The notes beneath the pieces are model-generated. The model made no database searches. It was not told where the DNA came from and saw only the letters and a program-made list of their open reading frames with translations. This document shows, one piece after another, positions 1 through 64,000 of a stretch of 64,000 nt of DNA. The position numbers and the translations under genes are program-made. Positions within the stretch are counted from its first letter, which is position 1. Every line of letters starts with the position of its first letter. This stretch comes from a bacterium HR40 (GTDB lineage Bacteria > Pseudomonadota > Alphaproteobacteria > Geminicoccales > Geminicoccaceae), in the NCBI GenBank assembly GCA_002898275.1, contig BEIQ01000001.1, positions 1 to 64,000 of the forward strand, read 5' to 3'.

Positions 1-28
1 GTCGTGGGTTCAAATCCCACCCCCGCAA
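1..28 (+). tRNA. initiator tRNA-Met (CAT), 3' end only
   Basis: The window opens inside a tRNA. A T-arm is visible (GTGGG, loop TTCAAAT, CCCAC, positions 4-20), followed by the acceptor strand CCCCGCA (21-27) and an A discriminator at 28. This 3' half closely matches bacterial initiator tRNA-fMet, which has a GGTCGT-n-GGTTCAAATCC T-arm and a CCCCGCAA end. The next bases are CCC rather than CCA, so the CCA tail appears not to be encoded and would need the CCA-adding enzyme. The anticodon lies outside the window, so the identity rests on the T-arm and acceptor alone. Confidence 0.75.
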
Positions 29-47
29 CCCACCACCACCCCAAACC

Positions 48-1118
48 TCACTCCCCCGACCCAAGCGCAACGCAAACCGCCCCCGCTACCTCGAGGGTGG
101 TGGCCCGACCGCCGAGATCGGGTGTGAGGATTCCCGCCGCGCACACCGCTTCGATCGCCCGCAGCAGTCGCGAAGCCGCCGCATTCTCGCCCAGATGCTC
201 GAGCATGAGGGCGGCACTCCACAGGGCACCGACGGGATTGGCCACACCCTTGCCGGCGATGTCGAAGGCGGAGCCGTGGATGGGCTCGAACATCGAAGGG
301 GCGCGCCGGTCGGGGTCGAGATTGGCGGTGGGCGCGATACCCAGGCTACCCGCGAGCGCCGCCGCGAGATCGGAGAGGATATCGGCGTGCAGGTTGGTGG
401 CCACCACCGTGTCGATGCGGCGCGGCTCCCGCACCATGCGCGCCGCCATGGCATCGACCAATACGCGCTCGACGGTCACCTCCGGAAACTCGCGCGCCAC
501 TTCGGCCGCCACTTCGTCCCACAGGACGAGCCCGTAACGCTGGGCGTTGGATTTCGTCACCACGGTGAGATGCCGGCGGGGCCGCGAGCGGGCCACGGCG
601 AAGGCAAAGCGCATGATGCGGGTGACCCCGGCCCGGGTGAAGACCGCCACCTCGCTCGCCACCTCGTGCGGCCGTCCACGGTGCGAGCGGCCGCCGTGCC
701 CGGCATATTCCCCTTCCGAGTTCTCGCGCACGATCACCCAGTCGAGATCGTCCGGTGCGAGCCCCGCGAGCGGGGAACGTATGCCCGGCAAAAGCCGCAC
801 CGGACGAAGGTTGGCCCATTGGTCGAGCCCCTGGCAGATGGCCAGCCGCAACCCCCAGAGGGTGACGTGATCGGGGATGTCCGGTGCCCCGACGGCGCCG
901 AAATAGATGGCGTCGAAGCGTCGCAGCTGCTCCACACCGTCTTCCGGCATCATCGCCCCGGTGCGCCGGAAATGCTCGGAGCCCCAGTCGAAAGAGGTGA
1001 ACTCGAGGCGAAACCCCCCATCGAGCGCCGCGAGCGCCTCGAGCACTTGCATGCCCGCGGCGATCACCTCGGGACCGATGCCATCGCCGGGTATCACGGC
1101 GATCCGATGAATCCGCAT
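48..1118 (-). CDS. ttuC: tartrate/D-malate dehydrogenase (isocitrate/isopropylmalate dehydrogenase family)
   Basis: This is a 356-residue NAD-dependent beta-decarboxylating dehydrogenase. The N-terminus has the family's IAVIPGDGIGPEV motif. The block GLRLAICQGLDQWANLRPVR is typical of tartrate/D-malate dehydrogenases rather than LeuB. VIVRENSEGEY and the C-terminal MFEPIHGSAFDIAGKG carry the substrate and NAD contacts. Enzymes of this group oxidise tartrate, D-malate or related 2-hydroxyacids with decarboxylation in the cytoplasm. The ATG is preceded by a strong GGGGGAGGA ribosome binding site. The exact substrate cannot be read from sequence, and dmlA is an equally fair name. No tartrate transporter lies next to it. 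Confidence 0.88.
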   Translation of the reverse strand: MRIHRIAVIPGDGIGPEVIAAGMQVLEALAALDGGFRLEFTSFDWGSEHFRRTGAMMPEDGVEQLRRFDAIYFGAVGAPDIPDHVTLWGLRLAICQGLDQWANLRPVRLLPGIRSPLAGLAPDDLDWVIVRENSEGEYAGHGGRSHRGRPHEVASEVAVFTRAGVTRIMRFAFAVARSRPRRHLTVVTKSNAQRYGLVLWDEVAAEVAREFPEVTVERVLVDAMAARMVREPRRIDTVVATNLHADILSDLAAALAGSLGIAPTANLDPDRRAPSMFEPIHGSAFDIAGKGVANPVGALWSAALMLEHLGENAAASRLLRAIEAVCAAGILTPDLGGRATTLEVAGAVCVALGSGE

Positions 1119-1258
1119 GCGACCGATCCTCCCCCTTTCGTCACGCGAGCGCCGAGCTTCGGCCCGTCGCCTCGCCGCCCCAGTGCTGGCACGGCATGGC
1201 GTTGCGGAAAAGGGAGCAGGCGGCCCGGGGTGGGGTGCGGCAAGCGGGATGTGGCGCG

Positions 1259-1287
1259 CTGACAGCAGGGCGGGCGGACCCTATATG
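1259..1287 (+). promoter_or_regulatory. possible sigma-70 promoter of typA
   Basis: CTGACA (1259-1264), a 17-base spacer and TATATG (1282-1287) sit about 40 bases before the typA start. They resemble TTGACA/TATAAT. The -10 region is one of the few AT-rich spots in the gap. This rests on pattern only. Confidence 0.35.
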
Positions 1288-1325
1288 GCAGCCGTCACCG
1301 ACCGTCTTTTGGGCGAACATCCTCG

Positions 1326-3161
1326 ATGCTTCCGGACCTGCGCAACATTGCCATCATTGCCCATGTCGATCATGGCAAGACGACGTTGGTCGACCGTCTG
1401 CTGCAGCAGTCCGGGACATTCCGCGACAATCAGCAGATCGTCGAGCGAGCGCTCGATTCCAACGCCATCGAGCGGGAGCGCGGCATCACCATCCTCGCCA
1501 AATGCACCAGTCTCCTCTGGCGGGGCGTGCGCATCAACATCGTCGACACGCCGGGCCATGCCGATTTCGGCGGCGAGGTGGAACGCATCCTCAGCATGGT
1601 CGACGGCTGCCTGCTGCTCGTCGACGCCGCCGAAGGGCCGATGCCGCAGACCAAGTTCGTGCTCGGCAAGGCACTCGCCCGCGGGCTCCGACCGATCGTG
1701 GTGGTCAACAAGGTCGACCGACCCGACCAGCGCGCCCAGGCGGTCGTGGACGAGGTGTTCGATCTCTTCGCCGCTCTGGGTGCTGACGAGCGGCAGCTCG
1801 ACTTCCCGTGGCTCTTCGCCTCCGCCAAGGAGGGCTGGGCGGTGCGCACCCTGGACGACGAACGGCTGGACATGACTCCGCTGTTCGAGACCATCCTCGC
1901 CCACGTCCCGCCGCCCGGCGTCGCACGCGAAGGGCCATTTCGGCTGCTCGCCACCATTCTCGAATACGACCCCTATCTCGGTCGTCTCCTCACCGGCCGG
2001 ATCGAGTCGGGCAGTCTCGAGCCGAATGCGGTGCTGCACGCCCTCGATGCCGACGGCCGGGAGATCGAGCGCGCGCGTGTGACCAAAATTCTCGCCTTTC
2101 GTGGCCTCGAGCGGCGGCCGCTCGAGCGGGCGGAGGCCGGCGACATCGTCACCCTCGCCGGTTTCGCCCAGGCGACGGTGGCCCACACCCTCTGCGATCC
2201 GGAGGTGGCCGAGCCGCTGCCTGCGATTCCCGTGGATCCGCCGACGGTGGCGGTGACCTTCTCCGTCAACGACAGTCCGTTCGCAGGACAGGACGGCGAC
2301 AAGGTGACCTCGCGCCAGCTGCGCGCCCGGCTGTTGCGCGAAGCCGAAGGCAATGTCGCCATCCGGGTGCGGGAATCGGACGACGGCGACAGCTTCGAGG
2401 TGGCGGGTCGGGGCGAACTGCAACTCGCCGTGCTCATCGAGACCATGCGGCGCGAAGGCTACGAGATGTCGATCTCGCGCCCGCGCGTGCTCACCCGCGA
2501 GGATCCCGAGACCGGGGCGCTGCTCGAGCCGGTCGAGGAAGTGGTGATCGATCTCGACGAGGAGCATGCGGGGATCGTGGTCGAGAAACTCACCTCGCGG
2601 CGCGGCGAACTCCTCGACATGCGGCCGACCGGTCCCGGTCGGCTGCGGTTGGTGCTGCGCGCCCCCTCGCGCGCGCTCATTGGCTATCATGCGGAATTCT
2701 TGACCGACACCCGCGGCTCGGGGGCGATGAACCGCACCTTTGCCGGTTGGGAGCCGTGGAAGGGGCCGATCCGCGGCCGTCACACCGGTGTGCTGGTGTC
2801 CTCCGAGGAGGGCGAAGCCGTCGCCTACGCCCTCTGGAACCTGGAGGAGCGCGGCTTTCTTTTCATCGGGCCGGGCGAGAGGGTCTACTCGGGAATGATC
2901 ATCGGCGAGCACGCCCGGGGCCAGGATCTCGAGGTCAATCCCCTCAAGGGCAAGAAGCTCACCAACATCCGCGCTGCCGGCAAGGACGAGAATGTCATCC
3001 TGACGCCGCCGGTGCGCATGACCCTCGAGCGGGCCCTCGCCTGGATCGCCGAAGACGAGCTCGTGGAAGTGACGCCCAAGCACATCCGATTGCGGAAGCG
3101 GGAACTCGATCCCAATCTCCGCCGCAAGGCCATGCGCCGCAGTGCGCGCGAGACCGTGTGA
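1326..3161 (+). CDS. typA: ribosome-associated GTPase TypA/BipA
   Basis: This is a full-length 611-residue translational GTPase. The G1 motif AHVDHGKT is at 12-19, the G2 region RERGITI at about 50-56, the G3 motif DTPGHADF at 74-81 and the G4 motif NKVD at 128-131. EF-G-like domains II, III and V and the BipA-specific C-terminal domain follow, including the [11 protein letters not shown]-like stretch and [10 protein letters not shown]. TypA binds the 70S ribosome and helps 50S assembly and stress or cold adaptation. The ATG has a weak ribosome binding site. A PaiB-like gene starts 31 bases downstream on the same strand. Confidence 0.96.
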
Positions 3162-3192
3162 GGGCGAGAACGTCGCGCGAGAGGGTAGCCCG

Positions 3193-3816
3193 GTGTACAT
3201 CCCCGCACCGTTCTGCGATGACGACCGTGAACGCCTTTTCTCCTTCCTGCGCGCTTCCGGTCTCGCCTTGTTCGTCACCGCCACGGCCGCGGGTCCCTTC
3301 GCCACGCCGCTGCCGCTGCTGTTCGACGAGCGCGAGGGCGAGTGGGGGACACTCTACGGCCATCTCGCACGGGCCAATCCGCACTGGCGACACCCGCCCA
3401 TCGGCCACGGTCTTGCCATCTTTTCCGGGCCCGACGCCTATGTGAGCCCGAGCTGGTATCCGAGTAAACGCGAGGGCGGTCGCGTCGTGCCGACCTGGAA
3501 TTACGTCACCGTCCACGCCTCGGGACCGGTGGAGTTCTTCGACGATCCGGCACGCCTTCTCGAGGTGGTCGAGCGCCTCACGGCTCGTCACGAACGAGGC
3601 CAGCCCCACCCCTGGAAGGTCGAGGATGCTCCAGCCGAATTCCTGCGCGCGCAACTGCGGGCCATCGTCGGGCTGCGGATGCCGGTGGCGAAGCTCGAGG
3701 GCAAGCGAAAACTCAGTCAAAACCGCCCCGCTGCCGACCGTGCGGCGGTAGCGGCTGCGCTCGCGGCGAGCGATCGGGAGGCGGACCGTCAGGTGGCGGC
3801 TCTCATACCGCGGTGA
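3193..3816 (+). CDS. FMN-binding negative transcriptional regulator, PaiB family
   Basis: This is a 207-residue protein of the PaiB family, a split-barrel flavin-binding fold. The GTG at 3193 is chosen because it gives the family's usual N-terminus (YIP..F, here VYIPAPFCDDD) and follows a GAGAGGG site. Family signatures visible are GHLARANPHW, the YVSPSWYPSK segment, VPTWNY, and the C-terminal KLEGKRKLSQNR. In Bacillus PaiB affects sporulation and protease genes, but its direct role is unclear and many homologues are annotated only as FMN-binding. It follows typA closely and may be read through from it. Confidence 0.88.
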   Translation: MYIPAPFCDDDRERLFSFLRASGLALFVTATAAGPFATPLPLLFDEREGEWGTLYGHLARANPHWRHPPIGHGLAIFSGPDAYVSPSWYPSKREGGRVVPTWNYVTVHASGPVEFFDDPARLLEVVERLTARHERGQPHPWKVEDAPAEFLRAQLRAIVGLRMPVAKLEGKRKLSQNRPAADRAAVAAALAASDREADRQVAALIPR

Positions 3817-3939
3817 ACCCGACACTCGGCGCGGTACTCGGCTGGTCGCGACAACCACCGCGAGCGAGCGCCCCGTGCCGCGCGAGGACGGGCATGGGTT
3901 TCGGTCACAGCCAAGGACAGGGGTCGCGAGGCCACCCTC

Positions 3940-5403
3940 TCAGGGAGCGAAGGGACCGACATCTTCCCGACGCAAGCGAACCGGCGCGTAGGCTGGCAGA
4001 TCCGAGGTCTCGCGCACGATGGTTCCTTCCTGCAGTTCGAGCGCGATCTTCCCCTCGTGGGCTTCGATCACATTGTCCTTCGCCGGCCAAGTGTGGCGAG
4101 CCCAGGCCTTGCCCACCACGACGGGACCGACGTTGCGGGCGACCCGCACCCGGACGGCTCGGCCGCTCCGATTGTCGAGGAGGTCGGCCTCGCGATTGCC
4201 AGCCATGAGGTAAAGGCCGTCGGAATTGACGAAGACGTTCCCAGCGATGAGATGGTCGGAGTCCCGGACCGACACGTATTTCCAATTCTCGAACCAGTTC
4301 GCGATCACTTCGCTCTGCCGTCCATTGCGGAGCTCGAGAAACGAATCTCCGGAAAGAAACGTATTGTACCGGAAAAACGTCCTGCTGCCTTTGGTACCGA
4401 CGGCGGCGCCCTTGCCCTGATTCATGTTCTCGAACAAATTGTACTCGATGACGGCAAAGGTGGGAATGTCGGCGTAGAAACCCGTGGTCGTCGCCACGAG
4501 GGCCGTGTTGAAGCCGGAATCGTAGTCGCTCGGATCGGGTTTGGCAGAGAAATCGTGGATCCAATTGTGATCGATCCGGGCGTGCGGATGCGACCCGTCG
4601 GCCTTGGTCTCGATGACGACCGCGCGCCGGACCGTGCCCCGCGGCTCCGACCCATCGAACGGGCGGACCGTGATGTCACAGTGATCGAGACGGCCGCGCG
4701 CGCCGCCCTTGGCGAAGGAGATCACGGCTTGGAGCGTGCTGTCGCTGGCCCGGCAGCGCGTCACACGATTGTCCGAGCCGGCGATGCGGATCCCGCTGTC
4801 AGGGCCGTGGAACCAAAGGCCGTAGAGGATGCCGTGCGAGCCTTTGAGGGTGAAGGTCCCGGAGAACCGGGCTTGGAGCAGATGGCGCGCCGCGACCACG
4901 ATGGGCGCCTCGGCGCTGGCCGTTTGGGAGAGGACGAAATCGCCTGGATAGTCGCCGTCTTCGACGAGGACCAGATCTCCCGGCCGTGCCGCTGCCAAGG
5001 CTTCGGCGAGCGCGGTGGGGTGCGAAACCGCAACGGTGCGGCGAGGTGCGGGAATGGACTCGTCCAGGACGGCCGCCGCCAAGCGCACGACCGGTGGCCT
5101 GTCGGGCAGCGACGGTGCGAGGAACGAAAAGCTCAGGGGCGCTCCGGACGCGTCCGGAAGGCGGGGCGGCGCGAAGGCATTGCCGCGCGAGATCGGCTCT
5201 CCTGCCGGCAACGGTGGGATCTCCCTGTGCGGGTCTCGTTCCCGCGACGGGGCGGACAGCGGCTGTGCCCGTGGAACAGCGGGCGGATCCCAGACTTGCC
5301 CGCGGTCGGCAAGCGCCGATGGCGGTTGCGCGAGGGCGACCGCCATCATCGCCAGCACGGCGAAGCCCGCGCTGCGACGCGAACGGCAAGATCCTTTCGA
5401 CAT
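3940..5403 (-). CDS. secreted polysaccharide lyase, PL6 (alginate lyase/chondroitinase B-like) beta-helix protein
   Basis: This is a 487-residue secreted protein with a basic N-terminus and hydrophobic signal peptide ending near residue 32 (SALA). A roughly 90-residue proline-rich stretch follows without obvious fold. From about residue 125 it shows the repeating pattern of a right-handed parallel beta-helix. The PL6 catalytic pair can be placed: Lys338 in GTKGSRTFFRYNTF and Arg359 in LELRNGRQSE. These align with the lysine and arginine of the alginate lyase/chondroitinase B family. The expected role is eliminative cleavage of an acidic polysaccharide in the periplasm or outside. No alginate or uronate genes flank it, so the substrate is unknown. 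Confidence 0.82.
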   Translation of the reverse strand: MSKGSCRSRRSAGFAVLAMMAVALAQPPSALADRGQVWDPPAVPRAQPLSAPSRERDPHREIPPLPAGEPISRGNAFAPPRLPDASGAPLSFSFLAPSLPDRPPVVRLAAAVLDESIPAPRRTVAVSHPTALAEALAAARPGDLVLVEDGDYPGDFVLSQTASAEAPIVVAARHLLQARFSGTFTLKGSHGILYGLWFHGPDSGIRIAGSDNRVTRCRASDSTLQAVISFAKGGARGRLDHCDITVRPFDGSEPRGTVRRAVVIETKADGSHPHARIDHNWIHDFSAKPDPSDYDSGFNTALVATTTGFYADIPTFAVIEYNLFENMNQGKGAAVGTKGSRTFFRYNTFLSGDSFLELRNGRQSEVIANWFENWKYVSVRDSDHLIAGNVFVNSDGLYLMAGNREADLLDNRSGRAVRVRVARNVGPVVVGKAWARHTWPAKDNVIEAHEGKIALELQEGTIVRETSDLPAYAPVRLRREDVGPFAP

Positions 5404-5542
5404 ATCCGATCGACCCTTCGGACCCGTTTCCGGCTTGTGCCCAAGCTCGCCTCGCGGTCAAGCGCGATCGCTGTCGGCAGCACATCGGCCTGCGAAGGCG
5501 GTGCCGACGTGGCATGTGGTGGCGGCAGTTGCAGTCGCCCCG

Positions 5543-7885
5543 TCAGCGGCCGAGGAGCGCGGCGGCGCAGGCATCGAGGATGGCATCGGCGTCGATACGC
5601 TGCAGGCGGTAGAGATCGGGGATATCGCCCGACTGGCCGAAGCGCTCGACCCCGAGCGGGTGCACCTGTTGGCCGCGTACCGCGCCAAGCCAGGCCAATG
5701 TCGACGGCGGCCCATCCATCACGGTGACGAGCCGCGCCTTGGGCGCCAGAGGCGCGAGCAGGCGGGTGGCCGGGCTCGTGGCGCGTCCGTGCTTCCAGTC
5801 GGCGAACAGGCGGTCGGGCGAGGTGACGAGGAGGAGGCCAGCACCCGGCACGTCCTCGCGGAGGAGGGCGAGCGCTTGTTGCGCCTCCGCGACCGGGGCG
5901 CCGCAGCACACGATCGCCAGCTCCGCTCCTTCGGCCGGCGGCTCGAGCCAATAGCCGCCTTCGAGGATGGCGCGCTCGAGCGGTCCGGTCATGTCCCGCT
6001 GGGGTTGCCGCAGCGGTCGCGTCGATAGCCGCAGATAGACGGAGCTCCCCGCTTCCGCCTGGATATGGGCGAAGGCGAAGCGAAGGATGACCGCGAGCTC
6101 GTCGGCGAAGGCCGGCTCGAAATAGAGCAGGTTGGGCAGCCCCATGCCGATGAGCGGGGTGACGATCGACTGGTGGGCGCCGCCCTCGGGGGCCAGGGTG
6201 ATGCCGGAAGGGGTGGCGACCAGGATGAAGCGGGCGTTCTGGTAGAGGGCATAGGTGAGGGCATCGAGACCCCGCGCCACGAACGGATCGTAGACCGTGC
6301 CGAGGGGCAGCAGCCGCGCCCCGAACAGCTCGTGGGCGAGACCGAGGGAGGCCAGGGCCAAAAAGAGGTTGTGCTCGGCGATCCCGAGCTCGAGATGCTG
6401 GCCCTGCCGGCTTTCGCGCCAGCGCGTCGGCGAGCTCACGTTTTCGCTGCGGAAGACGTCCTCGTGTTCCTTGCGGTTGAACACGTCGCGTCGGCTCACC
6501 CAGGCCGCGAGGCCCGTCGAGACCGTGACGTCGGGGGAAGTGGTGACGATGTGGTGGGCGAGCGGCAGGTTGCTCTTGGCGAGCTCGCCCATGAGCCGGC
6601 CAAAGGCTTCTTGGGTCGAAGTCTCCGCGCTCCTGAGGCCGGAGGGGAGGATGGCTGGCACCTCGATCTGCGGTGCCACATGACGTTCGATTCGCCGGCG
6701 GTAGGGGACGGTGGCGAGAAACGCCTCGAGAGCGGCGGGATCGATGGAAAGCCCTGCCGTCTTCGACCACTCCTCGCCCACGGGAATGCGGTTCTTGCGC
6801 CGGAAGTCCTCCATCTGGGCCGGCGTCATCAGGCCGGCGTGATTGTCCTTGTGGCCGGCGAAGGGCAGGCCCCAGCCCTTGACCGTGTAGGCGATGAAGC
6901 AATGCGGCAGGTCGCTGTCGACAGCGTGAAAGGCCTCGAGCATGGCCTCGAGGTCGTGGCCGCCGAGATTGGTCATCAGGGCCGCGAGCGCCTCGTCGTC
7001 GTGGGAGTCGAGGATCCGTCGGATCGCCGGATTGAGGCCGAGATCGCTCTCGAGGTGCGCCCGCCACGCGGCGCCCCCCTTGAAGGTGAGGGCGGCATAG
7101 AGGTCGTTCGGGCAGCCGTCGATCCATTCCCGCAACGCCTCGCCGCCAGGCTCGGCGAATGCCGCCTGCAGCTTCTTGCCGTATTTGACGGTGACGACTC
7201 GCCAGCCGACCGTTTCGAAGAAGCTCTGGATCTTCTCGAACAGCCGCTCCGGCACCACGCGGTCCAGGCTCTGCCGATTGTAGTCGATCACCCACCAGAG
7301 ATTGCGGACATCGTATTTCCAGCCCTCGAGCAGAGCCTCGTAGACATTGCCCTCGTCGAGTTCGGCATCTCCGACGATCGCGATCATGCGGCCTTGCGGA
7401 TCGCTCTCGGGCACGAGACCCCGCATCCGCACCATGTCCTGGGTGAGCGAGGCAAAGAGGGTCATGGCCGCGCCCAGACCCACCGATCCGGTGGAAAAGT
7501 CGACACCGCAGACGTCCTTGGTGCGCGACGGATAGGCTTGCGCCCCGCCCAACGCTCGGAAGTTGATCAGCTGTGCGAGGGGCTCGCGATCGAGCAGATA
7601 CATGGCGGCATGATAGATGGGCGCAGCGTGCGGTTTGACGGCGATGCGGTCGCCTGGACGCAAGACATCGAAGAAGAGGGCGGTGACGATGGTGGCCACC
7701 GAGGCGCAGGAGGCCTGATGGCCGCCGACCTTGAGGTGATCGCGCGACGGGCGGATGTGGTTGGCGTGGTGCACCGTCCAACAGGCCAGCCACAGGAGCT
7801 TGCGCTCGATCTCGCGCAGGACGGCGAGTCTGGCGGGATCGACGCCAGCGGCTGGCCGCACCAGGGTGTCAGGGGTGCGCGGCAT
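5543..7885 (-). CDS. pyruvate dehydrogenase E1 (AceE-like)/transketolase-family TPP enzyme
   Basis: This is a 780-residue single-chain thiamine-diphosphate enzyme. It has the layout of homodimeric E1 (AceE) and transketolase: a PP domain with KVGGHQASCAS near 52-62 and the TPP motif GDAELDEGN at 172-180 with the closing Asn near 203. A Pyr domain follows with QHLELGIAEHNLFL and PEGGAHQS, and then a C-terminal domain. It is shorter than E. coli AceE (about 890), and no E2 or E3 gene is in the window, so it need not act in a pyruvate dehydrogenase complex. It lies 104 bases downstream of frcA on the same strand, which suggests a role in metabolism of the imported sugar. Confidence 0.8.
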   Translation of the reverse strand: MPRTPDTLVRPAAGVDPARLAVLREIERKLLWLACWTVHHANHIRPSRDHLKVGGHQASCASVATIVTALFFDVLRPGDRIAVKPHAAPIYHAAMYLLDREPLAQLINFRALGGAQAYPSRTKDVCGVDFSTGSVGLGAAMTLFASLTQDMVRMRGLVPESDPQGRMIAIVGDAELDEGNVYEALLEGWKYDVRNLWWVIDYNRQSLDRVVPERLFEKIQSFFETVGWRVVTVKYGKKLQAAFAEPGGEALREWIDGCPNDLYAALTFKGGAAWRAHLESDLGLNPAIRRILDSHDDEALAALMTNLGGHDLEAMLEAFHAVDSDLPHCFIAYTVKGWGLPFAGHKDNHAGLMTPAQMEDFRRKNRIPVGEEWSKTAGLSIDPAALEAFLATVPYRRRIERHVAPQIEVPAILPSGLRSAETSTQEAFGRLMGELAKSNLPLAHHIVTTSPDVTVSTGLAAWVSRRDVFNRKEHEDVFRSENVSSPTRWRESRQGQHLELGIAEHNLFLALASLGLAHELFGARLLPLGTVYDPFVARGLDALTYALYQNARFILVATPSGITLAPEGGAHQSIVTPLIGMGLPNLLYFEPAFADELAVILRFAFAHIQAEAGSSVYLRLSTRPLRQPQRDMTGPLERAILEGGYWLEPPAEGAELAIVCCGAPVAEAQQALALLREDVPGAGLLLVTSPDRLFADWKHGRATSPATRLLAPLAPKARLVTVMDGPPSTLAWLGAVRGQQVHPLGVERFGQSGDIPDLYRLQRIDADAILDACAAALLGR

Positions 7886-7989
7886 GCTCGGAGCTCCGGG
7901 GCGCTTTCTCGTGGTAGTCTAGGTAGCGCGCCCCCGTCCTCCAAGGTCGGCCGCTCTCGGCTGCGCCCCCATCGTCGCCACGGGAGCCT

Positions 7990-8772
7990 TCAGGCCGCGG
8001 CCGCCGCGGGAGGGGGTATCGCTCCGGTCATGATGGCAACGGCATCCGCCATGCTGCACTCCTGCGGCCGCACCACGGCGATGCGGCGGCCGAGGCGATG
8101 GATGTGGATCCGGTCGGCGATCTCGAACACCTGCGGCATGTTGTGGCTGATCAGCACGACCGGCAGACCCCGCCGCTTGACGTCCAGGACGAGGTCGAGC
8201 ACGCGCCGCGACTCCTTGACTCCGAGAGCCGCTGTCGGCTCGTCCATGACGATGACCTTGCTACCGAAAGCGGCGGCGCGGGCGATCGCCACTCCCTGAC
8301 GCTGACCGCCCGAGAGCGTCTCGACCGCCTGGTCGATGTTCTGGATCGTCGTCAAGCCGAGGCTGTCGAGGGCCTCCCGCGCCAGCCGCCGCATGCGTGG
8401 GTAGTCGAGCTTGCGCAGCCAGCGGCCGAGCCATCCCTCGACCACCAGTTCGCGGCCGAGGAACAGGTTGTCGACCACTCCGAGGGCGGGCGAGAGGGCG
8501 AGACTCTGGTAGACGGTCTCGATGCCGGCGGCGCGCGCCTCGAGGGGCGAGCGGAAGTGGACCGGCCTGCCCTCGAGACGGATCTCGCCCTCGTCGGCGG
8601 TTTCCGCGCCGGTCAGGATCTTGATGAGGGTCGACTTGCCTGCCCCATTGTCGCCGATCACGGCGAGGATCTCGCCGCGATAGAGGTCGAAATCGGCGCC
8701 ATCGAGGGCGACCACCCGCCCGTAGCGCTTCACGAGACCACGCGCCTCGAGGATCGGCTCGGCAGCGCTCAT
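7990..8772 (-). CDS. frcA: fructose-type sugar ABC transporter, ATP-binding protein
   Basis: This 260-residue single-domain ABC ATPase energises the FrcBC importer. Walker [10 protein letters not shown] is at 40-48, the signature LSGGQ at 153-157 and Walker B VIVMDEP at 173-179, followed by the H-loop ISHN. It is the one-domain type found with FrcC/RbsC permeases in alphaproteobacteria, not the duplicated RbsA type. The start codon overlaps the frcC stop as ATGA, so the two are translationally coupled. The order is frcB, frcC, frcA, then the E1-like gene. Confidence 0.9.
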   Translation of the reverse strand: MSAAEPILEARGLVKRYGRVVALDGADFDLYRGEILAVIGDNGAGKSTLIKILTGAETADEGEIRLEGRPVHFRSPLEARAAGIETVYQSLALSPALGVVDNLFLGRELVVEGWLGRWLRKLDYPRMRRLAREALDSLGLTTIQNIDQAVETLSGGQRQGVAIARAAAFGSKVIVMDEPTAALGVKESRRVLDLVLDVKRRGLPVVLISHNMPQVFEIADRIHIHRLGRRIAVVRPQECSMADAVAIMTGAIPPPAAAAA

Positions 8773-9854
8773 GACGACACCTTGCGGATCCACTGATCGA
8801 GGGCGACGGCGACGACGATGAGCACGCCTACGGCGAATTCCTGCCACAGCGCGTCGAGGCCGGCGAGCGCCAGGCCGTTGCGGAACACGCCGACGATGAG
8901 CGCACCGACCAAGGTCCCGACGATGGCCCCCCGCCCGCCGAACAGGCTGGTGCCGCCGATGACGACGGCGGTGATGCTGTCGAGATTGGCGGTGCCACCC
9001 GCCTGGGGGCTCACCGAGCCGATGCGCCCGATCAGCGCCCAACCGGCGATCGCGCACACGAGCCCGCTCAGAGCGTAGACGGCGACGAGCGTGCGGCCGA
9101 CGCGAATACCCGATAACCGGGCTGCTTCCGGATCGTCGCCGACGGCATAGACGTGGCGGCCGAAGGGCGTGTGGGCGAGAATGTACCAGAACACGACGAA
9201 GAGGACGAGCATCAGCAGCGAGCCCGCGGTGAGGCGCGCTCCCAAAAGGTCGAAGGCGATCCCGGCGAACTGGAGGAAGGGCGCATGCGCCTCGAGGTCC
9301 TGGGCGCGAATCGTCTCGCTTTGCGAATACCACAGATTGAGGGCGAAGTAGACGTTCCAGGTGCCGAGGGTCACGATGAAGGGCGGCAAACGCAGCGCGG
9401 TGACGAGCAGACCATTGATCGTCCCGCACACCGTGCCGACCCCCAGCCCGGCGCCGAAGGCGAGAGCGACGGGAAGGCCGAGGTCGACCGCCAACCGGCC
9501 CATCACCACCGAGGACAGCACCATGATGGCACCGACCGAGAGATCGATGCCGGCGGTGAGCACGACGAGCGTCTGCGCGATCCCGAGAATGGCGATGATG
9601 GTGACCTGCTGCAGGACCAACGAGAGGTTGAAGGGATGGAAGAACCGATCCCCGACGAGCAGACCGAAAGCGAGGACCGCGAGCGCGAGGACGATCGCCG
9701 GCACCGCTGGGGGATGGGCATGGAGGAATGGCTGCAACCGGCCGAGCAGGCGGCGCGCGCTGTCCTCCGAGGCGGTCGACAGCCGCTCGCCCGCGACCGC
9801 CGACCGCTCGTTTCCGGCGGAGTCGTACGCGACGGTACGCTCGCTTCGGTCCAT
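8769..9854 (-). CDS. frcC: fructose-type sugar ABC transporter, permease
   Basis: This is a hydrophobic RbsC-family permease of about 360 residues with around 8-10 membrane helices. The family segment AGIDLSVGAIM appears after the second helix and the conserved VVIGGTSLFGGRG near the C-terminus. It forms the membrane channel with FrcA and receives sugar from FrcB. The ATG at 9854 has a GGGGAGG site very close to it. A GTG at 9872, which adds six residues, is an alternative start. Its stop overlaps the frcA start. Confidence 0.9.
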   Translation of the reverse strand: MDRSERTVAYDSAGNERSAVAGERLSTASEDSARRLLGRLQPFLHAHPPAVPAIVLALAVLAFGLLVGDRFFHPFNLSLVLQQVTIIAILGIAQTLVVLTAGIDLSVGAIMVLSSVVMGRLAVDLGLPVALAFGAGLGVGTVCGTINGLLVTALRLPPFIVTLGTWNVYFALNLWYSQSETIRAQDLEAHAPFLQFAGIAFDLLGARLTAGSLLMLVLFVVFWYILAHTPFGRHVYAVGDDPEAARLSGIRVGRTLVAVYALSGLVCAIAGWALIGRIGSVSPQAGGTANLDSITAVVIGGTSLFGGRGAIVGTLVGALIVGVFRNGLALAGLDALWQEFAVGVLIVVAVALDQWIRKVSS

Positions 9855-9905
9855 GACCTCCCCGGCCCCCACGCGCCGCCATTCACCGAAGGCTGGCGAT
9901 GGCTG

Positions 9906-10934
9906 TCAACCCCAGCAGAGCTCGAGCCCCTTTCGGGAATCGATGGAGGTCGAGCCGGGTACGGGTCGGTCGGTGACGAGCTCGACGCCCGTGTCGAAGA
10001 AATCGAGGCCCGGCGTCGGCTTGGGCTTCTCGCCGGAGTCGATGAAGCGCTTGACGGCCTCCACTCCGAGTGCCGCCATGCGCAAGGGGAATTGCATGGA
10101 CGTGGCACCGATGATGCCGTCGCGGACCCCGCGCACGCCCGGACAGCCGCCATCGATGGAGACGATCAGCACGTCCTTTTCGCGACCCGCTGCCTTGAGG
10201 GTTTCGTAGGCACCAAAGGCGGCCGGCTCGTTGATGGTGTAGACGAGATTGATGGCGGGGTCGCGCTGGAGGAGGTTCTCCATCGCCTTGCGGCCCCCCT
10301 CCTCGGCACCGTCGGTGACGTCATGGCCGACGATCCGCGGATCCTTCTCGTCCCCCCAGCGCTTCGGATCCGCGACGTCGATGCCAAAGCCGGTGAGGAA
10401 ACCCTGATCGCGCAACACGTCGACCGTCACTTGCCGGGTGTTGAGGTCGAGCATGGCAATGCGCGCCTGGGTCGCTCGCTCGCCCAGGGTCAGCCGCGCC
10501 CATTTGCCGATGAGTTCACCGGCCTTGAAATTGTCGGTGGCGAAGGTCGCATCGGCGGCATCGATGGGATCGAGCGGCGTGTCGAGGGCGATCACCAGAA
10601 TTCCGGCCTCGCGCGCCTTGCGGATGGTCGGGACGATGGCGCGAGTGTCGCTCGGGGTGATGAGTATCCCTTTGGCGCCGGCAGCGATCAGACTTTCGAT
10701 CGCCTCGACTTGGCTCTGGTTGTCGCCGTCGTAGCGCCCGGCGAAGCTCCTGAGCTCGAGGCCAAGCTCGGCCGCCTTCGCCTCGGCACCCTCGCGCATC
10801 TTCACGAAGAAGGGGTTGGTGTTGGTCTTGGTGATGAGACCGACGATGGGCTTTTCAGCGGCCATGCCGGTGCCGGTGCAGAGGGCAGCGGCAGCACCGG
10901 CCGCCACCAAGGCGGCAAACAGGCGACGTCGCAT
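9906..10934 (-). CDS. frcB: fructose-type sugar ABC transporter, periplasmic binding protein
   Basis: This is a 342-residue periplasmic binding protein with an N-terminal signal peptide (basic start, Ala-rich core, cut near GMAAE). The mature part is a type I sugar-binding fold. Segments such as [52 protein letters not shown] and the C-terminal GLELCWG strongly resemble FrcB of rhizobia, which binds fructose (also ribose and mannose). The start at 10934 has a GGAGGA site. It is the first gene of frcBCA and faces the ROK regulator across the gap. Confidence 0.9.
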
Positions 10935-11010
10935 GAGCGGATCCTCCCTGTCCAGCGGGTGAAGGGGTTCGCCCCCTTGGCGGGAAGCAAACACCGGGTG
11001 CGTCGGCTGT

Positions 11011-11041
11011 CAATATTTAAGTCACGCAGATTTAAAAATTG
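11011..11041. promoter_or_regulatory. AT-rich palindromic operator between frcB and the ROK regulator
   Basis: CAATATTTAA (11011-11020) and TTTAAAAATTG (11031-11041) form an imperfect inverted repeat around a ten-base centre. The gap between the divergent frcB and frcR genes is otherwise GC-rich. Size and AT-rich arms fit the operators of ROK/NagC-XylR-type repressors. Position suggests it controls both directions. Binding itself is inferred. Confidence 0.6.
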
Positions 11042-11095
11042 CCCCACCCCGGTCGCCAGCGTTACAGTGCCGTCGCCTCCACCGGAGGACAGGCC

Positions 11096-12319
11096 ATGCC
11101 CTCCGAGACCGTCACCTTCGTCGGTTCCCAATCGCGCGACCAGCGTGGCACCAATGCGACACGGGTGCGCGCCTGGAACGAGCGCCTCGTGCTCGGCACC
11201 ATCCGCCGTCTGGGACCGCTGCCCAAGGCCGAGCTGGCTCGCCTCACCGGTCTTTCGGCTCAGACGGTGTCGGTCATCGTGCGCGCCCTCGAGGCGGACG
11301 GCCTGCTCGTCCGCCAGGCGCGGCTGCGGGGACGGGTCGGCCAGCCGTCGGTGCCCTTCGCCCTCGCCCCCGACGGAGCGTTCGCCCTCGGCTTCAAGAT
11401 CGGCCGGCGCAGCGCCGATCTCGTGCTCCTCGACTTCGTCGGCAACGTCCGCGCTACTCGCCGCTTCGCTTACGCCTTTCCGCGCTGGCCGGTACTGCGC
11501 GACTTCGCCGTGGAAGGACTGCTCGCGCTGGCTGCCGAACTGCCGGAGCCCTGGCAGCCGCGCATCGTCGGCCTCGGGGTCGCTATGCCCTACGAGATGT
11601 GGAACTGGCCGCAAGAGACGGGCGCGCCGGCAGCCGAGCTCGCCCACTGGCGGGAGGTGGACGTGGCCGCCGATCTCTCGGCCCGCTTGCCCTGGCCGAT
11701 CCAGCTCTGCAATGACGCCACCGCCGCCTGCGGCGCCGAGCTCGTCTTCGGTGGCAGCGGGCGCTTCCGCGATAGCGTTTACTTTCACATCGGCGCCTTC
11801 ATCGGCGGCGGTGTGGTGCTCGGCGGCAGCCTCTACCTCGGGACCCGCAACAACGCCGGGGCGCTCGGTTCCATGCCAGTGCCGCTGGCGACAGGCGGCG
11901 CCCGCCAGCTCATCCAGCGCGCCTCCCTCTATCTGCTCGAGCGCGCCTGTCGGGATGCCGGCCTCGATCCGTCCCGCATCTGGCTCTCCCCCGAGCATTG
12001 GGACGAGGAGCTGTCGCTCGTCGACAGCTGGATGGAGGAGGCGGCGGATGCCCTCGCTTATGCCATCGCCGCCGCCTGCGCCGTCATCGACTTCGAGGCG
12101 GCGATCATCGACGGAGCGCTGCCGCCAGGCCTGCGCCGCCGCCTCGTCGAGCGCGTCCGCGACCGCTTCGCCCGCATCGACCGCCAAGGGCTGAGCGCGG
12201 TGGCGATCGAGGAGGGACGGATCGGCGCTTTCGCTCGGGCCATCGGCGGGGCCACCTTGCCCCTCCTCGCGAACTTCGCGCTCGACCGCGAGATCCTGAT
12301 GGCGGAAAGCCGCAGCTGA
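11096..12319 (+). CDS. frcR: ROK-family transcriptional regulator (FrcR-like)
   Basis: This 407-residue protein has a winged-helix DNA-binding domain at about 20-90 (PKAELARLTGLSAQTVSVIVRALE) joined to a ROK sugar-kinase-like domain. The kinase core keeps the LCNDATAACGAEL segment and FHIGAFIGGGVVLGGSLY, but it does not show the CxCGxxGC zinc cluster of many ROK repressors. It is divergent from frcBCA and probably represses it in the absence of sugar through the palindrome at 11011. The start has a GGAGGA site seven bases upstream. The FrcR name rests on location and family. Confidence 0.85.
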   Translation: MPSETVTFVGSQSRDQRGTNATRVRAWNERLVLGTIRRLGPLPKAELARLTGLSAQTVSVIVRALEADGLLVRQARLRGRVGQPSVPFALAPDGAFALGFKIGRRSADLVLLDFVGNVRATRRFAYAFPRWPVLRDFAVEGLLALAAELPEPWQPRIVGLGVAMPYEMWNWPQETGAPAAELAHWREVDVAADLSARLPWPIQLCNDATAACGAELVFGGSGRFRDSVYFHIGAFIGGGVVLGGSLYLGTRNNAGALGSMPVPLATGGARQLIQRASLYLLERACRDAGLDPSRIWLSPEHWDEELSLVDSWMEEAADALAYAIAAACAVIDFEAAIIDGALPPGLRRRLVERVRDRFARIDRQGLSAVAIEEGRIGAFARAIGGATLPLLANFALDREILMAESRS

Positions 12320-12471
12320 GAACGAGCCTGGCCGCCCCGCCGAGGTCGGTCAGTAGGAGGACAGCCGGCGCCGTCGGCTTGCCTACGACGCCGGGATGCG
12401 CGATGTGAGGACCGGAGGTCCATGGCCCCCGGACCCGCCGCGGGGCTTTCCCGCAGCTTCTGGAAGCGCCG

Positions 12472-14715
12472 ATGTCGGATCCGTTTCCCTCTCCCGCGAT
12501 CCGTGCCGAACCCCCCTATCTCGTCGGGCTCAATCCCGAGCAGCGGCTCGCCGTGCTGGCCGACGATGGACCGCTCTTGGTGCTCGCCGGCGCCGGCACC
12601 GGCAAGACGCGGGTGCTCACCACCCGCCTCGCCCATCTGCTCGTCACCCGCCGCGTGCGGCCCTCCGAGGTGCTCGCGGTCACCTTCACGAACAAGGCGG
12701 CCCGCGAAATGATCGAGCGGGTGGAGCGGCTCGTGGGGTACAGCTGCGAGGGGATGTGGCTGGGTACCTTCCACGCCATCGGTGTCCGGCTGCTCAGGAG
12801 GCATGCCGAGCTGGTCGGGCTTCGGCCCGACTTCACCATCCTCGATACCGACGACCAGCTGCGCCTGTGCCGACAGGTGGTGCAGGCAGCCGAGCTCGAC
12901 GAGCGACGCTTCGCGCCGCGCGTGCTGCTCGCGCTGATCGAACGCTGGAAGGACCGCGGCTGGCGACCGGAGGAGGTGCCGCCCGCCGAGGTGCCAGACT
13001 TCGCCCTGGGGCGTGCGGTCGAGCTCTACAAGGCCTACCAGGAGCGCCTGCTCGCCCTCAATGCCTGCGACTTCGGCGACCTCCTCCTGCACGGGCTCTC
13101 GATCCTCGGTCGTCACTCGGATCTGCTCGAGAGCTACGCCAGCCGCTTCCGAGCGATCCTCGTCGACGAATATCAGGATACCAACGTCGCTCAGTATTTA
13201 TGGCTGAGACTGCTGGCTCAGAAGCATAGGAACATCACATGCGTCGGTGACGACGACCAGTCGATTTACAGCTGGCGAGGAGCGGAGGTCGGAAATATCT
13301 TGCGATTCGAGCAGGATTTTCCGGGTGCTCGGGTGATTCGCCTAGAGCGCAATTATCGCTCGACTGGCCATATCCTCGCTGCTGCCTCCGGGCTCATCGC
13401 CAAAAACCGCGCCCGCCACGCCAAGCGGCTGTGGACCGAGGGCGAGATGGGCGAGCCCGTGCGTATCGCCGGCCTTTGGGACGATGCCGAAGAGGCGCGC
13501 TTCATCGGCGAGGAGATCGAGGCCTGGCAACGCGCCGGCGGCAGCCTCAGGGAGGTCGCGGTCCTGGTGCGCGCCGGTTTCCAGACCCGCGCCTTCGAGG
13601 AACGCTTCATCCAGATGGGGCTTCCCTATCGGGTGGTAGGCGGCCCGCGCTTCTACGAGCGACAGGAGGTACGGGATGCCATCGCCTATCTGCGCTTGAT
13701 CCACCAGCCCGACGACGATCTCGCTTTCGAGCGCATCGTCAATCTGCCGCGCCGCGGCATCGGCGAATCGACCTTGCGCGCGCTGCGCACCGCGGCTCGG
13801 GCGAGCGGACAGTCGCTGTTCCGCGTCGCCCAGGCCATGGTCACGACCGACGAGTGGCCGGCTCGGATCCGCAATGCGCTCGCGCAGTTCCTCGCGGATG
13901 TCGGGCGGTGGCGGGGGATGTCGAGCGAGCGCGATCCGCGCGCCTTGCTCGAGACGGTGCTGGAGGAATCGGGCTATGTCGACATGTGGCGCAGCGACCG
14001 CTCGGCGGACGCTCCCGGTCGGCTCGAAAACCTCAAGGAGCTGGTGCAGGCGGTGGCCGAATTCGACACCGTCGGCGCCTTCCTCGATCATATCTCGCTC
14101 GTCATGGACAATGCCTCCGACCCTGCCGTCGACATGGTCGCCATCATGACGCTGCACGGCGCCAAGGGGCTGGAATTCGACAATGTCTTCCTCGCCGGTT
14201 GGGAGGAGGGGTTGTTCCCGAGCCAGCGGGCGATCGACGAGGGCGGCGAGAAGGCGCTCGAGGAGGAACGGCGCCTGGCCTATGTCGGCATGACCCGGGC
14301 TCGGCGCCGGCTCACCATCACCTTCGCCGCCAACCGGCGGATCTACCAACAATGGTCGAGCTCCGTTCCCTCGCGTTTTCTCGACGAGATGCCGGCCGAG
14401 CATGTCCAGCACCTCCACCGCAATCCGGCGACCCGTCCGGATTTCGATCCGTTGTTCGACGATGCCCCCTTCGCCCCGCGGGTGGCGCGCTTCCGCTCGC
14501 GCCGGGCGGAGCTCGGCAAGGTGCTCGAGGGCAAGGCCGAGCTGCTCGTGACCCGACCCACGCCCGGCAGCCGCCACTTTCGGGTCGGCGACCGCGTCTT
14601 CCACGAGCGCTTCGGCTACGGGCGGATCGAAGCGATCGACGGCAACAAACTGGAGATCGCCTTCGATCGCGTCGGGCACAAGAAGGTGGTGGACAGTTTC
14701 GTCCAGCCGGCGTGA
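12472..14715 (+). CDS. uvrD: UvrD/PcrA/Rep-type DNA helicase
   Basis: This 747-residue superfamily 1A helicase works in nucleotide excision repair, mismatch repair and replication-fork processing. Q-motif LNPEQRLAV precedes Walker A AGAGTGKT at 39-46. Motif II VDEYQDTN is at about 231, motif III GDDDQSIYSWRGA near 258, motif IV LERNYRST follows, and motifs V and VI (TLHGAKGLEFDNVF, LAYVGMTRAR) are intact. The C-terminal Tudor-like tail (FRVGDRVFHERFGYGRI) contacts RNA polymerase in homologues. The segment 13185-13380 uses AT-richer, locally rare codons (see findings). Confidence 0.96.
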   Translation: MSDPFPSPAIRAEPPYLVGLNPEQRLAVLADDGPLLVLAGAGTGKTRVLTTRLAHLLVTRRVRPSEVLAVTFTNKAAREMIERVERLVGYSCEGMWLGTFHAIGVRLLRRHAELVGLRPDFTILDTDDQLRLCRQVVQAAELDERRFAPRVLLALIERWKDRGWRPEEVPPAEVPDFALGRAVELYKAYQERLLALNACDFGDLLLHGLSILGRHSDLLESYASRFRAILVDEYQDTNVAQYLWLRLLAQKHRNITCVGDDDQSIYSWRGAEVGNILRFEQDFPGARVIRLERNYRSTGHILAAASGLIAKNRARHAKRLWTEGEMGEPVRIAGLWDDAEEARFIGEEIEAWQRAGGSLREVAVLVRAGFQTRAFEERFIQMGLPYRVVGGPRFYERQEVRDAIAYLRLIHQPDDDLAFERIVNLPRRGIGESTLRALRTAARASGQSLFRVAQAMVTTDEWPARIRNALAQFLADVGRWRGMSSERDPRALLETVLEESGYVDMWRSDRSADAPGRLENLKELVQAVAEFDTVGAFLDHISLVMDNASDPAVDMVAIMTLHGAKGLEFDNVFLAGWEEGLFPSQRAIDEGGEKALEEERRLAYVGMTRARRRLTITFAANRRIYQQWSSSVPSRFLDEMPAEHVQHLHRNPATRPDFDPLFDDAPFAPRVARFRSRRAELGKVLEGKAELLVTRPTPGSRHFRVGDRVFHERFGYGRIEAIDGNKLEIAFDRVGHKKVVDSFVQPA

Positions 14716-14741
14716 CAGCGTCCCGCACGAGGGGAGAGGCC

Positions 14742-15692
14742 ATGGCGGGAAGGAGCGCCATTTGGCGGGTGGGCTTCGTGGTCGACCGATTGCCTCCGCC
14801 GACCGTGGTGCAGGCCCTCGAGGAGCGGGCGGAGGCGGTGTCGGTGTTCGCTCACGAGGTCAACGACGAGCTCGAGCCCCTATCCTGGCGCATCGACCTG
14901 TTCTTCACCGAGATGCCCGATGCCGGGGCGCTGCGCCGCGAGCTCGACGCTCTTCTCCAGGCCCAGGGCGTTGCGCTCGGCGAGCTGCCGACCACGCTCG
15001 TGCTGGAAGAGGAATGGGTCCGCCAAGCCACGGCCCAGCGCGGCCCCCTCCGGGTCGGCCGTTACTTCGTCCACGGAGCGGTCGATCGCGGCAGGATCCC
15101 GCCCGATGTCATCGCCCTCGAGATCGAGGCCGGGCTCGCCTTCGGCTCCGGCGAGCACGAGAGCACTCGAGGCTGTTTGCTCGCCCTCGATTGGCTCGCC
15201 CGCCGCCGGCGGCCGAGACGCGTGCTGGACGTCGGCACCGGCTCGGGCATCCTCGCCATCGCTGCGGCAAAGACGTGGCCCTGCCGAGCGGTGGCCGTCG
15301 ATATCGACCGCATCGCGGTGGCGGTAGCGGCGGAAAACGCCAGCCTCAACGGGGTGGCAACGCGCGTCTCCGTGGTTTTCGGCGACGGCTGCCGCAGTCT
15401 CCTCGTCCGTCGGGCAGGGCCCTACGACCTCGTGCTCGCCAACATCCTCGCCGATCCCCTGATCGCCATGGCGCCGGAGCTGCGCGATGGCCTGCGTCCA
15501 GGGGGCCATGCCGTGCTCTCCGGACTCCTCGACCGGCAGGCCCCGCGCGTGATCCGCGCCTTTCTCGCCCGCGGTTTCCATCCGGTGCGGCACATCGAGC
15601 TCGGCCGTTGGAGCACGCTCGTCCTCCGTCGAGGGGCACGCCACGAGCGGTCCGCTCGCGGCGTCGGTCGATCGACGTCGCCTGCGGATTGA
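14742..15692 (+). CDS. prmA: ribosomal protein L11 methyltransferase
   Basis: This 316-residue SAM-dependent enzyme trimethylates lysines of ribosomal protein L11. It has an N-terminal substrate-recognition region, then the PrmA hallmarks LAFGSGEHESTRGCL (GTGxHxTT-like, here with S for T) and SAM motif I LDVGTGSGILAIAA near 160-174. The catalytic-site stretch LVLANILADPL replaces the more usual NILA-xPL form. GGGGAGAGG precedes the ATG. It starts 26 bases after uvrD, a common alphaproteobacterial arrangement. Confidence 0.92.
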   Translation: MAGRSAIWRVGFVVDRLPPPTVVQALEERAEAVSVFAHEVNDELEPLSWRIDLFFTEMPDAGALRRELDALLQAQGVALGELPTTLVLEEEWVRQATAQRGPLRVGRYFVHGAVDRGRIPPDVIALEIEAGLAFGSGEHESTRGCLLALDWLARRRRPRRVLDVGTGSGILAIAAAKTWPCRAVAVDIDRIAVAVAAENASLNGVATRVSVVFGDGCRSLLVRRAGPYDLVLANILADPLIAMAPELRDGLRPGGHAVLSGLLDRQAPRVIRAFLARGFHPVRHIELGRWSTLVLRRGARHERSARGVGRSTSPAD

Positions 15693-15806
15693 GGTGCGTG
15701 TCATCGGCCGCACACGCCTCTCTTCTCGCTTCGGCTATGGCCGGAGAGTGAAAGGGACCATAAAGGCGGCATCGGGATAGACCATCTGGCGAACGGAGGG
15801 CCGAGG

Positions 15807-16826
15807 ATGCGCGGGTCGACCACGGCGCTCGCGGGTGCGGCGATATGGCTCTCGGCACAGCGAGCCGCAGCCCTCGAAGTGACGGTCGGCTATCAGCTGA
15901 TCTACGCCCCTTGGGCGATGGCGATCGTCCGCGGCACCTTCGAGAAGGAGACCGGCGCCAGCCTCCGCTGGGTCAAGTTCGACAGCGGTGCCAAGGCGAT
16001 CCAAGCCTTGGCTTCGGGCGAGGTGGATATCGCGGTCGCCGGCTCGAGTGCGATTGCGGTCGCGACGAGCCGCGGCGTCGACATCCAGCTGTTCATGCTG
16101 GAGGCCGATATCGCCAGCGCCGAGGCTCTCGTCGTGCGCAACCGTTCCGGTATCGATCGCCGCGAGCCACTCACTCTCGTCGGCAAAAGGATCGGCGTGC
16201 CGTTCGTGTCGACGGCGCATTTCCACATGCTCGTCGCCCTCGGCATGTGGGGCCTGCGCCCGGACCAGGTGACGCTCCTCAACATGCAGCCGAACCAGAT
16301 CGCCACCGCATGGGAGCGCGGTGCCATCGATGCCGGGTTCGTCTGGGATCCGACCCTCGGGCGTCTCAAGGCGAACGGCACGGTGATGATCACCTCCGGC
16401 GAGATCGCCCAGAGGACCGGCCATGCCACCTTCGACGGTGTCGTCGTCCGCCGCAGCTTCGCCGAGGCCCATCCGGAGTTCGTGGCGGCGTTCGTCGATA
16501 TCGTCGATCGCGCCAACGAGGACTATCGCCGCCATCCCGCGGCCTGGACGCCCGATTCCGAACCGGTCCAGGCGGTCGTGAACCTGGTGGGTGGCGATCC
16601 GGCAGACGTTCCGGCAACCCTCGCCCTCTACCGCTTCCCGACCCTCGAGGAACTCGCATCGCCGCAATGGTTCGGCGGCGGCAAGGAAGCCCGTGCGCTC
16701 CATCTGCTCGCTGCCACCGCCCGGTTCCTCGAGGAGCAGGGCAAGCTCGAGGACATCAAGCCCGATTACAGCCCCTTCGTCACGTCACGCTACGTCGAGA
16801 TGGTCCTGGCGAGACGCAAGGGGTGA
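15807..16826 (+). CDS. tauA: taurine-type ABC transporter substrate-binding protein (TauA-like), orphan
   Basis: This 339-residue periplasmic binding protein has a short signal peptide (cut near AAALE) and an NMT1/TauA fold. Typical segments are VTVGYQLIYAPW, WVKFDSGAKAIQALASGEVDIAVAGSS and GKRIGVPFVSTAHFHML, where taurine-binding proteins place their sulfonate contacts. It would deliver taurine or a related aliphatic sulfonate to an ABC importer. No tauB or tauC gene follows, so it is an orphan in this window. The start has GGAGGG eight bases upstream. Confidence 0.85.
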   Translation: MRGSTTALAGAAIWLSAQRAAALEVTVGYQLIYAPWAMAIVRGTFEKETGASLRWVKFDSGAKAIQALASGEVDIAVAGSSAIAVATSRGVDIQLFMLEADIASAEALVVRNRSGIDRREPLTLVGKRIGVPFVSTAHFHMLVALGMWGLRPDQVTLLNMQPNQIATAWERGAIDAGFVWDPTLGRLKANGTVMITSGEIAQRTGHATFDGVVVRRSFAEAHPEFVAAFVDIVDRANEDYRRHPAAWTPDSEPVQAVVNLVGGDPADVPATLALYRFPTLEELASPQWFGGGKEARALHLLAATARFLEEQGKLEDIKPDYSPFVTSRYVEMVLARRKG

Positions 16827-17333
16827 ACGTCGGCGCCGTCGTCTCGAGGCCATTCCTCGCCCCGACCCTGGCAGAAGCGGTGCTCGCCCGTCGCATCCCG
16901 ACCGAGGTCAGGCTCGTCGGCGCGAGATCTCGCCGCTAGCCCGCACACAGCGGAATGGCCGCCGCGGGCGTAGGCGGGTGCCACTGCTCTTTCGCCCTCC
17001 GAGCCGACATTCTCGGTGTCCGCGTCTTCCGAGGACACGACCGAGTTCGCCGCGGCGCCATCCGCCGCGAACCCGTGCCGGCAGAGCTCGAGCGTCCGGC
17101 CGGGGCCGTTCCTCGCACCCCCATGTTCGTCGCCCGAAAAACCAAAAAGCGATGGGAGACATGGCCGAGGCGATGGATGGCTGCCGCCGCCCGATGGAGC
17201 CGTTGGCGAGACGGGATCGGCAGGTTCGGAGAGAGGCTCGGGGGGTGCCTTGAGTCGGCGCTCGCCGGCACGATATCGCGAATCGCGAGGGGACGGGCGA
17301 ACCGTCCGCATCGCGCGGTCTTGGTCCTCTTGG
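16827..17333. other. 507-base gap without a supported gene
   Basis: Between the TauA-like gene and the pseudouridine synthase no reading frame looks like a known protein or has a good ribosome binding site. An interrupted hairpin (CTCGG-TGTCC at 17012-17021 with GGACA at 17033-17037 and CCGAG at 17041-17045) is the only structure I noticed. No poly-T follows it. Confidence 0.5.
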
Positions 17334-18329
17334 ATGCGAGAGTTGAGTGAGGTCCGGCATCTCAGGATCGCCGAAGGCGAAGCCGGCTGGCGCTTCGACC
17401 GCTGGCTGCGGGCGCATTTTCCGGGTCTACCCCATGGCAGGCTGATGAAGCTCCTGCGCACCGGCCAGTTCCGCCTCGATGGTCGGAGGGTCGAGCCGGC
17501 CACCCGCATCTCCGCCGGTCAGATCGTCCGGGTTCCGCCGCTCGGGCCGTTCACCGGCGAAACCGAAGCTCGGCGAGCTTCGCCGGTTTCCGAGCGCGAT
17601 GCACGATTGCTGCGCCGTCTCGTCGTCTATGAGGACGACGATCTGCTCGTACTCGACAAACCAGCGGGCCTGGCCGTCCAGGGCGGAACGGGGACCCGCC
17701 GTCATCTCGACGGCATGCTCGACGCCCTGGCCCGCGACGGAGAGCGCCCTCGTCTCGTGCATCGGCTCGATCGGGACACGGCCGGTCTGCTCGTGTTGGC
17801 GCGCAGCGCACGGGCAGCCAAGGAGCTCATGCACGCTTTCCAGCAACACCGGGTTCGCAAACTCTATTGGGCGATCGTCCTCGGCCGACCGGAGCGCGAG
17901 GAAGGGGTCATCGATCTTCCCCTCGGCAAAGCCGGTCCGCGCGGCGAAGAGCGAATGACCCCGCACGCACCGGATGCCAGGCGGGCACGTACACGCTTCC
18001 GGACCATCGCGCGGGCGGGGAGGGCTGCCAGCTGGCTCGGCCTCCTGCCGCTCACCGGTCGGACCCACCAGCTGCGAGCCCACTGTGCCGCGATCGGCTG
18101 CCCGATCATGGGCGACTTCAAATACGGCGGGAAGGAGCAGCCGCGCGATGCTCCGGAAGGGCTGATGCTGCAAGCGATCGAGCTCGAACTGCCGCATCCT
18201 CGGGGAGGAACGCTGGCAATCCGCGCCGAGCCGGCGAAGCACATTCGGCAGGGTTTGGCGTTTTTCGGCCTCGCTCCCGAACCGCTCTATGGGTCGCGCC
18301 TCGCCGATTGGCCCTCGGAGGCCCAATAG
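17334..18329 (+). CDS. rluC: RluA-family 23S rRNA pseudouridine synthase (RluC-like)
   Basis: This protein of about 331 residues isomerises uridines in 23S rRNA. An S4 RNA-binding domain occupies roughly residues 15-75 (WRFDRWLRAHFPGLPHGRLMKLLRTGQF). The catalytic domain has DDLLVLDKPAGL and the motif HRLDRDTAGLLVLAR near residue 143, with the catalytic Asp in RLDRDT. The C-terminal GRTHQLRAHCA is also present. RluC and RluD are not separable with certainty, but the short S4 and lack of RluD tail favour RluC. The ATG has a weak ribosome binding site, so the start is less certain than the family. Confidence 0.9.
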   Translation: MRELSEVRHLRIAEGEAGWRFDRWLRAHFPGLPHGRLMKLLRTGQFRLDGRRVEPATRISAGQIVRVPPLGPFTGETEARRASPVSERDARLLRRLVVYEDDDLLVLDKPAGLAVQGGTGTRRHLDGMLDALARDGERPRLVHRLDRDTAGLLVLARSARAAKELMHAFQQHRVRKLYWAIVLGRPEREEGVIDLPLGKAGPRGEERMTPHAPDARRARTRFRTIARAGRAASWLGLLPLTGRTHQLRAHCAAIGCPIMGDFKYGGKEQPRDAPEGLMLQAIELELPHPRGGTLAIRAEPAKHIRQGLAFFGLAPEPLYGSRLADWPSEAQ

Positions 18330-18342
18330 AGCGCGGCAGGAT

Positions 18343-18416
18343 TGGCTGGGGGACCTGGATTCGAACCAGGACTGCTCGGTCCAGAGCCGAGAGTTCTACC
18401 GTTAAACTATCCCCCA
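18343..18416 (-). tRNA. tRNA-Gln (CTG)
   Basis: The minus strand gives a complete 74-base cloverleaf. Acceptor TGGGGGA pairs with TCCCCCA, followed by G and an encoded CCA. The anticodon stem CTCGG/CCGAG carries loop CTCTGGA, anticodon CTG. The T-arm is CCTGG-TTCGAAT-CCAGG. The acceptor starting with T and the short D-arm are typical of tRNA-Gln. It lies just after rluC in the opposite direction. Confidence 0.95.
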
Positions 18417-18538
18417 AAAAGGGCCGTGGCTTCCGCCGCAAGGGATAGGGATCCCGGTTCGGCAAGTCAAGGCGGGCGGCCTTTTTCGACTGCCGTGGCA
18501 GCCGCGACGAAGGGAGGGGCAGGGGCGGGAAATGACGC

Positions 18539-18566
18539 GGGCCTCCGTCGGTGACGACGGAGGCCC
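18539..18566 (-). terminator. strong hairpin after the second sugar ABC operon
   Basis: A perfect 12-base stem (GGGCCTCCGTCG, loop GTGA, CGACGGAGGCCC) lies 45 bases beyond the stop of the ATPase gene at 18611. On the minus strand only a short T run follows, so it is a weak intrinsic terminator or an mRNA-stabilising end. Confidence 0.6.
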
Positions 18567-18610
18567 GTCGGGCGCCGGGGGAGGCGCTGCGCCCGATCCT
18601 TTCGCCCTGG

Positions 18611-19519
18611 CTACGGCCGTCGCCCGTCGTCGGAGAAACCGGACCCGAAGGCGACCTCTCTGCGGAGCGTCGCCGCCACTTCCTTCTCCTCCGCGGCCAC
18701 GTCAATGGCCCGTGCTGCGTCGGCCCGGGCGAATTCTTCGAGCTCCGCGCTCAGCTCCTCGAGCTCGCGGCCACCCGCCATCATGGTGAGGAGCTGTTCG
18801 CGGGTGATTTCGTCCTTGCCGAATGTGCCGAGAGTCCGGCCGCGATTCAAGACGGTGAAGACGTTTCCGACCGCCCAGGCGTGGTGGACATTGTGGGTGA
18901 TGAAGATCACCCCGAGGTTGCGGGCGCGCGCCTGGGCGATATAGCGCAGCACGACGGAGGCCTGTTTGACGCCCAGCGCCGAGGTCGGCTCGTCGAGGAT
19001 CAGCACCCGGGCGCCGAAATAGACCGCGCGGGCGATTGCGACACATTGCCGCTCGCCGCCTGACAGCGTGCCCACCGCCTGAGCGGGGTCGCGCACGTCG
19101 ATGCCGATGCGCGCTAGCTCCTCGCGGGCAATCGCGTTCGCCCGGCGCATGTCGAGGCGCGCCAGCAGTCCGCGACCGCGCGTCACGACATGTTCGCGGC
19201 CCATGAAGAAATTGCGGGCGATGCTCATCAACGGGATCATCGCCAGGTCCTGGTAGACGGTAGCGATCCCGCGATCGAGAGCGTCCCGCGGGCTGTGGAA
19301 AACGACCTCTTGTCCGTCGAGCAGGATGCGGCCGGCGCTCGGCCGATGGACACCGGAAAGGATCTTGATGAGGGTGGACTTGCCGGCCCCGTTATCGCCG
19401 AGCAGGCAGTGGACTTCGCCCGGAAAAACCCTCATCGACACGCCGGAGAGAGCGACCACCGTGCCGAAGCGCTTGGAGAGGTTCTCGACCTCGACGAGCG
19501 GCGGGCGCGAGCGCATCAT
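18611..19519 (-). CDS. sugar (possibly inositol) ABC transporter, ATP-binding protein
   Basis: This 302-residue ABC ATPase has Walker [10 protein letters not shown] at 41-49, signature LSGGE at 152-156 and Walker B VLILDEP at 172-178, followed by FITHN. An acidic tail of about 50 residues after the ATPase core ([20 protein letters not shown]) is longer than in FrcA and looks helical. Its ATGA start overlaps the permease stop. It powers the importer formed with the genes at 19516 and 20697. Confidence 0.9.
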
Positions 19520-20622
19520 CGGCCCTCCGTGGCCTTGCGACGCACGTAATTGTTGAAGAGGACGGCGACCAGCAGCATCACCCCGAGGAACACCTTGAAC
19601 CAGTCGGTGTTCACGCCGGTATAGAAGATGCCCATCTGCACCGTGCCGAAGATGAGCGCTCCGAACGTGGCGCCGATCGCCGATCCGTAGCCTCCGGTCA
19701 ACAGGCAGCCGCCGATCACGGCAGCGATGATCGCCTCGAATTCCTTGAGCTGGCCGCGCAGGACATCGGCAGAACCGACCGATAAGGTCTGGACCAGGGC
19801 AAAAATCGTGGCACAAACGGCGGTGAACATGAAGAGGCCGGTTTTCACCTTGGCGACCGGGACGCCGAGGTTGCGCGCTGCGGCCGGGTCGCCGCCGCAG
19901 GCGAAGATCCAGTTGCCGATGCGCGTGCGCAGCAAGACCCAGGTGGCGAGTGCGGTGAGCAGGAGCCACCAGAGGATCGATACCGGGATGCCGCTCGCCA
20001 GCGGCAGGCCGTCGGGCCGAGTGGCGATCCAGCCCATCTCGCCGAGCCACTGCATGATCCCGGTACCCACTTCGCCGGCAAAAAGCGGTGCCAGCCAGTC
20101 GCCCTCGAGCTGGGCGCGCAGGCCGGGGATTTGGGTGCGGCCGGTGAGTGCCCGGGTGATGCCAAGGGTCAGACCGCGCAGGACGAAGAGGCCGCCCAGA
20201 GTGACGACGAAGGACGGCAGTCCGGTGCGGCTGACGATCATGCCATTCACCCAGCCGACCAGCAGGGCCACGGTGAAGGCGAGGAGGATGCACAGCCACA
20301 GCGGCCAGCCCCATTCCACTGCTGGCAGGGCGACGACGATGCCGGCAAAGCCGATCATCGAGCCCACCGACAAATCGAACTCGCCGCCGATCATGAGCAA
20401 GGCCGCCCCCACGGCGACGATTCCGAGTTGCGCCGAGACCTCGAGGAAACTCAGGATGCCGGCCGCTGAGAACATGCCGGTGCCGCGGGCGACCACGGCG
20501 AAGAACAGCAGGACGAGCAGATAGCCCGCGACCGCGCCCAGCTCCGGGCGCCCGAACAGCCGTCGCACCACTCCCGACGGGCGCAGCCTTTCGTCTCTTT
20601 CTGCGATGGTCGAGCTCGCCAT
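19516..20622 (-). CDS. sugar (possibly inositol) ABC transporter, permease
   Basis: This 368-residue RbsC/XylH-type permease has a run of membrane helices and the family motif [17 protein letters not shown] periplasmic insertion of about 60 residues ([16 protein letters not shown] onward) precedes a later helix. [17 protein letters not shown] is the conserved C-terminal loop. Its stop overlaps the ATPase start, and the binding-protein gene lies 74 bases upstream. Confidence 0.9.
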
Positions 20623-20696
20623 GGTCGGCTCCCCCCGGCGGCGCGCTCCTCGCTGCGGACGGCACCGGCCGCGGCGGCCGGTGCCCCGTCCTCCAG

Positions 20697-21635
20697 TCAG
20701 CGGATCCCTTGCTTCGACAGCTCGATCACCTGCACCGCGTTCTCCCGAGTGACGAACCCCGGGCCGGTCATCACCACCCCCGCCGGCATCAGCCCGTAGC
20801 GGGCGTTGAGGGCGAGAAAGACGACCGGCAGATAGCCTTGGAGATACTGTTGCTGGTCGATGGCGAACAGCATCTTACCGTCGGCGAGAGCTTCGAGCAC
20901 CACCGGCGAGAGATCGAAGGTGGCGAGCTGAACCTTGCCGAGAAGACCGAGCTCCTCCAGCGCCCCGAGAGCCGGCTCGGCGGCGGTCGGGCCGAGCGTG
21001 AGCACCCCTTGGGTGTCGGGCGAGTTCGCGAAGTGCGCCTTGATCGCGTTGGCGATCTCGGTCGGATCCATGCTGACCGCGAGCACGGTCACCTGCGCAC
21101 CGAGACCGTCGGCGAAGCCCTTGCAGCGCAGGTCGAGCGCGACGTTGCCCACCTCCTGGTTGACGCACACCGCCTTGACGACCCCGGCTTCCCTCATGCG
21201 CTTGCCTCCGCCGAGGCCGGCCTCGTACTCGGTCTGGCCGACGTGCACCCGAATGCCCAAACTGTCGAAGACGTCCGAGCCGGAGTTGAGCGAGACCACC
21301 GGAATCCCCGCCGCTACCGCTTTTTTGATCGCTGGCCCGAGGGCGTCGGCGTCAGGCAGCGACACCGCGAGGCCGTCGGGCTTCGAGGCGACCGCGGCAT
21401 CGATGAGTTGGGCCATGCGCACCATGTCGAACGTCTCGGGTGCGCGGTACTCGACCGTGACTCCCATGTCCTTCTGAGCCGCATCGACCCCGTTTTTCAC
21501 GACCGACCAGAACGGGTCGGCCGCTTGGCCATGGGTGACGACCACGATTCTCGCATCCCGAGCGGCTTCGGCTTCGGCTGCGGCGAGCCCGAACGCGACG
21601 GCGGCCGCTGCCGCCAGAACGGAAAGCCTTCGCAT
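20697..21635 (-). CDS. sugar (possibly inositol) ABC transporter, periplasmic binding protein
   Basis: This protein of about 312 residues has a clear signal peptide ([16 protein letters not shown], cut near AEAA). The mature type I periplasmic fold begins [16 protein letters not shown] and ends with [22 protein letters not shown]. The start at 21635 is chosen over an upstream codon because GGGAGGGA precedes it. The ligand cannot be read directly. The divergent RpiR regulator and the operator in between point to myo-inositol or another cyclitol or pentose. Confidence 0.85.
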
Positions 21636-21699
21636 GCTCTTCCCTCCCTCGATCACGGTCCGCGGCGCGGAAATACCGACCCCCGCGACCTTGCAGCGT

Positions 21700-21713
21700 G
21701 GAACCGTATTTCC
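21700..21713. promoter_or_regulatory. GGAA-N6-TTCC palindrome, likely RpiR/IolR operator
   Basis: GGAACCGTATTTCC sits in the gap between the divergent ABC operon and the RpiR gene. The flanking T and A extend the symmetry to TGGAA-N6-TTCCA. From memory this is the motif reported for the inositol repressor IolR in Sinorhizobium. A second partial copy (GGAAATAC, 21669-21676) also forms an inverted repeat with GTATTTCC at 21706-21713. Confidence 0.6.
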
Positions 21714-21767
21714 AATGTCGCGTCAACCTGAAACAGACGTTGCAACGACCCTTCGCGGAGATCGCCC

Positions 21768-22625
21768 GTGTCGCGGATCGTGACTTCGGTTCCAGAGAGC
21801 TTGGAAGATCTCGCCCGGCGCCTCAGCGCCCAGCAGCCGAAGCTCAGTCGCAAGCTGCGGCAGATCGGCGACTATGTGCTGCGTCGTCCCGAGCAGGTGG
21901 CGCTCGAGACCATCTCGACGGGCGCCCGGAGTGCCGGTGTGGCGCCCTCGGCAGTGGTCCGCTTCGCCCAGGCCATGGGTTTTGCCGGCTTCAGGGAGAT
22001 GCAGCGGCTGTTCCGCGAGCGCCTCGTCGACCGCTTGCCCTCCTCCGCCGAGCCCACCCGCGACCGCGCCGACCAGGCGAGGGGATCCGCGCTCGCTGCC
22101 TTCATCGCGGCCGCCTCGGCGGGGCTCGCTCGGCTCGCGCACACGATCGGCGAGGCCGATCTCGAGCGCGCGGTCGAACTCCTGCGGGCTGCCGAAGTCC
22201 TCCATCTCCTCGGGTCGCGCCGGAGTTTTCCGATCGCCGCCTATCTCGCTTATGGGTTTGCCCACCTGGGGTTGCGAACGCGGCTCCTCGACGGTGCGGG
22301 CGGCATGCTCGCGCTGCAGGTGACCGCTATGGGCAGCCGCGATCTGCTCATCGCCACGAGCTTCCGCCCCTATGCTCCAGAGACCGTTGACGCGGCGGCC
22401 CGGGCGGCGGCGCTGGGCGTGCCGATCCTCGCCATCACCGACGTCCCCTCGAGCCCCATCGCCGCCCTGGCCACCCTCGCACTCTTCGTCGAGGAGGCGG
22501 AAGTGCGAGGGGTGCGCGGCCTCGCCGTCGCAGCCACGCTGGCTTCGGCCCTGATGCTGGCAACCGAACGGCAGCTCGCGAGGGCGAACGAGCCAGGGGT
22601 TCGGAACGGCTGTTCCGCATCCTGA
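21768..22625 (+). CDS. MurR/RpiR-family transcriptional regulator
   Basis: This 285-residue protein has an N-terminal RpiR helix-turn-helix (residues about 10-85, including SAVVRFAQAMGFAGFREMQRLF). A C-terminal SIS domain (about 125-265: LLGSRRSFPIAAYLAYGF, IATSFRPYAPETVDAA) would bind a phosphorylated sugar or cyclitol. It is divergent from the ABC operon and probably represses it through the palindrome at 21700. RpiR regulators of this layout include IolR of rhizobial inositol catabolism, but no iol genes are in the window. Confidence 0.88.
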   Translation: MSRIVTSVPESLEDLARRLSAQQPKLSRKLRQIGDYVLRRPEQVALETISTGARSAGVAPSAVVRFAQAMGFAGFREMQRLFRERLVDRLPSSAEPTRDRADQARGSALAAFIAAASAGLARLAHTIGEADLERAVELLRAAEVLHLLGSRRSFPIAAYLAYGFAHLGLRTRLLDGAGGMLALQVTAMGSRDLLIATSFRPYAPETVDAAARAAALGVPILAITDVPSSPIAALATLALFVEEAEVRGVRGLAVAATLASALMLATERQLARANEPGVRNGCSAS

Positions 22626-23640
22626 TCCACGCCGGACGGTCCGTTCGCGATCCTCGGCGGGACGGCAAACTCGCAAGGCCACCATGACGAGCGGATGGGA
22701 CATCGGGTCGTGGAGGAGCGCAGCTTCGCGACGGATGGGTGGCCTTTCCTCGACATCGCCACCGGCTGTGTCCCCCTCGGGCTGCGACCCGCCCTCGTGG
22801 TCCCGGATGGGCAGCGAGCCGACGAGTCGCTGTTTGCGCGAGTGACGAGGCGCGTCAGGGCGTCGATGTGGGAGGGACGACCGTCGATCGTGAGTCCGTC
22901 GGGAGGCTCGACGACTGCCGAGCGGCGACCGAAGCGGCCAGCCGTCACCTCCGACCGGTGGCCGCCTTCGCGGCCGCGGTGCTCGGGGCGGGAGCGATCG
23001 CGGTCGCAACGGGCTTTTGTCGACGACCGGGAGCCGGAGTGAGGGAAGCTCGTCGACCGGTGACAGCCGAGACAGCCGGTTGGCGCGATCGCGGCTTCGA
23101 GCTCGGGCGCCTTGCCGACACCCTCGCGGTCATGGCCGAAGCGTGGCAGCGCGAGACCCGCCGTGTGCGGGTCAGCGACCGCGGCGAGTTCCACCCGTGG
23201 CCATTCTCCGGTCGGCGCGCCGTCGACCTTCCGTCATCGGGCGATCGGCGGACTGTCTCCCGAGGCGGAGGCCGCCCACCGCCTGCTCGTGGTCGAGACG
23301 ATCGCTCCAGGCGGCCACCGATGTACCGACTCGACGCACCGCCACGACAGCGACCGGCTACCGCGGGAGTAGCGACTTGCGGGCGTCCACGATCACCGCA
23401 TCCGACCACCGCAGTAGCCGGTTTTCCAGCGCGTCGACACCGGTGAGCGCAGCCTCGATCGGGCGAGGGTGGTCGGAGACAGGGAGGGCGTGCGGGTCGG
23501 GCACGGCGGCCCTCCTGGGCCGCGACGCACGGCTCGATCTCGGCCCATCCCGACGCCCTCGCCGAGCCGAAGCCGATCTCGCGCTCTTCGCTCGAACCTG
23601 ATCGAGGTTGGGGTGTCGGCGAGCTGCGACCTCCGACGCC
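22626..23640. other. about 1 kb region with no recognisable gene (one small ORF candidate)
   Basis: None of the frames in this kilobase reads like a known protein. The long ones are Arg/Ser/Pro-rich, as expected of non-coding GC-rich DNA. The only supported candidate is a 48-codon minus-strand frame at 23358-23504. No tRNA, repeat array or terminator was recognised. It may be a decayed locus. Confidence 0.5.
23358..23504 (-). CDS. candidate small protein, 48 residues
   Basis: A GTG start at 23504 is preceded by AGGAGG at the ideal distance of six bases. The frame reads MPDPHALPVSDHPRPIEAAL and continues into a plausible amphipathic helix (ENRLLRWSDAVIV) before ending KSLLPR. The composition is protein-like, unlike the rest of the region. 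I do not recognise the family. It could still be chance inside a longer open frame. Confidence 0.35.
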   Translation of the reverse strand: MPDPHALPVSDHPRPIEAALTGVDALENRLLRWSDAVIVDARKSLLPR

Positions 23641-24144
23641 TCAGGTCGGCTCGGGATCGCCCGGGCGGATGTGCAAATGGCAACAACCGATCTGGCCAGG
23701 CTTCCAGGTCTCGGCCGAGAACCGAAATCCCGCGGCCTCGAACGTGCCATCGTCGATCCGCCCGGCGATTCGGCAGAGTGTCTCGATGCGCGCCGGCGGC
23801 AGGCCGGCTTCGAGCCACGCCTCTTTGAGCGGGCAGCGGCGCATGGTGACGTCGAGGCCGGAAGCCTCGCAGCGTTCCACCACGGGGTCGAACAACCGCC
23901 CCTGGTCGGGTATGGACTCGAGGAAGGCGCGACACAGTCCCTCGAGATTGGCCGGTGCGAAGGGACGGAACCGTGTTCCGATCTCGCGACCGCGGCGATA
24001 GATCGCCTCTTTGAGGAGATCTTCCGCCAGCGCCTCGCCGAAGCGTTCGGCGAGGACATCGAAGACATGGGCGTAGATCATCGCCCGGTTGCGGTGCGCC
24101 GCCTCGAGTTCGGCGCGGAGCCGCGCGATCTCGCCATCCACCAC
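23641..24144 (-). CDS. L-2-amino-thiazoline-4-carboxylic acid hydrolase-family protein
   Basis: This 167-residue protein carries the C-terminal hallmarks of the ATC hydrolase family: RCPLKEAWLEAGL, LCRIAGRIDDGTFEAAGF and GCCHLHI. The conserved Cys and His are probable catalytic or metal sites. The named enzyme opens the thiazoline ring of ATC on the way to cysteine, but most relatives are of unknown function. The start GTG at 24144 has GGAGG eight bases upstream. It begins 14 bases after the CRYL1-like dehydrogenase stop, which indicates an operon. Confidence 0.75.
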   Translation of the reverse strand: MVDGEIARLRAELEAAHRNRAMIYAHVFDVLAERFGEALAEDLLKEAIYRRGREIGTRFRPFAPANLEGLCRAFLESIPDQGRLFDPVVERCEASGLDVTMRRCPLKEAWLEAGLPPARIETLCRIAGRIDDGTFEAAGFRFSAETWKPGQIGCCHLHIRPGDPEPT

Positions 24145-24158
24145 GATGCCTTCCTCCC

Positions 24159-25103
24159 TCAAGCGCCGAATTCTCGTTCCGCCTGCCGGCGGTGGGCGAG
24201 GAGTGCGACGAGCCGCTGATCTCGCCAGCGGGCACGTGCCGCTAGGGCCTCGGCTGGGAGTTGCCGACGCCGCTCGGCCTCGATGCGGGCAACGAGCGCC
24301 TCGTCCCACGCCGCCGTCTGCGGTCCTCCGGCCCACATCCGGGCATAAGCCGGACCATAGCGGGCACAATAGTCGCGTACACCTCCAGGGGCATTGAGGT
24401 CGATGGTCTCGAAGGGGCCCATGAAGGCCCAGCGCAGGCCGAGCCCGTCTCGCACCACGCGGTCGCAGTCCTCGACCGTGATGTAGCCCTCGGCGACGAG
24501 AGCGAAGGCTTCGCGCAGCAGCGCTCCTTGAAGCCGGTTCAACACAAAGCCTTCGATCTCCCGCCGCAGCTCCACCGGCACCATGCCACAGGCTTGCAGG
24601 ATCTCGCGGGCACGGGCGAGGGTGTCGCTTTCGGTCCAGGGCGCCGGCACCAGTTCCACGAGCGGGACGAGATGAGGCGGGTTGACGGGATGGGCAACGA
24701 GACAGCGGGCGCGGCCGGCGAGCGGCTCGGTGAAGCACGAGGCGGGTATGGCGGAAGAGGAGCTCGCAAGCACGGCCTTTTCCGGAGCGAGGCGATCGAG
24801 CTCGGCGAACAGCTCGCACTTGACCTCGAGCCGCTCCGGCGCGTTCTCCTGCACGAGCTCGGCCTCTGCCACCGCCGCCCCGAGATCCGCCGTGGCCTCG
24901 ATGCGTGCGAGCACCGCCTCCGGCTCCTCGGCGAGCAGACCGCACCCATGGAGCTCGGCCAGTGCCGCCGCGGCAAAGCCTCGTGCCCGCTCGAGCTGTT
25001 CCGGATCCGGATCCTGCAACCGCACCCGGAACCCTCCACGGGCAAAGGTCACGGCCCAGGCGCGGCCGATCAACCCGGCTCCGATCACGGCGATCGTGCG
25101 CAT
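24159..25103 (-). CDS. 3-hydroxyacyl-CoA dehydrogenase family, CRYL1-like (L-gulonate 3-dehydrogenase type)
   Basis: This 314-residue NAD-dependent dehydrogenase has a Rossmann start IAVIGAGLIGRAWA (GxGxxG at 8-13). The family core is ENAPERLEVKCELFAELD, SSSSAIPASCF and the catalytic HPVNPPHLVPLVELVP, followed by GFVLNRLQGALLREAF. This layout matches lambda-crystallin/L-gulonate 3-dehydrogenase and carnitine 3-dehydrogenase more than fatty-acid FadB. It likely oxidises a 3-hydroxy acid in the cytoplasm. A GAGGGGAAG site precedes the ATG. It is co-directional with the ATC-hydrolase-like gene just downstream. Confidence 0.85.
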   Translation of the reverse strand: MRTIAVIGAGLIGRAWAVTFARGGFRVRLQDPDPEQLERARGFAAAALAELHGCGLLAEEPEAVLARIEATADLGAAVAEAELVQENAPERLEVKCELFAELDRLAPEKAVLASSSSAIPASCFTEPLAGRARCLVAHPVNPPHLVPLVELVPAPWTESDTLARAREILQACGMVPVELRREIEGFVLNRLQGALLREAFALVAEGYITVEDCDRVVRDGLGLRWAFMGPFETIDLNAPGGVRDYCARYGPAYARMWAGGPQTAAWDEALVARIEAERRRQLPAEALAARARWRDQRLVALLAHRRQAEREFGA

Positions 25104-25254
25104 GCCACTTCCCCTCGTTCGGCCGAGGCACCCCTAGCCCGCGGCCGGACCTGGCTCCAGAGGGATCTGCCGGTCGGCAGCGCGGTGGTCGTCGCCGCGG
25201 CGCACACCGGGGAGCGCGAGAGCCCCTCGAGCATGTGGTGAACGACCGTCAACC

Positions 25255-25482
25255 ATGGCACCATGCGCCCGGTCCGGGTGGATGCCTGCCGTGCATCGCG
25301 AGGCCGGCGAGCCAGGGGTCGAGATCCTGTTGCCCGACGGGCGGACGGTCCTCTTCGAACGCCGGAAGGGGGATCCGCTCCGCCCCTACCGCCCACCCGC
25401 CACTGCCCCCCAGGAGCGCCGTCGCCGGCCGCGACGGGAGGGGCGAGAGGTGCGCGGCCAGCACCTCGATCTCTTCGCCTGA
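25255..25482 (+). CDS. small hypothetical protein ending in LDLFA
   Basis: This is a frame of 75 codons (an inner ATG at 25282 would give 66) with strongly GC-biased third positions like its neighbours. It reads GVEILLPDGRTVLFERR, then a Pro/Arg-rich basic linker, and ends RGQHLDLFA. The tail resembles the QL(S/D)LF beta-clamp binding motif. The ribosome binding site is weak. It lies on the plus strand between two minus-strand genes. Function unknown. Confidence 0.45.
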   Translation: MAPCARSGWMPAVHREAGEPGVEILLPDGRTVLFERRKGDPLRPYRPPATAPQERRRRPRREGREVRGQHLDLFA

Positions 25483-25520
25483 GAGTGGGCGAAAGGCGCT
25501 CCGGCGCCATGCCACCGCCC

Positions 25521-26258
25521 TCAGCTCGTGCCGTGGCCCTGCGCGCGCTGGCGCGCTTCTTCGGCGAGCCGGCGCAGCATGGCGCGGAGCTCCTCGCTGT
25601 CGCGCACCGGTTCGGGAAAGGCGAGGCGCGCACGTTCGCCCGCCTTCGCCAGATCCAGCCCCTCGGGGTCGAGGCCGATGGCCCGCCACGCCCCGGGGGC
25701 GCGACCGAGGAGCGCGGTGGCCAACCCCTCGAGGGTCGCGGCATGGTCGGCCTGGAGATGGGCGAGCGCTTCCGCCTCGCGGGAGGCCAGCGGTCGCCAC
25801 AGGGCTTCCGGCAGCCGTACCTCGGCAGCGGGGATCCAGGCGATGCGGCCGAAGCCCGCGACCAGATGGACGCGCTCGAGCTCCATTCGCCACAGCTCGA
25901 AGTCGCCGAATGCGCGGTACTGGACGGCATCGGGGTGGAAACGGAGGTAGCGATCGAGAAGGGCTGGATCGTCGCAGCGAACCATTCGACCGCAGAGGGT
26001 GGCCCGTTCGCCGGCAAGCGGTAGGGCCATGGTGTCGGTGGCGTCGACGAGCAGCGCTGCGCGTGCATCGGCGAAAAGATTGCGCGTGTGTTCGGCGAGC
26101 CGCGAGAGATAGAGGAGCGGCGAGGCATCGGGAGCGGTGGCGAGGGCGACGAGCGAGACGTAGGGAGCGCCCGAGTCCGCTGCGAGGGTGCCGAGGGCGG
26201 CGCGAAAGCGCGTGCGCAAAAGACGGCGGACGGTGGCGGCAGTCGACGGTTCGGTCAT
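25521..26258 (-). CDS. HugZ-like pyridoxamine 5'-phosphate oxidase-fold protein with DUF2470 domain
   Basis: This 245-residue protein has an N-terminal split-barrel domain (about 10-155: LGTLAADSGAPYVSLVALATAPDASPLLYLSRLAEHTRNL, DARAALLVDAT) and a C-terminal DUF2470 domain (about 170-240: HADHAATLEGLA-like, here HLQADHAATLEGLA, and RLAFPEPVRDSEELRAML). Relatives include HugZ heme-degrading proteins and FMN-binding oxidases. Whether this one handles heme or flavin is not visible. It is divergent from trcR. Confidence 0.85.
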   Translation of the reverse strand: MTEPSTAATVRRLLRTRFRAALGTLAADSGAPYVSLVALATAPDASPLLYLSRLAEHTRNLFADARAALLVDATDTMALPLAGERATLCGRMVRCDDPALLDRYLRFHPDAVQYRAFGDFELWRMELERVHLVAGFGRIAWIPAAEVRLPEALWRPLASREAEALAHLQADHAATLEGLATALLGRAPGAWRAIGLDPEGLDLAKAGERARLAFPEPVRDSEELRAMLRRLAEEARQRAQGHGTS

Positions 26259-26438
26259 GGCGAGAGGTCCTCAAGAGACGACGCAAACCGCTGGCCCGCG
26301 CTCGAGGCGCCCGGTTTTCCGGTGTTCGACGGTGCGCGGGTGACCGGTTGCTATCTTCGCGCAGCACCGCCATTTCTGCGCCAGCGACACACGGTCCCGC
26401 CCGCCGCGGGGCCAGTCAAGCGGACAACGGAGTCTTCC

Positions 26439-27032
26439 ATGGACAAGCCTCTCATGCCGAAGGCGACGGCGGTCTGGCTCGTCGAGAATACGAGCCTCAC
26501 CTTCGAGCAGATCGCCGAGTTTTGCGGCCTCCACCCGCTCGAGGTGAAGGCGATCGCCGACGGTGAGGTGGCAGCCGGCATTCGCGGTCTCGACCCGGTC
26601 GCCGCGGGGATCCTGACGCGCGAGGAGATCGAACGCTGCCAAAAGGACCCCAAGGCGCGACTGCAGATGGCCAAGAGCATTGCCGACGAGGTGCGGGTGA
26701 AGCCGCCGCGCCGCAAAGAGCCGCGCTATACGCCGCTGGCCAAGCGGCAGGACCGTCCGGACGCGATCGCCTGGCTGCTGCGTCATCATCCCGAACTCTC
26801 CGACCAGCAGATCTGCCGTCTGCTCGGCACCACCAAGGCGACGGTGCAGGCGGTGCGCGACCGCACCCACTGGAAAAGCGCCGAGATCCGCCCGCGCGAT
26901 CCGGTGATCCTCGGGTTGTGTACCCAGACCGAACTGGAAGAGGCGGTGGCCAAGGCGCGTGCCGAGCGGGCGGCGGCAGGGGTCGCCGGACAGCCGGAGG
27001 CGCCAACGGTCGCCATCGACGAGCGGGTCTGA
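26439..27032 (+). CDS. trcR: cell-cycle transcriptional regulator TrcR (DUF1013)
   Basis: This 197-residue protein matches the alphaproteobacteria-only TrcR/DUF1013 family across its length. Segments seen are MPKATAVWLVENTSLTFEQI, FCGLHPLEVKAIADGE, the basic KPPRRKEPRYTPLAKRQDRPDAIAWLL and a second helix-turn-helix-like QQICRLLGTTKATVQAVRDRTHW. In Caulobacter the homologue associates with RNA polymerase and with cell-cycle control. The ATG at 26439 has GGAG seven bases upstream. The gene is good evidence for the host class. Confidence 0.92.
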   Translation: MDKPLMPKATAVWLVENTSLTFEQIAEFCGLHPLEVKAIADGEVAAGIRGLDPVAAGILTREEIERCQKDPKARLQMAKSIADEVRVKPPRRKEPRYTPLAKRQDRPDAIAWLLRHHPELSDQQICRLLGTTKATVQAVRDRTHWKSAEIRPRDPVILGLCTQTELEEAVAKARAERAAAGVAGQPEAPTVAIDERV

Positions 27033-27098
27033 GGCCGGGATCCGCCGGCACGCCCCGGCTGCTGCGGAAAGCCCCGGATCCTGCTGCCCGAGCACGCG

Positions 27099-27368
27099 TC
27101 AGCCTGCCGGGGCGAGGCGGTCCGGGGTCCGGCCCTCCGCCTGGCGGGCGAGGAGGACAGCGGAGAGCCGCTGCCTGAGGGGTCTCGGCAGCTGATTGAA
27201 CAAGCTGCGGGCATGCCGCAGATGAGCGAGACGGTGGCTCGAGAGGGCCCGCTTGATGGCGTGGTGGAGCAGGCTGTCGGGACCGAGTTCGCTTTGAACC
27301 GCGGGGGAGAGCTGCTCGAGGAACAACCGGAGACCGGTGCTCTCCCCCGGATAACGTTCCTCCTCCAT
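27099..27368 (-). CDS. small hypothetical protein, 89 residues
   Basis: An ATG at 27368 with a GAAGGAGA site gives an 89-residue helical protein. It begins MEEERYPGESTGLRLFLEQL and contains SRRLAHLRH-like basic helices (SSHRLAHLRHARSLFNQLP). No signal peptide or membrane segment is seen. I do not recognise a family. It converges with trcR and sits before the M20 gene on the same strand. Confidence 0.6.
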   Translation of the reverse strand: MEEERYPGESTGLRLFLEQLSPAVQSELGPDSLLHHAIKRALSSHRLAHLRHARSLFNQLPRPLRQRLSAVLLARQAEGRTPDRLAPAG

Positions 27369-27449
27369 GTCTCCTTCCGCTGCGATCCGTGACAGCATGT
27401 TAGCGGATCGGAGACAGCGGACAAGCACTGCCGCCTGGCTTCGCGCCCC

Positions 27450-28628
27450 CTATGTTCCGGCGGTCGGGAGGCAGGTCTCCACGATCGCCACCCAATAGCC
27501 TGCCCCGTAGGGGATCGACTCGTCGTCGAAGTCGTAGAGTGGGCTGTGGAGGATGCGGCCTTCCGCGGCGCTGCCGGTGCCCAACCAGACGTAGGCGCCA
27601 GGACGTTCCTGCAACATGAAGGCGAAATCCTCGGCTCCCATGCAGGGCGGGAGATCGCGGCGCACGGCCTGTTCGCCGACCACCATGGCCGCGGCCTGCG
27701 CGGCGCGTTCGGCCTCCGCTCGGTCGTTGACGGTGGGTGGATAGCCGAGGCGGTAATCGACCTCCGCCTCGAGGTCGAAGGCCGCGGCGAGCTGGTGCGC
27801 CATCTGCCGGATGCGGTCCTCGAGGCGCTGCCGCACCGCTTCCTCGAGGGCGCGCACGGTGCCGGTCAGCTTGGCTCGGTCCGGTACCACATTGTAGGCC
27901 TCGCCGGCGTGAATGGAGCCCACTGTGACCACCGCCGAAGCGAGCGGATCGGTCTCGCGCGCCACCAACACCTGCAGGGCCTGCACCAGCGCGGCCGCCG
28001 CGGTCACCGGGTCGCGGCCGACGTGGGGCATCGCTCCGTGGCAGCCGCGGCCGCACAGCACGATGTCGAACCGGTCGGCGGCAGCCATCACCGGCCCCGC
28101 ATGCACGGCGAAAGTCCCGCGCGGCAGCCACGGCCAATTGTGGAGCCCGAACACGCGCTCGATGGGAAACCGCGCAAAGAGCCCGTCTTCGATCATCCGC
28201 TTGGCACCTGCCGCACCCTCTTCGGCGGGCTGGAAGATGAAACAGACGGTGCCGGCGAAGTGGCGCGTCTCGGCAAGCAGGCGGGCGGCACCCAGCAGCA
28301 TGGTGACGTGCCCGTCATGGCCGCACGCGTGCATGCGGCCCGGAACCTGCGAGGCCCAGGGTACACCCGAGGCCTCGACGATGGGCAGCGCATCCATGTC
28401 GGCGCGCAGGCCGATGCAAGGGCCGGGTCGACGCCCGTGCAGCACACCCACGACACCGGTCCCGCCGATATGCGTGTGCACCTCGTCGAGACCGAAGGCA
28501 CGCAGTTTCTCGGCGACGAACTCGGCCGTCCGCCGTTCCTCGAAGGCGAGCTCGGGAAAACGATGCAGCTCGCGCCGCCAAGCGACGAGCTCGTCGTGGA
28601 ACTCGGCGATGCGGTTGGGGACGGGCAC
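27450..28628 (-). CDS. M20-family amidohydrolase (hippurate/N-acyl-amino acid hydrolase)
   Basis: This 392-residue metallopeptidase-fold amidohydrolase (M20D) has HRFPELAFEE, the metal motif RMHACGHDGHVTMLLGAA, the catalytic Glu in FQPAEEGAAG and the dimerisation-domain stretch GCHGAMPHVGRDP. The final metal ligand lies in PCMGAEDFAFM. These enzymes release amino acids from N-acyl or hippurate-type substrates. The GTG at 28628 is chosen because TCC-TCC on the plus strand (GGAGGA) lies six bases upstream. Codons further upstream lack family similarity. Confidence 0.92.
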   Translation of the reverse strand: MPVPNRIAEFHDELVAWRRELHRFPELAFEERRTAEFVAEKLRAFGLDEVHTHIGGTGVVGVLHGRRPGPCIGLRADMDALPIVEASGVPWASQVPGRMHACGHDGHVTMLLGAARLLAETRHFAGTVCFIFQPAEEGAAGAKRMIEDGLFARFPIERVFGLHNWPWLPRGTFAVHAGPVMAAADRFDIVLCGRGCHGAMPHVGRDPVTAAAALVQALQVLVARETDPLASAVVTVGSIHAGEAYNVVPDRAKLTGTVRALEEAVRQRLEDRIRQMAHQLAAAFDLEAEVDYRLGYPPTVNDRAEAERAAQAAAMVVGEQAVRRDLPPCMGAEDFAFMLQERPGAYVWLGTGSAAEGRILHSPLYDFDDESIPYGAGYWVAIVETCLPTAGT

Positions 28629-28809
28629 CTCGGGTCCTCCGGGCTCGACCACTCGCCACTGCTTAGGGCAATCCCGAACGATGTCCAAGGGGTACGCCGG
28701 CCTGGGGTGCAGGCAATGGTCGCAGGCTGCGGATATTGCGATGCAGCAGGCTTCCATCTAGTTTGCGGCGCACAGTTTCCCGAAAGCGTCAGCTTGCGAG
28801 GATCCGCCC

Positions 28810-29979
28810 ATGCGGCAGCCCGAACGGCGCCCCGCCAACCCCTGCTTCGGCTCCGGACCCACGGCCAAACGGCCCGGCTGGTCGCCGTCGGTGCTCGACG
28901 GTGCGCTGGTCGGCCGTTCGCACCGCTCCGCCCCGGCGCGGGCGCGCTTGCTCGAGGTGATCGAACGCCACCGGCGGCTGCTCGGCATTCCCGCCGACTA
29001 TCGCATCGGCATCATGCCGGGGTCCGACACGGGTGCCTTCGAGGCAGCGATGTGGTCGCTGCTCGGAGCGCGCGGTGTCGATGTCCTGGTCTTCGAGAGC
29101 TTCGGAGCCGGCTGGCTCGCCGACATCCGCGACGAGCTCGGCCTCGAGGATGTGCGTGCGCTCGCCGCACCCTATGGCGAGCTTCCGGATCTCTCGCAGG
29201 TCGACTTCGACCGCGACCTCGTCTTCACCTGGAACGGAACCACTTCAGGGGTCGTCGTTCCGGACGGCGAGTGGATCGCCCCCGATCGCCGCGGCCTCGT
29301 GCTGTGCGATGCCACCTCGGCGGTCTTCGCCGTGTCGCTGCCGTGGGACAAGCTCGACGTCGTCACCTGGTCGTGGCAGAAAGTGCTCGGTGGCGAGGCG
29401 CAGCATGGCATGTTGGTACTGAGCCCGCGTGCCATCGAACGACTCGCGAGTTATAGCCCGAAAAGGCCGATCCCGAAGCTCTTCCGCTTTGCCAAGAAGG
29501 GGCGTCCGATCGAGGGTATCTTTCGCGGCGATACCATCAACACGCCCTCCATGCTGGCGGTCGAGGATGTGCTCGACGCCCTCGGCTGGGTCGAGACCAT
29601 CGGCGGTCTGTCCGGGACCATCGCGCGCAGCCGGGCCAATCTCGACACGGTGAGCCGCTGGGTGGAGCGCACGCCGTGGATCGACTTCCTCGCCCGGCGC
29701 CCGGAGATCCGCTCGTCCACCTCGATCTGTCTCAGCCTCGTCGATCCCCGCGTCGCGGCCCTGCCCGAGGCCGCGCAGCGGGAGTTCGCGAGGCGCATGG
29801 CGGCGCGCCTCGACCGGCTCAACGTCGCTCACGACATCGAGGCCTATCGCGAGGCGCCGCCCGGGCTGCGCTTGTGGGGTGGGGCGACCGTGCAGAGGGA
29901 CGACCTCGAGGCGTTGTTGCCTTGGCTCGAGTGGGCCTTTGCCGAGACGGTGGAGCACATCGCGGAGCTCGCGGCATGA
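28810..29979 (+). CDS. serC: phosphoserine aminotransferase
   Basis: This 389-residue class V PLP aminotransferase converts 3-phosphohydroxypyruvate to phosphoserine. It starts with NPCFGSGPTAKRPGW and has GIMPGSDTGAFEAAMW for the phosphate pocket. The PLP lysine is in TWSWQKVLGGEAQHG, near residue 190. This is the alphaproteobacterial/archaeal-type SerC, not the E. coli type. Its TGA overlaps an ATG (ATGA) and serA follows 26 bases later, giving a serCA operon. The leader before it may hold a regulatory RNA. Confidence 0.95.
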   Translation: MRQPERRPANPCFGSGPTAKRPGWSPSVLDGALVGRSHRSAPARARLLEVIERHRRLLGIPADYRIGIMPGSDTGAFEAAMWSLLGARGVDVLVFESFGAGWLADIRDELGLEDVRALAAPYGELPDLSQVDFDRDLVFTWNGTTSGVVVPDGEWIAPDRRGLVLCDATSAVFAVSLPWDKLDVVTWSWQKVLGGEAQHGMLVLSPRAIERLASYSPKRPIPKLFRFAKKGRPIEGIFRGDTINTPSMLAVEDVLDALGWVETIGGLSGTIARSRANLDTVSRWVERTPWIDFLARRPEIRSSTSICLSLVDPRVAALPEAAQREFARRMAARLDRLNVAHDIEAYREAPPGLRLWGGATVQRDDLEALLPWLEWAFAETVEHIAELAA

Positions 29980-30005
29980 CCGGAAGAGGGGCACGGGGAG
30001 AGGAG

Positions 30006-31589
30006 ATGCCGAGGGTATTGATCGCCGATCGGCTCAGCCCGGCGGCTGTCGAGGTGTTCGAGCGGCGCGGCGTGATGGTGGAGGAGCGGACCGGGCTGGA
30101 CGAAGACGAACTGGTGCGCCTGATCGGCGGCTACGACGGACTCGCGGTGCGCTCGGCCACCCGGGTGACCCGACGCATCCTCGAGGCCGGCCGGCCGCGC
30201 CTGAAGGTGGTGGGGCGGGCCGGTATCGGGGTCGACAATATCGACCTCGACGCCGCCACCGAACTCGGCGTGGTGGTCATGAACACACCTTTTGGCAATG
30301 CCGTGACCACCGCCGAGCATACCATTGCCCTCATGCTGGCGCTGGCCCGGCGCATCCCCGCAGCCGACCGCTCGACCCGCGCCGGCCGCTGGGAGAAGTC
30401 GAAATTCACCGGGATCGAGCTCGCCGGCAAAACCCTCGGCCTCATCGGCTGCGGCAACATCGGCTCGATCGTGGCGGACCGGGCCCACGGCCTCAAGATG
30501 AGAGTGATCGCCTACGACCCGTTCCTCGCCGAGGAACGGGCGCGAGCGCTTGGCGTCGAGCGCGTCGGCTTCGACGAGCTCCTCGAGCGCGCCGACATCA
30601 TCTCGCTGCACACCCCGCTCACCGAACAGACGCGCAACATCCTCTCGCGCGAGGCGCTGGCACGCACGCGCCGCGGCGTGCGCATCGTCAACTGTGCCCG
30701 CGGCGGTCTGGTCGACGAGCAGGCGCTCTACGAACTCATCGTCGCCGGCCACGTCGCCGGTGCGGCGCTCGACGTCTTCGAGCACGAGCCGGCGCGTCAA
30801 TCGCCGCTCTTTGCCCTGGACGAGGTGGTGGTGACCCCGCATCTCGGCGCATCGACGACCGAGGCGCAGGAGAAGGTCGCGCTGCAGATCGCCGAGCAAA
30901 TGGCGGATTATCTGCTCGACGGAGCGATCGTCAACGCCCTCAACATGCCCTCGGTCAGCGCCGAGGAAGCACCGCGTCTGCGCCCCTATTTCCGCTTGGC
31001 CGAGCAGCTCGGCTCGTTCGCGGGCCAGCTCACCGAGACCGGCATCCGCGCGGTCTCCATCCTCTACGGCGGCGAGGCCGCTGGCCTCAACACACGGCCG
31101 CTCACCCAGCTCGTGCTCGCCGCCTTGCTGCGGCCCCAGCTCGAGAGCGTCAACATGGTCAATGCTCCGGCAGTGGCGCGCGCCCGCGGCATCGAGGTCA
31201 CCACTATGGAACGCGAGAGCATTCCCGGCTATCGCACCCTCGTCACCGTCGAAGTCGTCACCGAACGCGGTCCGCGCGAAGTCTCCGGTACCCTGTTCCA
31301 GGGGGCCGAGCCGCGCGTCGTATCGATCCGCGGCATTCCCATGGAGGCGCGGTTGGGCCCGCACATGCTTTACGTGCGCAATCGCGACCGGCCCGGACTC
31401 ATCGGTCGCTTGGGCACGCTGCTCGGTGACGCCGCGATCAACATCGCGAGTTTCCATCTCGGCCGCGAGCGGCCAGGCGGCGAGGCCATCGCTCTCATCG
31501 AGGTGGATCAGCCGGTGGGCGAGGATCTGCTCCAGGTCGTACGCCGACTGCCCGACGTGTTGCAGGCGAAGGCGTTGCGTTTCTCCTGA
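30006..31589 (+). CDS. serA: D-3-phosphoglycerate dehydrogenase
   Basis: This 527-residue NAD-dependent enzyme commits 3-phosphoglycerate to serine. The nucleotide motif GCGNIG is at 148-153, catalytic Arg232 in NCARGGLVDE, the Glu in the following helix and His279 in TPHLGASTTEA. An intervening ASB domain and a C-terminal ACT domain (YVRNRDRPGLIGRLGTLLG) mark the long type I form. I place the start at 30006, after GGGGAGAGG. An ATG at 29976 overlapping the serC stop is an alternative. Confidence 0.96.
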   Translation: MPRVLIADRLSPAAVEVFERRGVMVEERTGLDEDELVRLIGGYDGLAVRSATRVTRRILEAGRPRLKVVGRAGIGVDNIDLDAATELGVVVMNTPFGNAVTTAEHTIALMLALARRIPAADRSTRAGRWEKSKFTGIELAGKTLGLIGCGNIGSIVADRAHGLKMRVIAYDPFLAEERARALGVERVGFDELLERADIISLHTPLTEQTRNILSREALARTRRGVRIVNCARGGLVDEQALYELIVAGHVAGAALDVFEHEPARQSPLFALDEVVVTPHLGASTTEAQEKVALQIAEQMADYLLDGAIVNALNMPSVSAEEAPRLRPYFRLAEQLGSFAGQLTETGIRAVSILYGGEAAGLNTRPLTQLVLAALLRPQLESVNMVNAPAVARARGIEVTTMERESIPGYRTLVTVEVVTERGPREVSGTLFQGAEPRVVSIRGIPMEARLGPHMLYVRNRDRPGLIGRLGTLLGDAAINIASFHLGRERPGGEAIALIEVDQPVGEDLLQVVRRLPDVLQAKALRFS

Positions 31590-31630
31590 GGTTCGGCCAC
31601 AGACCGCCGCGACCTCACGGGAACGCATGG

Positions 31631-33190
31631 ATGCGACGGAGAACCCTTCTCGGATCGCTTGCCGCTGCCGGCACTCTGCCGCTTTTGCCGCGCCTCGTGC
31701 CGGCAGCGGAGGGATTTTCGTTCGAGCAGGTGGTGGAGCGGGCGCGTCTTCTCGCCGCTGCACCTTATCGGGAGCGGGGCGACGAGCGGCCGCCGCAGCT
31801 CGCCGCGCTCTCCTGGGACGCCTACCAGCGCATCCGTTTCCGCCCGGACCACGCCCTGTGGGCGGACCTCGATGTTCCTTTCCGTATCCAATATGCCCAC
31901 CTCGGCATTTTCTTTAAGAAATCCGTGCGCCTCCACGAGGTGGTGGGGGGGAGCGAGCGGCTCATCGACTACGAGCCCGCTCTGTTCGATTACGGCGGCA
32001 CCCGCTTCGACCCGCCGCTGCCGCACGAGCTGGGATTCGCCGGCTTTCGCATCCACCACCATACGGATTTCGAGCCGGACGTCGCGGTCTTCCAGGGCGC
32101 GTCCTATTTCCGCGCTGTCGATTCCCGCAATCAATACGGCATGTCGGCGCGCGGGCTCGCCATCGACACCGGTCTCGATCGGCCGGAGGAATTCCCGGAC
32201 TTCACCGACTTCTGGCTGGTGCGGCCAGGTCCCTCGGACACGACACTGCGGGTGTTCGCTCTGCTCGATGGGCCGAGCGTGACGGGCGCCTATCGTTTCG
32301 ATATCGCCCCGGGCGACACCACCCTCTTCGATGTCGAAGCGGTCCTGTTTTTCCGCCGCTCCGTGGAACGCCTCGGTATCGCCCCGCTCACCGCCATGTA
32401 CCAATGCGGCGAAAACGACCGCCGCGTATGCGATGACTGGCGGCCGGAGATCCACGATACCGACGGTCTCGCGATCGTCACCGGCCGCGGCGAGCGGCTG
32501 TGGCGGCCGGTCGGCAATCCGACGCGGGTGCGGGTGACCACCTATCTCGACGACAGTCCGCGCCTATTCGCGCTCGAGCAGCGCGACCGCGACTTCGGCC
32601 ACTATCTCGACGACGGCGCTCGCTACCATCTGCGGCCCTCGGTGTGGGTGGAGCCCCTCGACGCCTGGGGCCCGGGTCGGGTGATGTTGGTGGAATTGCC
32701 CACTCCCGACGAGACCTTCGACAATATCGTCGCCTTCTGGAATCCGGAGAGACCGCCCGCCGCCGGTGCAGAAATGCGCCTGCGCTACCGCCTGCATTGG
32801 GGGGAACAAGCACCTCTGCCCTCGCCCCTCGCGCGGGTGATCGGTACCCGCACCGGGCGCGGCGGGGTGGTCGGTCACCCCGAGCCGCCGCGAACGCGCA
32901 AGTTCGTCGTCGATTTCGCCGGCGGCAAGCTGCCGCTGCTGGCCGCCGAACGGAAGCCCGAGATCGAGATCGAGACCTCGCACGGCTATACCACCGCACC
33001 CGTCCTCGATGCCTCGCCCTCGGGGCCGAAGGCGGGCATCTGGCGGTTGCGCGGCAGCGACGTTTTCCGTGTGGCCTTCGACCTCCACTGGCAGGACCCC
33101 AAGCCCGTGGACATGCGCCTGAGATTGCGGCTCGGCCACGAGGTGCTGAGCGAGACTTGGGTCTATCTCTTCGATCCGCCTGGCAGCTGA
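31631..33190 (+). CDS. periplasmic glucan biosynthesis protein, OpgG/OpgD family
   Basis: This 519-residue exported protein has an N-terminus MRRRTLLGSLAAAGTLPLLP that looks like a Tat signal, as in OpgD. The MdoG domain follows: FEQVVERARLLAAAPY, FDYGGTRFDPPLPHELGFAGFR, GASYFRAV, YGMSARGLAIDTG and a long beta-sandwich. A C-terminal immunoglobulin-like part includes GIWRLRGSDVFRVAFDL. It shapes osmoregulated periplasmic glucans. The partner glucosyltransferase OpgH is not in the window. The ribosome binding site is weak. Confidence 0.92.
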   Translation: MRRRTLLGSLAAAGTLPLLPRLVPAAEGFSFEQVVERARLLAAAPYRERGDERPPQLAALSWDAYQRIRFRPDHALWADLDVPFRIQYAHLGIFFKKSVRLHEVVGGSERLIDYEPALFDYGGTRFDPPLPHELGFAGFRIHHHTDFEPDVAVFQGASYFRAVDSRNQYGMSARGLAIDTGLDRPEEFPDFTDFWLVRPGPSDTTLRVFALLDGPSVTGAYRFDIAPGDTTLFDVEAVLFFRRSVERLGIAPLTAMYQCGENDRRVCDDWRPEIHDTDGLAIVTGRGERLWRPVGNPTRVRVTTYLDDSPRLFALEQRDRDFGHYLDDGARYHLRPSVWVEPLDAWGPGRVMLVELPTPDETFDNIVAFWNPERPPAAGAEMRLRYRLHWGEQAPLPSPLARVIGTRTGRGGVVGHPEPPRTRKFVVDFAGGKLPLLAAERKPEIEIETSHGYTTAPVLDASPSGPKAGIWRLRGSDVFRVAFDLHWQDPKPVDMRLRLRLGHEVLSETWVYLFDPPGS

Positions 33191-33282
33191 GGGACGGGCG
33201 GATCCCTGCCTGTCGAGGCGTCGCTTGGCCGTGGCGTCGCCCTCGTCTAGAAGCCACCGCAAAGGGATCGGGGAAACCGGGA

Positions 33283-34692
33283 ATGCCCACAGCGGAGGAA
33301 CTCGTCCGGCGGATTCGGGAGGAAGGCTTCCGGATCGTCGATTTCCGTTTCACCGATTTGGCCGGGCGCTTGCGGCACACCGCAGTCGATGCCGAGAGCG
33401 TCGATCCCTTCACCCTCGAGCATGGGCTGTTCATCGACGGATCCTCGGTGCCCGGCTGGCGGGACGTGTCGGAATCCGACCTTCTGCTGCGTCCGGATCT
33501 GGCGACCGCCTTTGCCGACCCCTTCACCGCTCAGCCGACGCTCGTCTTCCTCTGCGATGCCTCCGATCCGACGAGCGAGACGGGCTACGAACGCGACCCG
33601 CGCAGCGTCGCGCGCCGCGCTTGCGAACACCTCGTAGCACGCGGCATCGCCGAGCTCGCGCGGGTGGCACCGGAGATCGATTTCTTCGTGTTCGACGATG
33701 TGCGCATCGAGATCGACGCGACCCGCTGCGGGGTGCAGCTGCAGGCGAGCGAGACCCGAACCGCTGCCGCCCAGAGCTATCTCGGTGGCAATCCCGGGCA
33801 CCGGCCAGCCCCAGGGGCGGCCTATCTCGCCATGCCGCCGGCCGATCATCTCGCCGACATGCGCGCCGAGATGGCGAACATCCTCCGCCAGCTCGGCTTC
33901 TCGCGCATCCTCCACCGGCACGGCCGGGCGACCTCGCAATGCGAGCTGGGCTTCGAGGCGAGGCCGCTGCTCGAGGCCGCCGACCGCAGCCAGATCGCCA
34001 AGTACGTCGCCTGCCAGGTTGCCGCCTCCTACGGCAAATCGGCGACCTTCCTGCCCAAGCCGCTGCTCGACGAGCCGGGGTCGGCGCTGCGGGTCAACCT
34101 CTCGCTGTGGCGCGGCGACACCAATCTCTTTGCCGGCGGTGGCTATGCGGATCTGAGCCGGACTTGCCTGCACTTCATTGCCGGCGTGCTGGCCCACGTC
34201 CCCGCCCTCAACGCCTTCACCAATCCCACGACCAACAGCTACAAGCGGCTGCGGCCGCATTCGGACGAGCCGGTGTTGGCAACCTACGCCGCCTTCAACC
34301 GTTCGGCGGCGATCCGCATTCCCTTCGCCGCCAGCGGCCGGTTCAAACGCATCGAGGTGCGCTTTCCCGACCCGAGTGCCAACCCCTATCTCGCCTTCGC
34401 CGCCATCCTCATGGCTGGGCTCGATGGCATCGCGCGGAAACTGGAACCAGGCGACGCCATGGACCGCAACCTCTACGATTTGCGTCCGGAGGAGATCGGC
34501 GATTTGCCGCGCGCGGCCGGCAGTCTCGAGGAGGCGCTGGCGGCGCTCGAGGCGGACCATGGCTTCCTGCTCGAGGGCGAGGTATTCCCGGCCTCTCTGA
34601 TCGAGGGTTATCTCGAGGTGAAACGGCGGGAGATCGAGCTCGTGGAGCGCACCCCGCATCCGGTCGAGTTCCAATTGTACTACGGCCATTGA
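33283..34692 (+). CDS. diverged type I glutamine synthetase paralogue with altered active site
   Basis: This 469-residue protein aligns end to end with GlnA at 55191-56621 of this window, including DGSS, PEIDFFVF, NPTTNSYKRL, FPDPSANPYLAFAA and the adenylylation-type Tyr398 in NLYDLRPEE. Several metal and substrate residues differ from GlnA: Glu to Asp133, Glu to His213, His to Arg270 (GlnA MHVH is LRVN here), and the first Arg of RNRSA to Phe338. Glu131, Glu221 and Glu358 remain. It may have lost glutamine synthesis or use another substrate. There is no nearby amine catabolism gene. An MFS gene overlaps or abuts its stop. Confidence 0.88.
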   Translation: MPTAEELVRRIREEGFRIVDFRFTDLAGRLRHTAVDAESVDPFTLEHGLFIDGSSVPGWRDVSESDLLLRPDLATAFADPFTAQPTLVFLCDASDPTSETGYERDPRSVARRACEHLVARGIAELARVAPEIDFFVFDDVRIEIDATRCGVQLQASETRTAAAQSYLGGNPGHRPAPGAAYLAMPPADHLADMRAEMANILRQLGFSRILHRHGRATSQCELGFEARPLLEAADRSQIAKYVACQVAASYGKSATFLPKPLLDEPGSALRVNLSLWRGDTNLFAGGGYADLSRTCLHFIAGVLAHVPALNAFTNPTTNSYKRLRPHSDEPVLATYAAFNRSAAIRIPFAASGRFKRIEVRFPDPSANPYLAFAAILMAGLDGIARKLEPGDAMDRNLYDLRPEEIGDLPRAAGSLEEALAALEADHGFLLEGEVFPASLIEGYLEVKRREIELVERTPHPVEFQLYYGH

Positions 34693-34697
34693 TCCCG

Positions 34698-35921
34698 TTG
34701 CCTGGGGCTGCGCCCGCACCGCTCCGGCTGGCACCGGGCTCCGTCCGCTTCCTGCTGCTGCTCGCCGGGCTCATGACGGTGGGTGCGGCGAGCACCGACA
34801 TCAACCTGCCGGCGGTCGCGACCATCGCCCGGAGCTTCGCCGCACCCTTGCCCGAGGCCCAGCTCACGGTGAGCGTTTTTTTCCTCGGCTTCGGCCTCGG
34901 CCAGCTGTTCGCCGGTCCGCTGTCCGACCGCTTCGGCAGGCGACCGGTCATTCTCGCCGGTCTCGCCCTCTATCTGCTCGCCACCATCGGCTGCATCCTC
35001 GCCACCAGCCTCGGCAGTCTGCTGGTCTGGCGGGCGGTCCAAGGGACGGTCGCGGCCTTCGCGCCGGTCCTGGCACGCGCGGTGGTGCGCGACCTGTTCG
35101 AGGGCCCGCGGATGGCGCGGGTTCTGTCCTTTGCCACCGCCGTCTTCATCCTCGCCCCCATTCTCGCCCCGTCGGTCGGCGCCCTGCTCCTCGAGATGGG
35201 AGGCTGGCGGTGGATCTTCGCCCTTCTCGCCGTCTATGGTGCGCTCTTGTGGCTGGCAGGCTGGCGCTGGCTGCCCGAAACCCTGAGGGCGCCCGACCCG
35301 ATGGCGCTCAGGCCGCGGCGCTTCGTGGAGGCCTGGCAGGCGGTCTTGGGCGATCCGCGCTCGTGCCGCTATGCCGCCGTATCGGTCGCGAACTTCGTCG
35401 TGCTGGTCGTCTATCTGACCAACAGTCCGGCCGTGTTCATGGACCAGTACGGCCTCAGTAGCCGCGCATTTGCCGGGGTGTTCGCCCTCGTCGCCCTCGC
35501 TTCGGCGGCGGGCAATCTGGTCAATGCCCGCCTCGTCCGGCGGATCCCGCTCGAGCGGCTGGTCGCATGGGCCTGCGCGGGTGGTTTCGCAGCTTCGGCG
35601 ATAGCGATCCCGATCGTGCTGGGCGATCCGGTCCGGCTGCCGCTTCTGATCGTCCTGCTCGCCCTCGGCTTCTTCTGTTTCAGTACGGTGATGGCGAATG
35701 CCACCGCCCTCGCCCTCCAACCGCACGGTGCGATGGCGGGAGCGGCGAGCTCGGTGATCGGTGTTTTGCAAACCGTCGTCCCGGCTGTGGTGGCGAGTCT
35801 CGTGGCGCTCCTGCCCATCGACCGCGCCGTCCTCACCGCCGGGGCGATGGCGGCGGCCTTCCTCGCAGCGGTAATGCTCGCGCGTCGGCCGCCCAGGGCA
35901 AGTCGATCCCACCCCTCTTGA
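34698..35921 (+). CDS. MFS multidrug exporter, Bcr/CflA type
   Basis: This major facilitator of about 407 residues has twelve predicted helices. Helix 1 carries MTVGAASTDINLPAVATIA and the loop between helices 2 and 3 is GPLSDRFGRRPVILAG, the MFS signature. The helix 4 motif RAVQGTVAAFAPVLARAVVRDLF and helix 5 APILAPSVGALLL are typical of Bcr/CflA drug resistance transporters. The start is uncertain. TTG codons at 34689 or 34698 keep the first helix, and the first ATG (34773) would cut it. No good ribosome binding site is seen. It probably depends on translation of the upstream gene. Confidence 0.85.
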   Translation: MPGAAPAPLRLAPGSVRFLLLLAGLMTVGAASTDINLPAVATIARSFAAPLPEAQLTVSVFFLGFGLGQLFAGPLSDRFGRRPVILAGLALYLLATIGCILATSLGSLLVWRAVQGTVAAFAPVLARAVVRDLFEGPRMARVLSFATAVFILAPILAPSVGALLLEMGGWRWIFALLAVYGALLWLAGWRWLPETLRAPDPMALRPRRFVEAWQAVLGDPRSCRYAAVSVANFVVLVVYLTNSPAVFMDQYGLSSRAFAGVFALVALASAAGNLVNARLVRRIPLERLVAWACAGGFAASAIAIPIVLGDPVRLPLLIVLLALGFFCFSTVMANATALALQPHGAMAGAASSVIGVLQTVVPAVVASLVALLPIDRAVLTAGAMAAAFLAAVMLARRPPRASRSHPS

Positions 35922-35988
35922 AAGTCGCGAGCGGCATACCTTCATCAAGGGTGCGGTCGCCGCCCGGGGCCGCAGCCGACGGCACGGA

Positions 35989-36007
35989 TATCGCTCGCGG
36001 GAGGATA
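35989..36007 (+). promoter_or_regulatory. ROSE-like RNA thermometer hairpin over the hsp20 ribosome binding site
   Basis: TATC (35989-35992) pairs with GATA (36004-36007) and CTC (35994-35996) with GAG (36001-36003). G35993 is left bulged and the loop is four bases (GCGG). The UCGCU strand fits the ROSE consensus UYGCU and is paired to AGGA of the ribosome binding site, exactly as in ROSE elements. The GTG start follows at 36011. The 89-base leader upstream can form other GC-rich stems. Heat would open the hairpin and allow translation. Confidence 0.7.
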
Positions 36008-36010
36008 ACT

Positions 36011-36508
36011 GTGACCGAGCTCGATCTGACACCGCTGCTGCGTTCGACCATCGGCTTCGACCATCTGTCGAAGCTTCTGGATACTGCCCTCAAATGGGAC
36101 GAGGGAGCATCGTATCCGCCGTATAACATCGAGAAACTCGGCGAGAACCGCTACCGGATCGTGATGGCGGTGGCGGGCTTCGGCCCCGAGGATCTCGAGG
36201 TGGTGGCGGAGCCCAATCTGGTCACGATCCGTGGCCGGCGCCGGGAGCCGGAAGGGGTGACCTACCTGCACCGCGGGATCGCCGCCCGCGCTTTCGAGCG
36301 CCGGTTCCAGCTCGCCGATTATGTGCGGGTGAGCGACGCGCGGCTCGAGAACGGGCTGCTTGTGATCGAGCTCGTGCGGGAGATCCCCGAAGCCCTGAAG
36401 CCGCGCCGGATCGAGATCCGGGGCGCGAGGGGGGAGCGGGTGATCGAACACCGTGGCGATCCCGAAGCGGGCTCGTCCGCGGTCGCGGGATCGTCGCGGG
36501 CGCCGTGA
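36011..36508 (+). CDS. small heat-shock protein Hsp20 (IbpA-like)
   Basis: This 165-residue class A small heat-shock chaperone begins VTELDLTPLLRSTIGFDHLSKLL, close to IbpA/HspA of proteobacteria. The alpha-crystallin domain covers about residues 35-135 (YPPYNIEKLGENRYRIVMAVAGF to ARLENGLLVIELVREIPEALKPRRIEI). It ends in a Ser/Ala-rich tail. It holds unfolding proteins in the cytoplasm. The GTG at 36011 is set by GGGAGGA, which lies inside the thermometer hairpin. A second Hsp20 follows 80 bases later. Confidence 0.92.
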   Translation: MTELDLTPLLRSTIGFDHLSKLLDTALKWDEGASYPPYNIEKLGENRYRIVMAVAGFGPEDLEVVAEPNLVTIRGRRREPEGVTYLHRGIAARAFERRFQLADYVRVSDARLENGLLVIELVREIPEALKPRRIEIRGARGERVIEHRGDPEAGSSAVAGSSRAP

Positions 36509-36588
36509 CCGGGCGGCCACCGGGACGGCACCGTGGACCGACAAGGATCGGGTAACGGATCGTCCAGTCGGAGGAAGGAGGTCGAGCC

Positions 36589-37086
36589 ATGTTCGGAGTG
36601 CGCAGCCTCGTTCCCTATACCGAGACTCTGGTTCCGGCCAACCGTGACATCTTCGAGCCGTTCTTGAGCTTCCGCCGCGAGATGGACCGGATCTTCGACG
36701 AGTTCTTCCGCAGCTCCGGTCTGTCGCTGACGGCGGGCGAGGCGTGGATGCCGGCACCGCAGCTCGATCTGGTCGAGACCGACGAGGAGTACCGGGTGAT
36801 CGTCGAACTGCCCGGCGTCGACCCTAGCGACGTGACGGTCGAGGTGCGCGGTGACCTGCTCGTCGTCCGCGGCGAGAAGAAGGCCGAGCAGGAGGAAAAA
36901 GCGGAGAACCGCTATGTGGTGGAGCGTCGCTTCGGGCGCTTCGAGCGGTGCATCCGCCTGCCGGCAGCGGTCGATCTCGAGAAGGCCGAAGCGACCTACG
37001 ACAAGGGCGTGCTGACGATCCGGCTGCCGAAGCCGGCAGAGGCGCGCAAGCCGGTTCGCAAGATCGAGATCAAGGCGGCGGCGTGA
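36589..37086 (+). CDS. small heat-shock protein Hsp20, second type
   Basis: This 165-residue Hsp20 of a different subclass is related to HspC/Hsp16-type proteins. The N-terminal part (FLSFRREMDRIFDEFFR) precedes an alpha-crystallin domain at about 50-155 with PQLDLVETDEEYRVIVELPGV and KGVLTIRLPKPAEARKPVRKIEI. It lacks the IbpA-like N-terminus of its neighbour. GGAGGAAGGAGG gives a strong, apparently open ribosome binding site. Pairs of unlike Hsp20 proteins commonly co-assemble. Its stop overlaps the next small ORF as GTGA. Confidence 0.93.
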   Translation: MFGVRSLVPYTETLVPANRDIFEPFLSFRREMDRIFDEFFRSSGLSLTAGEAWMPAPQLDLVETDEEYRVIVELPGVDPSDVTVEVRGDLLVVRGEKKAEQEEKAENRYVVERRFGRFERCIRLPAAVDLEKAEATYDKGVLTIRLPKPAEARKPVRKIEIKAAA

Positions 37087-37226
37087 GGCCGACCGTCGAT
37101 CTGCCGCGAGCCTGGGTCTGTGCCGCGCTCGCGGCAGCCCCCTGGTTGTTCTGGGCCTGTCCGCCCTGTTTCGTGTTGGCGCTGCTCTCGCCACCGGCGG
37201 GAAGGGCAGGGGAACCGGAGACGTAG
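37083..37226 (+). CDS. candidate 47-residue membrane protein with CPPC motif, coupled to hsp20
   Basis: A GTG start overlaps the hsp20 stop (GTGA), and the frame ends seven bases before an intrinsic terminator. The sequence has one hydrophobic helix, AWVCAALAAAPWLFWA, running into CPPCFVLALLS. A CPPC pair beside a membrane segment is unusual. Third codon positions are GC-rich as in true genes here. I recognise no family. It may be a small membrane or metal/redox protein of the heat-shock operon. Confidence 0.45.
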   Translation: MRPTVDLPRAWVCAALAAAPWLFWACPPCFVLALLSPPAGRAGEPET

Positions 37227-37232
37227 GGGCAC

Positions 37233-37269
37233 GGTGGAACGGACCCGCTCCGTTCCGCCGGATTTTTTT
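37233..37269 (+). terminator. intrinsic terminator of the hsp20 operon
   Basis: An 11-base stem (GGTGGAACGGA with TCCGTTCCGCC, one G-T pair) and loop CCCGC are followed by GGA and seven T. This is a textbook rho-independent terminator. It sits right after the CPPC ORF and before degQ, so it separates the heat-shock genes from the protease. Confidence 0.9.
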
Positions 37270-37351
37270 CTTGACCGCTCGGAGGGTCGGGGCATTGCCA
37301 GTCGCTGCGCCAGCTCGCTGCCTGGCGCGGCTCGCAGAAGGAGGTTGCGCG

Positions 37352-38734
37352 ATGCGGGGCCATCGATCGGTTCGCCTTCGGTTTTCGGGGTTGCTTTTGA
37401 TCGTCGCCCTGACCGCTGCCTTTCCCGCCCGCGCCCAGCTCGGTCTTTTCGATGAGCGGCGCGGGGTGCTGACCCTGGCACCGGTGCTCGAGAAGGCGCG
37501 GCGCGGCGTCGTCAACATCGCGGTGCGTTCGCACCGCCCCGGCATCACCAACCCGCTCTTCGCCGATCCTTTCTTCCGGCGGTTTTTCGGCCTTCCCGAC
37601 GAGCCGCCGCAGCGCGAGGTGTTGAGTGCCGGGTCCGGGGTCATCGTCGATGGGCGCCGCGGCCTCGTGCTCACCAACCATCATGTGGTCGAGAACGCCG
37701 ACGAGATCCGTGTCACCCTCGAGGACAGACGGAGCTTCACCGCGGAGCTCGTGGGCAGCGATCCGGCCACCGATATCGCCCTTCTCCGCATTCCCTCGGA
37801 CAATCTGACCGAAGTCCCGTTCGGCAACTCCGACGAACTGCAGGTCGGGGACGTCGTGATCGCCATCGGCAATCCCTTCGGCCTCGGTCAGACCGTGACC
37901 TCCGGGATCGTCAGCGCCCTCGGCAGAAGCGGGCTCGCGGCGCAGAAATACGAGGAGTTCATCCAGACCGACGCTCCCATCAACCCCGGCAATTCGGGTG
38001 GCGCGCTCATCGATACGCGCGGCCGGCTCGTCGGCATCAACACCGCCATCGTCTCTCCTGCCGGCGGCAATGTCGGCATCGGGTTCGCGGTCCCCGTCAA
38101 CATGGCGCGCGCGGTCATGGAGCAGCTCGTCCGCTACGGCGAGGTGCGGCGCGGCCGCATCGGTGTGGCGATCCAGGACCTCACTCCCGATCTCGCCGAG
38201 GCCATGGGAATCCCCGGGCGGCGCGGCGCGGTGGTGAGTCAGGTGGAACCGGGTTCGCCTGCGGAGCGGGCCGGTCTGCGCCCCGGTGACGTGGTCGTCG
38301 CCGTCGACGGCGAGGCCGTGCGCAGCTCTACCGAACTGCGCAACCGCATCGGGCTCGTCGAGCGCGGCAGCCGCATCGATCTCACCATCCTGCGCGATGG
38401 GCGCGAGCAACACCTGCGGGTGGAGGTCGCGGCGCCGGAGGAGGCGGGCATCGTGCCGGGCGATCGGGTCCCCCAGCTCGCCGGTGCGCGTTTTACCGAA
38501 ATCCCGGCAGGCCATCCGGCGCATGGGCGGATCGAGGGTGTGTTGGTCGCCGAGGTGGCGGAGGGCAGCCCGGCGTGGCTGTTCGGACTGAGGCCGGGCG
38601 ATATCGTCACCGCCGTAAACCGCCGCCCGGTTCGCTCGCTCGCCGAGTTCGAGCAGGTGCTCGCGGCACAGGGACGGGTCTTCGCCCTCAATGTCCAGCG
38701 CGGCAACGTGCAGCTCTTCCTGCTGTTGCGCTGA
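37352..38734 (+). CDS. degQ: periplasmic serine protease, DegP/DegQ (HtrA) family
   Basis: This 460-residue HtrA protease has a signal peptide cut near ARAQ. The catalytic triad is His111 (LTNHHVV), Asp141 (ATDIALLRI) and Ser215 (NPGNSGGAL). Two PDZ domains follow (about 265-355, [14 protein letters not shown]; and about 380-460, with [16 protein letters not shown]). The signature [16 protein letters not shown] is present. It degrades or refolds damaged envelope proteins. A strong AGAAGGAGG site precedes the ATG. Short loop LA and size favour DegQ over DegP. Confidence 0.94.
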
Positions 38735-38814
38735 GCGAGCGGCGGCGGCTTGCCGGCGACGACCCACCGCCTCATCTCCCCTCTGGCCCCGGAGCCCGCT
38801 TTGGGGGAGAGGAG

Positions 38815-40098
38815 ATGAGGGTTCTCGTGGTCGGGAGTGGCGGGCGCGAGCACGCGCTGGTGTGGGCGCTTGCCGCCTCGCCGCTGGTCGACGAGGTGAT
38901 CTGCGCGCCGGGCAACGCCGGCATCGCCGCGGAAGCCGAATGCCTGCCGGTGGCGGCGGAGGATGTGGAGGGTCTCGTGCGGCTCGCCCGCGAGCGGCAC
39001 GTGGATCTCGTGGTGGTGGGCCCGGAAGGGCCACTCGTGGCGGGGCTCGTCGACCGGCTCGAAGCGGCGGGTGTGCGCGCTTTCGGGCCCACGGCCGCAG
39101 CCGCTCGGCTCGAGGGCTCGAAGGCCTTCGCCAAGGCCTTCTGCGCGCGCTATGGCATTCCCACGGCGCGCGGGGGGATCTTCGACCGCAGCCAGCGGGC
39201 GGAAGCGCACGCCTTCGTCGAGGCCGAGGGCGCACCGATCGTGGTCAAAGCCGACGGTCTCGCCGCCGGCAAGGGGGTGGTGGTCGCGCAGACCGTTGCG
39301 GAGGCCCATGCCGCCATCGACGAGGCGTTCGGCGGGCGCTTTGGCGAGGCCGGTCACACGCTCGTGATCGAGGAATGTCTGACGGGCGAAGAAGCGAGCC
39401 TCTTTGCCCTCTGTGACGGCACCCACGCGCTCGAGCTCGGCACTGCGCGCGACTACAAGCGTGCGTTCGATGGCGACCGCGGTCCCAACACCGGCGGCAT
39501 GGGCGCCGTATCGCCCGCCCCCGGTTTCGATGACGCCGCGCGGGCGCGCGCCTGGCAGGAGATCGTGCTGCCGGCGCTTGCCGGCATGCGTGCCGAGGGC
39601 GCGCCCTTCCGCGGGATCCTCTATGCCGGGCTCATGCTCACCCGCGACGGGCCCAAGCTTCTCGAGTTCAACGTCCGCTTCGGCGACCCGGAAGCGCAAG
39701 CGATCCTGCCCCGGCTCATGACCGATTTCGGCCAGCTGGTGCTCGGAGCGACGGAAGGGGCACTGGCCCACATGGACGTGCGTTTCTGGCCCAAGCATGC
39801 CGTCACCGTGGTGATGGCCAGTCGCGGCTATCCGGGAGAGCACGCGAAGGATACCGAGATCCGCGGTCTCGACGGCCTGCTGGGAGAAGCGGAGGTGGTG
39901 GTGTTCCACGCCGGTACCCGTCGGGTCGACAGTCGGATCGTCGCCCATGGCGGACGGGTGCTGGACATCACCGGACTGGGCGCGACCCTTGCCGAGGCGC
40001 GCGCCCGCGCCTATGCTGCGATCGCGCGGATCGACTGGCCGGAAGGCTTCTACCGGCGCGACATCGGGAGGGTCGCCGGGGTATCGGAGATCGCCTGA
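38815..40098 (+). CDS. purD: phosphoribosylamine-glycine ligase (GAR synthetase)
   Basis: This 427-residue ATP-grasp enzyme performs the second step of purine synthesis. Clear motifs are [15 protein letters not shown] at the start, [29 protein letters not shown], the [12 protein letters not shown] stretch, [20 protein letters not shown] and [14 protein letters not shown]. The length is normal for the family. GGGGGAGAGGAG precedes the ATG. No other pur gene is adjacent, which is usual for purD. Confidence 0.97.
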
Positions 40099-40192
40099 GC
40101 GCCGTCGGCCGCGAGTTCGTCGTGCACCGTCGGATGTCCGTCATTCCCGCACCGCTTCGTTCCCCGACCGTCTGCAGGTGAGGTTCGCGCCC

Positions 40193-40783
40193 ATGCCACC
40201 GATGTCGAACGAGTTGCCGATCGAACGCCTGTGGCCGAGGCAGGCGGGTGTGGCCGAGGGTCTGCGCCAGCTCGTGCTGGTGTTCGTGGGAAGCTTGCTG
40301 CTGTGGGCTTCGGCCAAGGTCCAGGTGCCGTTTTGGCCAGTGCCGATGACCTTGCAGACCGGCATGCTCTATTTGATCGGCGTGGCTTACGGCCCGCGCC
40401 TCGGATTGCTCACCGCGCTCGCCTATCTCGCGGAAGGAGCGGCAGGGCTTCCGGTCTTCGCCGGGACTCCGGAGCGCGGGATCGGCTTGGCGTACATGAT
40501 GGGTCCCACCGGAGGCTATCTCCTGTCCTTCCCGATCTTGACCTGGATGGCGGGCATCGCGGCGCAGCGCGGACTGCGGTGGCCGGGCATGGCGGCCACC
40601 CTGGCGGTCGCCACCGTCGTCAACTACACCCTCGGTGTCAGCTGGCTTGCCACTTTCCTCGGCTTCGCCAAGGCGGTGGAAGTCGGTCTGCTGCCGTTCC
40701 TGTTGGGAGACCTTCTGAAGGCGGCGCTCGTCGTGGCTCTCTGGGAACTCGGGCTCGGCCGGAGCCGGCCCGCGGGCGGATGA
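40193..40783 (+). CDS. bioY: biotin transporter BioY
   Basis: This 196-residue ECF-transporter S component has about six membrane helices. It shows the BioY features VQVPFWPVPMTLQT, GPRLGLLTALAYLAEGAAGLPVFAG and MGPTGGYLLSFPI. It imports biotin across the inner membrane, alone or with BioMN. No bioM or bioN is next to it, so it is a solitary BioY. The start is placed at 40193 after AGGTGAGGT, with an ATG nine bases on as alternative. I saw no BioR-type TTATnnATAA site. Confidence 0.92.
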   Translation: MPPMSNELPIERLWPRQAGVAEGLRQLVLVFVGSLLLWASAKVQVPFWPVPMTLQTGMLYLIGVAYGPRLGLLTALAYLAEGAAGLPVFAGTPERGIGLAYMMGPTGGYLLSFPILTWMAGIAAQRGLRWPGMAATLAVATVVNYTLGVSWLATFLGFAKAVEVGLLPFLLGDLLKAALVVALWELGLGRSRPAGG

Positions 40784-41748
40784 GTCGGATCCGGCCCGCC
40801 GACCGCCACAGCATCCGGGAAGCGGCGGCGATCCTCGCCGAGGGCGGGGTCGTGGCCTTCCCGACGGAGACGGTTTACGGTCTGGGCGCGGTCGTCACCC
40901 TCGACCGGGCGATAGCCCGGGTGTTCGCGGTGAAGGGCCGGCCCGCCCGCAATCCCCTGATCGCCCATGTCGCAGAGGTGGCTGCGGCGCGCCCCATCGT
41001 GCAGTTCGACGAACGGGCGGAGCGGCTGGCGGCGGCTTTCTGGCCGGGGCCGCTCACCCTCGTCCTCCCGCTCAAGGTCGGAAGCATCGTCTCGCCGCTC
41101 GTCACAGCGGGGCTGCCGACCCTCGCCGTGCGTCTGCCGGCCCACCCGGTGGCCCGAGAGCTGCTCGGCACGCTCGGCCTCCCGGTGGCAGCGCCGAGTG
41201 CCAACCGCTCCGGTCGGCCGAGCCCGACCCAGGCCCAACATGTGCTGGCCGATCTCGGCGACGCCATCGATCTCGTGCTCGATGGTGGAGCGTGTCCGCT
41301 CGGGGTCGAGAGCACGGTGATCGACCTGAGCGAGCCGGGCCGCGCCGTGCTGCTGCGCCCCGGTGGCGTGCCCCGGCGGGCGGTCGAGGAGGTGATCGGA
41401 CCGCTCGCCGAGCGCCGGCTGGAGGAACCGGTGCGCTCGCCGGGGTTGCTCGGCCGCCACTACGCACCCTCGAAGCCCCTGCGGCTCGAGGCGCGCGAGG
41501 TAGCGCCCGACGAGGCGCTCCTCGCGTTCGGGCCGGTCGTGCCGAAAGGGGCCCGGCGCACCCTCAATCTCAGTCCAAAGGGCGATCTCGCCGAGGCGGC
41601 GGCGCATCTGTTCGCTATGCTCCGCGAGCTCGATCGCGACGACGTGCGGGCCATCGCGGTGATGCCGATCCCCTCGACGGGCCTCGGCGAGGCGATCAAC
41701 GACCGGCTGCGACGCGCCGCCCTTCCCCCCGAGCCCGCAGCCTCCTAG
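40780..41748 (+). CDS. tsaC: threonylcarbamoyl-AMP synthase (Sua5/YwlC type)
   Basis: This 322-residue enzyme makes threonylcarbamoyl-AMP for the t6A37 modification of ANN-decoding tRNAs. The YrdC domain (about 10-200) has GGVVAFPTETVYGLGA, KGRPARNPLIAHV, FWPGPLTLVLP and VAAPSANRSGRPSPT. The C-terminal Sua5 domain, linked by SPGLLGRHYAPSKPL, distinguishes it from the short TsaC. The start overlaps the bioY stop as ATGA. The stop shares CTAG with the stop of the convergent prdX gene. Confidence 0.94.
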   Translation: MSRIRPADRHSIREAAAILAEGGVVAFPTETVYGLGAVVTLDRAIARVFAVKGRPARNPLIAHVAEVAAARPIVQFDERAERLAAAFWPGPLTLVLPLKVGSIVSPLVTAGLPTLAVRLPAHPVARELLGTLGLPVAAPSANRSGRPSPTQAQHVLADLGDAIDLVLDGGACPLGVESTVIDLSEPGRAVLLRPGGVPRRAVEEVIGPLAERRLEEPVRSPGLLGRHYAPSKPLRLEAREVAPDEALLAFGPVVPKGARRTLNLSPKGDLAEAAAHLFAMLRELDRDDVRAIAVMPIPSTGLGEAINDRLRRAALPPEPAAS

Positions 41749-42320
41749 CCCTCGTCGGAACCGAGCGCCTCGAGATCGAGGAGGATCGGGCGATAGCCGA
41801 GGGCCTCGAGAAAGCGCAGCAAGTCGCCGCTCGCGATGGTGGTCGTCGCGCGATTGTCGGCCGGATGGAAGTTGACCTCGTCGAAGGAAAAGAGCTTGTC
41901 CTCGAGCAGCGGCTGTACCTGCCGTCGCTCGTCGTTGACGAGGGCGAAGGGGGAGACTGCTCCCGGTATCACCCCGAGGACTTCGGCCACACGCTCGGGT
42001 TTGGCAAAGGACATACGCGGCGCGCCCAACCGACGGGCGACGGCATTGATGCGGATCCGGCGGTCGGCCAGGCAAGAGAGGAGCCACAAGCCACCCTTGC
42101 GATCCTCGAGCAGGAGGTTCTTCGTATGGGCTCCGGGCAGGTGGCCGGTCACGGCCTCCGCTTCCTCGACCGTGAAGACCGGTGCGTGTTCGAGGGTGCG
42201 GTGGAGGATGCCGAGCTCGTCCAAGAGGGCGAAGACGCGGTTGCGGGCGGCGAGCAAAGGGGGCGGTCCGGGCTTGCTGGAGCCGCGCGCAGCCCTAGAC
42301 GGCCGATCGCGCGATGGCAA
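41745..42320 (-). CDS. prolyl-tRNA editing protein, YbaK/ProX family
   Basis: This 191-residue trans-editing deacylase removes wrongly attached amino acid from tRNA-Pro. The YbaK domain shows LDELGILHRTLEHAPVFTVEEA, HTKNLLLEDRKGGLWLL with the catalytic Lys, and a GVIPGAVSPFALVND segment. PrdX/ProXp-ala relatives clear Ala-tRNA-Pro. The start is uncertain: a TTG at 42320 gives a basic, Pro-rich leader of about 20 residues without family similarity. Its stop overlaps tsaC. Confidence 0.88.
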   Translation of the reverse strand: MPSRDRPSRAARGSSKPGPPPLLAARNRVFALLDELGILHRTLEHAPVFTVEEAEAVTGHLPGAHTKNLLLEDRKGGLWLLSCLADRRIRINAVARRLGAPRMSFAKPERVAEVLGVIPGAVSPFALVNDERRQVQPLLEDKLFSFDEVNFHPADNRATTTIASGDLLRFLEALGYRPILLDLEALGSDEG

Positions 42321-42344
42321 GCGAAGACGGTGTGGGCGCGCGAT

Positions 42345-43916
42345 TCAGGCGGGTTCGGCGAGATCGTGCAGGCCGCCCATGAGCAGTCCGATTCGTTCGA
42401 TGTCGGCCTCGCGGGTGGCGAGCGGAGCGGAGAGGCGGCCGCGATGGAGGAGGGCGAGGCGGTCGGTGATCGCCAGCAACTCGTCGAGGTCCTGGGAAAT
42501 GACGACGATCGCCGTCCCCCGATCGGCGAGCTGGAGCAGCGCCGCATGGATGGCGGCGGCGGCTGCCGCATCGACTCCCCAAGTGGGCTGGGCTACCACC
42601 AACACGAGGGGGTCCTGTAGGAGTTCGCGACCGACGACGAACTTCTGCAGATTGCCCCCGGAGAGGCTCGAGCTGGCGGCATCGGGTCCCGAACAGCGAA
42701 CCGCGAAGCGGTCGATGATGGCGCGCGCAAAGGCGCGGGTGCGCCGCCAGCGAATGATGCCGCAACGTTGGAGCGCGCGCCGCTGCCAGCCGGTGAGCAA
42801 GGCGTTCTCGCAAAGCGAGAAGCTGCCGACCGCGGCATGGCCCAGCCGCTCCTCGGGCAGGGTACAGAGCCCGAGCCGTCGCCGCGCTGCCGGCCCGAGC
42901 CCTCCGATCGGTCGCTCGCCGAGACAGATGGCCGCATCCCCTACCGTACGCTCGCCTGCGAGAGCCTCGAACAACTCTTTTTGGCCGTTGCCGGCGACCC
43001 CCCCGATGCCGAAGATCTCGCCGCGCCCGACGGTGAACGAGATGTCGCGCAGCGGGGTGCCGAAGGCCTCCGTCGGCTCCAGCGACAGGCTGTCGACTTC
43101 CAAGAGGGGCGCGTGCCTCGCCGGCGTGCCGCTTCGCCGCGGATTCGGCAGCTCGCGGCCGACCATGAGCCGGGCGAGCTCTCGCGCACCGGTCCGGCGC
43201 GGGTCGCAGCTCGCGACCACCCTGCCACCCCGCAGGATGGTGGCCCGATCGCAGAGCTCGGTGACCTCGGCCAGCCGGTGGCTGATGTAGAGGATCGACC
43301 GGCCTTCCGCGGCGAGCCGCCGCAGGGTCGAAAACAACCGCTCGATCTCCTGCGGCGTGAGCACCGAGGTGGGCTCGTCGAGCATCAGCAATTTCGGATC
43401 CTGCAACAGGGCGCGGACGATCTCGACCCGCTGCCGCTCGCCGGCCGAGAGCGTGTGCACGGCGCGTTCCGGCTCGAGAGGAAGGCCGTAGCGCTGGCCC
43501 ATCTCCCGGATGCGGGCGGCGAGCTCCTGGCGGGTCCAGCGTCCTTCGAGGCCAAGAGCCACGTTCTCGACAACGGAGAGGGCCTCGAACAGGGTGAAGT
43601 GCTGGAAAACCATGCCGATGCCGAGCCGGCGCGCGGTGTGGGGGCTGTCCACCACGATCGGCTGGCCCTCGAAGCGGATCTCGCCGGCATCGGGCTGGAG
43701 CACGCCATAGACGATGCGCACGAGGGTGGATTTGCCGGCACCGTTCTCGCCCAGAAGCGCATGGATCTCGCCAGCGCGCACTTCGAGATCCACGGCATCG
43801 TTGGCCAGAACCGCCCCAAAGCGCTTGGTGACACCGCGAAGCTCGAGGCGCACCGGGGCTGCCGCTGCCGGCGGTGCCCCCGCCGCGTTGCCGGAGATCG
43901 CTCGCGGTTCGGCCAC
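42345..43916 (-). CDS. nucleoside/simple-sugar ABC transporter ATP-binding protein (duplicated), orphan
   Basis: This 523-residue protein has two ABC ATPase domains. The first is complete (Walker A GENGAGKS near 55, LSAGERQRVEI, LLMLDEPTSVL). The second has the family's degenerate Walker A region GVAGNGQKELFEALAG, LSGGNLQKFVVGREL and LVVAQPTWGVD. This layout is that of BmpA/NupA-type purine nucleoside importers in alphaproteobacteria. No permease or BMP lipoprotein gene follows within the window, and the next gene downstream is prdX. The partners must lie elsewhere. Confidence 0.9.
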   Translation of the reverse strand: MAEPRAISGNAAGAPPAAAAPVRLELRGVTKRFGAVLANDAVDLEVRAGEIHALLGENGAGKSTLVRIVYGVLQPDAGEIRFEGQPIVVDSPHTARRLGIGMVFQHFTLFEALSVVENVALGLEGRWTRQELAARIREMGQRYGLPLEPERAVHTLSAGERQRVEIVRALLQDPKLLMLDEPTSVLTPQEIERLFSTLRRLAAEGRSILYISHRLAEVTELCDRATILRGGRVVASCDPRRTGARELARLMVGRELPNPRRSGTPARHAPLLEVDSLSLEPTEAFGTPLRDISFTVGRGEIFGIGGVAGNGQKELFEALAGERTVGDAAICLGERPIGGLGPAARRRLGLCTLPEERLGHAAVGSFSLCENALLTGWQRRALQRCGIIRWRRTRAFARAIIDRFAVRCSGPDAASSSLSGGNLQKFVVGRELLQDPLVLVVAQPTWGVDAAAAAAIHAALLQLADRGTAIVVISQDLDELLAITDRLALLHRGRLSAPLATREADIERIGLLMGGLHDLAEPA

Positions 43917-44019
43917 TCGCTGTGTTCCCAGAAGGCTTCTGTGGTCGCGCTAGGGGCGCGGCGTCACTATATGGAAGGGGGCCGCGGCCTTCCAGCCGCC
44001 CCGCCGAGGGAAGTCGGGA

Positions 44020-46443
44020 GTGGGACGGTTCGTTCGCTGGTTCGAAGAGCTCGGCATCGACGACGTGCCGGAGGTCGGCGGCAAAAACGCGAGTCTCGGG
44101 GAACTCTTGCGCGAGCTCTCGGGAGCGGGCGTGCGGGTCCCTGGCGGATTCGCGGTCACCGCCGAGGCCTATCGGGAAACGCTGTCGCGCGCTGGCGCGT
44201 GGGAACGGCTGCGCGCCGAGCTCGATCGCCTCGATCCCCGCGACGTCGCAGCTCTGCGGCGCGCCGGTCGCCACTGCCGCGACATCGTCTACAGCGCTGG
44301 TCTGCCCGAAGAGGTGCGGGCAGAGATCCTCGCCGCCTATAGCGAACTCCGTCATCGCTACGGCCCATCCCTGTCCCTCGCCGTGCGCTCTTCGGCCACC
44401 GCCGAGGATCTGCCGGCAGCGAGCTTCGCCGGCCAGCAGGAGACCTATCTCGCGGTGCACGGCGAGGAGGCCCTCCTCGAAGCCATCCGCCGCTGCTTCG
44501 CCTCGCTCTTCACCGATCGGGCCATTTCCTACCGCGCGGATCGAGCTTTCGATCACTTCGCCGTCGCCATTTCGGTTGGTGTGCAGAAAATGGTGCGGGC
44601 CGATCTCGCCAGCGCCGGCGTCGCCTTCACGGTGGATACGGAAAGCGGGCACCCCGACTTCGTGCTGGTGACCGGAGCCTTCGGATTGGGGGAACCGGTG
44701 GTGCAGGGAGCGGTGGACGTCGACGAATGGTATGTCCACAAGCCTACCTTCGAGCAGGGTTTCCGGGCGGTGGTGCGACGGCGGCTCGGTGCGAAGAAAA
44801 TCAAAATGGTGCTCGCCGAAGGTCGCTTCGGCCACAACCTGGTCACCCGACCCACCGCGCGCCGCGAGCGCGAGGGCTTTTGCCTGAGCGATGCGGAGGT
44901 GCTCGAGCTCGCGGGGATGGCGATGGCGATCGAGCGGCACTACAGCCGGCGCTATGGCCGCTTCACGCCGATGGACATCGAGTGGGCCAAGGATGGCCTC
45001 GACGACCGGCTGTATATCGTCCAGGCACGGCCCGAGACCGTGGTGGCCCAGCGCCGCCCCGAACAGCTCGAACGCTACCGGCTCGAGGCTCCGGGGCGGG
45101 TGCTGGTGAGCGGCCGGGCGGTCGGCGAGCGGATCGCTTTCGGTCGGGTGCGCGTGGTGCGCTCCACGGAGGAGCTGACGCGTTTCCAGCCGGGGGAGGT
45201 GCTCGTCGCCGATACCACGACCCCGGATTGGGAACCGGTGATGAAACGGGCGGCAGCGATCGTCACCGACCGCGGCGGCCGCACGTGTCACGCCGCGATC
45301 GTTGCCCGCGAGCTCGGCATTCCGGCAGTGGTAGGAGCGGAGGGAGCCACCGAAATCCTCTCCTCCGGGGCCGAAGTCACGGTCTCCTGCGCCGAAGGCG
45401 AAACCGGCAAGGTCTACGAGGGACGGCTGCCGTTTCGGGTCGAGCGGATCGATCTCGGCACATTGCCCCGACCGCAAACGCGAATCCTGGTCAATCTCGG
45501 TAACCCCGAGCTCGCCCTGCGTACGGCCCTGCTCCCGGTCGACGGGGTCGGGCTCGCCCGGATCGAATTCATCCTCGCCGAAGGGGTGCGGGTCCATCCG
45601 ATGGCACTCCTGCACCCGGAACGCGTCGCCGACGTGGCCGAACAGAAAGCCATCGCGCGGCTCCTCGGGGGGCACCCCGATCCGCGCGCATGGTTCGTGG
45701 AACGGCTCGCGGAAGGGGTGGCGACCATCGCCGCAGCATTTTGGCCGCGACCGGTGATCGTCCGTCTCTCCGACTTCAAGTCCAACGAATATGCGCGGCT
45801 GCTCGGCGGGCGTTGGTTCGAGCCGGTCGAGGAAAACCCCATGCTCGGCCTTCGAGGTGCGGCCCGCTACGTCCACGAGGCCTATCGCCCGGCGTTCGCG
45901 CTCGAATGTGCGGCGATGAAGCGGGTGCGTGGCGCGATGGGACTGCGCAACGTCCGCCTCATGATCCCCTTCTGCCGTCGACCCGACGAGGCCGATCGCG
46001 TGCTCGCGGCCATGGCCGAGGAAGGGTTGCGGCGGGGCGAGGAGGGCCTCGAGATCTACATGATGAGCGAGATCCCGAGCAACGTGCTCTTGATCGACGA
46101 TTTCGCTCGTCGCTTCGACGGCTTTTCCATCGGCTCCAACGATCTGACCCAGCTGGTGCTCGGTGTCGACCGCGACAACCCGCTGATCGCCGGCTCCTTC
46201 GACGAGCGGGATCCGGCGGTACGGGAAATGCTCCGGCAGGCGGTTCTCGGCGCGAAGCGCCATGGCAAGCCGGTCGGCATCTGCGGCCAGGCCCCTTCGG
46301 ACTGGCCGGAGATCGCCGCGTTTTTGGTGGAACTCGGCATCGACAGTCTGAGCCTGGTGCCGGATGCGGTGTTGCGTACCCTCGAGGAGGTCCTGGCGGT
46401 GGAGCGACGGCTCGGCCGCCAACCGCGAAGGCAGCCAGAGTGA
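44020..46443 (+). CDS. ppsA: phosphoenolpyruvate synthase
   Basis: This 807-residue enzyme makes PEP from pyruvate and ATP for gluconeogenesis. The ATP-grasp domain opens VGGKNASLGELLREL and includes SSATAEDLPAASFAGQQETYL. The phosphohistidine domain has the phosphoryl carrier His424 in GRTCHAAIVARELGIPAVVG. The PEP-binding barrel ends with FDGFSIGSNDLTQLVLGVDRDN and GICGQAPSD. The GTG start is followed directly by the typical GRFVRWFEELGIDDVPEVGGKN-like opening. It is translationally coupled to pfkB. Confidence 0.95.
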   Translation: MGRFVRWFEELGIDDVPEVGGKNASLGELLRELSGAGVRVPGGFAVTAEAYRETLSRAGAWERLRAELDRLDPRDVAALRRAGRHCRDIVYSAGLPEEVRAEILAAYSELRHRYGPSLSLAVRSSATAEDLPAASFAGQQETYLAVHGEEALLEAIRRCFASLFTDRAISYRADRAFDHFAVAISVGVQKMVRADLASAGVAFTVDTESGHPDFVLVTGAFGLGEPVVQGAVDVDEWYVHKPTFEQGFRAVVRRRLGAKKIKMVLAEGRFGHNLVTRPTARREREGFCLSDAEVLELAGMAMAIERHYSRRYGRFTPMDIEWAKDGLDDRLYIVQARPETVVAQRRPEQLERYRLEAPGRVLVSGRAVGERIAFGRVRVVRSTEELTRFQPGEVLVADTTTPDWEPVMKRAAAIVTDRGGRTCHAAIVARELGIPAVVGAEGATEILSSGAEVTVSCAEGETGKVYEGRLPFRVERIDLGTLPRPQTRILVNLGNPELALRTALLPVDGVGLARIEFILAEGVRVHPMALLHPERVADVAEQKAIARLLGGHPDPRAWFVERLAEGVATIAAAFWPRPVIVRLSDFKSNEYARLLGGRWFEPVEENPMLGLRGAARYVHEAYRPAFALECAAMKRVRGAMGLRNVRLMIPFCRRPDEADRVLAAMAEEGLRRGEEGLEIYMMSEIPSNVLLIDDFARRFDGFSIGSNDLTQLVLGVDRDNPLIAGSFDERDPAVREMLRQAVLGAKRHGKPVGICGQAPSDWPEIAAFLVELGIDSLSLVPDAVLRTLEEVLAVERRLGRQPRRQPE

Positions 46444-47393
46444 CGAGCATCGTGACCCTCACCGTCAATCCGGCGATCGACTACAGCGCCGAAACCGATC
46501 AAGTCGTGCCGGCGCTCGAGATACGCACCCGGCGCGAGCGCTTCGATCCGGGAGGGGGCGGCATCAACGTCGCCCGGGTCGTCCATGCGCTCGGCGGCCG
46601 CGTTCGTGCCATCTACGCTATTGGCGGTCTCACCGGACCGGTCTTCGAGGGGCTTTTCGCCCGCACCGGAGTGCCGAGCCGCGTCGTGACCATCGCGGGC
46701 GACACCCGGATCGCGCATACCGTGCGCGAGCTTTCCACCGGCCACGAGTTCCGCTTCACTCCCGAAGGCCCGACCCTGTCCCTCGCCGAATGCGAGGCCC
46801 TCTTCCAAGCGGTCGTCGCAGAGCCAGGAGACTGGCTCGTCTTGTCGGGAAGCCTCGCTCCGGGGGTGCCGGCCGAGTTCTACGCGCGGATCATTCACGC
46901 TGTGCGCCCACGCGGCACGCGCGTGGCGCTCGATACCTCGGGGGCTGCCCTCTACCATGCCCTCGAGGCCGGAGTCGATCTCGTCAAGCCCAACAAGCGC
47001 GAGCTCGAGCATCTCCTGGGTCGGCGAGCCCCGACACCGGCAGAAGAGGAGGCGCTCGCGCGGGAACTCGCGGCTTCGGGGCGCGCCGGCATCGTCGCGC
47101 TCAGCCTCGGGCGCCGGGGCGCGGTGTTGGCCAGCGGGAACCTCCTGTGGCGGGTCGCAGCCCCCGAGGTGCCGACGGCGAGCACGATCGGTGCGGGCGA
47201 CAGTTTCGTCGGCGCTATGGTGCTCAAACTGGCCCGTGGCGAGCCGGTCGAAAAGGCCTTTCTGTTCGGCATGGCCGCGGGAGCGGCGGCGGCCATCACT
47301 CCCGGCACCGAACTGTGCCGCCCAGCCGACGTCGAGTGGCTCTATGGCGAACTGCTGCAGCGCGCCGGTGCGCCATCCGCGGGATCGGCTTGA
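46440..47393 (+). CDS. pfkB: 6-phosphofructokinase, PfkB type
   Basis: This 317-residue ribokinase-fold kinase starts with TLTVNPAIDYSAE and has FDPGGGGINVARVVHALGG. The C-terminal anion-hole motif GAGDSFVGAMVLKLARG carries the catalytic Asp254. Overall it resembles E. coli PfkB (Pfk-2) most, though a 1-phosphofructokinase role cannot be excluded. The GTG start overlaps the ppsA stop (GTGA), so the two are co-translated although they act in opposite directions around glycolysis. Confidence 0.9.
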   Translation: MTSIVTLTVNPAIDYSAETDQVVPALEIRTRRERFDPGGGGINVARVVHALGGRVRAIYAIGGLTGPVFEGLFARTGVPSRVVTIAGDTRIAHTVRELSTGHEFRFTPEGPTLSLAECEALFQAVVAEPGDWLVLSGSLAPGVPAEFYARIIHAVRPRGTRVALDTSGAALYHALEAGVDLVKPNKRELEHLLGRRAPTPAEEEALARELAASGRAGIVALSLGRRGAVLASGNLLWRVAAPEVPTASTIGAGDSFVGAMVLKLARGEPVEKAFLFGMAAGAAAAITPGTELCRPADVEWLYGELLQRAGAPSAGSA

Positions 47394-47462
47394 CCGCTTG
47401 CGACCCACCAATATCTTGCGCGGCGCTCGAGGCGAACGGTTGCAGGCGCGCGGAGACAGGCC

Positions 47463-47630
47463 ATGGCCAAACCTACCACCCAGCTCATCAAGCTCGTGAG
47501 CAGCGCGGGTACCGGCTACTTCTACGTGACCAAGAAGAACGCCCGCAAGACCACCGACAAGCTCACTCTGCGCAAATACGACCCGAAGATCCGCAAGCAC
47601 GTCGAGTTCCGCGAAGCCAAGATCAAGTGA
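47463..47630 (+). CDS. rpmG: 50S ribosomal protein L33
   Basis: This 55-residue protein begins [20 protein letters not shown] and ends in [11 protein letters not shown]. It is the Cys-free, zinc-independent L33 form of alphaproteobacteria. It is a component of the large ribosomal subunit near the E site. A strong intrinsic terminator-like hairpin follows 38 bases later. Confidence 0.97.
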
Positions 47631-47668
47631 GGTCGCCCCGGCGGCGAGACGCCCGGGGCTCGCCAGTG

Positions 47669-47700
47669 GCGATCCGCCGACGAGGCGGATCGCGGCTTTT
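47669..47700 (+). terminator. terminator after rpmG
   Basis: A perfect ten-base stem GCGATCCGCC/GGCGGATCGC with loop GACGA is followed by GGC and four T. It fits a rho-independent terminator for rpmG. Confidence 0.8.
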
Positions 47701-47802
47701 CGGGGGTGCCTCGCATCTAGCGCAAATGGCGAGAGCGTGCTAAGGACGTTCGCGTTATAGTCGCGAACTGTGCGTCTGTTGTCGCGCTGGAGGTCTGCCG
47801 AG

Positions 47803-49035
47803 ATGTCCCCCGGACGCTGGTTCGTCCCTCTCATGCTCGGACTCCCGCTCGCGGCGACCCCCGTCGCGGCCGAAACACCCGCGGTGCGGTCGCTCGCCGG
47901 GGAACCGCTGCCTCTCGTCCTCCGCGACGGGCGGATCGCGCATATCGGCGTCTGGGCGATACCTTTCGCGAACGGCTCGGCACAGCCGGAGGCTGGGGTC
48001 GCCGACGAGCTCGAACGGCTCGCTGCCACGCTCGCCACCGACTGCTTTCTCACCGCTCAGGTCGTCGGTCATGTCGCTCCGGGGGCCGGGCGCGACGGCG
48101 ACACCCTCATGGCACACCGGCTCGCCCGCGCTCGGGCCGACCAGGTGCAGGCGGTGTTGGTCCGCCACGGTCTTTCCCACAATGCCGTGGCGAGCGTGTG
48201 GGACTGGCAATTCTCGACCCCCGAGAGCCGAGTGACCCTGTGGGTCTTCGCGTTGGTTCCAGGCGAGGATTGCGAGGGAGTTCCGCTCTCCGCCGGGCAG
48301 ACCGGACCGGCAGAAACCCCGTCGGCATTGCTGTCTTCGCAAACGGTCGAGGGAACGCCGCAGGCGGCTCGTCCTGGCGGCGAGCCCGCGGAAAGCGAGC
48401 CGATAGTGGGGACTCGGGGGCGAGCCGCCGCGACTGGACAGCCGACACCTCCACTCCCACCGACGCCGCCTGCCGCCTCGACCGAGCCTCGGCTGGCGAT
48501 GGCGCCTTCCGCCGACGGGAGGCGCGAGTCGGCGACCGCAGCGGGTGCGGAGGTGGCGGACGCGACCGCCCGCGATGGGGCCACGGCCGCGGGCCAGGTT
48601 CTGGCGGCGCAACCGCCAGGATCCTCGATTGCGGAGGCGAGCCCGGCGCCGGCAGCAGCCCGCGACACCGTGAGCGCGCCGGCAGCGAGCGATCGCGAGG
48701 GCGCGCAGGAGGCGGTGGTCGCGGTGGAGTTCGCCGTCAATAGCAGTTTCCTGCCGCAGGGGGCAGCGGGCGAGCTCGAGCGGTTTTTACAGGAGCTCGG
48801 AGACGGGCGTTTTTCCGTCCGACTGGAAGCCGCCCTCGCCGTTCACGATGTCCGCAATGCGCGGTCGACCGAGGAGGCGCGGCGGTACGGCCAATGGCTC
48901 GCCGAGCGGCGCGCCCAGCGGTTGCGGGAGTGGCTCGAGCGCCGCGCGGGAGGGCGGATCGTCCGCATCGAGCAGGTGCTGGTCGAGGACGACCCGTCGC
49001 GGCGCGTGGTGATCCGCGCCCGACGCGTTCCCTGA
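47803..49035 (+). CDS. exported protein with two OmpA-like domains
   Basis: This 410-residue protein has a signal peptide cut near PVAAE. A first OmpA-C-like domain covers about residues 45-160 (PFANGSAQPEAGVADELERLA, then MAHRLARARADQVQAVL). A Pro/Ala-rich linker of about 100 residues follows. A second domain lies at about 300-410 (VEFAVNSSFLPQGAAGELERFL, AEERRAQRLREWL-type helix). Such domains bind peptidoglycan or partners in the envelope. The peptidoglycan-binding Asp/Arg pattern is weak in the first. The ATG at 47803 has GGAGGT eight bases upstream. Confidence 0.7.
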   Translation: MSPGRWFVPLMLGLPLAATPVAAETPAVRSLAGEPLPLVLRDGRIAHIGVWAIPFANGSAQPEAGVADELERLAATLATDCFLTAQVVGHVAPGAGRDGDTLMAHRLARARADQVQAVLVRHGLSHNAVASVWDWQFSTPESRVTLWVFALVPGEDCEGVPLSAGQTGPAETPSALLSSQTVEGTPQAARPGGEPAESEPIVGTRGRAAATGQPTPPLPPTPPAASTEPRLAMAPSADGRRESATAAGAEVADATARDGATAAGQVLAAQPPGSSIAEASPAPAAARDTVSAPAASDREGAQEAVVAVEFAVNSSFLPQGAAGELERFLQELGDGRFSVRLEAALAVHDVRNARSTEEARRYGQWLAERRAQRLREWLERRAGGRIVRIEQVLVEDDPSRRVVIRARRVP

Positions 49036-49063
49036 ACGCCGACCGCTTCGCGAGCGAGCGGCA

Positions 49064-49090
49064 GGGCCACCCGGCGCAAACGGGTGGCCC
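49064..49090. terminator. bidirectional hairpin between convergent genes
   Basis: A perfect ten-base stem GGGCCACCCG/CGGGTGGCCC with a seven-base loop lies between the OmpA-like gene and the convergent HPF gene, ten bases from the latter's stop. There is no T tract. It probably ends both transcripts. Confidence 0.5.
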
Positions 49091-49100
49091 CGCCCTTGGC

Positions 49101-49655
49101 CTATTCGATCCGGTGGACGGTCGAGGCCTGCGGCCCGAAGGGGCTTTCGTTCTCGGCGACGTGCACCCGCACGCGAGTCCCGATCTCGAGGCCATCGAAG
49201 CCGTTGTTCACGACGGCGTTGCGATGGAAATAGATCTCCTGGCCGTCGTCGAGCTCGATGAAACCATAACCTTGATCACGAAAGAGCCTCACCACACGAC
49301 CCTGCGGCGGTTCCTCGTGACGCTTCACCTCGCCGCGTTGCTTGGCCTTGAACTCCTTGAGCTCGCGCTCGGCGGCGTCGAACGCCTCGCGCAACGCGAA
49401 CTTGAAGTCCTCTCGAGCTGGATCGTCTCTTTGGTTATGATTGATCACGATCTCTTTGCCTGGAACGTGAATGAATAGACGGATTCTGTACGTATTACCT
49501 TTTTGGTGACGATTGCTTTCCTTGTCGATCACGACGCGAATGCTATGGATGCGGTCGTAAACTTTCTCGAGCTCGGCGATCTTCTCGCGCACCCGCGCCT
49601 CGATGAAGTCCGAATGGGGAACATCGTGAAACCGGATCTCGACGGGTGTTGCCAT
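49101..49655 (-). CDS. ribosome hibernation factor (HPF/RaiA) fused to a cold-shock domain
   Basis: This 184-residue protein has an N-terminal HPF/RaiA (S30AE) domain, residues about 1-100, with VEIRFHDVPHSDFIEARVREKIAELE and FIHVPGKEIVINHNQ. The C-terminal cold-shock domain, about 120-184, keeps the RNA-binding stretch GRVVRLFRDQGYGFIELDDGQEIYFHRNAV. The first half would dock in the 30S subunit and the second would bind RNA. The start at 49655 follows GGAGAGGAAG. It lies 45 bases downstream of rtcB. Part of its coding sequence (49415-49560) is notably AT-rich. Confidence 0.88.
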   Translation of the reverse strand: MATPVEIRFHDVPHSDFIEARVREKIAELEKVYDRIHSIRVVIDKESNRHQKGNTYRIRLFIHVPGKEIVINHNQRDDPAREDFKFALREAFDAAERELKEFKAKQRGEVKRHEEPPQGRVVRLFRDQGYGFIELDDGQEIYFHRNAVVNNGFDGLEIGTRVRVHVAENESPFGPQASTVHRIE

Positions 49656-49700
49656 GCGTTCTTCCTCTCCTGTGTCGCTCTTCCTGTCGCGCAACCGACC

Positions 49701-51131
49701 TCATCCCTTGACGACGATCAGGGGAGCGAGGCGGGCGACACGCCGCGCGAGCCCGGCCGCTTCCGCGGCCTCGACCACTGCGTCGACGTCCTTGTAGGCA
49801 GCGGGGGCCTCCTCCGCCACTCCGCGCATGCTGTGACTGCGCACCAGCACACCGCGACTCCTGAGTTCTTCGACGATCTGCTCGCCCCGCCAGCGTCGGG
49901 TCGCTTCGTGCCGGCTCACCGCCCGTCCGGCGCCGTGCACGGCGGAGGCAAAGGCGCGCTCGCCGTCCGCTCGCGTCCCGGCGAGCACCCAAGATCCCGT
50001 GCCCATACTGCCGCCGATGAGCACCGGCTGGCCCCAGGCTCGCAGGTCGGCGGGCAGGTCAGGATGGCCGGGTGGAAAGGCACGCGTGGCACCCTTGCGA
50101 TGGACGTAGAGCTCGCGCACGCGACCCCCGATCTCGTGCCGTTCGACTTTGCAGGTGTTGTGCGAGACGTCGAACATGAGGGGCAGCCGGCAGCCGGGGA
50201 AGAAGCGCGAGAATACCGCGCGTGCCAGATGGCCGATGATCTGGCGGTTGGCGAGCGCGCAGTTGGCGCCGGCGCGCATGGCGCCGAGATAGCGCTGGCC
50301 AGTGCGCGAGCGGATCGGAGCGCAGGCGAGCTCGCGGTCGGGCAGCTCGATCCCGTGCGCCCTGGCCTCGAGCAGCATCTCGCGCAGATAGTCGGTGCCG
50401 ATTTGGTGGCCGAGACCGCGCGAGCCGCAGTGAATGGTCACCACCACCTCGTCCAAGCCGAGGCCGAAGGCGCGGGCCGTTCGCGGATCGCGAATCTCGG
50501 CGACATACTGGACCTCGAGATAGTGGTTGCCCGAGCCGAGGGTTCCCATCTCGGCGCGCTGGCGTTCCTTGGCACGCCGCGACACCGCATCCGGGTCGGC
50601 ACCGGCGATGCAGCCGGCTTCCTCGATGCGGGCGAGATCCTCGACGTGGCCGAAGCCTTGGGAGACGGCCCAGGCCGCCCCGCCCGCGAGCATCGCGTCG
50701 AGCTCGCGGTCGGCGAGGCGGATTTTGCCGTGGCGCCCGAGCCCGGCCGGCACGGTCTCGTAGAGGGCGTCGGCGAGCTCCTCGAGGACGGGCAGGACCT
50801 GCGCCCGCGGCAGCCCGCTCAGCATCGTGCGCACGCCGCAGGAGATGTCGAAGCCCACGCCGCCCGCCGAGATCACGCCGCCCGCTTCAGCGTCGAAGGC
50901 GGCGACTCCGCCAATGGGAAAACCATAGCCCCAGTGCGCATCGGGCATGGCGTAGGCAGCCTCGACGATGCCGGGAAGGCAAGCGACATTGCAGAGCTGC
51001 TCTGCCACCTTGTCGTCCATCTCGCGCACCAGCGCCTCCGTGGCGTAGATCACGCCCGGTACGCGCATGCGACTGTGCGCAGGAATCTGCCAAGTGGTCG
51101 CGTCGATCCGGATGAAACGCGATGGATCCAT
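49701..51131 (-). CDS. rtcB: RNA-splicing ligase RtcB
   Basis: This 476-residue GTP- and manganese-dependent ligase joins 2',3'-cyclic phosphate or 3'-phosphate RNA to 5'-OH RNA. Family motifs are MPDAHWGYGFPIGGVAAF, the metal Cys in GVGFDISCGVR, GTLGSGNHYLEVQ, the HCGSRGLGHQ metal histidines and the guanylylated His (about 399) in VHGAGRAVSR. An archease gene lies 24 bases upstream in the same direction and would assist its guanylylation. No RtcR or RtcA is present. Confidence 0.96.
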   Translation of the reverse strand: MDPSRFIRIDATTWQIPAHSRMRVPGVIYATEALVREMDDKVAEQLCNVACLPGIVEAAYAMPDAHWGYGFPIGGVAAFDAEAGGVISAGGVGFDISCGVRTMLSGLPRAQVLPVLEELADALYETVPAGLGRHGKIRLADRELDAMLAGGAAWAVSQGFGHVEDLARIEEAGCIAGADPDAVSRRAKERQRAEMGTLGSGNHYLEVQYVAEIRDPRTARAFGLGLDEVVVTIHCGSRGLGHQIGTDYLREMLLEARAHGIELPDRELACAPIRSRTGQRYLGAMRAGANCALANRQIIGHLARAVFSRFFPGCRLPLMFDVSHNTCKVERHEIGGRVRELYVHRKGATRAFPPGHPDLPADLRAWGQPVLIGGSMGTGSWVLAGTRADGERAFASAVHGAGRAVSRHEATRRWRGEQIVEELRSRGVLVRSHSMRGVAEEAPAAYKDVDAVVEAAEAAGLARRVARLAPLIVVKG

Positions 51132-51155
51132 GGCTTGTCCGGCGATCCCGCAGGT

Positions 51156-51593
51156 TCAGACGTCCACCACGCATTCGGCGACCCAGCGTCCGTTCGGTTC
51201 CCTCCGGACCGCAAGGGCGGTGTAGGTCGCCCCTTTGATCTCCACCGCCGGACGGTGACGTGCCCGATCGACCGGCTCGCCCCAGGCGGTGGCCACGAGC
51301 TCACCGTCCTGGATGGTCACGCGGAAACGCGAGAACAGCATGTCGAGGGTGGCCATGGCGTAGATCACCTCGTTGAGCCACTCGACGAGCAGCAGCTCGT
51401 CATCGGGGGCCGAACAGCGGATGGCGACCGGTTCGCGCGGCTCCACCGTCGCGGGATCGGTGATCACCGCGGTGAGCGCCAAGGCCGCTTGCTCGAACGC
51501 CGCTGCCTTGGTGGGCCCGAAACCCCGCACGCCGACATCGGCGCCGTGCGGGAAATGTTCATAGCCGGCCCGCGCCGGCGGTGCGCTTGCCAC
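51156..51593 (-). CDS. archease, RtcB cofactor
   Basis: This 145-residue protein shows the archease pattern: [16 protein letters not shown] with the conserved His and Asp metal ligands, [15 protein letters not shown], and the closing [10 protein letters not shown]. Archease speeds multiple turnover of RtcB. The GTG at 51593 is preferred because GGGGGAAG stands five bases upstream. An ATG at 51635 adds 14 residues. It is linked to rtcB and probably co-transcribed. Confidence 0.93.
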
Positions 51594-51671
51594 CTCTTCC
51601 CCCTCGCCTGGCGACCGGCCATCTGCCGAGCCCATCGGCAGCGCTGATGTGGGGAGTCCGTGGGTCGATCG

Positions 51672-52430
51672 CTACCCCTCCATCACCCCCGTGACGGTGA
51701 ACCCACCGTCCACCCCGATGACGTGACCGGTGGTGAAACTGCATGCCTCGGAGGCGAGCCAGACCGCGGCAGCACCCACCTCGAGCGGATCGCCGAAGCG
51801 CGGCAGACTCATGCGGCAGGTGAAGGCGGGCGACGGCGCGGCTTCGCGGGTGCGTTCGGTGCGCATCGGCCCCGGGGCGATGCAGTTCACGAGAATGCCG
51901 TAGGGGGCGAGCTCGATCGCCATGGTTTGGGTGAGGTTGACGATGGCGGCTTTGCTCGCGCCGTAAGCGGCACGGCCGCGTCCGCCGAAGAGGCCAGAGT
52001 TCGAGGAAATGTTGATGATGCGGCCGCCGCGCCCCTGAGCCACCATGGCACGTGCCGCCGCCTGGCCACAAACGAAATAGCCCGTGAGATTGAGGCGGAT
52101 CAGCTCCTCGAAGAAGGAGAGCGACATCTCGAGGAAGGGCTGCCGATCGGTACGGCCGGCGTTGTTGACGAAGATGTCGAGACTGCCGAAGCGTTCCCGG
52201 CAAAAGGCGACCGCCGCCTCGGCTTGCTGCGGCTCGCGCACGTCCATGGCGAACGGCTCGACCGCGAGCCCCTGCCGACCGAGTGCCGAGGCGCAAGCGG
52301 CGGCGGCGTCACCGTCGATGTCGGCGATCACCACCTTGGCTCCCGCCTCCGCCAAGCGCTGCACGATCCCGCGCCCGACACCGCGGGCACCGCCCGTCAC
52401 GATCGCGGCCTTACCCGCAAGCACTGTCAT
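51672..52430 (-). CDS. short-chain dehydrogenase/reductase
   Basis: This 252-residue classical SDR has the nucleotide motif TGGARGVGRG near 12-21, NNAG at about 89-92, catalytic Ser in ISSNSG and Tyr/Lys in YGASK. The C-terminal GVDGGFTVTGVM loop closes the fold. The cofactor is probably NAD(H), because an Asp (IADIDG) ends the second strand. The substrate is not predictable. It precedes archease-rtcB on the same strand with a 78-base gap. Confidence 0.92.
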   Translation of the reverse strand: MTVLAGKAAIVTGGARGVGRGIVQRLAEAGAKVVIADIDGDAAAACASALGRQGLAVEPFAMDVREPQQAEAAVAFCRERFGSLDIFVNNAGRTDRQPFLEMSLSFFEELIRLNLTGYFVCGQAAARAMVAQGRGGRIINISSNSGLFGGRGRAAYGASKAAIVNLTQTMAIELAPYGILVNCIAPGPMRTERTREAAPSPAFTCRMSLPRFGDPLEVGAAAVWLASEACSFTTGHVIGVDGGFTVTGVMEG

Positions 52431-52769
52431 CCTTTCCTTCTCCCCACGATCGACATGCCGCGACGTTGGCGATATAGGTGAAAGCTTCCCCGAGGGAGAG
52501 CGGAGGAGGTGGGCGAGGGCCCGAGGGTGCCGGTCATCGTCTCGCTCGTCGTCCTCATGCTCGAACTGCTGTTCCCGCAGATCCGATCCGGCTGCGAGTC
52601 TCGCTCGCTGGCGGTCATGCCGGCCCGCTCGAAAGCCGCACCGCTCGAAGGACCCCAGGGCGCCCTCCGGGCGACGGGGATGCCGACCCCTGCCGTCCCC
52701 GGTGGACCCCTGGACCCCCAGGTGCCGATCGCTGTCGGGACGGCCGTCATCGACGCGCCCCCGGGCTAG
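52431..52769 (+). other. 339-base gap with a weak small-ORF candidate
   Basis: Between the SDR and msrA genes there is no recognised gene. A plus-strand frame (GTG at 52527 after a GGCGAGGG site, to 52769) starts with a short hydrophobic run VPVIVSLVVLMLELLF and continues Pro/Ala-rich. I give it little weight. No terminator or repeat was noticed. Confidence 0.3.
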
Positions 52770-53459
52770 CTAGGGCGAGGGAGCCGAGCGTTCGGTTTCA
52801 GGCGTGTCGGCGGCCCAGCCAGCCGGAAAGGCCACCCCCGTACCGCCGAGACCGCAGTAACCCTGCGGGTCACGCGCGAGATACTGTTGATGATCGGCTT
52901 CGGCGTACCAGAATGGCCCGGCCGGGGCGATCTGGGTCGTGATCGGCCCGAAGCCGTGGCGGGCGAGCGCCTCGCCATAGATCCGACGCGCTCGCTCGGC
53001 GAGCTCCGCCTGGGCCACCGTGGTGGTGAAGATGGCACTGCGGTACTGGGTACCGATGTCGTTGCCCTGGCGCATCCCCTGGGTCGGATCGTGGCCGGTA
53101 AAGAAGACTTCGAGCAGGCGGGCAAAGGGGATCGCCTGCGGATCGAAGACCACGAGCACCACCTCGGCGTGGCCGGTGCGACCGGTACAGACTTCCGCAT
53201 AAGTGGGGTAGGGCGTATACCCGCCGCTATAGCCGACCGCTGTCACCCACACCCCCGGCTGCTGCCAGAACCGGCGCTCGGCCCCCCAGAAACAACCCAT
53301 GCCGAAGAGCACTTGCTCGAAGCCTGCGGGAAAGGGGGGCACGAGGGAACGGCCGCTGACCCGATGGGCAGTGGCGAGGGGGAAGGCGTAGGCGTCGCGA
53401 CCGGGGAGCGCCTCCTCGGGCTGCGGCAACGCGAGCGACTTTCGCGACCAGAGGCTCAT
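52770..53459 (-). CDS. msrA: peptide methionine-S-sulfoxide reductase
   Basis: This 229-residue enzyme reduces the S-epimer of methionine sulfoxide. The nucleophile Cys56 is in [47 protein letters not shown] and a C-terminal Cys in [10 protein letters not shown] follow. The N-terminal 45 residues ([11 protein letters not shown]) are the extension common in proteobacterial MsrA. Its ATGA start overlaps the stop of the muiA-like gene. Confidence 0.95.
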
Positions 53460-55063
53460 CCGTCGTCTCCCAGCCCGTCGATTCCGAGCTCTTTGGGAAA
53501 ACTCACCGCGAAGCCCAAGCGGATGTCTCGTTCCTCGCCGGGAGCGAAAAGGTCGCGCCACAGGAGGACGCCGCGGCGTCCCGCGACGTCGCGCGCACTC
53601 GGCGGGGTGGTCTCCGCAGTGAGATCCACGGTGATGCGCTCGTCCTGCGGCACCGGCAGCCGGTCCAGGACTTCGATCACCATGGACCGGTCGTGGCCGT
53701 TGCGGATGCGCGTCACATAGTGCCGTTCCACCCGGCGGTAAGCGCCAAAGACGCCCTCCTCCGAGCGCAAGCTGGTATCGAGCCGGCGCTCCACGGCCAC
53801 TGCCGGATCCCGACCGAAGCCGAGCCGCAGCTCGCTGCCTGGCACGAGGCCGGGCAAATGGGCGCGCCCGGCCGGCAAACCATCGCGATAGAGCGCGAGT
53901 TCGCCGGGAAAAAGCGGCACCTCGCCCCTGTAGGTCAGACGGGCCGTGACATAGGCGCCAGAGTCCAGGGCCGGGACGCTGCGGACCGCGAGCTCGGCGG
54001 GCAGCTGGTCGATGGCGAGGGTCACCGTGCGCTCGCGGCCATCGGCCGGCAAATCGAGCGGCTGCGGCAGGCGGTAGCGAACCGCGAACGGCATGGTCTC
54101 CGGGATCGCGGAGGCCGCCATCCCGGCGAGCTTGGCCTCGCTCTGGATGCGCGGCCCCACCGGCACGGTCGGCAGCCTCTCGACCAGGTCGACGAACCAC
54201 GGCTCCGGCTCCGGCGGCGCTGCGGGCTCGAGGGTCGGCCCGCTCGCCAGCACCACCTCGACCCCCGTCCAGTCCTCGCCGGTGCGCTGATGCAGGACCG
54301 CCCGCCGGTGCAGCTCGACGATTCCCTCGCCGCTTGTCAAATGGGCCTCGTAGAGCGTGCGGAAGCCGGCGTCGGGGTGACCGTAGAGGATTTCGACCGC
54401 CGCTCGTCCAGGCTCACGCACCGCGAGCTCGAACTCCACGACCCCTTCGGCCCGCGCGCCGGTCGCGACCGCGGCGAGCTCGCGCCGCTTGGCCTCGAGC
54501 TCCGCCTCGAGCCGACGCAGCTCCCGCTCGTTGTCCCGGATGTTGGTGAAGATCTCGAGGGCGCCCGTGCCGAGGGTTTCCCAGGCCTTGCGCCAGTCCT
54601 CGGGTCGAGCCTCGCCGAGAACGAGCTCCCGCGCGCCGCGCTCTCCCTGGCCGCGTGCCAACTGCCGCAGCATCTCGAGTTGCAGGCGTGCCGCCTCGAT
54701 CCGATCGCGGCGGAGGCCCGCTTCCGCCTCGAGGACGGCGATCTCCTCGGTAAGTTGGCGTTCGCGCTCGTGCACCGGCGAGGCCCGGACGCGGGTCGAG
54801 ACGTCGACCCCGAGGACCGCTCCGGCGGTCGCGGGCAGCAGCCGCACTTCGAGGCTGGCGGGATCCAGTTTCTCGGGCAGATCCGTGACCCGCACCCGCA
54901 TCACGCCGGCTTCCAGCCCGATCTCGGCCCGCCGCAACAGGCGCGCGCCGTCCGGATAGAGCTCGACGCTGACGAGCCGCGCCGCGGTCTCGACGACAGC
55001 GGCGGCAGCCGGCTGCCAGAGGGCGGAGAGGGCCGCGGCGAGGACAAGGGCAGGGCCGAACAT
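53456..55063 (-). CDS. exported DUF4139/MuiA-family protein
   Basis: This 535-residue protein has a signal peptide (cut near AAAAV), an N-terminal DUF4140 region ([16 protein letters not shown]), a coiled coil at about 100-200 rich in Glu/Arg ([16 protein letters not shown]), then a DUF4139 beta-rich domain to the end. Relatives are called mucoidy inhibitor MuiA, but the biochemical role is unknown. GGAGG precedes the ATG and a good promoter lies upstream. It overlaps msrA, so the two are co-expressed. Confidence 0.88.
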
Positions 55064-55101
55064 CGAGCCTCCGGGAAGGGCGCCGGTGCGCTTCCCCGAG
55101 G

Positions 55102-55130
55102 CTTATAGGCCGGTAGCGGCGGAGCTCCAA
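55102..55130 (-). promoter_or_regulatory. sigma-70 promoter of muiA-msrA
   Basis: On the minus strand TTGGAG (55130-55125), a 17-base spacer and TATAAG (55107-55102) stand about 40 bases before the ATG at 55063. The -10 matches the consensus at five of six positions. Confidence 0.55.
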
Positions 55131-55137
55131 GGGCAAT

Positions 55138-55171
55138 GGCGGACAGGCGGCCGAGTGGCCGCCTGCCCGCC
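55138..55171 (-). terminator. hairpin after glnA
   Basis: A 15-base stem with one mismatch (GGCGG-a-CAGGCGGCC and GGCCGCCTG-c-CCGCC) and a four-base loop begins 20 bases beyond the glnA stop. The T run is poor. It separates the glnBA transcript from the muiA promoter. Confidence 0.6.
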
Positions 55172-55190
55172 AGTCCCATCCGGTCGCCGT

Positions 55191-56621
55191 TCAGACGTCG
55201 TAGTAAAGCACGAACTCGTAGGGATGCGGCCGCAGCCGGATCGGGTCGACCTCCGCCGAACGCTTATAGTCGATGTAAGACTCGATGAATTCGGCGGTGA
55301 AGACATCGCCCTCGAGCAAGAAGTCGTGATCCGCCTCGAGTGCGGCGATGGCTTCTTGCAGCGATCCCGGTACCTTCTTGATGGCGGCAGCTTCCTCCGG
55401 AGGGAGGTCATAGATATTCTTGTCGACCGGCTCGCCCGGATCGATCCGGTTGCGAATGCCATCGAGGCCCGCCATCAGCATGGCGGAGAAGGCGATATAG
55501 GGATTGCACGACGGATCCGGGCAGCGGAACTCCACGCGCTTGGCCTTCGGGCTATCGGAGTACATGGGGATCCGACAGGCGGCGGAGCGGTTGCGCATGG
55601 ACCAGGCGAGGTTCACTGGCGCTTCATAGCCCGGCACCAGCCGGCGGTAGGAGTTGGTGGTCGGCGCCGCGAAGGCGAGGAGGGCGGGGGCGTGCCGCAG
55701 GAGGCCGCCGATATACCAGCGAGCGATCTGGGACAGGCCGGCGTAGCCCGCTGGATCGGCGAACAGCGGCCGATCCCCGTTCCACACCGACTGGTGGACG
55801 TGCATACCCGAGCCATTGTCGCCGAAGAGCGGTTTCGGCATGAAAGTGGCAGTCAGGCCATGGCGCCGAGCCACGTTCTTCACCACGTACTTGTACTTCA
55901 TGAGGTGGTCGGCCATGCGCAGCAGCGTGTCGAAGCGCATATCGATCTCGCACTGGCCGGCAGTCGCCACCTCGTGGTGGTGGCACTCGACCTCGATGCC
56001 GATCTTTTGCATGGTGAGGGCCATCTCGCTGCGCAGATCCTGCAGCGTGTCGCTCGGCGGAACCGGAAAGTAGCCCTCTTTCGGCCGGATCTTGTAGCCG
56101 AGGTTCGGTCCCTCGTCGGTCATCGAGTTCCAATGACCCTCGACGGAGTCGATTTCGTAGGAGCCATAGTTGGTGGACTGGCCGAAGCGGACGTCGTTGA
56201 AGACGAAGAACTCGGCCTCGGGGCCGAAAAATGCCCGGTCGCCGATGCCGCTCGACTTGAGATACTGCTCGGCCCGCTTGGCGATGCCGCGTGGATCCCG
56301 GCTGTAGAATTCCTTCGTCACCGGATCCATCACGTCGCAGATCAGCACGAGCGTTTTGTGCTCGAAGAAGGGATCGATGAAGGCCGTCGAACAATCCGGC
56401 ACGAGCAGCATGTCGGATTCGTGGATCTGCTTGAAACCGCGAATCGACGAACCGTCGAACCCCAGGCCCTCGACGAGGCTCTTTTCGTCGATGGCGCGCG
56501 CTGGGAACGAAGTGTGTTGCCAGGTGCCCGGTACGTCGGCAAACCGCAGGTCGACGATCTCGATGCCTTCGTCGCGGATGACCTTCATCACATCCGCTGG
56601 TGTGCTGCAGCCTAGAGTCAT
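55191..56621 (-). CDS. glnA: glutamine synthetase type I
   Basis: This 476-residue enzyme assimilates ammonia into glutamine. All metal and substrate motifs are canonical: [19 protein letters not shown], the Glu-containing [38 protein letters not shown] and [16 protein letters not shown]. The adenylylation Tyr in NIYDLPPEE is present, so GlnE control is likely. It follows glnB by 61 bases, and the operon has a sigma-54 promoter. It serves as an internal reference for the diverged copy at 33283. Confidence 0.97.
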
Positions 56622-56682
56622 GGTTCTGCTTTTTCCTTTCGTTGCTGAGTGGTCGTCGTGAAATTCGCCGGGTCTGCCCCCG

Positions 56683-57135
<453 letters not shown>

Positions 57136-57185
57136 TCAGATCTTCGTCACGGTCCTGGCTAAAAAATGGGCGGACTGCCTAGGAA

Positions 57186-57809
57186 TTAGTCAGCTGCCGC
57201 CAGGGCGCGAACAAAGGCCCGCAAGGCCTGTCCGCGATGGCTGATGGCGTCCTTTTCTGCCGAGCTCATCTCGGCGAAGGTCCGGCTTTCGCCCTGCGGC
57301 ACGAAGATCGGATCGTAGCCAAAGCCGGCTTCGCCCCGCGGCGGAAAGACGATCTCGCCGTCGATCCGCCCCTCGAAGAGCGCTGTTTCGCCCTCCGGCA
57401 GGGCGAGGGCGAGCACGCAGACGAAGGCCGCGCGCCGGTCGGCTGCGGCGAAGGAGCCGAAGCGCGCGACGAGCTCGTCGTGGATTCTCCGGAAGGCTGC
57501 GGCATAGTCGCGCTCCGGGCCGGCCCAGCGCGCCGAGTGGATGCCGGGAGCCCCGTCCAGGCCTGCCACGACGAGGCCGGAATCGTCGGCGAGGGCCGGC
57601 ATCCCGCTCGCGGTGGCGGCAGCCCGGGCCTTGATGAGGGCATTTTCCGCGAAGCTGGCACCCGTTTCCTCGGGTTCGGCGAGTCCCAGATCGGTCGCCG
57701 CCATCACCTCTACCGCGAAGGGCGCGAGAAGGCGCGCGAGCTCCTCGAGCTTACCGGGGTTGCGGGTGGCGATCACCATCCTCCCGCGGTGCAGCGGGGA
57801 AAGCCTCAT
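57186..57809 (-). CDS. rdgB: non-canonical purine NTP pyrophosphatase (RdgB/HAM1)
   Basis: This 207-residue housecleaning enzyme hydrolyses ITP, XTP and dITP. Key motifs are [65 protein letters not shown] and SHRGQALRA. The start overlaps the rph stop as ATGA. The rph-rdgB pair is a common proteobacterial arrangement. Confidence 0.95.
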
Positions 57810-58534
57810 GGCAGAGCCTTGCGCAGCGCGTCACGCTGCTTCGCGATCAATTCGGCTGTGCCTTTTGCGGCGAGCTCGCGCATGGCTGCGAACTGCACCG
57901 CGCTGATGGGGAGATGCTCGGCCGTCACTTGGATTTCGACGATGCCGCCGGAGGCTGAAAAGACGAAATTCCCGTCCGCTTCGGCGCTGCTGTCCTCGCT
58001 ATAATCCGGATCGAGTACGGGTTCCCCGGCGACAATGGCACAGGACACCGCCGCCACTTCCTCGCGCAGCGGCAGCCGTGGCAGCTCCCCGGCGCGAACG
58101 AGGCGGTCGAGGGCCTGGTAGAGCGCCACGTAACCGCCGGTGATGCTGGCACAGCGCGTACCGCCATCGGCCTCGAGCACGTCGCAGTCGACGGTGATCT
58201 GGCGTTCCCCCAGGGCATCGAGCAGGGTGACGGCACGCAGGGAGCGGCCGATGAGCCGCTGGATCTCGTGGGTGCGGCCCGAGGGTGCACCGCGGCCGAC
58301 TTCGCGCGGCGTTCGGGTCTGGGTCGCGCGCGGCAGCATACTGTACTCGGCGGTGATCCAGCCCCTTCCGCTGTTGCGCAAGAAGGGCGGTACCTTGTCC
58401 TCGATGGTGGCGGTGCACAATACCCGGGTGTAGCCGAAGGCGATCAGACAGGAGCCTTCGGCGTAGCGGTTCACGCCGACCTCGATCCGCACTTCGCGCA
58501 GCTGGTCCGCCGCTCGCCCAGAGGGTCTCGCCAT
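57806..58534 (-). CDS. rph: ribonuclease PH
   Basis: This 242-residue phosphorolytic exoribonuclease trims tRNA 3' ends. It shows [36 protein letters not shown], the phosphate-binding [16 protein letters not shown], and the catalytic-site [18 protein letters not shown]. The length is normal and the C-terminus complete. Confidence 0.96.
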
Positions 58535-58659
58535 CTGTGATCCTTGCCGATGCCGCCCCGGCAGTTAGTCCAACCCGCGGGCTTGCGCCAGCGCTCCCGC
58601 CATCGATCGGGGCTCCCTCGCCTCTTCTGCGATCGGGCGCGCCGCACGGGTCGGATCCC

Positions 58660-60123
58660 TCACCACTTCCAAAAGCGCGGGTGGAGCAGCACGAGAACGG
58701 TGAAGAACTCGAGCCGGCCGAGCAACATGGCGAAAATCAGGATCCATTTGGCGGTGTCGCTGAGGGGCCGGTAGTTGCCGGCCGGCCCGACGATATCGCC
58801 GAGACCGGGACCGACGTTGGCCAGCGCCGTCGCCGCTGCCGAAAGGGCGGTGAGCACGTCGAGCCCGCACAGGCCGAGCAGGATCGCGAACACGCCCCAG
58901 GACAGAGCGAAGACGAAGACAAAGCCAGCGACCGCACGCACCACCTCGGCCTCGACCAGGCGCCCGTCGTAGACCAGCGGGATGATGCGCCGCGGGCTCG
59001 CGAGGCGCGCCAGGTGGTGGAGGAGCGAGCGCGACAGAATCTCGAAGCGGAAGATCTTGATGCCGCCTGCGGTCGATCCGGTGCAGCCGCCGACCACCGT
59101 GAGGATCAGGAAGAAGGGGAGGAGGTTGGCGCTCCAGGCGGACCAGTCTTCTGCCACGAAGCCGGTCGTGGTGACGATCGAGGTGACGGCAAAGGCGGCG
59201 GCCCGCAAGGCGCTGAGGGGCTCGCGCCCGCGCTCGAGCACGAGCCACAGGGCGAGAAAGGCCGTGGCCGCTGCCACCATGAAGAGAAACCAGCGCACCT
59301 GGCTGTCGCGCACCAGGAGCCCGGGGCGACCGACGGTGAGCGCGACGTAGCGCGAATAGGGCAGGCACGCGGCCAGCATGCCGAAGATCAGCACCACTTC
59401 GACGGCCGGCTCGCGGAAGGCGCCGATGGATGCGTCGCGGGTCGAGAAGCCGCCGGTGGCAACGGCGGCGAAGGCATGGCTCAGGGAATCGAAGAAGGAC
59501 AGGCCGCAGAGCATGAGCCCGGTCGTGAGCAGCGCCGTGAGCACGATATAGATGAACAGGAGACGGGCGACGAAGCCGGCCGTGGTCGGTAGCACCTTCT
59601 CGGCGCGATCGGAGCTCTCGCTGCGGAACAGCTGCATGCCGCCGATCCTGAGGAATGGCAGCAGCACGAGAGCCATCACCACGATCCCGATGCCGCCGAT
59701 CCAGTGCAGCAACGCGCGCCACAGGAGAAAGCCTGGAGGAGCCTGGTCGAGCCCCACCACCACCGTGGCACCCGTCGTCGTGAGGCCCGAGACCGTCTCG
59801 AAGATGGCGTCGGTCAAGCTCAACCGGTAGCTGCCGAATTGCAGGGGCAGGCTGCCGACCACCGAGATCACCACCCAGCTCGCGACCGTGAGCAGGAAGG
59901 CGGCCCGCAGCGGCAGCTCGTGCCGACGGCCACGGGCCGCAAGCAAAAGCGAACCGCCAAGAAAAAGCGAGATCGCGGCCGAGGCGGCGAAGGCCTGCCA
60001 GTCGGCACTGCCGACGGCAAAGTCGAGCCCGAGGGGGACGAGCATGGCGAGCGCGAAAACGACGAGCTGCCAGCCTAGGGCGTAGACGACCGTTCCAAGG
60101 CCCTGCATGCGCTGACCCCGCAT
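58660..60123 (-). CDS. trkH: TrkH-family potassium uptake protein
   Basis: This 487-residue ion-channel-like membrane protein has four repeats of helix-pore-helix. Pore loops can be seen around SGLTTTGATVV, AVATGGFSTRD, VTSIVTTTGFV and TALANVGPGLG, each with the Gly of the selectivity filter. GGCTGSTAGGIKIFRFEIL is the family motif. It needs the NAD-binding regulator TrkA, which is not here. The start at 60123 has GGGAGGA ten bases upstream. Codons further upstream add a non-family leader. Confidence 0.93.
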   Translation of the reverse strand: MRGQRMQGLGTVVYALGWQLVVFALAMLVPLGLDFAVGSADWQAFAASAAISLFLGGSLLLAARGRRHELPLRAAFLLTVASWVVISVVGSLPLQFGSYRLSLTDAIFETVSGLTTTGATVVVGLDQAPPGFLLWRALLHWIGGIGIVVMALVLLPFLRIGGMQLFRSESSDRAEKVLPTTAGFVARLLFIYIVLTALLTTGLMLCGLSFFDSLSHAFAAVATGGFSTRDASIGAFREPAVEVVLIFGMLAACLPYSRYVALTVGRPGLLVRDSQVRWFLFMVAAATAFLALWLVLERGREPLSALRAAAFAVTSIVTTTGFVAEDWSAWSANLLPFFLILTVVGGCTGSTAGGIKIFRFEILSRSLLHHLARLASPRRIIPLVYDGRLVEAEVVRAVAGFVFVFALSWGVFAILLGLCGLDVLTALSAAATALANVGPGLGDIVGPAGNYRPLSDTAKWILIFAMLLGRLEFFTVLVLLHPRFWKW

Positions 60124-60319
60124 GGCGATCGAATCCTCCCAAGCGCCCGCCGGGCGTGTCCTATCCGGCGCCGTGGTAGACGTGCAGCAAAGGTGCGGCG
60201 AGAGCTGGTGGCGGCGGTGCACGGCTGCACCTCCGCCAGTCCCCGCGAGACCGCTGGCGGTGGCGCGGGGCCGGAGCTATGGAACAGTTCGGAGCGAGGG
60301 CTGGTCTGGGAGGGGAAGC

Positions 60320-60832
60320 GTGGAAACGGGCACGATCGTGCGGGCGACAGTGGAAAGCCCGCTCGGGACACTGCGGGTGTTGGTCGCCCGTGGGGTGCTT
60401 CGCGCGTTGCTGTTTCCGGAAGAGGACGAAGCCACCGTGTGCAGGCATCTCGGCCTTCCCTTCCCCGTCTCGCGCGAGGAGGCGGACCCGGCCGGCATCC
60501 CTTCGCGGCTTCGCGCCTATTTCGCCGGCGAGCTGCATGCGCTCGACGAGATTGCGGTCGAGCCCGGTGGCTCTCCGTTCAGCCGCGCCGTCCGCCTCGC
60601 ATTGCGCCGCATTCCGCCGGGCGAGACGCGCAGCTACGGTGCGCTTGCCGTGGCCATCGGCAGACCCCGGGCGGTCCGCGCGGTGGGGCGTGCCAATGCC
60701 ACCAACCCGGTGCCCATCGTTCTCCCCTGCCATCGGGTGATCGCCAGCGACGGCAGGCTCGGTGGCTATGGTGGACGACCCGAGCGCAAGGCCTGGCTCC
60801 TGCGTCACGAAGGAGCGCATGTTTGCGTCTGA
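60320..60832 (+). CDS. ogt: methylated-DNA-protein-cysteine methyltransferase
   Basis: This 170-residue DNA repair protein transfers alkyl groups from O6-alkylguanine to its own Cys137 in VLPCHRVIASDGRLGGYGG. The helix-turn-helix RSYGALAVAIGRPRAVRAVGRANATNP is complete. The GTG at 60320 with GGAGGGGAAG gives the normal VESPLGTL N-terminus. It diverges from trkH and converges with the decarboxylase gene four bases away. Confidence 0.94.
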   Translation: METGTIVRATVESPLGTLRVLVARGVLRALLFPEEDEATVCRHLGLPFPVSREEADPAGIPSRLRAYFAGELHALDEIAVEPGGSPFSRAVRLALRRIPPGETRSYGALAVAIGRPRAVRAVGRANATNPVPIVLPCHRVIASDGRLGGYGGRPERKAWLLRHEGAHVCV

Positions 60833-60836
60833 TCCG

Positions 60837-62456
60837 TCAGGACTCGCCGACCGAAAGCCCGGCGGAGCGGGCGATGTCGGATGCGCACAGTTCGACCAGC
60901 ACTGGTCGCCGATAGGCGAGGGCCTGGCGCACCGTTTCCGCCACTCCGTCGAGCCGCCGCACCCTCGTGGCCTCCGCCCCCATCGCCCGGGCGAGGGCGG
61001 GAAAGTCGGGATTGAAGGGGGCGGTGGCGAACGGGCGCAGCGCACGGCGATGCATGTCGTCGCGGATCTGGGCGAGGCCGCCGTTGTTCCATAGCAACAG
61101 CACGAGCGGCAGGACGTGCTCCACCGCGGTGGCGAGCTCCGCGAGCGAGTACTGGAAGCCGAAATCGCCGACCAGTACCACGGCCGGTTCGCGCATCCCG
61201 GTGAAGGCGGCGCCGATAGCGGCCGGAAGGGCCCAGCCGAGGGTCCCGAAGCCCACGGGATGCAACCAGCGCCGTGGCCGTTCGCAGGCGAAGGCCATGT
61301 GACCCGTGTAGGCGATCTGGGTCATGTCGGCGAAAACCACCGCATCCTCCGGCAGCGCCCGGCGGATTTCCGCGAGCACGGCTCGGTGCAGCTCTGCCGG
61401 ACCGCCGGCTTCGGCGATCGCCCGCGCGCGTACCGCCGCGGGCTCCACGTCAGGGGCCGGTCGATGTTCCGCAAGTCGTGGCAGCAGCGCCTCGACGAAG
61501 GCGCGCGAGTCAGCGAGCACCGCGAGATCGACGGGCAGGCGCGGATCGGCGAGCCGGTCAGGATCGATGTCGACGCGGATCGCGCGCCCTGCGACCTTCG
61601 GGAGATCGCGCCAGAGGTCGGTTTCGGCGAGCTCGCTGCCCACCACCAAAAGGCGGTCGCAGCGAGCGAGGATCTCGCGCGTGCTCTCGGCCGGAAGAGT
61701 CGCACCCAAGGAAAGGGGATGGCTCTCGGGCACGAGACCCTTGGCAGCGACGGTGGTCACCACCGGGCAGCCGAGCCGCTCCACCAGATCGAGCGCGAGC
61801 CGCCCGAGACGGAGCGCTCCGCCGCCCAGGATGGTGGCCGGTCGGCGAGCAGCCGCGAGCAAGCGAGCAGCCGCCTCGACTTGGCCGGGATCGGGATGCG
61901 GCGGCAGCGGCAGGGAAACGGGACGCCACCGCTCCCATACGGGCTGGACGAGCACGTCCACCGGCACCTCGATCACCGCTGGCCGCGGTCGCGCCGCGAC
62001 AAAGCCAGCGAATGCCCGGGCGACGAGTTCGGGCAGGACCTCCGGCACGAGCGCGGTCTCGGCGAAGCCCGCGAGCGCGCGGCAGAGCTCGCGCTGGCGT
62101 GGGATCTCGTGCAGCCGCCCGCGGCCCAAGCCGAGATCGGCGCGCTCCACCACGGTCGCGATCACCAACATCGGGAGGGAGTCCGAGTTCGCCTGGCCGA
62201 GGGCGGTGGCGATGTTGGTGACCCCGGGACCGGTGATGACGAAGCAGGCGGCCGGGCGACCGGAAACCCGGGCGTAGCCGTCGGCCATGAAGCCGGCCGC
62301 TTGTTCGTGGCGCGGCAGCACGTGCCTGGGGGTGCCGTCCTGCAGACCCCGGTAGAGGGCGAGGTTGTGCACGCCTGGAATGCCGAACACCGTATCGATG
62401 CCATAGGCTTGCAGCAGTTCGACGAGAGCTTCGGCTGCGGTGCGTTGGCCTGCCAC
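60837..62456 (-). CDS. TPP-dependent decarboxylase, 5-guanidino-2-oxopentanoate decarboxylase (AruI)-like
   Basis: This 539-residue enzyme of the acetolactate synthase/benzoylformate decarboxylase superfamily has the catalytic Glu51 in PRHEQAAGFMADGYAR. The stretch GLGRGRLHEIPRQRELCRALAGFAETAL is closest to AruI of the Pseudomonas arginine transaminase pathway. The C-terminal TPP motif is GDFGFQYSLAELATAVEHVLPLVLLLWNN. AruI decarboxylates the 2-oxo acid derived from arginine. It stands 12 bases downstream of a polar amino acid ABC transporter, which supports basic amino acid catabolism. General acetolactate synthase activity is the alternative. Confidence 0.8.
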   Translation of the reverse strand: MAGQRTAAEALVELLQAYGIDTVFGIPGVHNLALYRGLQDGTPRHVLPRHEQAAGFMADGYARVSGRPAACFVITGPGVTNIATALGQANSDSLPMLVIATVVERADLGLGRGRLHEIPRQRELCRALAGFAETALVPEVLPELVARAFAGFVAARPRPAVIEVPVDVLVQPVWERWRPVSLPLPPHPDPGQVEAAARLLAAARRPATILGGGALRLGRLALDLVERLGCPVVTTVAAKGLVPESHPLSLGATLPAESTREILARCDRLLVVGSELAETDLWRDLPKVAGRAIRVDIDPDRLADPRLPVDLAVLADSRAFVEALLPRLAEHRPAPDVEPAAVRARAIAEAGGPAELHRAVLAEIRRALPEDAVVFADMTQIAYTGHMAFACERPRRWLHPVGFGTLGWALPAAIGAAFTGMREPAVVLVGDFGFQYSLAELATAVEHVLPLVLLLWNNGGLAQIRDDMHRRALRPFATAPFNPDFPALARAMGAEATRVRRLDGVAETVRQALAYRRPVLVELCASDIARSAGLSVGES

Positions 62457-62468
62457 GGAGGTTCTCCC

Positions 62469-63470
62469 CTAGCGTCGGTCGGACCTGCCGAAGTGACGTT
62501 CGATGCGCGCTTGCGCCAATTCGAAGACGAACGACAGGAACCAATAAATGAGTGCCGCGGCGATCAGCATTTCGAAGTGCCGGAACTCCGCCCGACCCTG
62601 GGTTCGGGCGAGGAACATGAGCTCCCACACTCCGAGAATGGAGACGAGGGAACTGTCCTTGAGCATGGCGATGAACTGGTTGCCGATGGGCGGGATCACC
62701 ACCCGGATCGCCTGCGGTAGCACGATCTTGCGGAGGATGAGACGGCGCGTGAGACCGAGCGCCTCGCCAGCCTCCCATTGGCCGCGGGGGATGCTCTCGA
62801 TGCCGGCGCGGAAGATTTCGGCCATATAGGCGCCGTAGCAGAGGGAAAGGGCGATCACTCCCGAGGGCACGGGCGCGAGGGTGAGGCCGAGCTGGGGCAG
62901 ACCGAGATAGATGATGTAGACTTGGAGCAGCAGCGGCGTGCCGCGGAAAAAGGACGTGTAGAAGGTGGCGAGCCCGAAGGCGGTGGGGTTGCCCGAGAGC
63001 CGGCCGAGGGCGGCGACGAGGGCGATCAGCGAGGCGACGGCGATGGAGATCGAGGAAACATAGAGGGTCGTCGTGGCACCGATGCCGACGAGGATCGGTA
63101 GCCGCGCCCAGAGGAACCCGAAATCGAGTTCGAAGGACAAGAAGAAGGCGGCGAAGAGGAGCAGCAGCTCGCCCCAGACGATACCGATCTGCAAGCGCCG
63201 CGGCAGCCGGGCGAGGAAGAGCGAGTTGAGGACGAGCGCGACCGCGAGCGGAAGGGCGAGCAGCAAGCGCGCGAGCCAGCTGCCCACCCACGCCTGGTCG
63301 AGACCGAATAGGGCGAGCAGGGCTTCAGCGAGCGGCCCGGTGCCCGAGACGAGCGAAGCCCCGAGCCCGGTGAGGAGAAGGACGGCCACCGCGCGGCGGA
63401 TGGCGTCGCGTCGCAGGATTCCGGAAAACCCACCCGCAGCCCGCGCCCGTACCGGCACCGCCCGGCTCAC
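62469..63470 (-). CDS. polar amino acid ABC transporter permease
   Basis: This 333-residue HisMQ/GlnP-type permease has an unusual N-terminal half of about 110 residues with three hydrophobic helices. The transport domain follows (LPILVGIGATTTLYVSSISI) and the EAA loop is GQWEAGEALGLTRRLILRKIVLPQAIRVVIPPIGNQF. It imports a polar or basic amino acid with the binding protein upstream. The GTG start lies six bases after that gene's stop. No ATPase gene is inside the window. Confidence 0.9.
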   Translation of the reverse strand: MSRAVPVRARAAGGFSGILRRDAIRRAVAVLLLTGLGASLVSGTGPLAEALLALFGLDQAWVGSWLARLLLALPLAVALVLNSLFLARLPRRLQIGIVWGELLLLFAAFFLSFELDFGFLWARLPILVGIGATTTLYVSSISIAVASLIALVAALGRLSGNPTAFGLATFYTSFFRGTPLLLQVYIIYLGLPQLGLTLAPVPSGVIALSLCYGAYMAEIFRAGIESIPRGQWEAGEALGLTRRLILRKIVLPQAIRVVIPPIGNQFIAMLKDSSLVSILGVWELMFLARTQGRAEFRHFEMLIAAALIYWFLSFVFELAQARIERHFGRSDRR

Positions 63471-63476
63471 GACACC

Positions 63477-64000
63477 TCATGGCACCCTGGTGAGATCGAC
63501 CCCGTACCATTTGAGGGACAGCTTGGAGAGCGTCCCCTCTTCGCGGAGAGCCTCGACGATGCGGGCGATCTCGGCGGCGAACTCAGGGTCGCCCTTGTCG
63601 ATGGCAACCGCGAGCGGCTCGTAGAAGACCGGGTCGCCCACGATGCGCATCGGATAACCTGCCTTGATCGCCTCGCGGATGGTCGGCAGTGCCGAGATTC
63701 CGGCATCGAGCCGGGTGCCGCAGCCGAGACGGAGGTCGTCGAAGACGTTGGTGTCCGTCTCGTAGGTCCGGATTTCGCCCGGGGTCACGCGATAGGTAAA
63801 CGGCGGCACACCTTCGGCATCGATCTTGAGATCGTGCCGCAGGTAGAACTCGTAGGTGCACGCCCCGCAGGTGCCGATCACCTTACCATCGAGTTCCTCC
63901 AGGTTCTGGTAAGGGCAGCTCTCGTGCACCGCGAAGGCAGCGGGCGTGTAGTAATAGATCGCGGGAAAATCGAGCACCTCTGCCCGCTCGCGGGTCGGGG
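63477..64000 (-). CDS. amino acid ABC transporter substrate-binding protein, N-terminus cut by window edge
   Basis: This is the C-terminal part (about 174 residues) of a type II periplasmic binding protein of the polar amino acid group. The frame stays open to the window end. Seen are AVHESCPYQNLEELDGKVIG, the ligand-pocket Cys-rich GTCGACTYEFYL, GISALPTIREAIKAGYP and the C-terminal EGTLSKLSLKWYGVDLT. The GTCGACTYEF part is unlike the GVQxGTT of lysine/arginine binders. It is followed by the permease. Confidence 0.85.
   Translation of the reverse strand, partial: PTRERAEVLDFPAIYYYTPAAFAVHESCPYQNLEELDGKVIGTCGACTYEFYLRHDLKIDAEGVPPFTYRVTPGEIRTYETDTNVFDDLRLGCGTRLDAGISALPTIREAIKAGYPMRIVGDPVFYEPLAVAIDKGDPEFAAEIARIVEALREEGTLSKLSLKWYGVDLTRVP

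Follow-up and report, generated by a model that had tools for sequence, protein, structure and literature searches.

A short two-hairpin ROSE-type RNA thermometer probably precedes the first of two hsp20 genes in an alphaproteobacterial genome

The leader of the first of two neighbouring hsp20 genes in bacterium HR40 is, with a probability of roughly 90%, a short two-hairpin RNA thermometer of the ROSE type, which would hide the Shine-Dalgarno (SD) sequence until the cell warms. The gene lies in the window analysed here, the first 64,000 nucleotides of contig BEIQ01000001.1 (assembly GCA_002898275.1), where a first-pass annotation had proposed a ROSE-like element at this place. Pairing in relatives, the rank of ROSE as top Rfam family and a clade model (E 6e-7) support that proposal; its function as a thermometer is argued by analogy with known elements. 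In ROSE elements that have been tested, a hairpin conceals the SD as long as the temperature is normal, and the imperfect pairing of the anti-SD lets this hairpin loosen when heated (PMC3669281, PMC9450479).

The regulated gene begins with GTG and encodes an IbpA-like small heat shock protein (Table 1). A second hsp20 follows after 80 nt, and this order is identical in relatives L067 and L068. Given the 80-nt spacing and the kept gene order, the two genes are probably carried on a single transcript. A DegP/HtrA-type protease gene stands after the pair in one of the two relatives checked: the order hsp20-hsp20-DegP/HtrA (36011-38734) is kept in L067, while L068 has both hsp20 genes with no protease adjoining. 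The closest relatives of the protein come from uncultured Alphaproteobacteria, probably Geminicoccaceae.

Table 1. Positions of the leader elements and hsp20 genes in the window
Feature	Position	Strand	Evidence
CTTGAA, RpoH-like -35 element (putative)	35917..35922	+	TCTTGA in 8/8 close leaders; CTTGA in 71/80 homologous hsp20 leaders
Hairpin I, GCGGUC-G-CC / GCCC / GG-GGCCGC, bulged G	35953..35973	+	RNAfold; Rfam alignment; pairing in 100% of the cells of 8 relatives; CG/UG/UA exchanges
Lower part of hairpin II, also pairing the GUG start codon (predicted)	35983..36013	+	RNAfold
Hairpin II core, UAUC-G-CUC / GCGG / GAG-GAUA, SD against anti-SD, G35993 bulged	35989..36007	+	Sequence; RNAfold; two-sided AU/GC exchange at 35990/36006; UYGCU in 78/80 leaders
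SD of first hsp20, GGAGGA	36000..36005	+	Sequence; 5 nt before GTG 36011
First hsp20, IbpA-like small heat shock protein, 165 aa, GTG start, regulated gene	36011..36508	+	Pfam PF00011, E 4.6e-17
Second hsp20, 165 aa, strong SD, without UYGCU or ROSE match	36589..37086	+	Pfam PF00011, E 1.7e-23; same gene order in L067, L068

The SD of the first hsp20 is built into a hairpin (hairpin II) whose core reads UAUC G CUC GCGG GAG GAUA on the plus strand. U35989, A35990, U35991 and C35992, followed by C35994, U35995 and C35996, face G36001, A36002, G36003, G36004, A36005, U36006 and A36007 across a loop of G35997, C35998, G35999 and G36000. All seven of the seven pairs are present, and G35993 is bulged opposite the SD. 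AGGA (36002-36005) thereby faces the anti-SD UCGCU (35991-35995), a form of the U(U/C)GCU that blocks the SD in the 3'-proximal hairpin of ROSE elements. RNAfold gives the 19-nt core -5.1 kcal/mol at 37 C and returns exactly the hairpin first annotated. The pairing of AGGA with UCGCU, the fit to UYGCU and the central bulged G are thus confirmed in sequence and fold, and the annotated stem (UAUC/GAUA, a C-G pair, a four-base loop, every base placed between 35989 and 36007) is right base for base. The annotation fell short in extent: it missed hairpin I, the -35-like site and the predicted pairing of the GUG.

Folded from the predicted leader start at 35950, the optimum consists of two hairpins, in a leader of 74% G+C. 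Hairpin II grows outward around the GUG, with 35983-35987 predicted to pair with 36009-36013; this start-codon pairing differs between relatives. Hairpin I lies upstream of it, reads GCGGUC-G-CC GCCC GGGGCCGC and, down to its bulged G, aligns with the first (5') hairpin in the ROSE consensus of Rfam. With its two hairpins (35953-36013) and its place ahead of a small heat shock gene (hsp20 at 36011), the leader falls within the range of ROSE elements, which have two to four hairpins and span 60 to more than 100 nt (PMC10474464).

About 30 nt upstream of hairpin I stands TCTTGA(A) (35916-35922). TCTTGA is kept at this place in 8/8 close leaders; in a wider set of 80 homologous hsp20 leaders, taken from alpha-, beta- and gammaproteobacteria, 71 carry CTTGA upstream. 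CTTGAA resembles the -35 element of heat-shock-sigma (RpoH) promoters, and the stop codon (35919-35921) of the preceding MFS-type transporter gene falls within it. In relative L067, too, the -35-like element apparently overlaps the upstream stop (2406-2408). A -10 region would probably lie at 35935-35945. From the -35-like site we infer a transcript start near 35950, and hence a predicted leader of about 61 nt (about 35950-36010), that is, a two-hairpin ROSE. When some 50 nt of additional upstream DNA is folded, a different SD-blocking structure is preferred, which does not outdo shuffles (z -0.43). We rejected this longer fold because the added DNA overlaps the end of the MFS gene and the conserved -35-like site. 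It is therefore probably outside the hsp20 transcript, and with a start near 35950 the alternative fold would not arise.

Such a hairpin could be an accident of high G+C, a strong SD paired with a chance complement and serving no regulation. Several counts fit this explanation. SD accessibility at the first hsp20 is only the 14th lowest among 79 SD-preceded ORF starts of the window, a rough set in which many ORFs are spurious, and 13 of the 79 are equally or more hidden. SD pairing is thus common in this high-G+C window, and we rejected it as evidence by itself. The bare motif TCGCT-N3-7-GAGGA was likewise rejected as proof, as it occurs 82 times in the genome and its reversed control 72 times, which amounts to background frequency. 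That the longer fold does not surpass shuffles points the same way. The first hsp20 is the only one of the 79 starts with UYGCU before AGGA. The accident is contradicted by conservation: the pairing, the bulge and the upstream hairpin are all retained across genera, the motif recurs in the homologues and a clade model singles out this leader. We regard an accident as very improbable, and it is this conservation, rather than the motif or SD pairing alone, that marks the thermometer-like leader as a real element.

Close relatives retain the pairing. In an eight-sequence alignment 97% of the cells are paired, versus 47-59% when the partners are slid by 1-3 columns. UYGCU precedes the SD in 78 of the 80 homologous hsp20 leaders (2.8% once the letters upstream are shuffled), and the equivalent of G35993 is an invariant G in 8 relatives. 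Exchanges on both sides of a stem affect one pair per hairpin, CG/UA in hairpin I and AU/GC in hairpin II at 35990/36006. The fold is thus conserved with exchanges, though few of them are independent; 187 of 500 shuffles reach the same count of two pairs, and the amount of covariation is modest. The core SD pairs are invariant across the eight sequences and hence uninformative either way.

A covariance model was made for the clade from seven aligned leaders of two neighbouring genera, with the window left out. Its structure was drawn partly from the fold of the window, so the model is blind in sequence and not wholly in structure. In the 2.9-Mb genome its only significant site is the hsp20 leader (49.3 bits, E 6.4e-7), the next match reaching 19.2 bits. 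Run unfiltered within the window, it gives the leader E 1.5e-8 and the next site 0.18. A match on the opposite strand (35935-35987, 7.6 bits) was dismissed as background. Over 385 genomes of the class, three further matches have E < 0.01, and all lie immediately before hsp20 genes.

At the hsp20 leader no Rfam family scores above its cutoff; the sole above-cutoff match in the window is a tRNA. With a lowered threshold, ROSE (RF00435) ranks first among 4227 families on the 251-nt region that holds the leader, matching over its full length (1-94) with 24.0 bits (E 0.095) against a curated cutoff of 45 bits. ROSE_2, the gammaproteobacterial ROSE family of Rfam, has no match in the leader region with E up to 10. 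The covariance search suggested in the first-pass annotation favours its proposal: ROSE ranks first of all families at the site, although it stays below its curated cutoff.

That cutoff is a threshold of the model and no structural definition. Over 97 relatives, RF00435 gives 38 matches at E <= 1. Hsp20 genes adjoin 34 of them, and for 32 of these 34 the protein match starts no more than 10 nt away. Only two of the 38 pass the curated cutoff, and 32 of the 36 that do not pass it adjoin hsp20 genes. This search used stricter filters and misses the window's own 24-bit site, which the single-genome search recovers. Most alphaproteobacterial ROSE-like leaders (L040-L064, for example) score 20-40 bits, under the cutoff and exactly at hsp20 starts. 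The Rfam ROSE model or its cutoff thus misses most true-looking members. Across the whole genome, the two best RF00435 matches are the leader site and one of 25.4 bits. The latter and another of 18.2 bits were rejected, as both lie inside apparent coding regions, away from any start.

As a thermometer the leader would work as follows. A heat-shock-sigma-like promoter would drive the hsp20 operon. At normal temperature, hairpin II would pair the SD, and probably the GUG too, with UCGCU and so keep ribosomes off. The bulged G35993 would leave an imperfect stem that loosens on heating, allowing translation to begin. Hairpin I would stay folded, probably as a folding aid.

ViennaRNA predicts almost no opening of the SD in the full leader up to 60 C. 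We set these melting curves aside as uninformative for ROSE, whose melting hinges on non-canonical pairs, a weak point of the energy model. The SD hairpin is predicted at -13.3 kcal/mol, versus -4 to -9 in most relatives, and one sister sequence reaches -13.5. The small predicted opening could mean that the energy model misses non-canonical melting, that the host lives warm or that chaperone feedback is added. A partial 16S rRNA (L159; G000:C7:89-927) has 63% G+C, a weak hint that the host may be warm-living. Taken at face value, so stable a stem, with the start codon predicted to be paired as well, would suit a ROSE descendant that is now locked, one that physiological temperatures cannot melt and that only lowers translation. 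Yet the clade has kept the destabilising bulged G, the host may grow hot, and the energies come from a model that is poor on the very pairs concerned. We therefore think a locked element improbable, if less so than an accident of base composition.

The stability of the stem would also suit a layer of control beyond simple melting. The leader could mainly be the target of chaperone feedback, in which free Hsp20 would occupy the 5' UTR and keep translation off until drawn away by unfolded proteins; the hairpins would then serve protein binding in addition to temperature sensing, or even more than it. In E. coli, IbpA acts through its 5' UTR to repress its own synthesis and needs R93, R97 and K98 for this, and the same has been suggested for alphaproteobacterial IbpAs (PMC10474464). 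At the place of these residues, judged by eye and by spacing, the first Hsp20 has R-AFE-R-R, with the IbpA spacing; the second, also by eye, has G-RFE-R-C. The two patterns may mirror the split between IbpA and IbpB in self-repression. Feedback would complement rather than replace a thermometer, since single leaders are described in the literature as serving both ends, and as the main role of this leader we hold it possible but on balance unlikely.

The first-pass annotation had further described the SD of the second hsp20 (36589) as exposed, so that the two genes would differ in heat control. Its unpaired probability is 0.60-0.63 when 15-18 nt of coding sequence are folded with it and 0.20 with 30-40 nt; the description holds for the short fold, fails for the long one and is not robust. 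Neither UYGCU nor a ROSE match was found in the leader of this gene. A difference in translational heat control within the pair is plausible but unproven. Another hsp20 of the genome (L004; G000:C5, 183137-183442, minus strand) combines an upstream CTCTTGA with a strong SD that lacks a preceding UYGCU.

A more specific form of the thermometer reading can be offered tentatively, and we would not favour it over its negation. The window's genus and its closest relatives may share a lineage-specific short ROSE subtype, in which a stem of unusual stability, tuned to a warm host, locks both the SD and the start codon, possibly combined with chaperone self-repression, and with the second hsp20 of the operon left unlocked.

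Among known systems, FourU thermometers likewise block the SD with a hairpin that heat opens. Unlike them, this leader lacks a run of four U; UCGCU with a bulged G faces the SD, and we rejected assignment to that class. With ROSE_2 the leader shares the principle. The RF00435 family, of the Bradyrhizobium hspA type, is nearer: its first and last hairpins align with those of the leader over the whole model, both bulged Gs included, and it occupies the same place before hsp20. The leader differs from it in length (63 nt versus 94), in lacking the middle part and in its sub-cutoff match.

The closest counterpart is the ROSE element of Pseudomonas ibpA, a two-hairpin form of 61-62 nt that has been shown to be functional, with hairpin II sensing temperature and hairpin I unchanged (PMC3669281). 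The present leader has about the same length, a G+C-rich hairpin I and a hairpin II in which U(U/C)GCU would block the SD, and it too precedes a small heat shock gene. Transcription that depends on the heat-shock sigma factor, a further trait of the Pseudomonas element, is presumed here from the promoter-like site. It differs in that its host is alphaproteobacterial (probably Geminicoccaceae) and that the GUG is predicted to be paired in the stem, whereas the Pseudomonas AUG is unpaired. Hairpin II is also more stable than in typical relatives, and the element is known from sequence and prediction, unlike its Pseudomonas counterpart. A search of the literature turned up no thermometer work specific to the Geminicoccaceae. 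The biology is otherwise that of an ordinary heat-shock response, with the ROSE type already known and its short form known from Pseudomonas; what the leader adds is a well-supported short ROSE thermometer candidate in a poorly studied alphaproteobacterial family.
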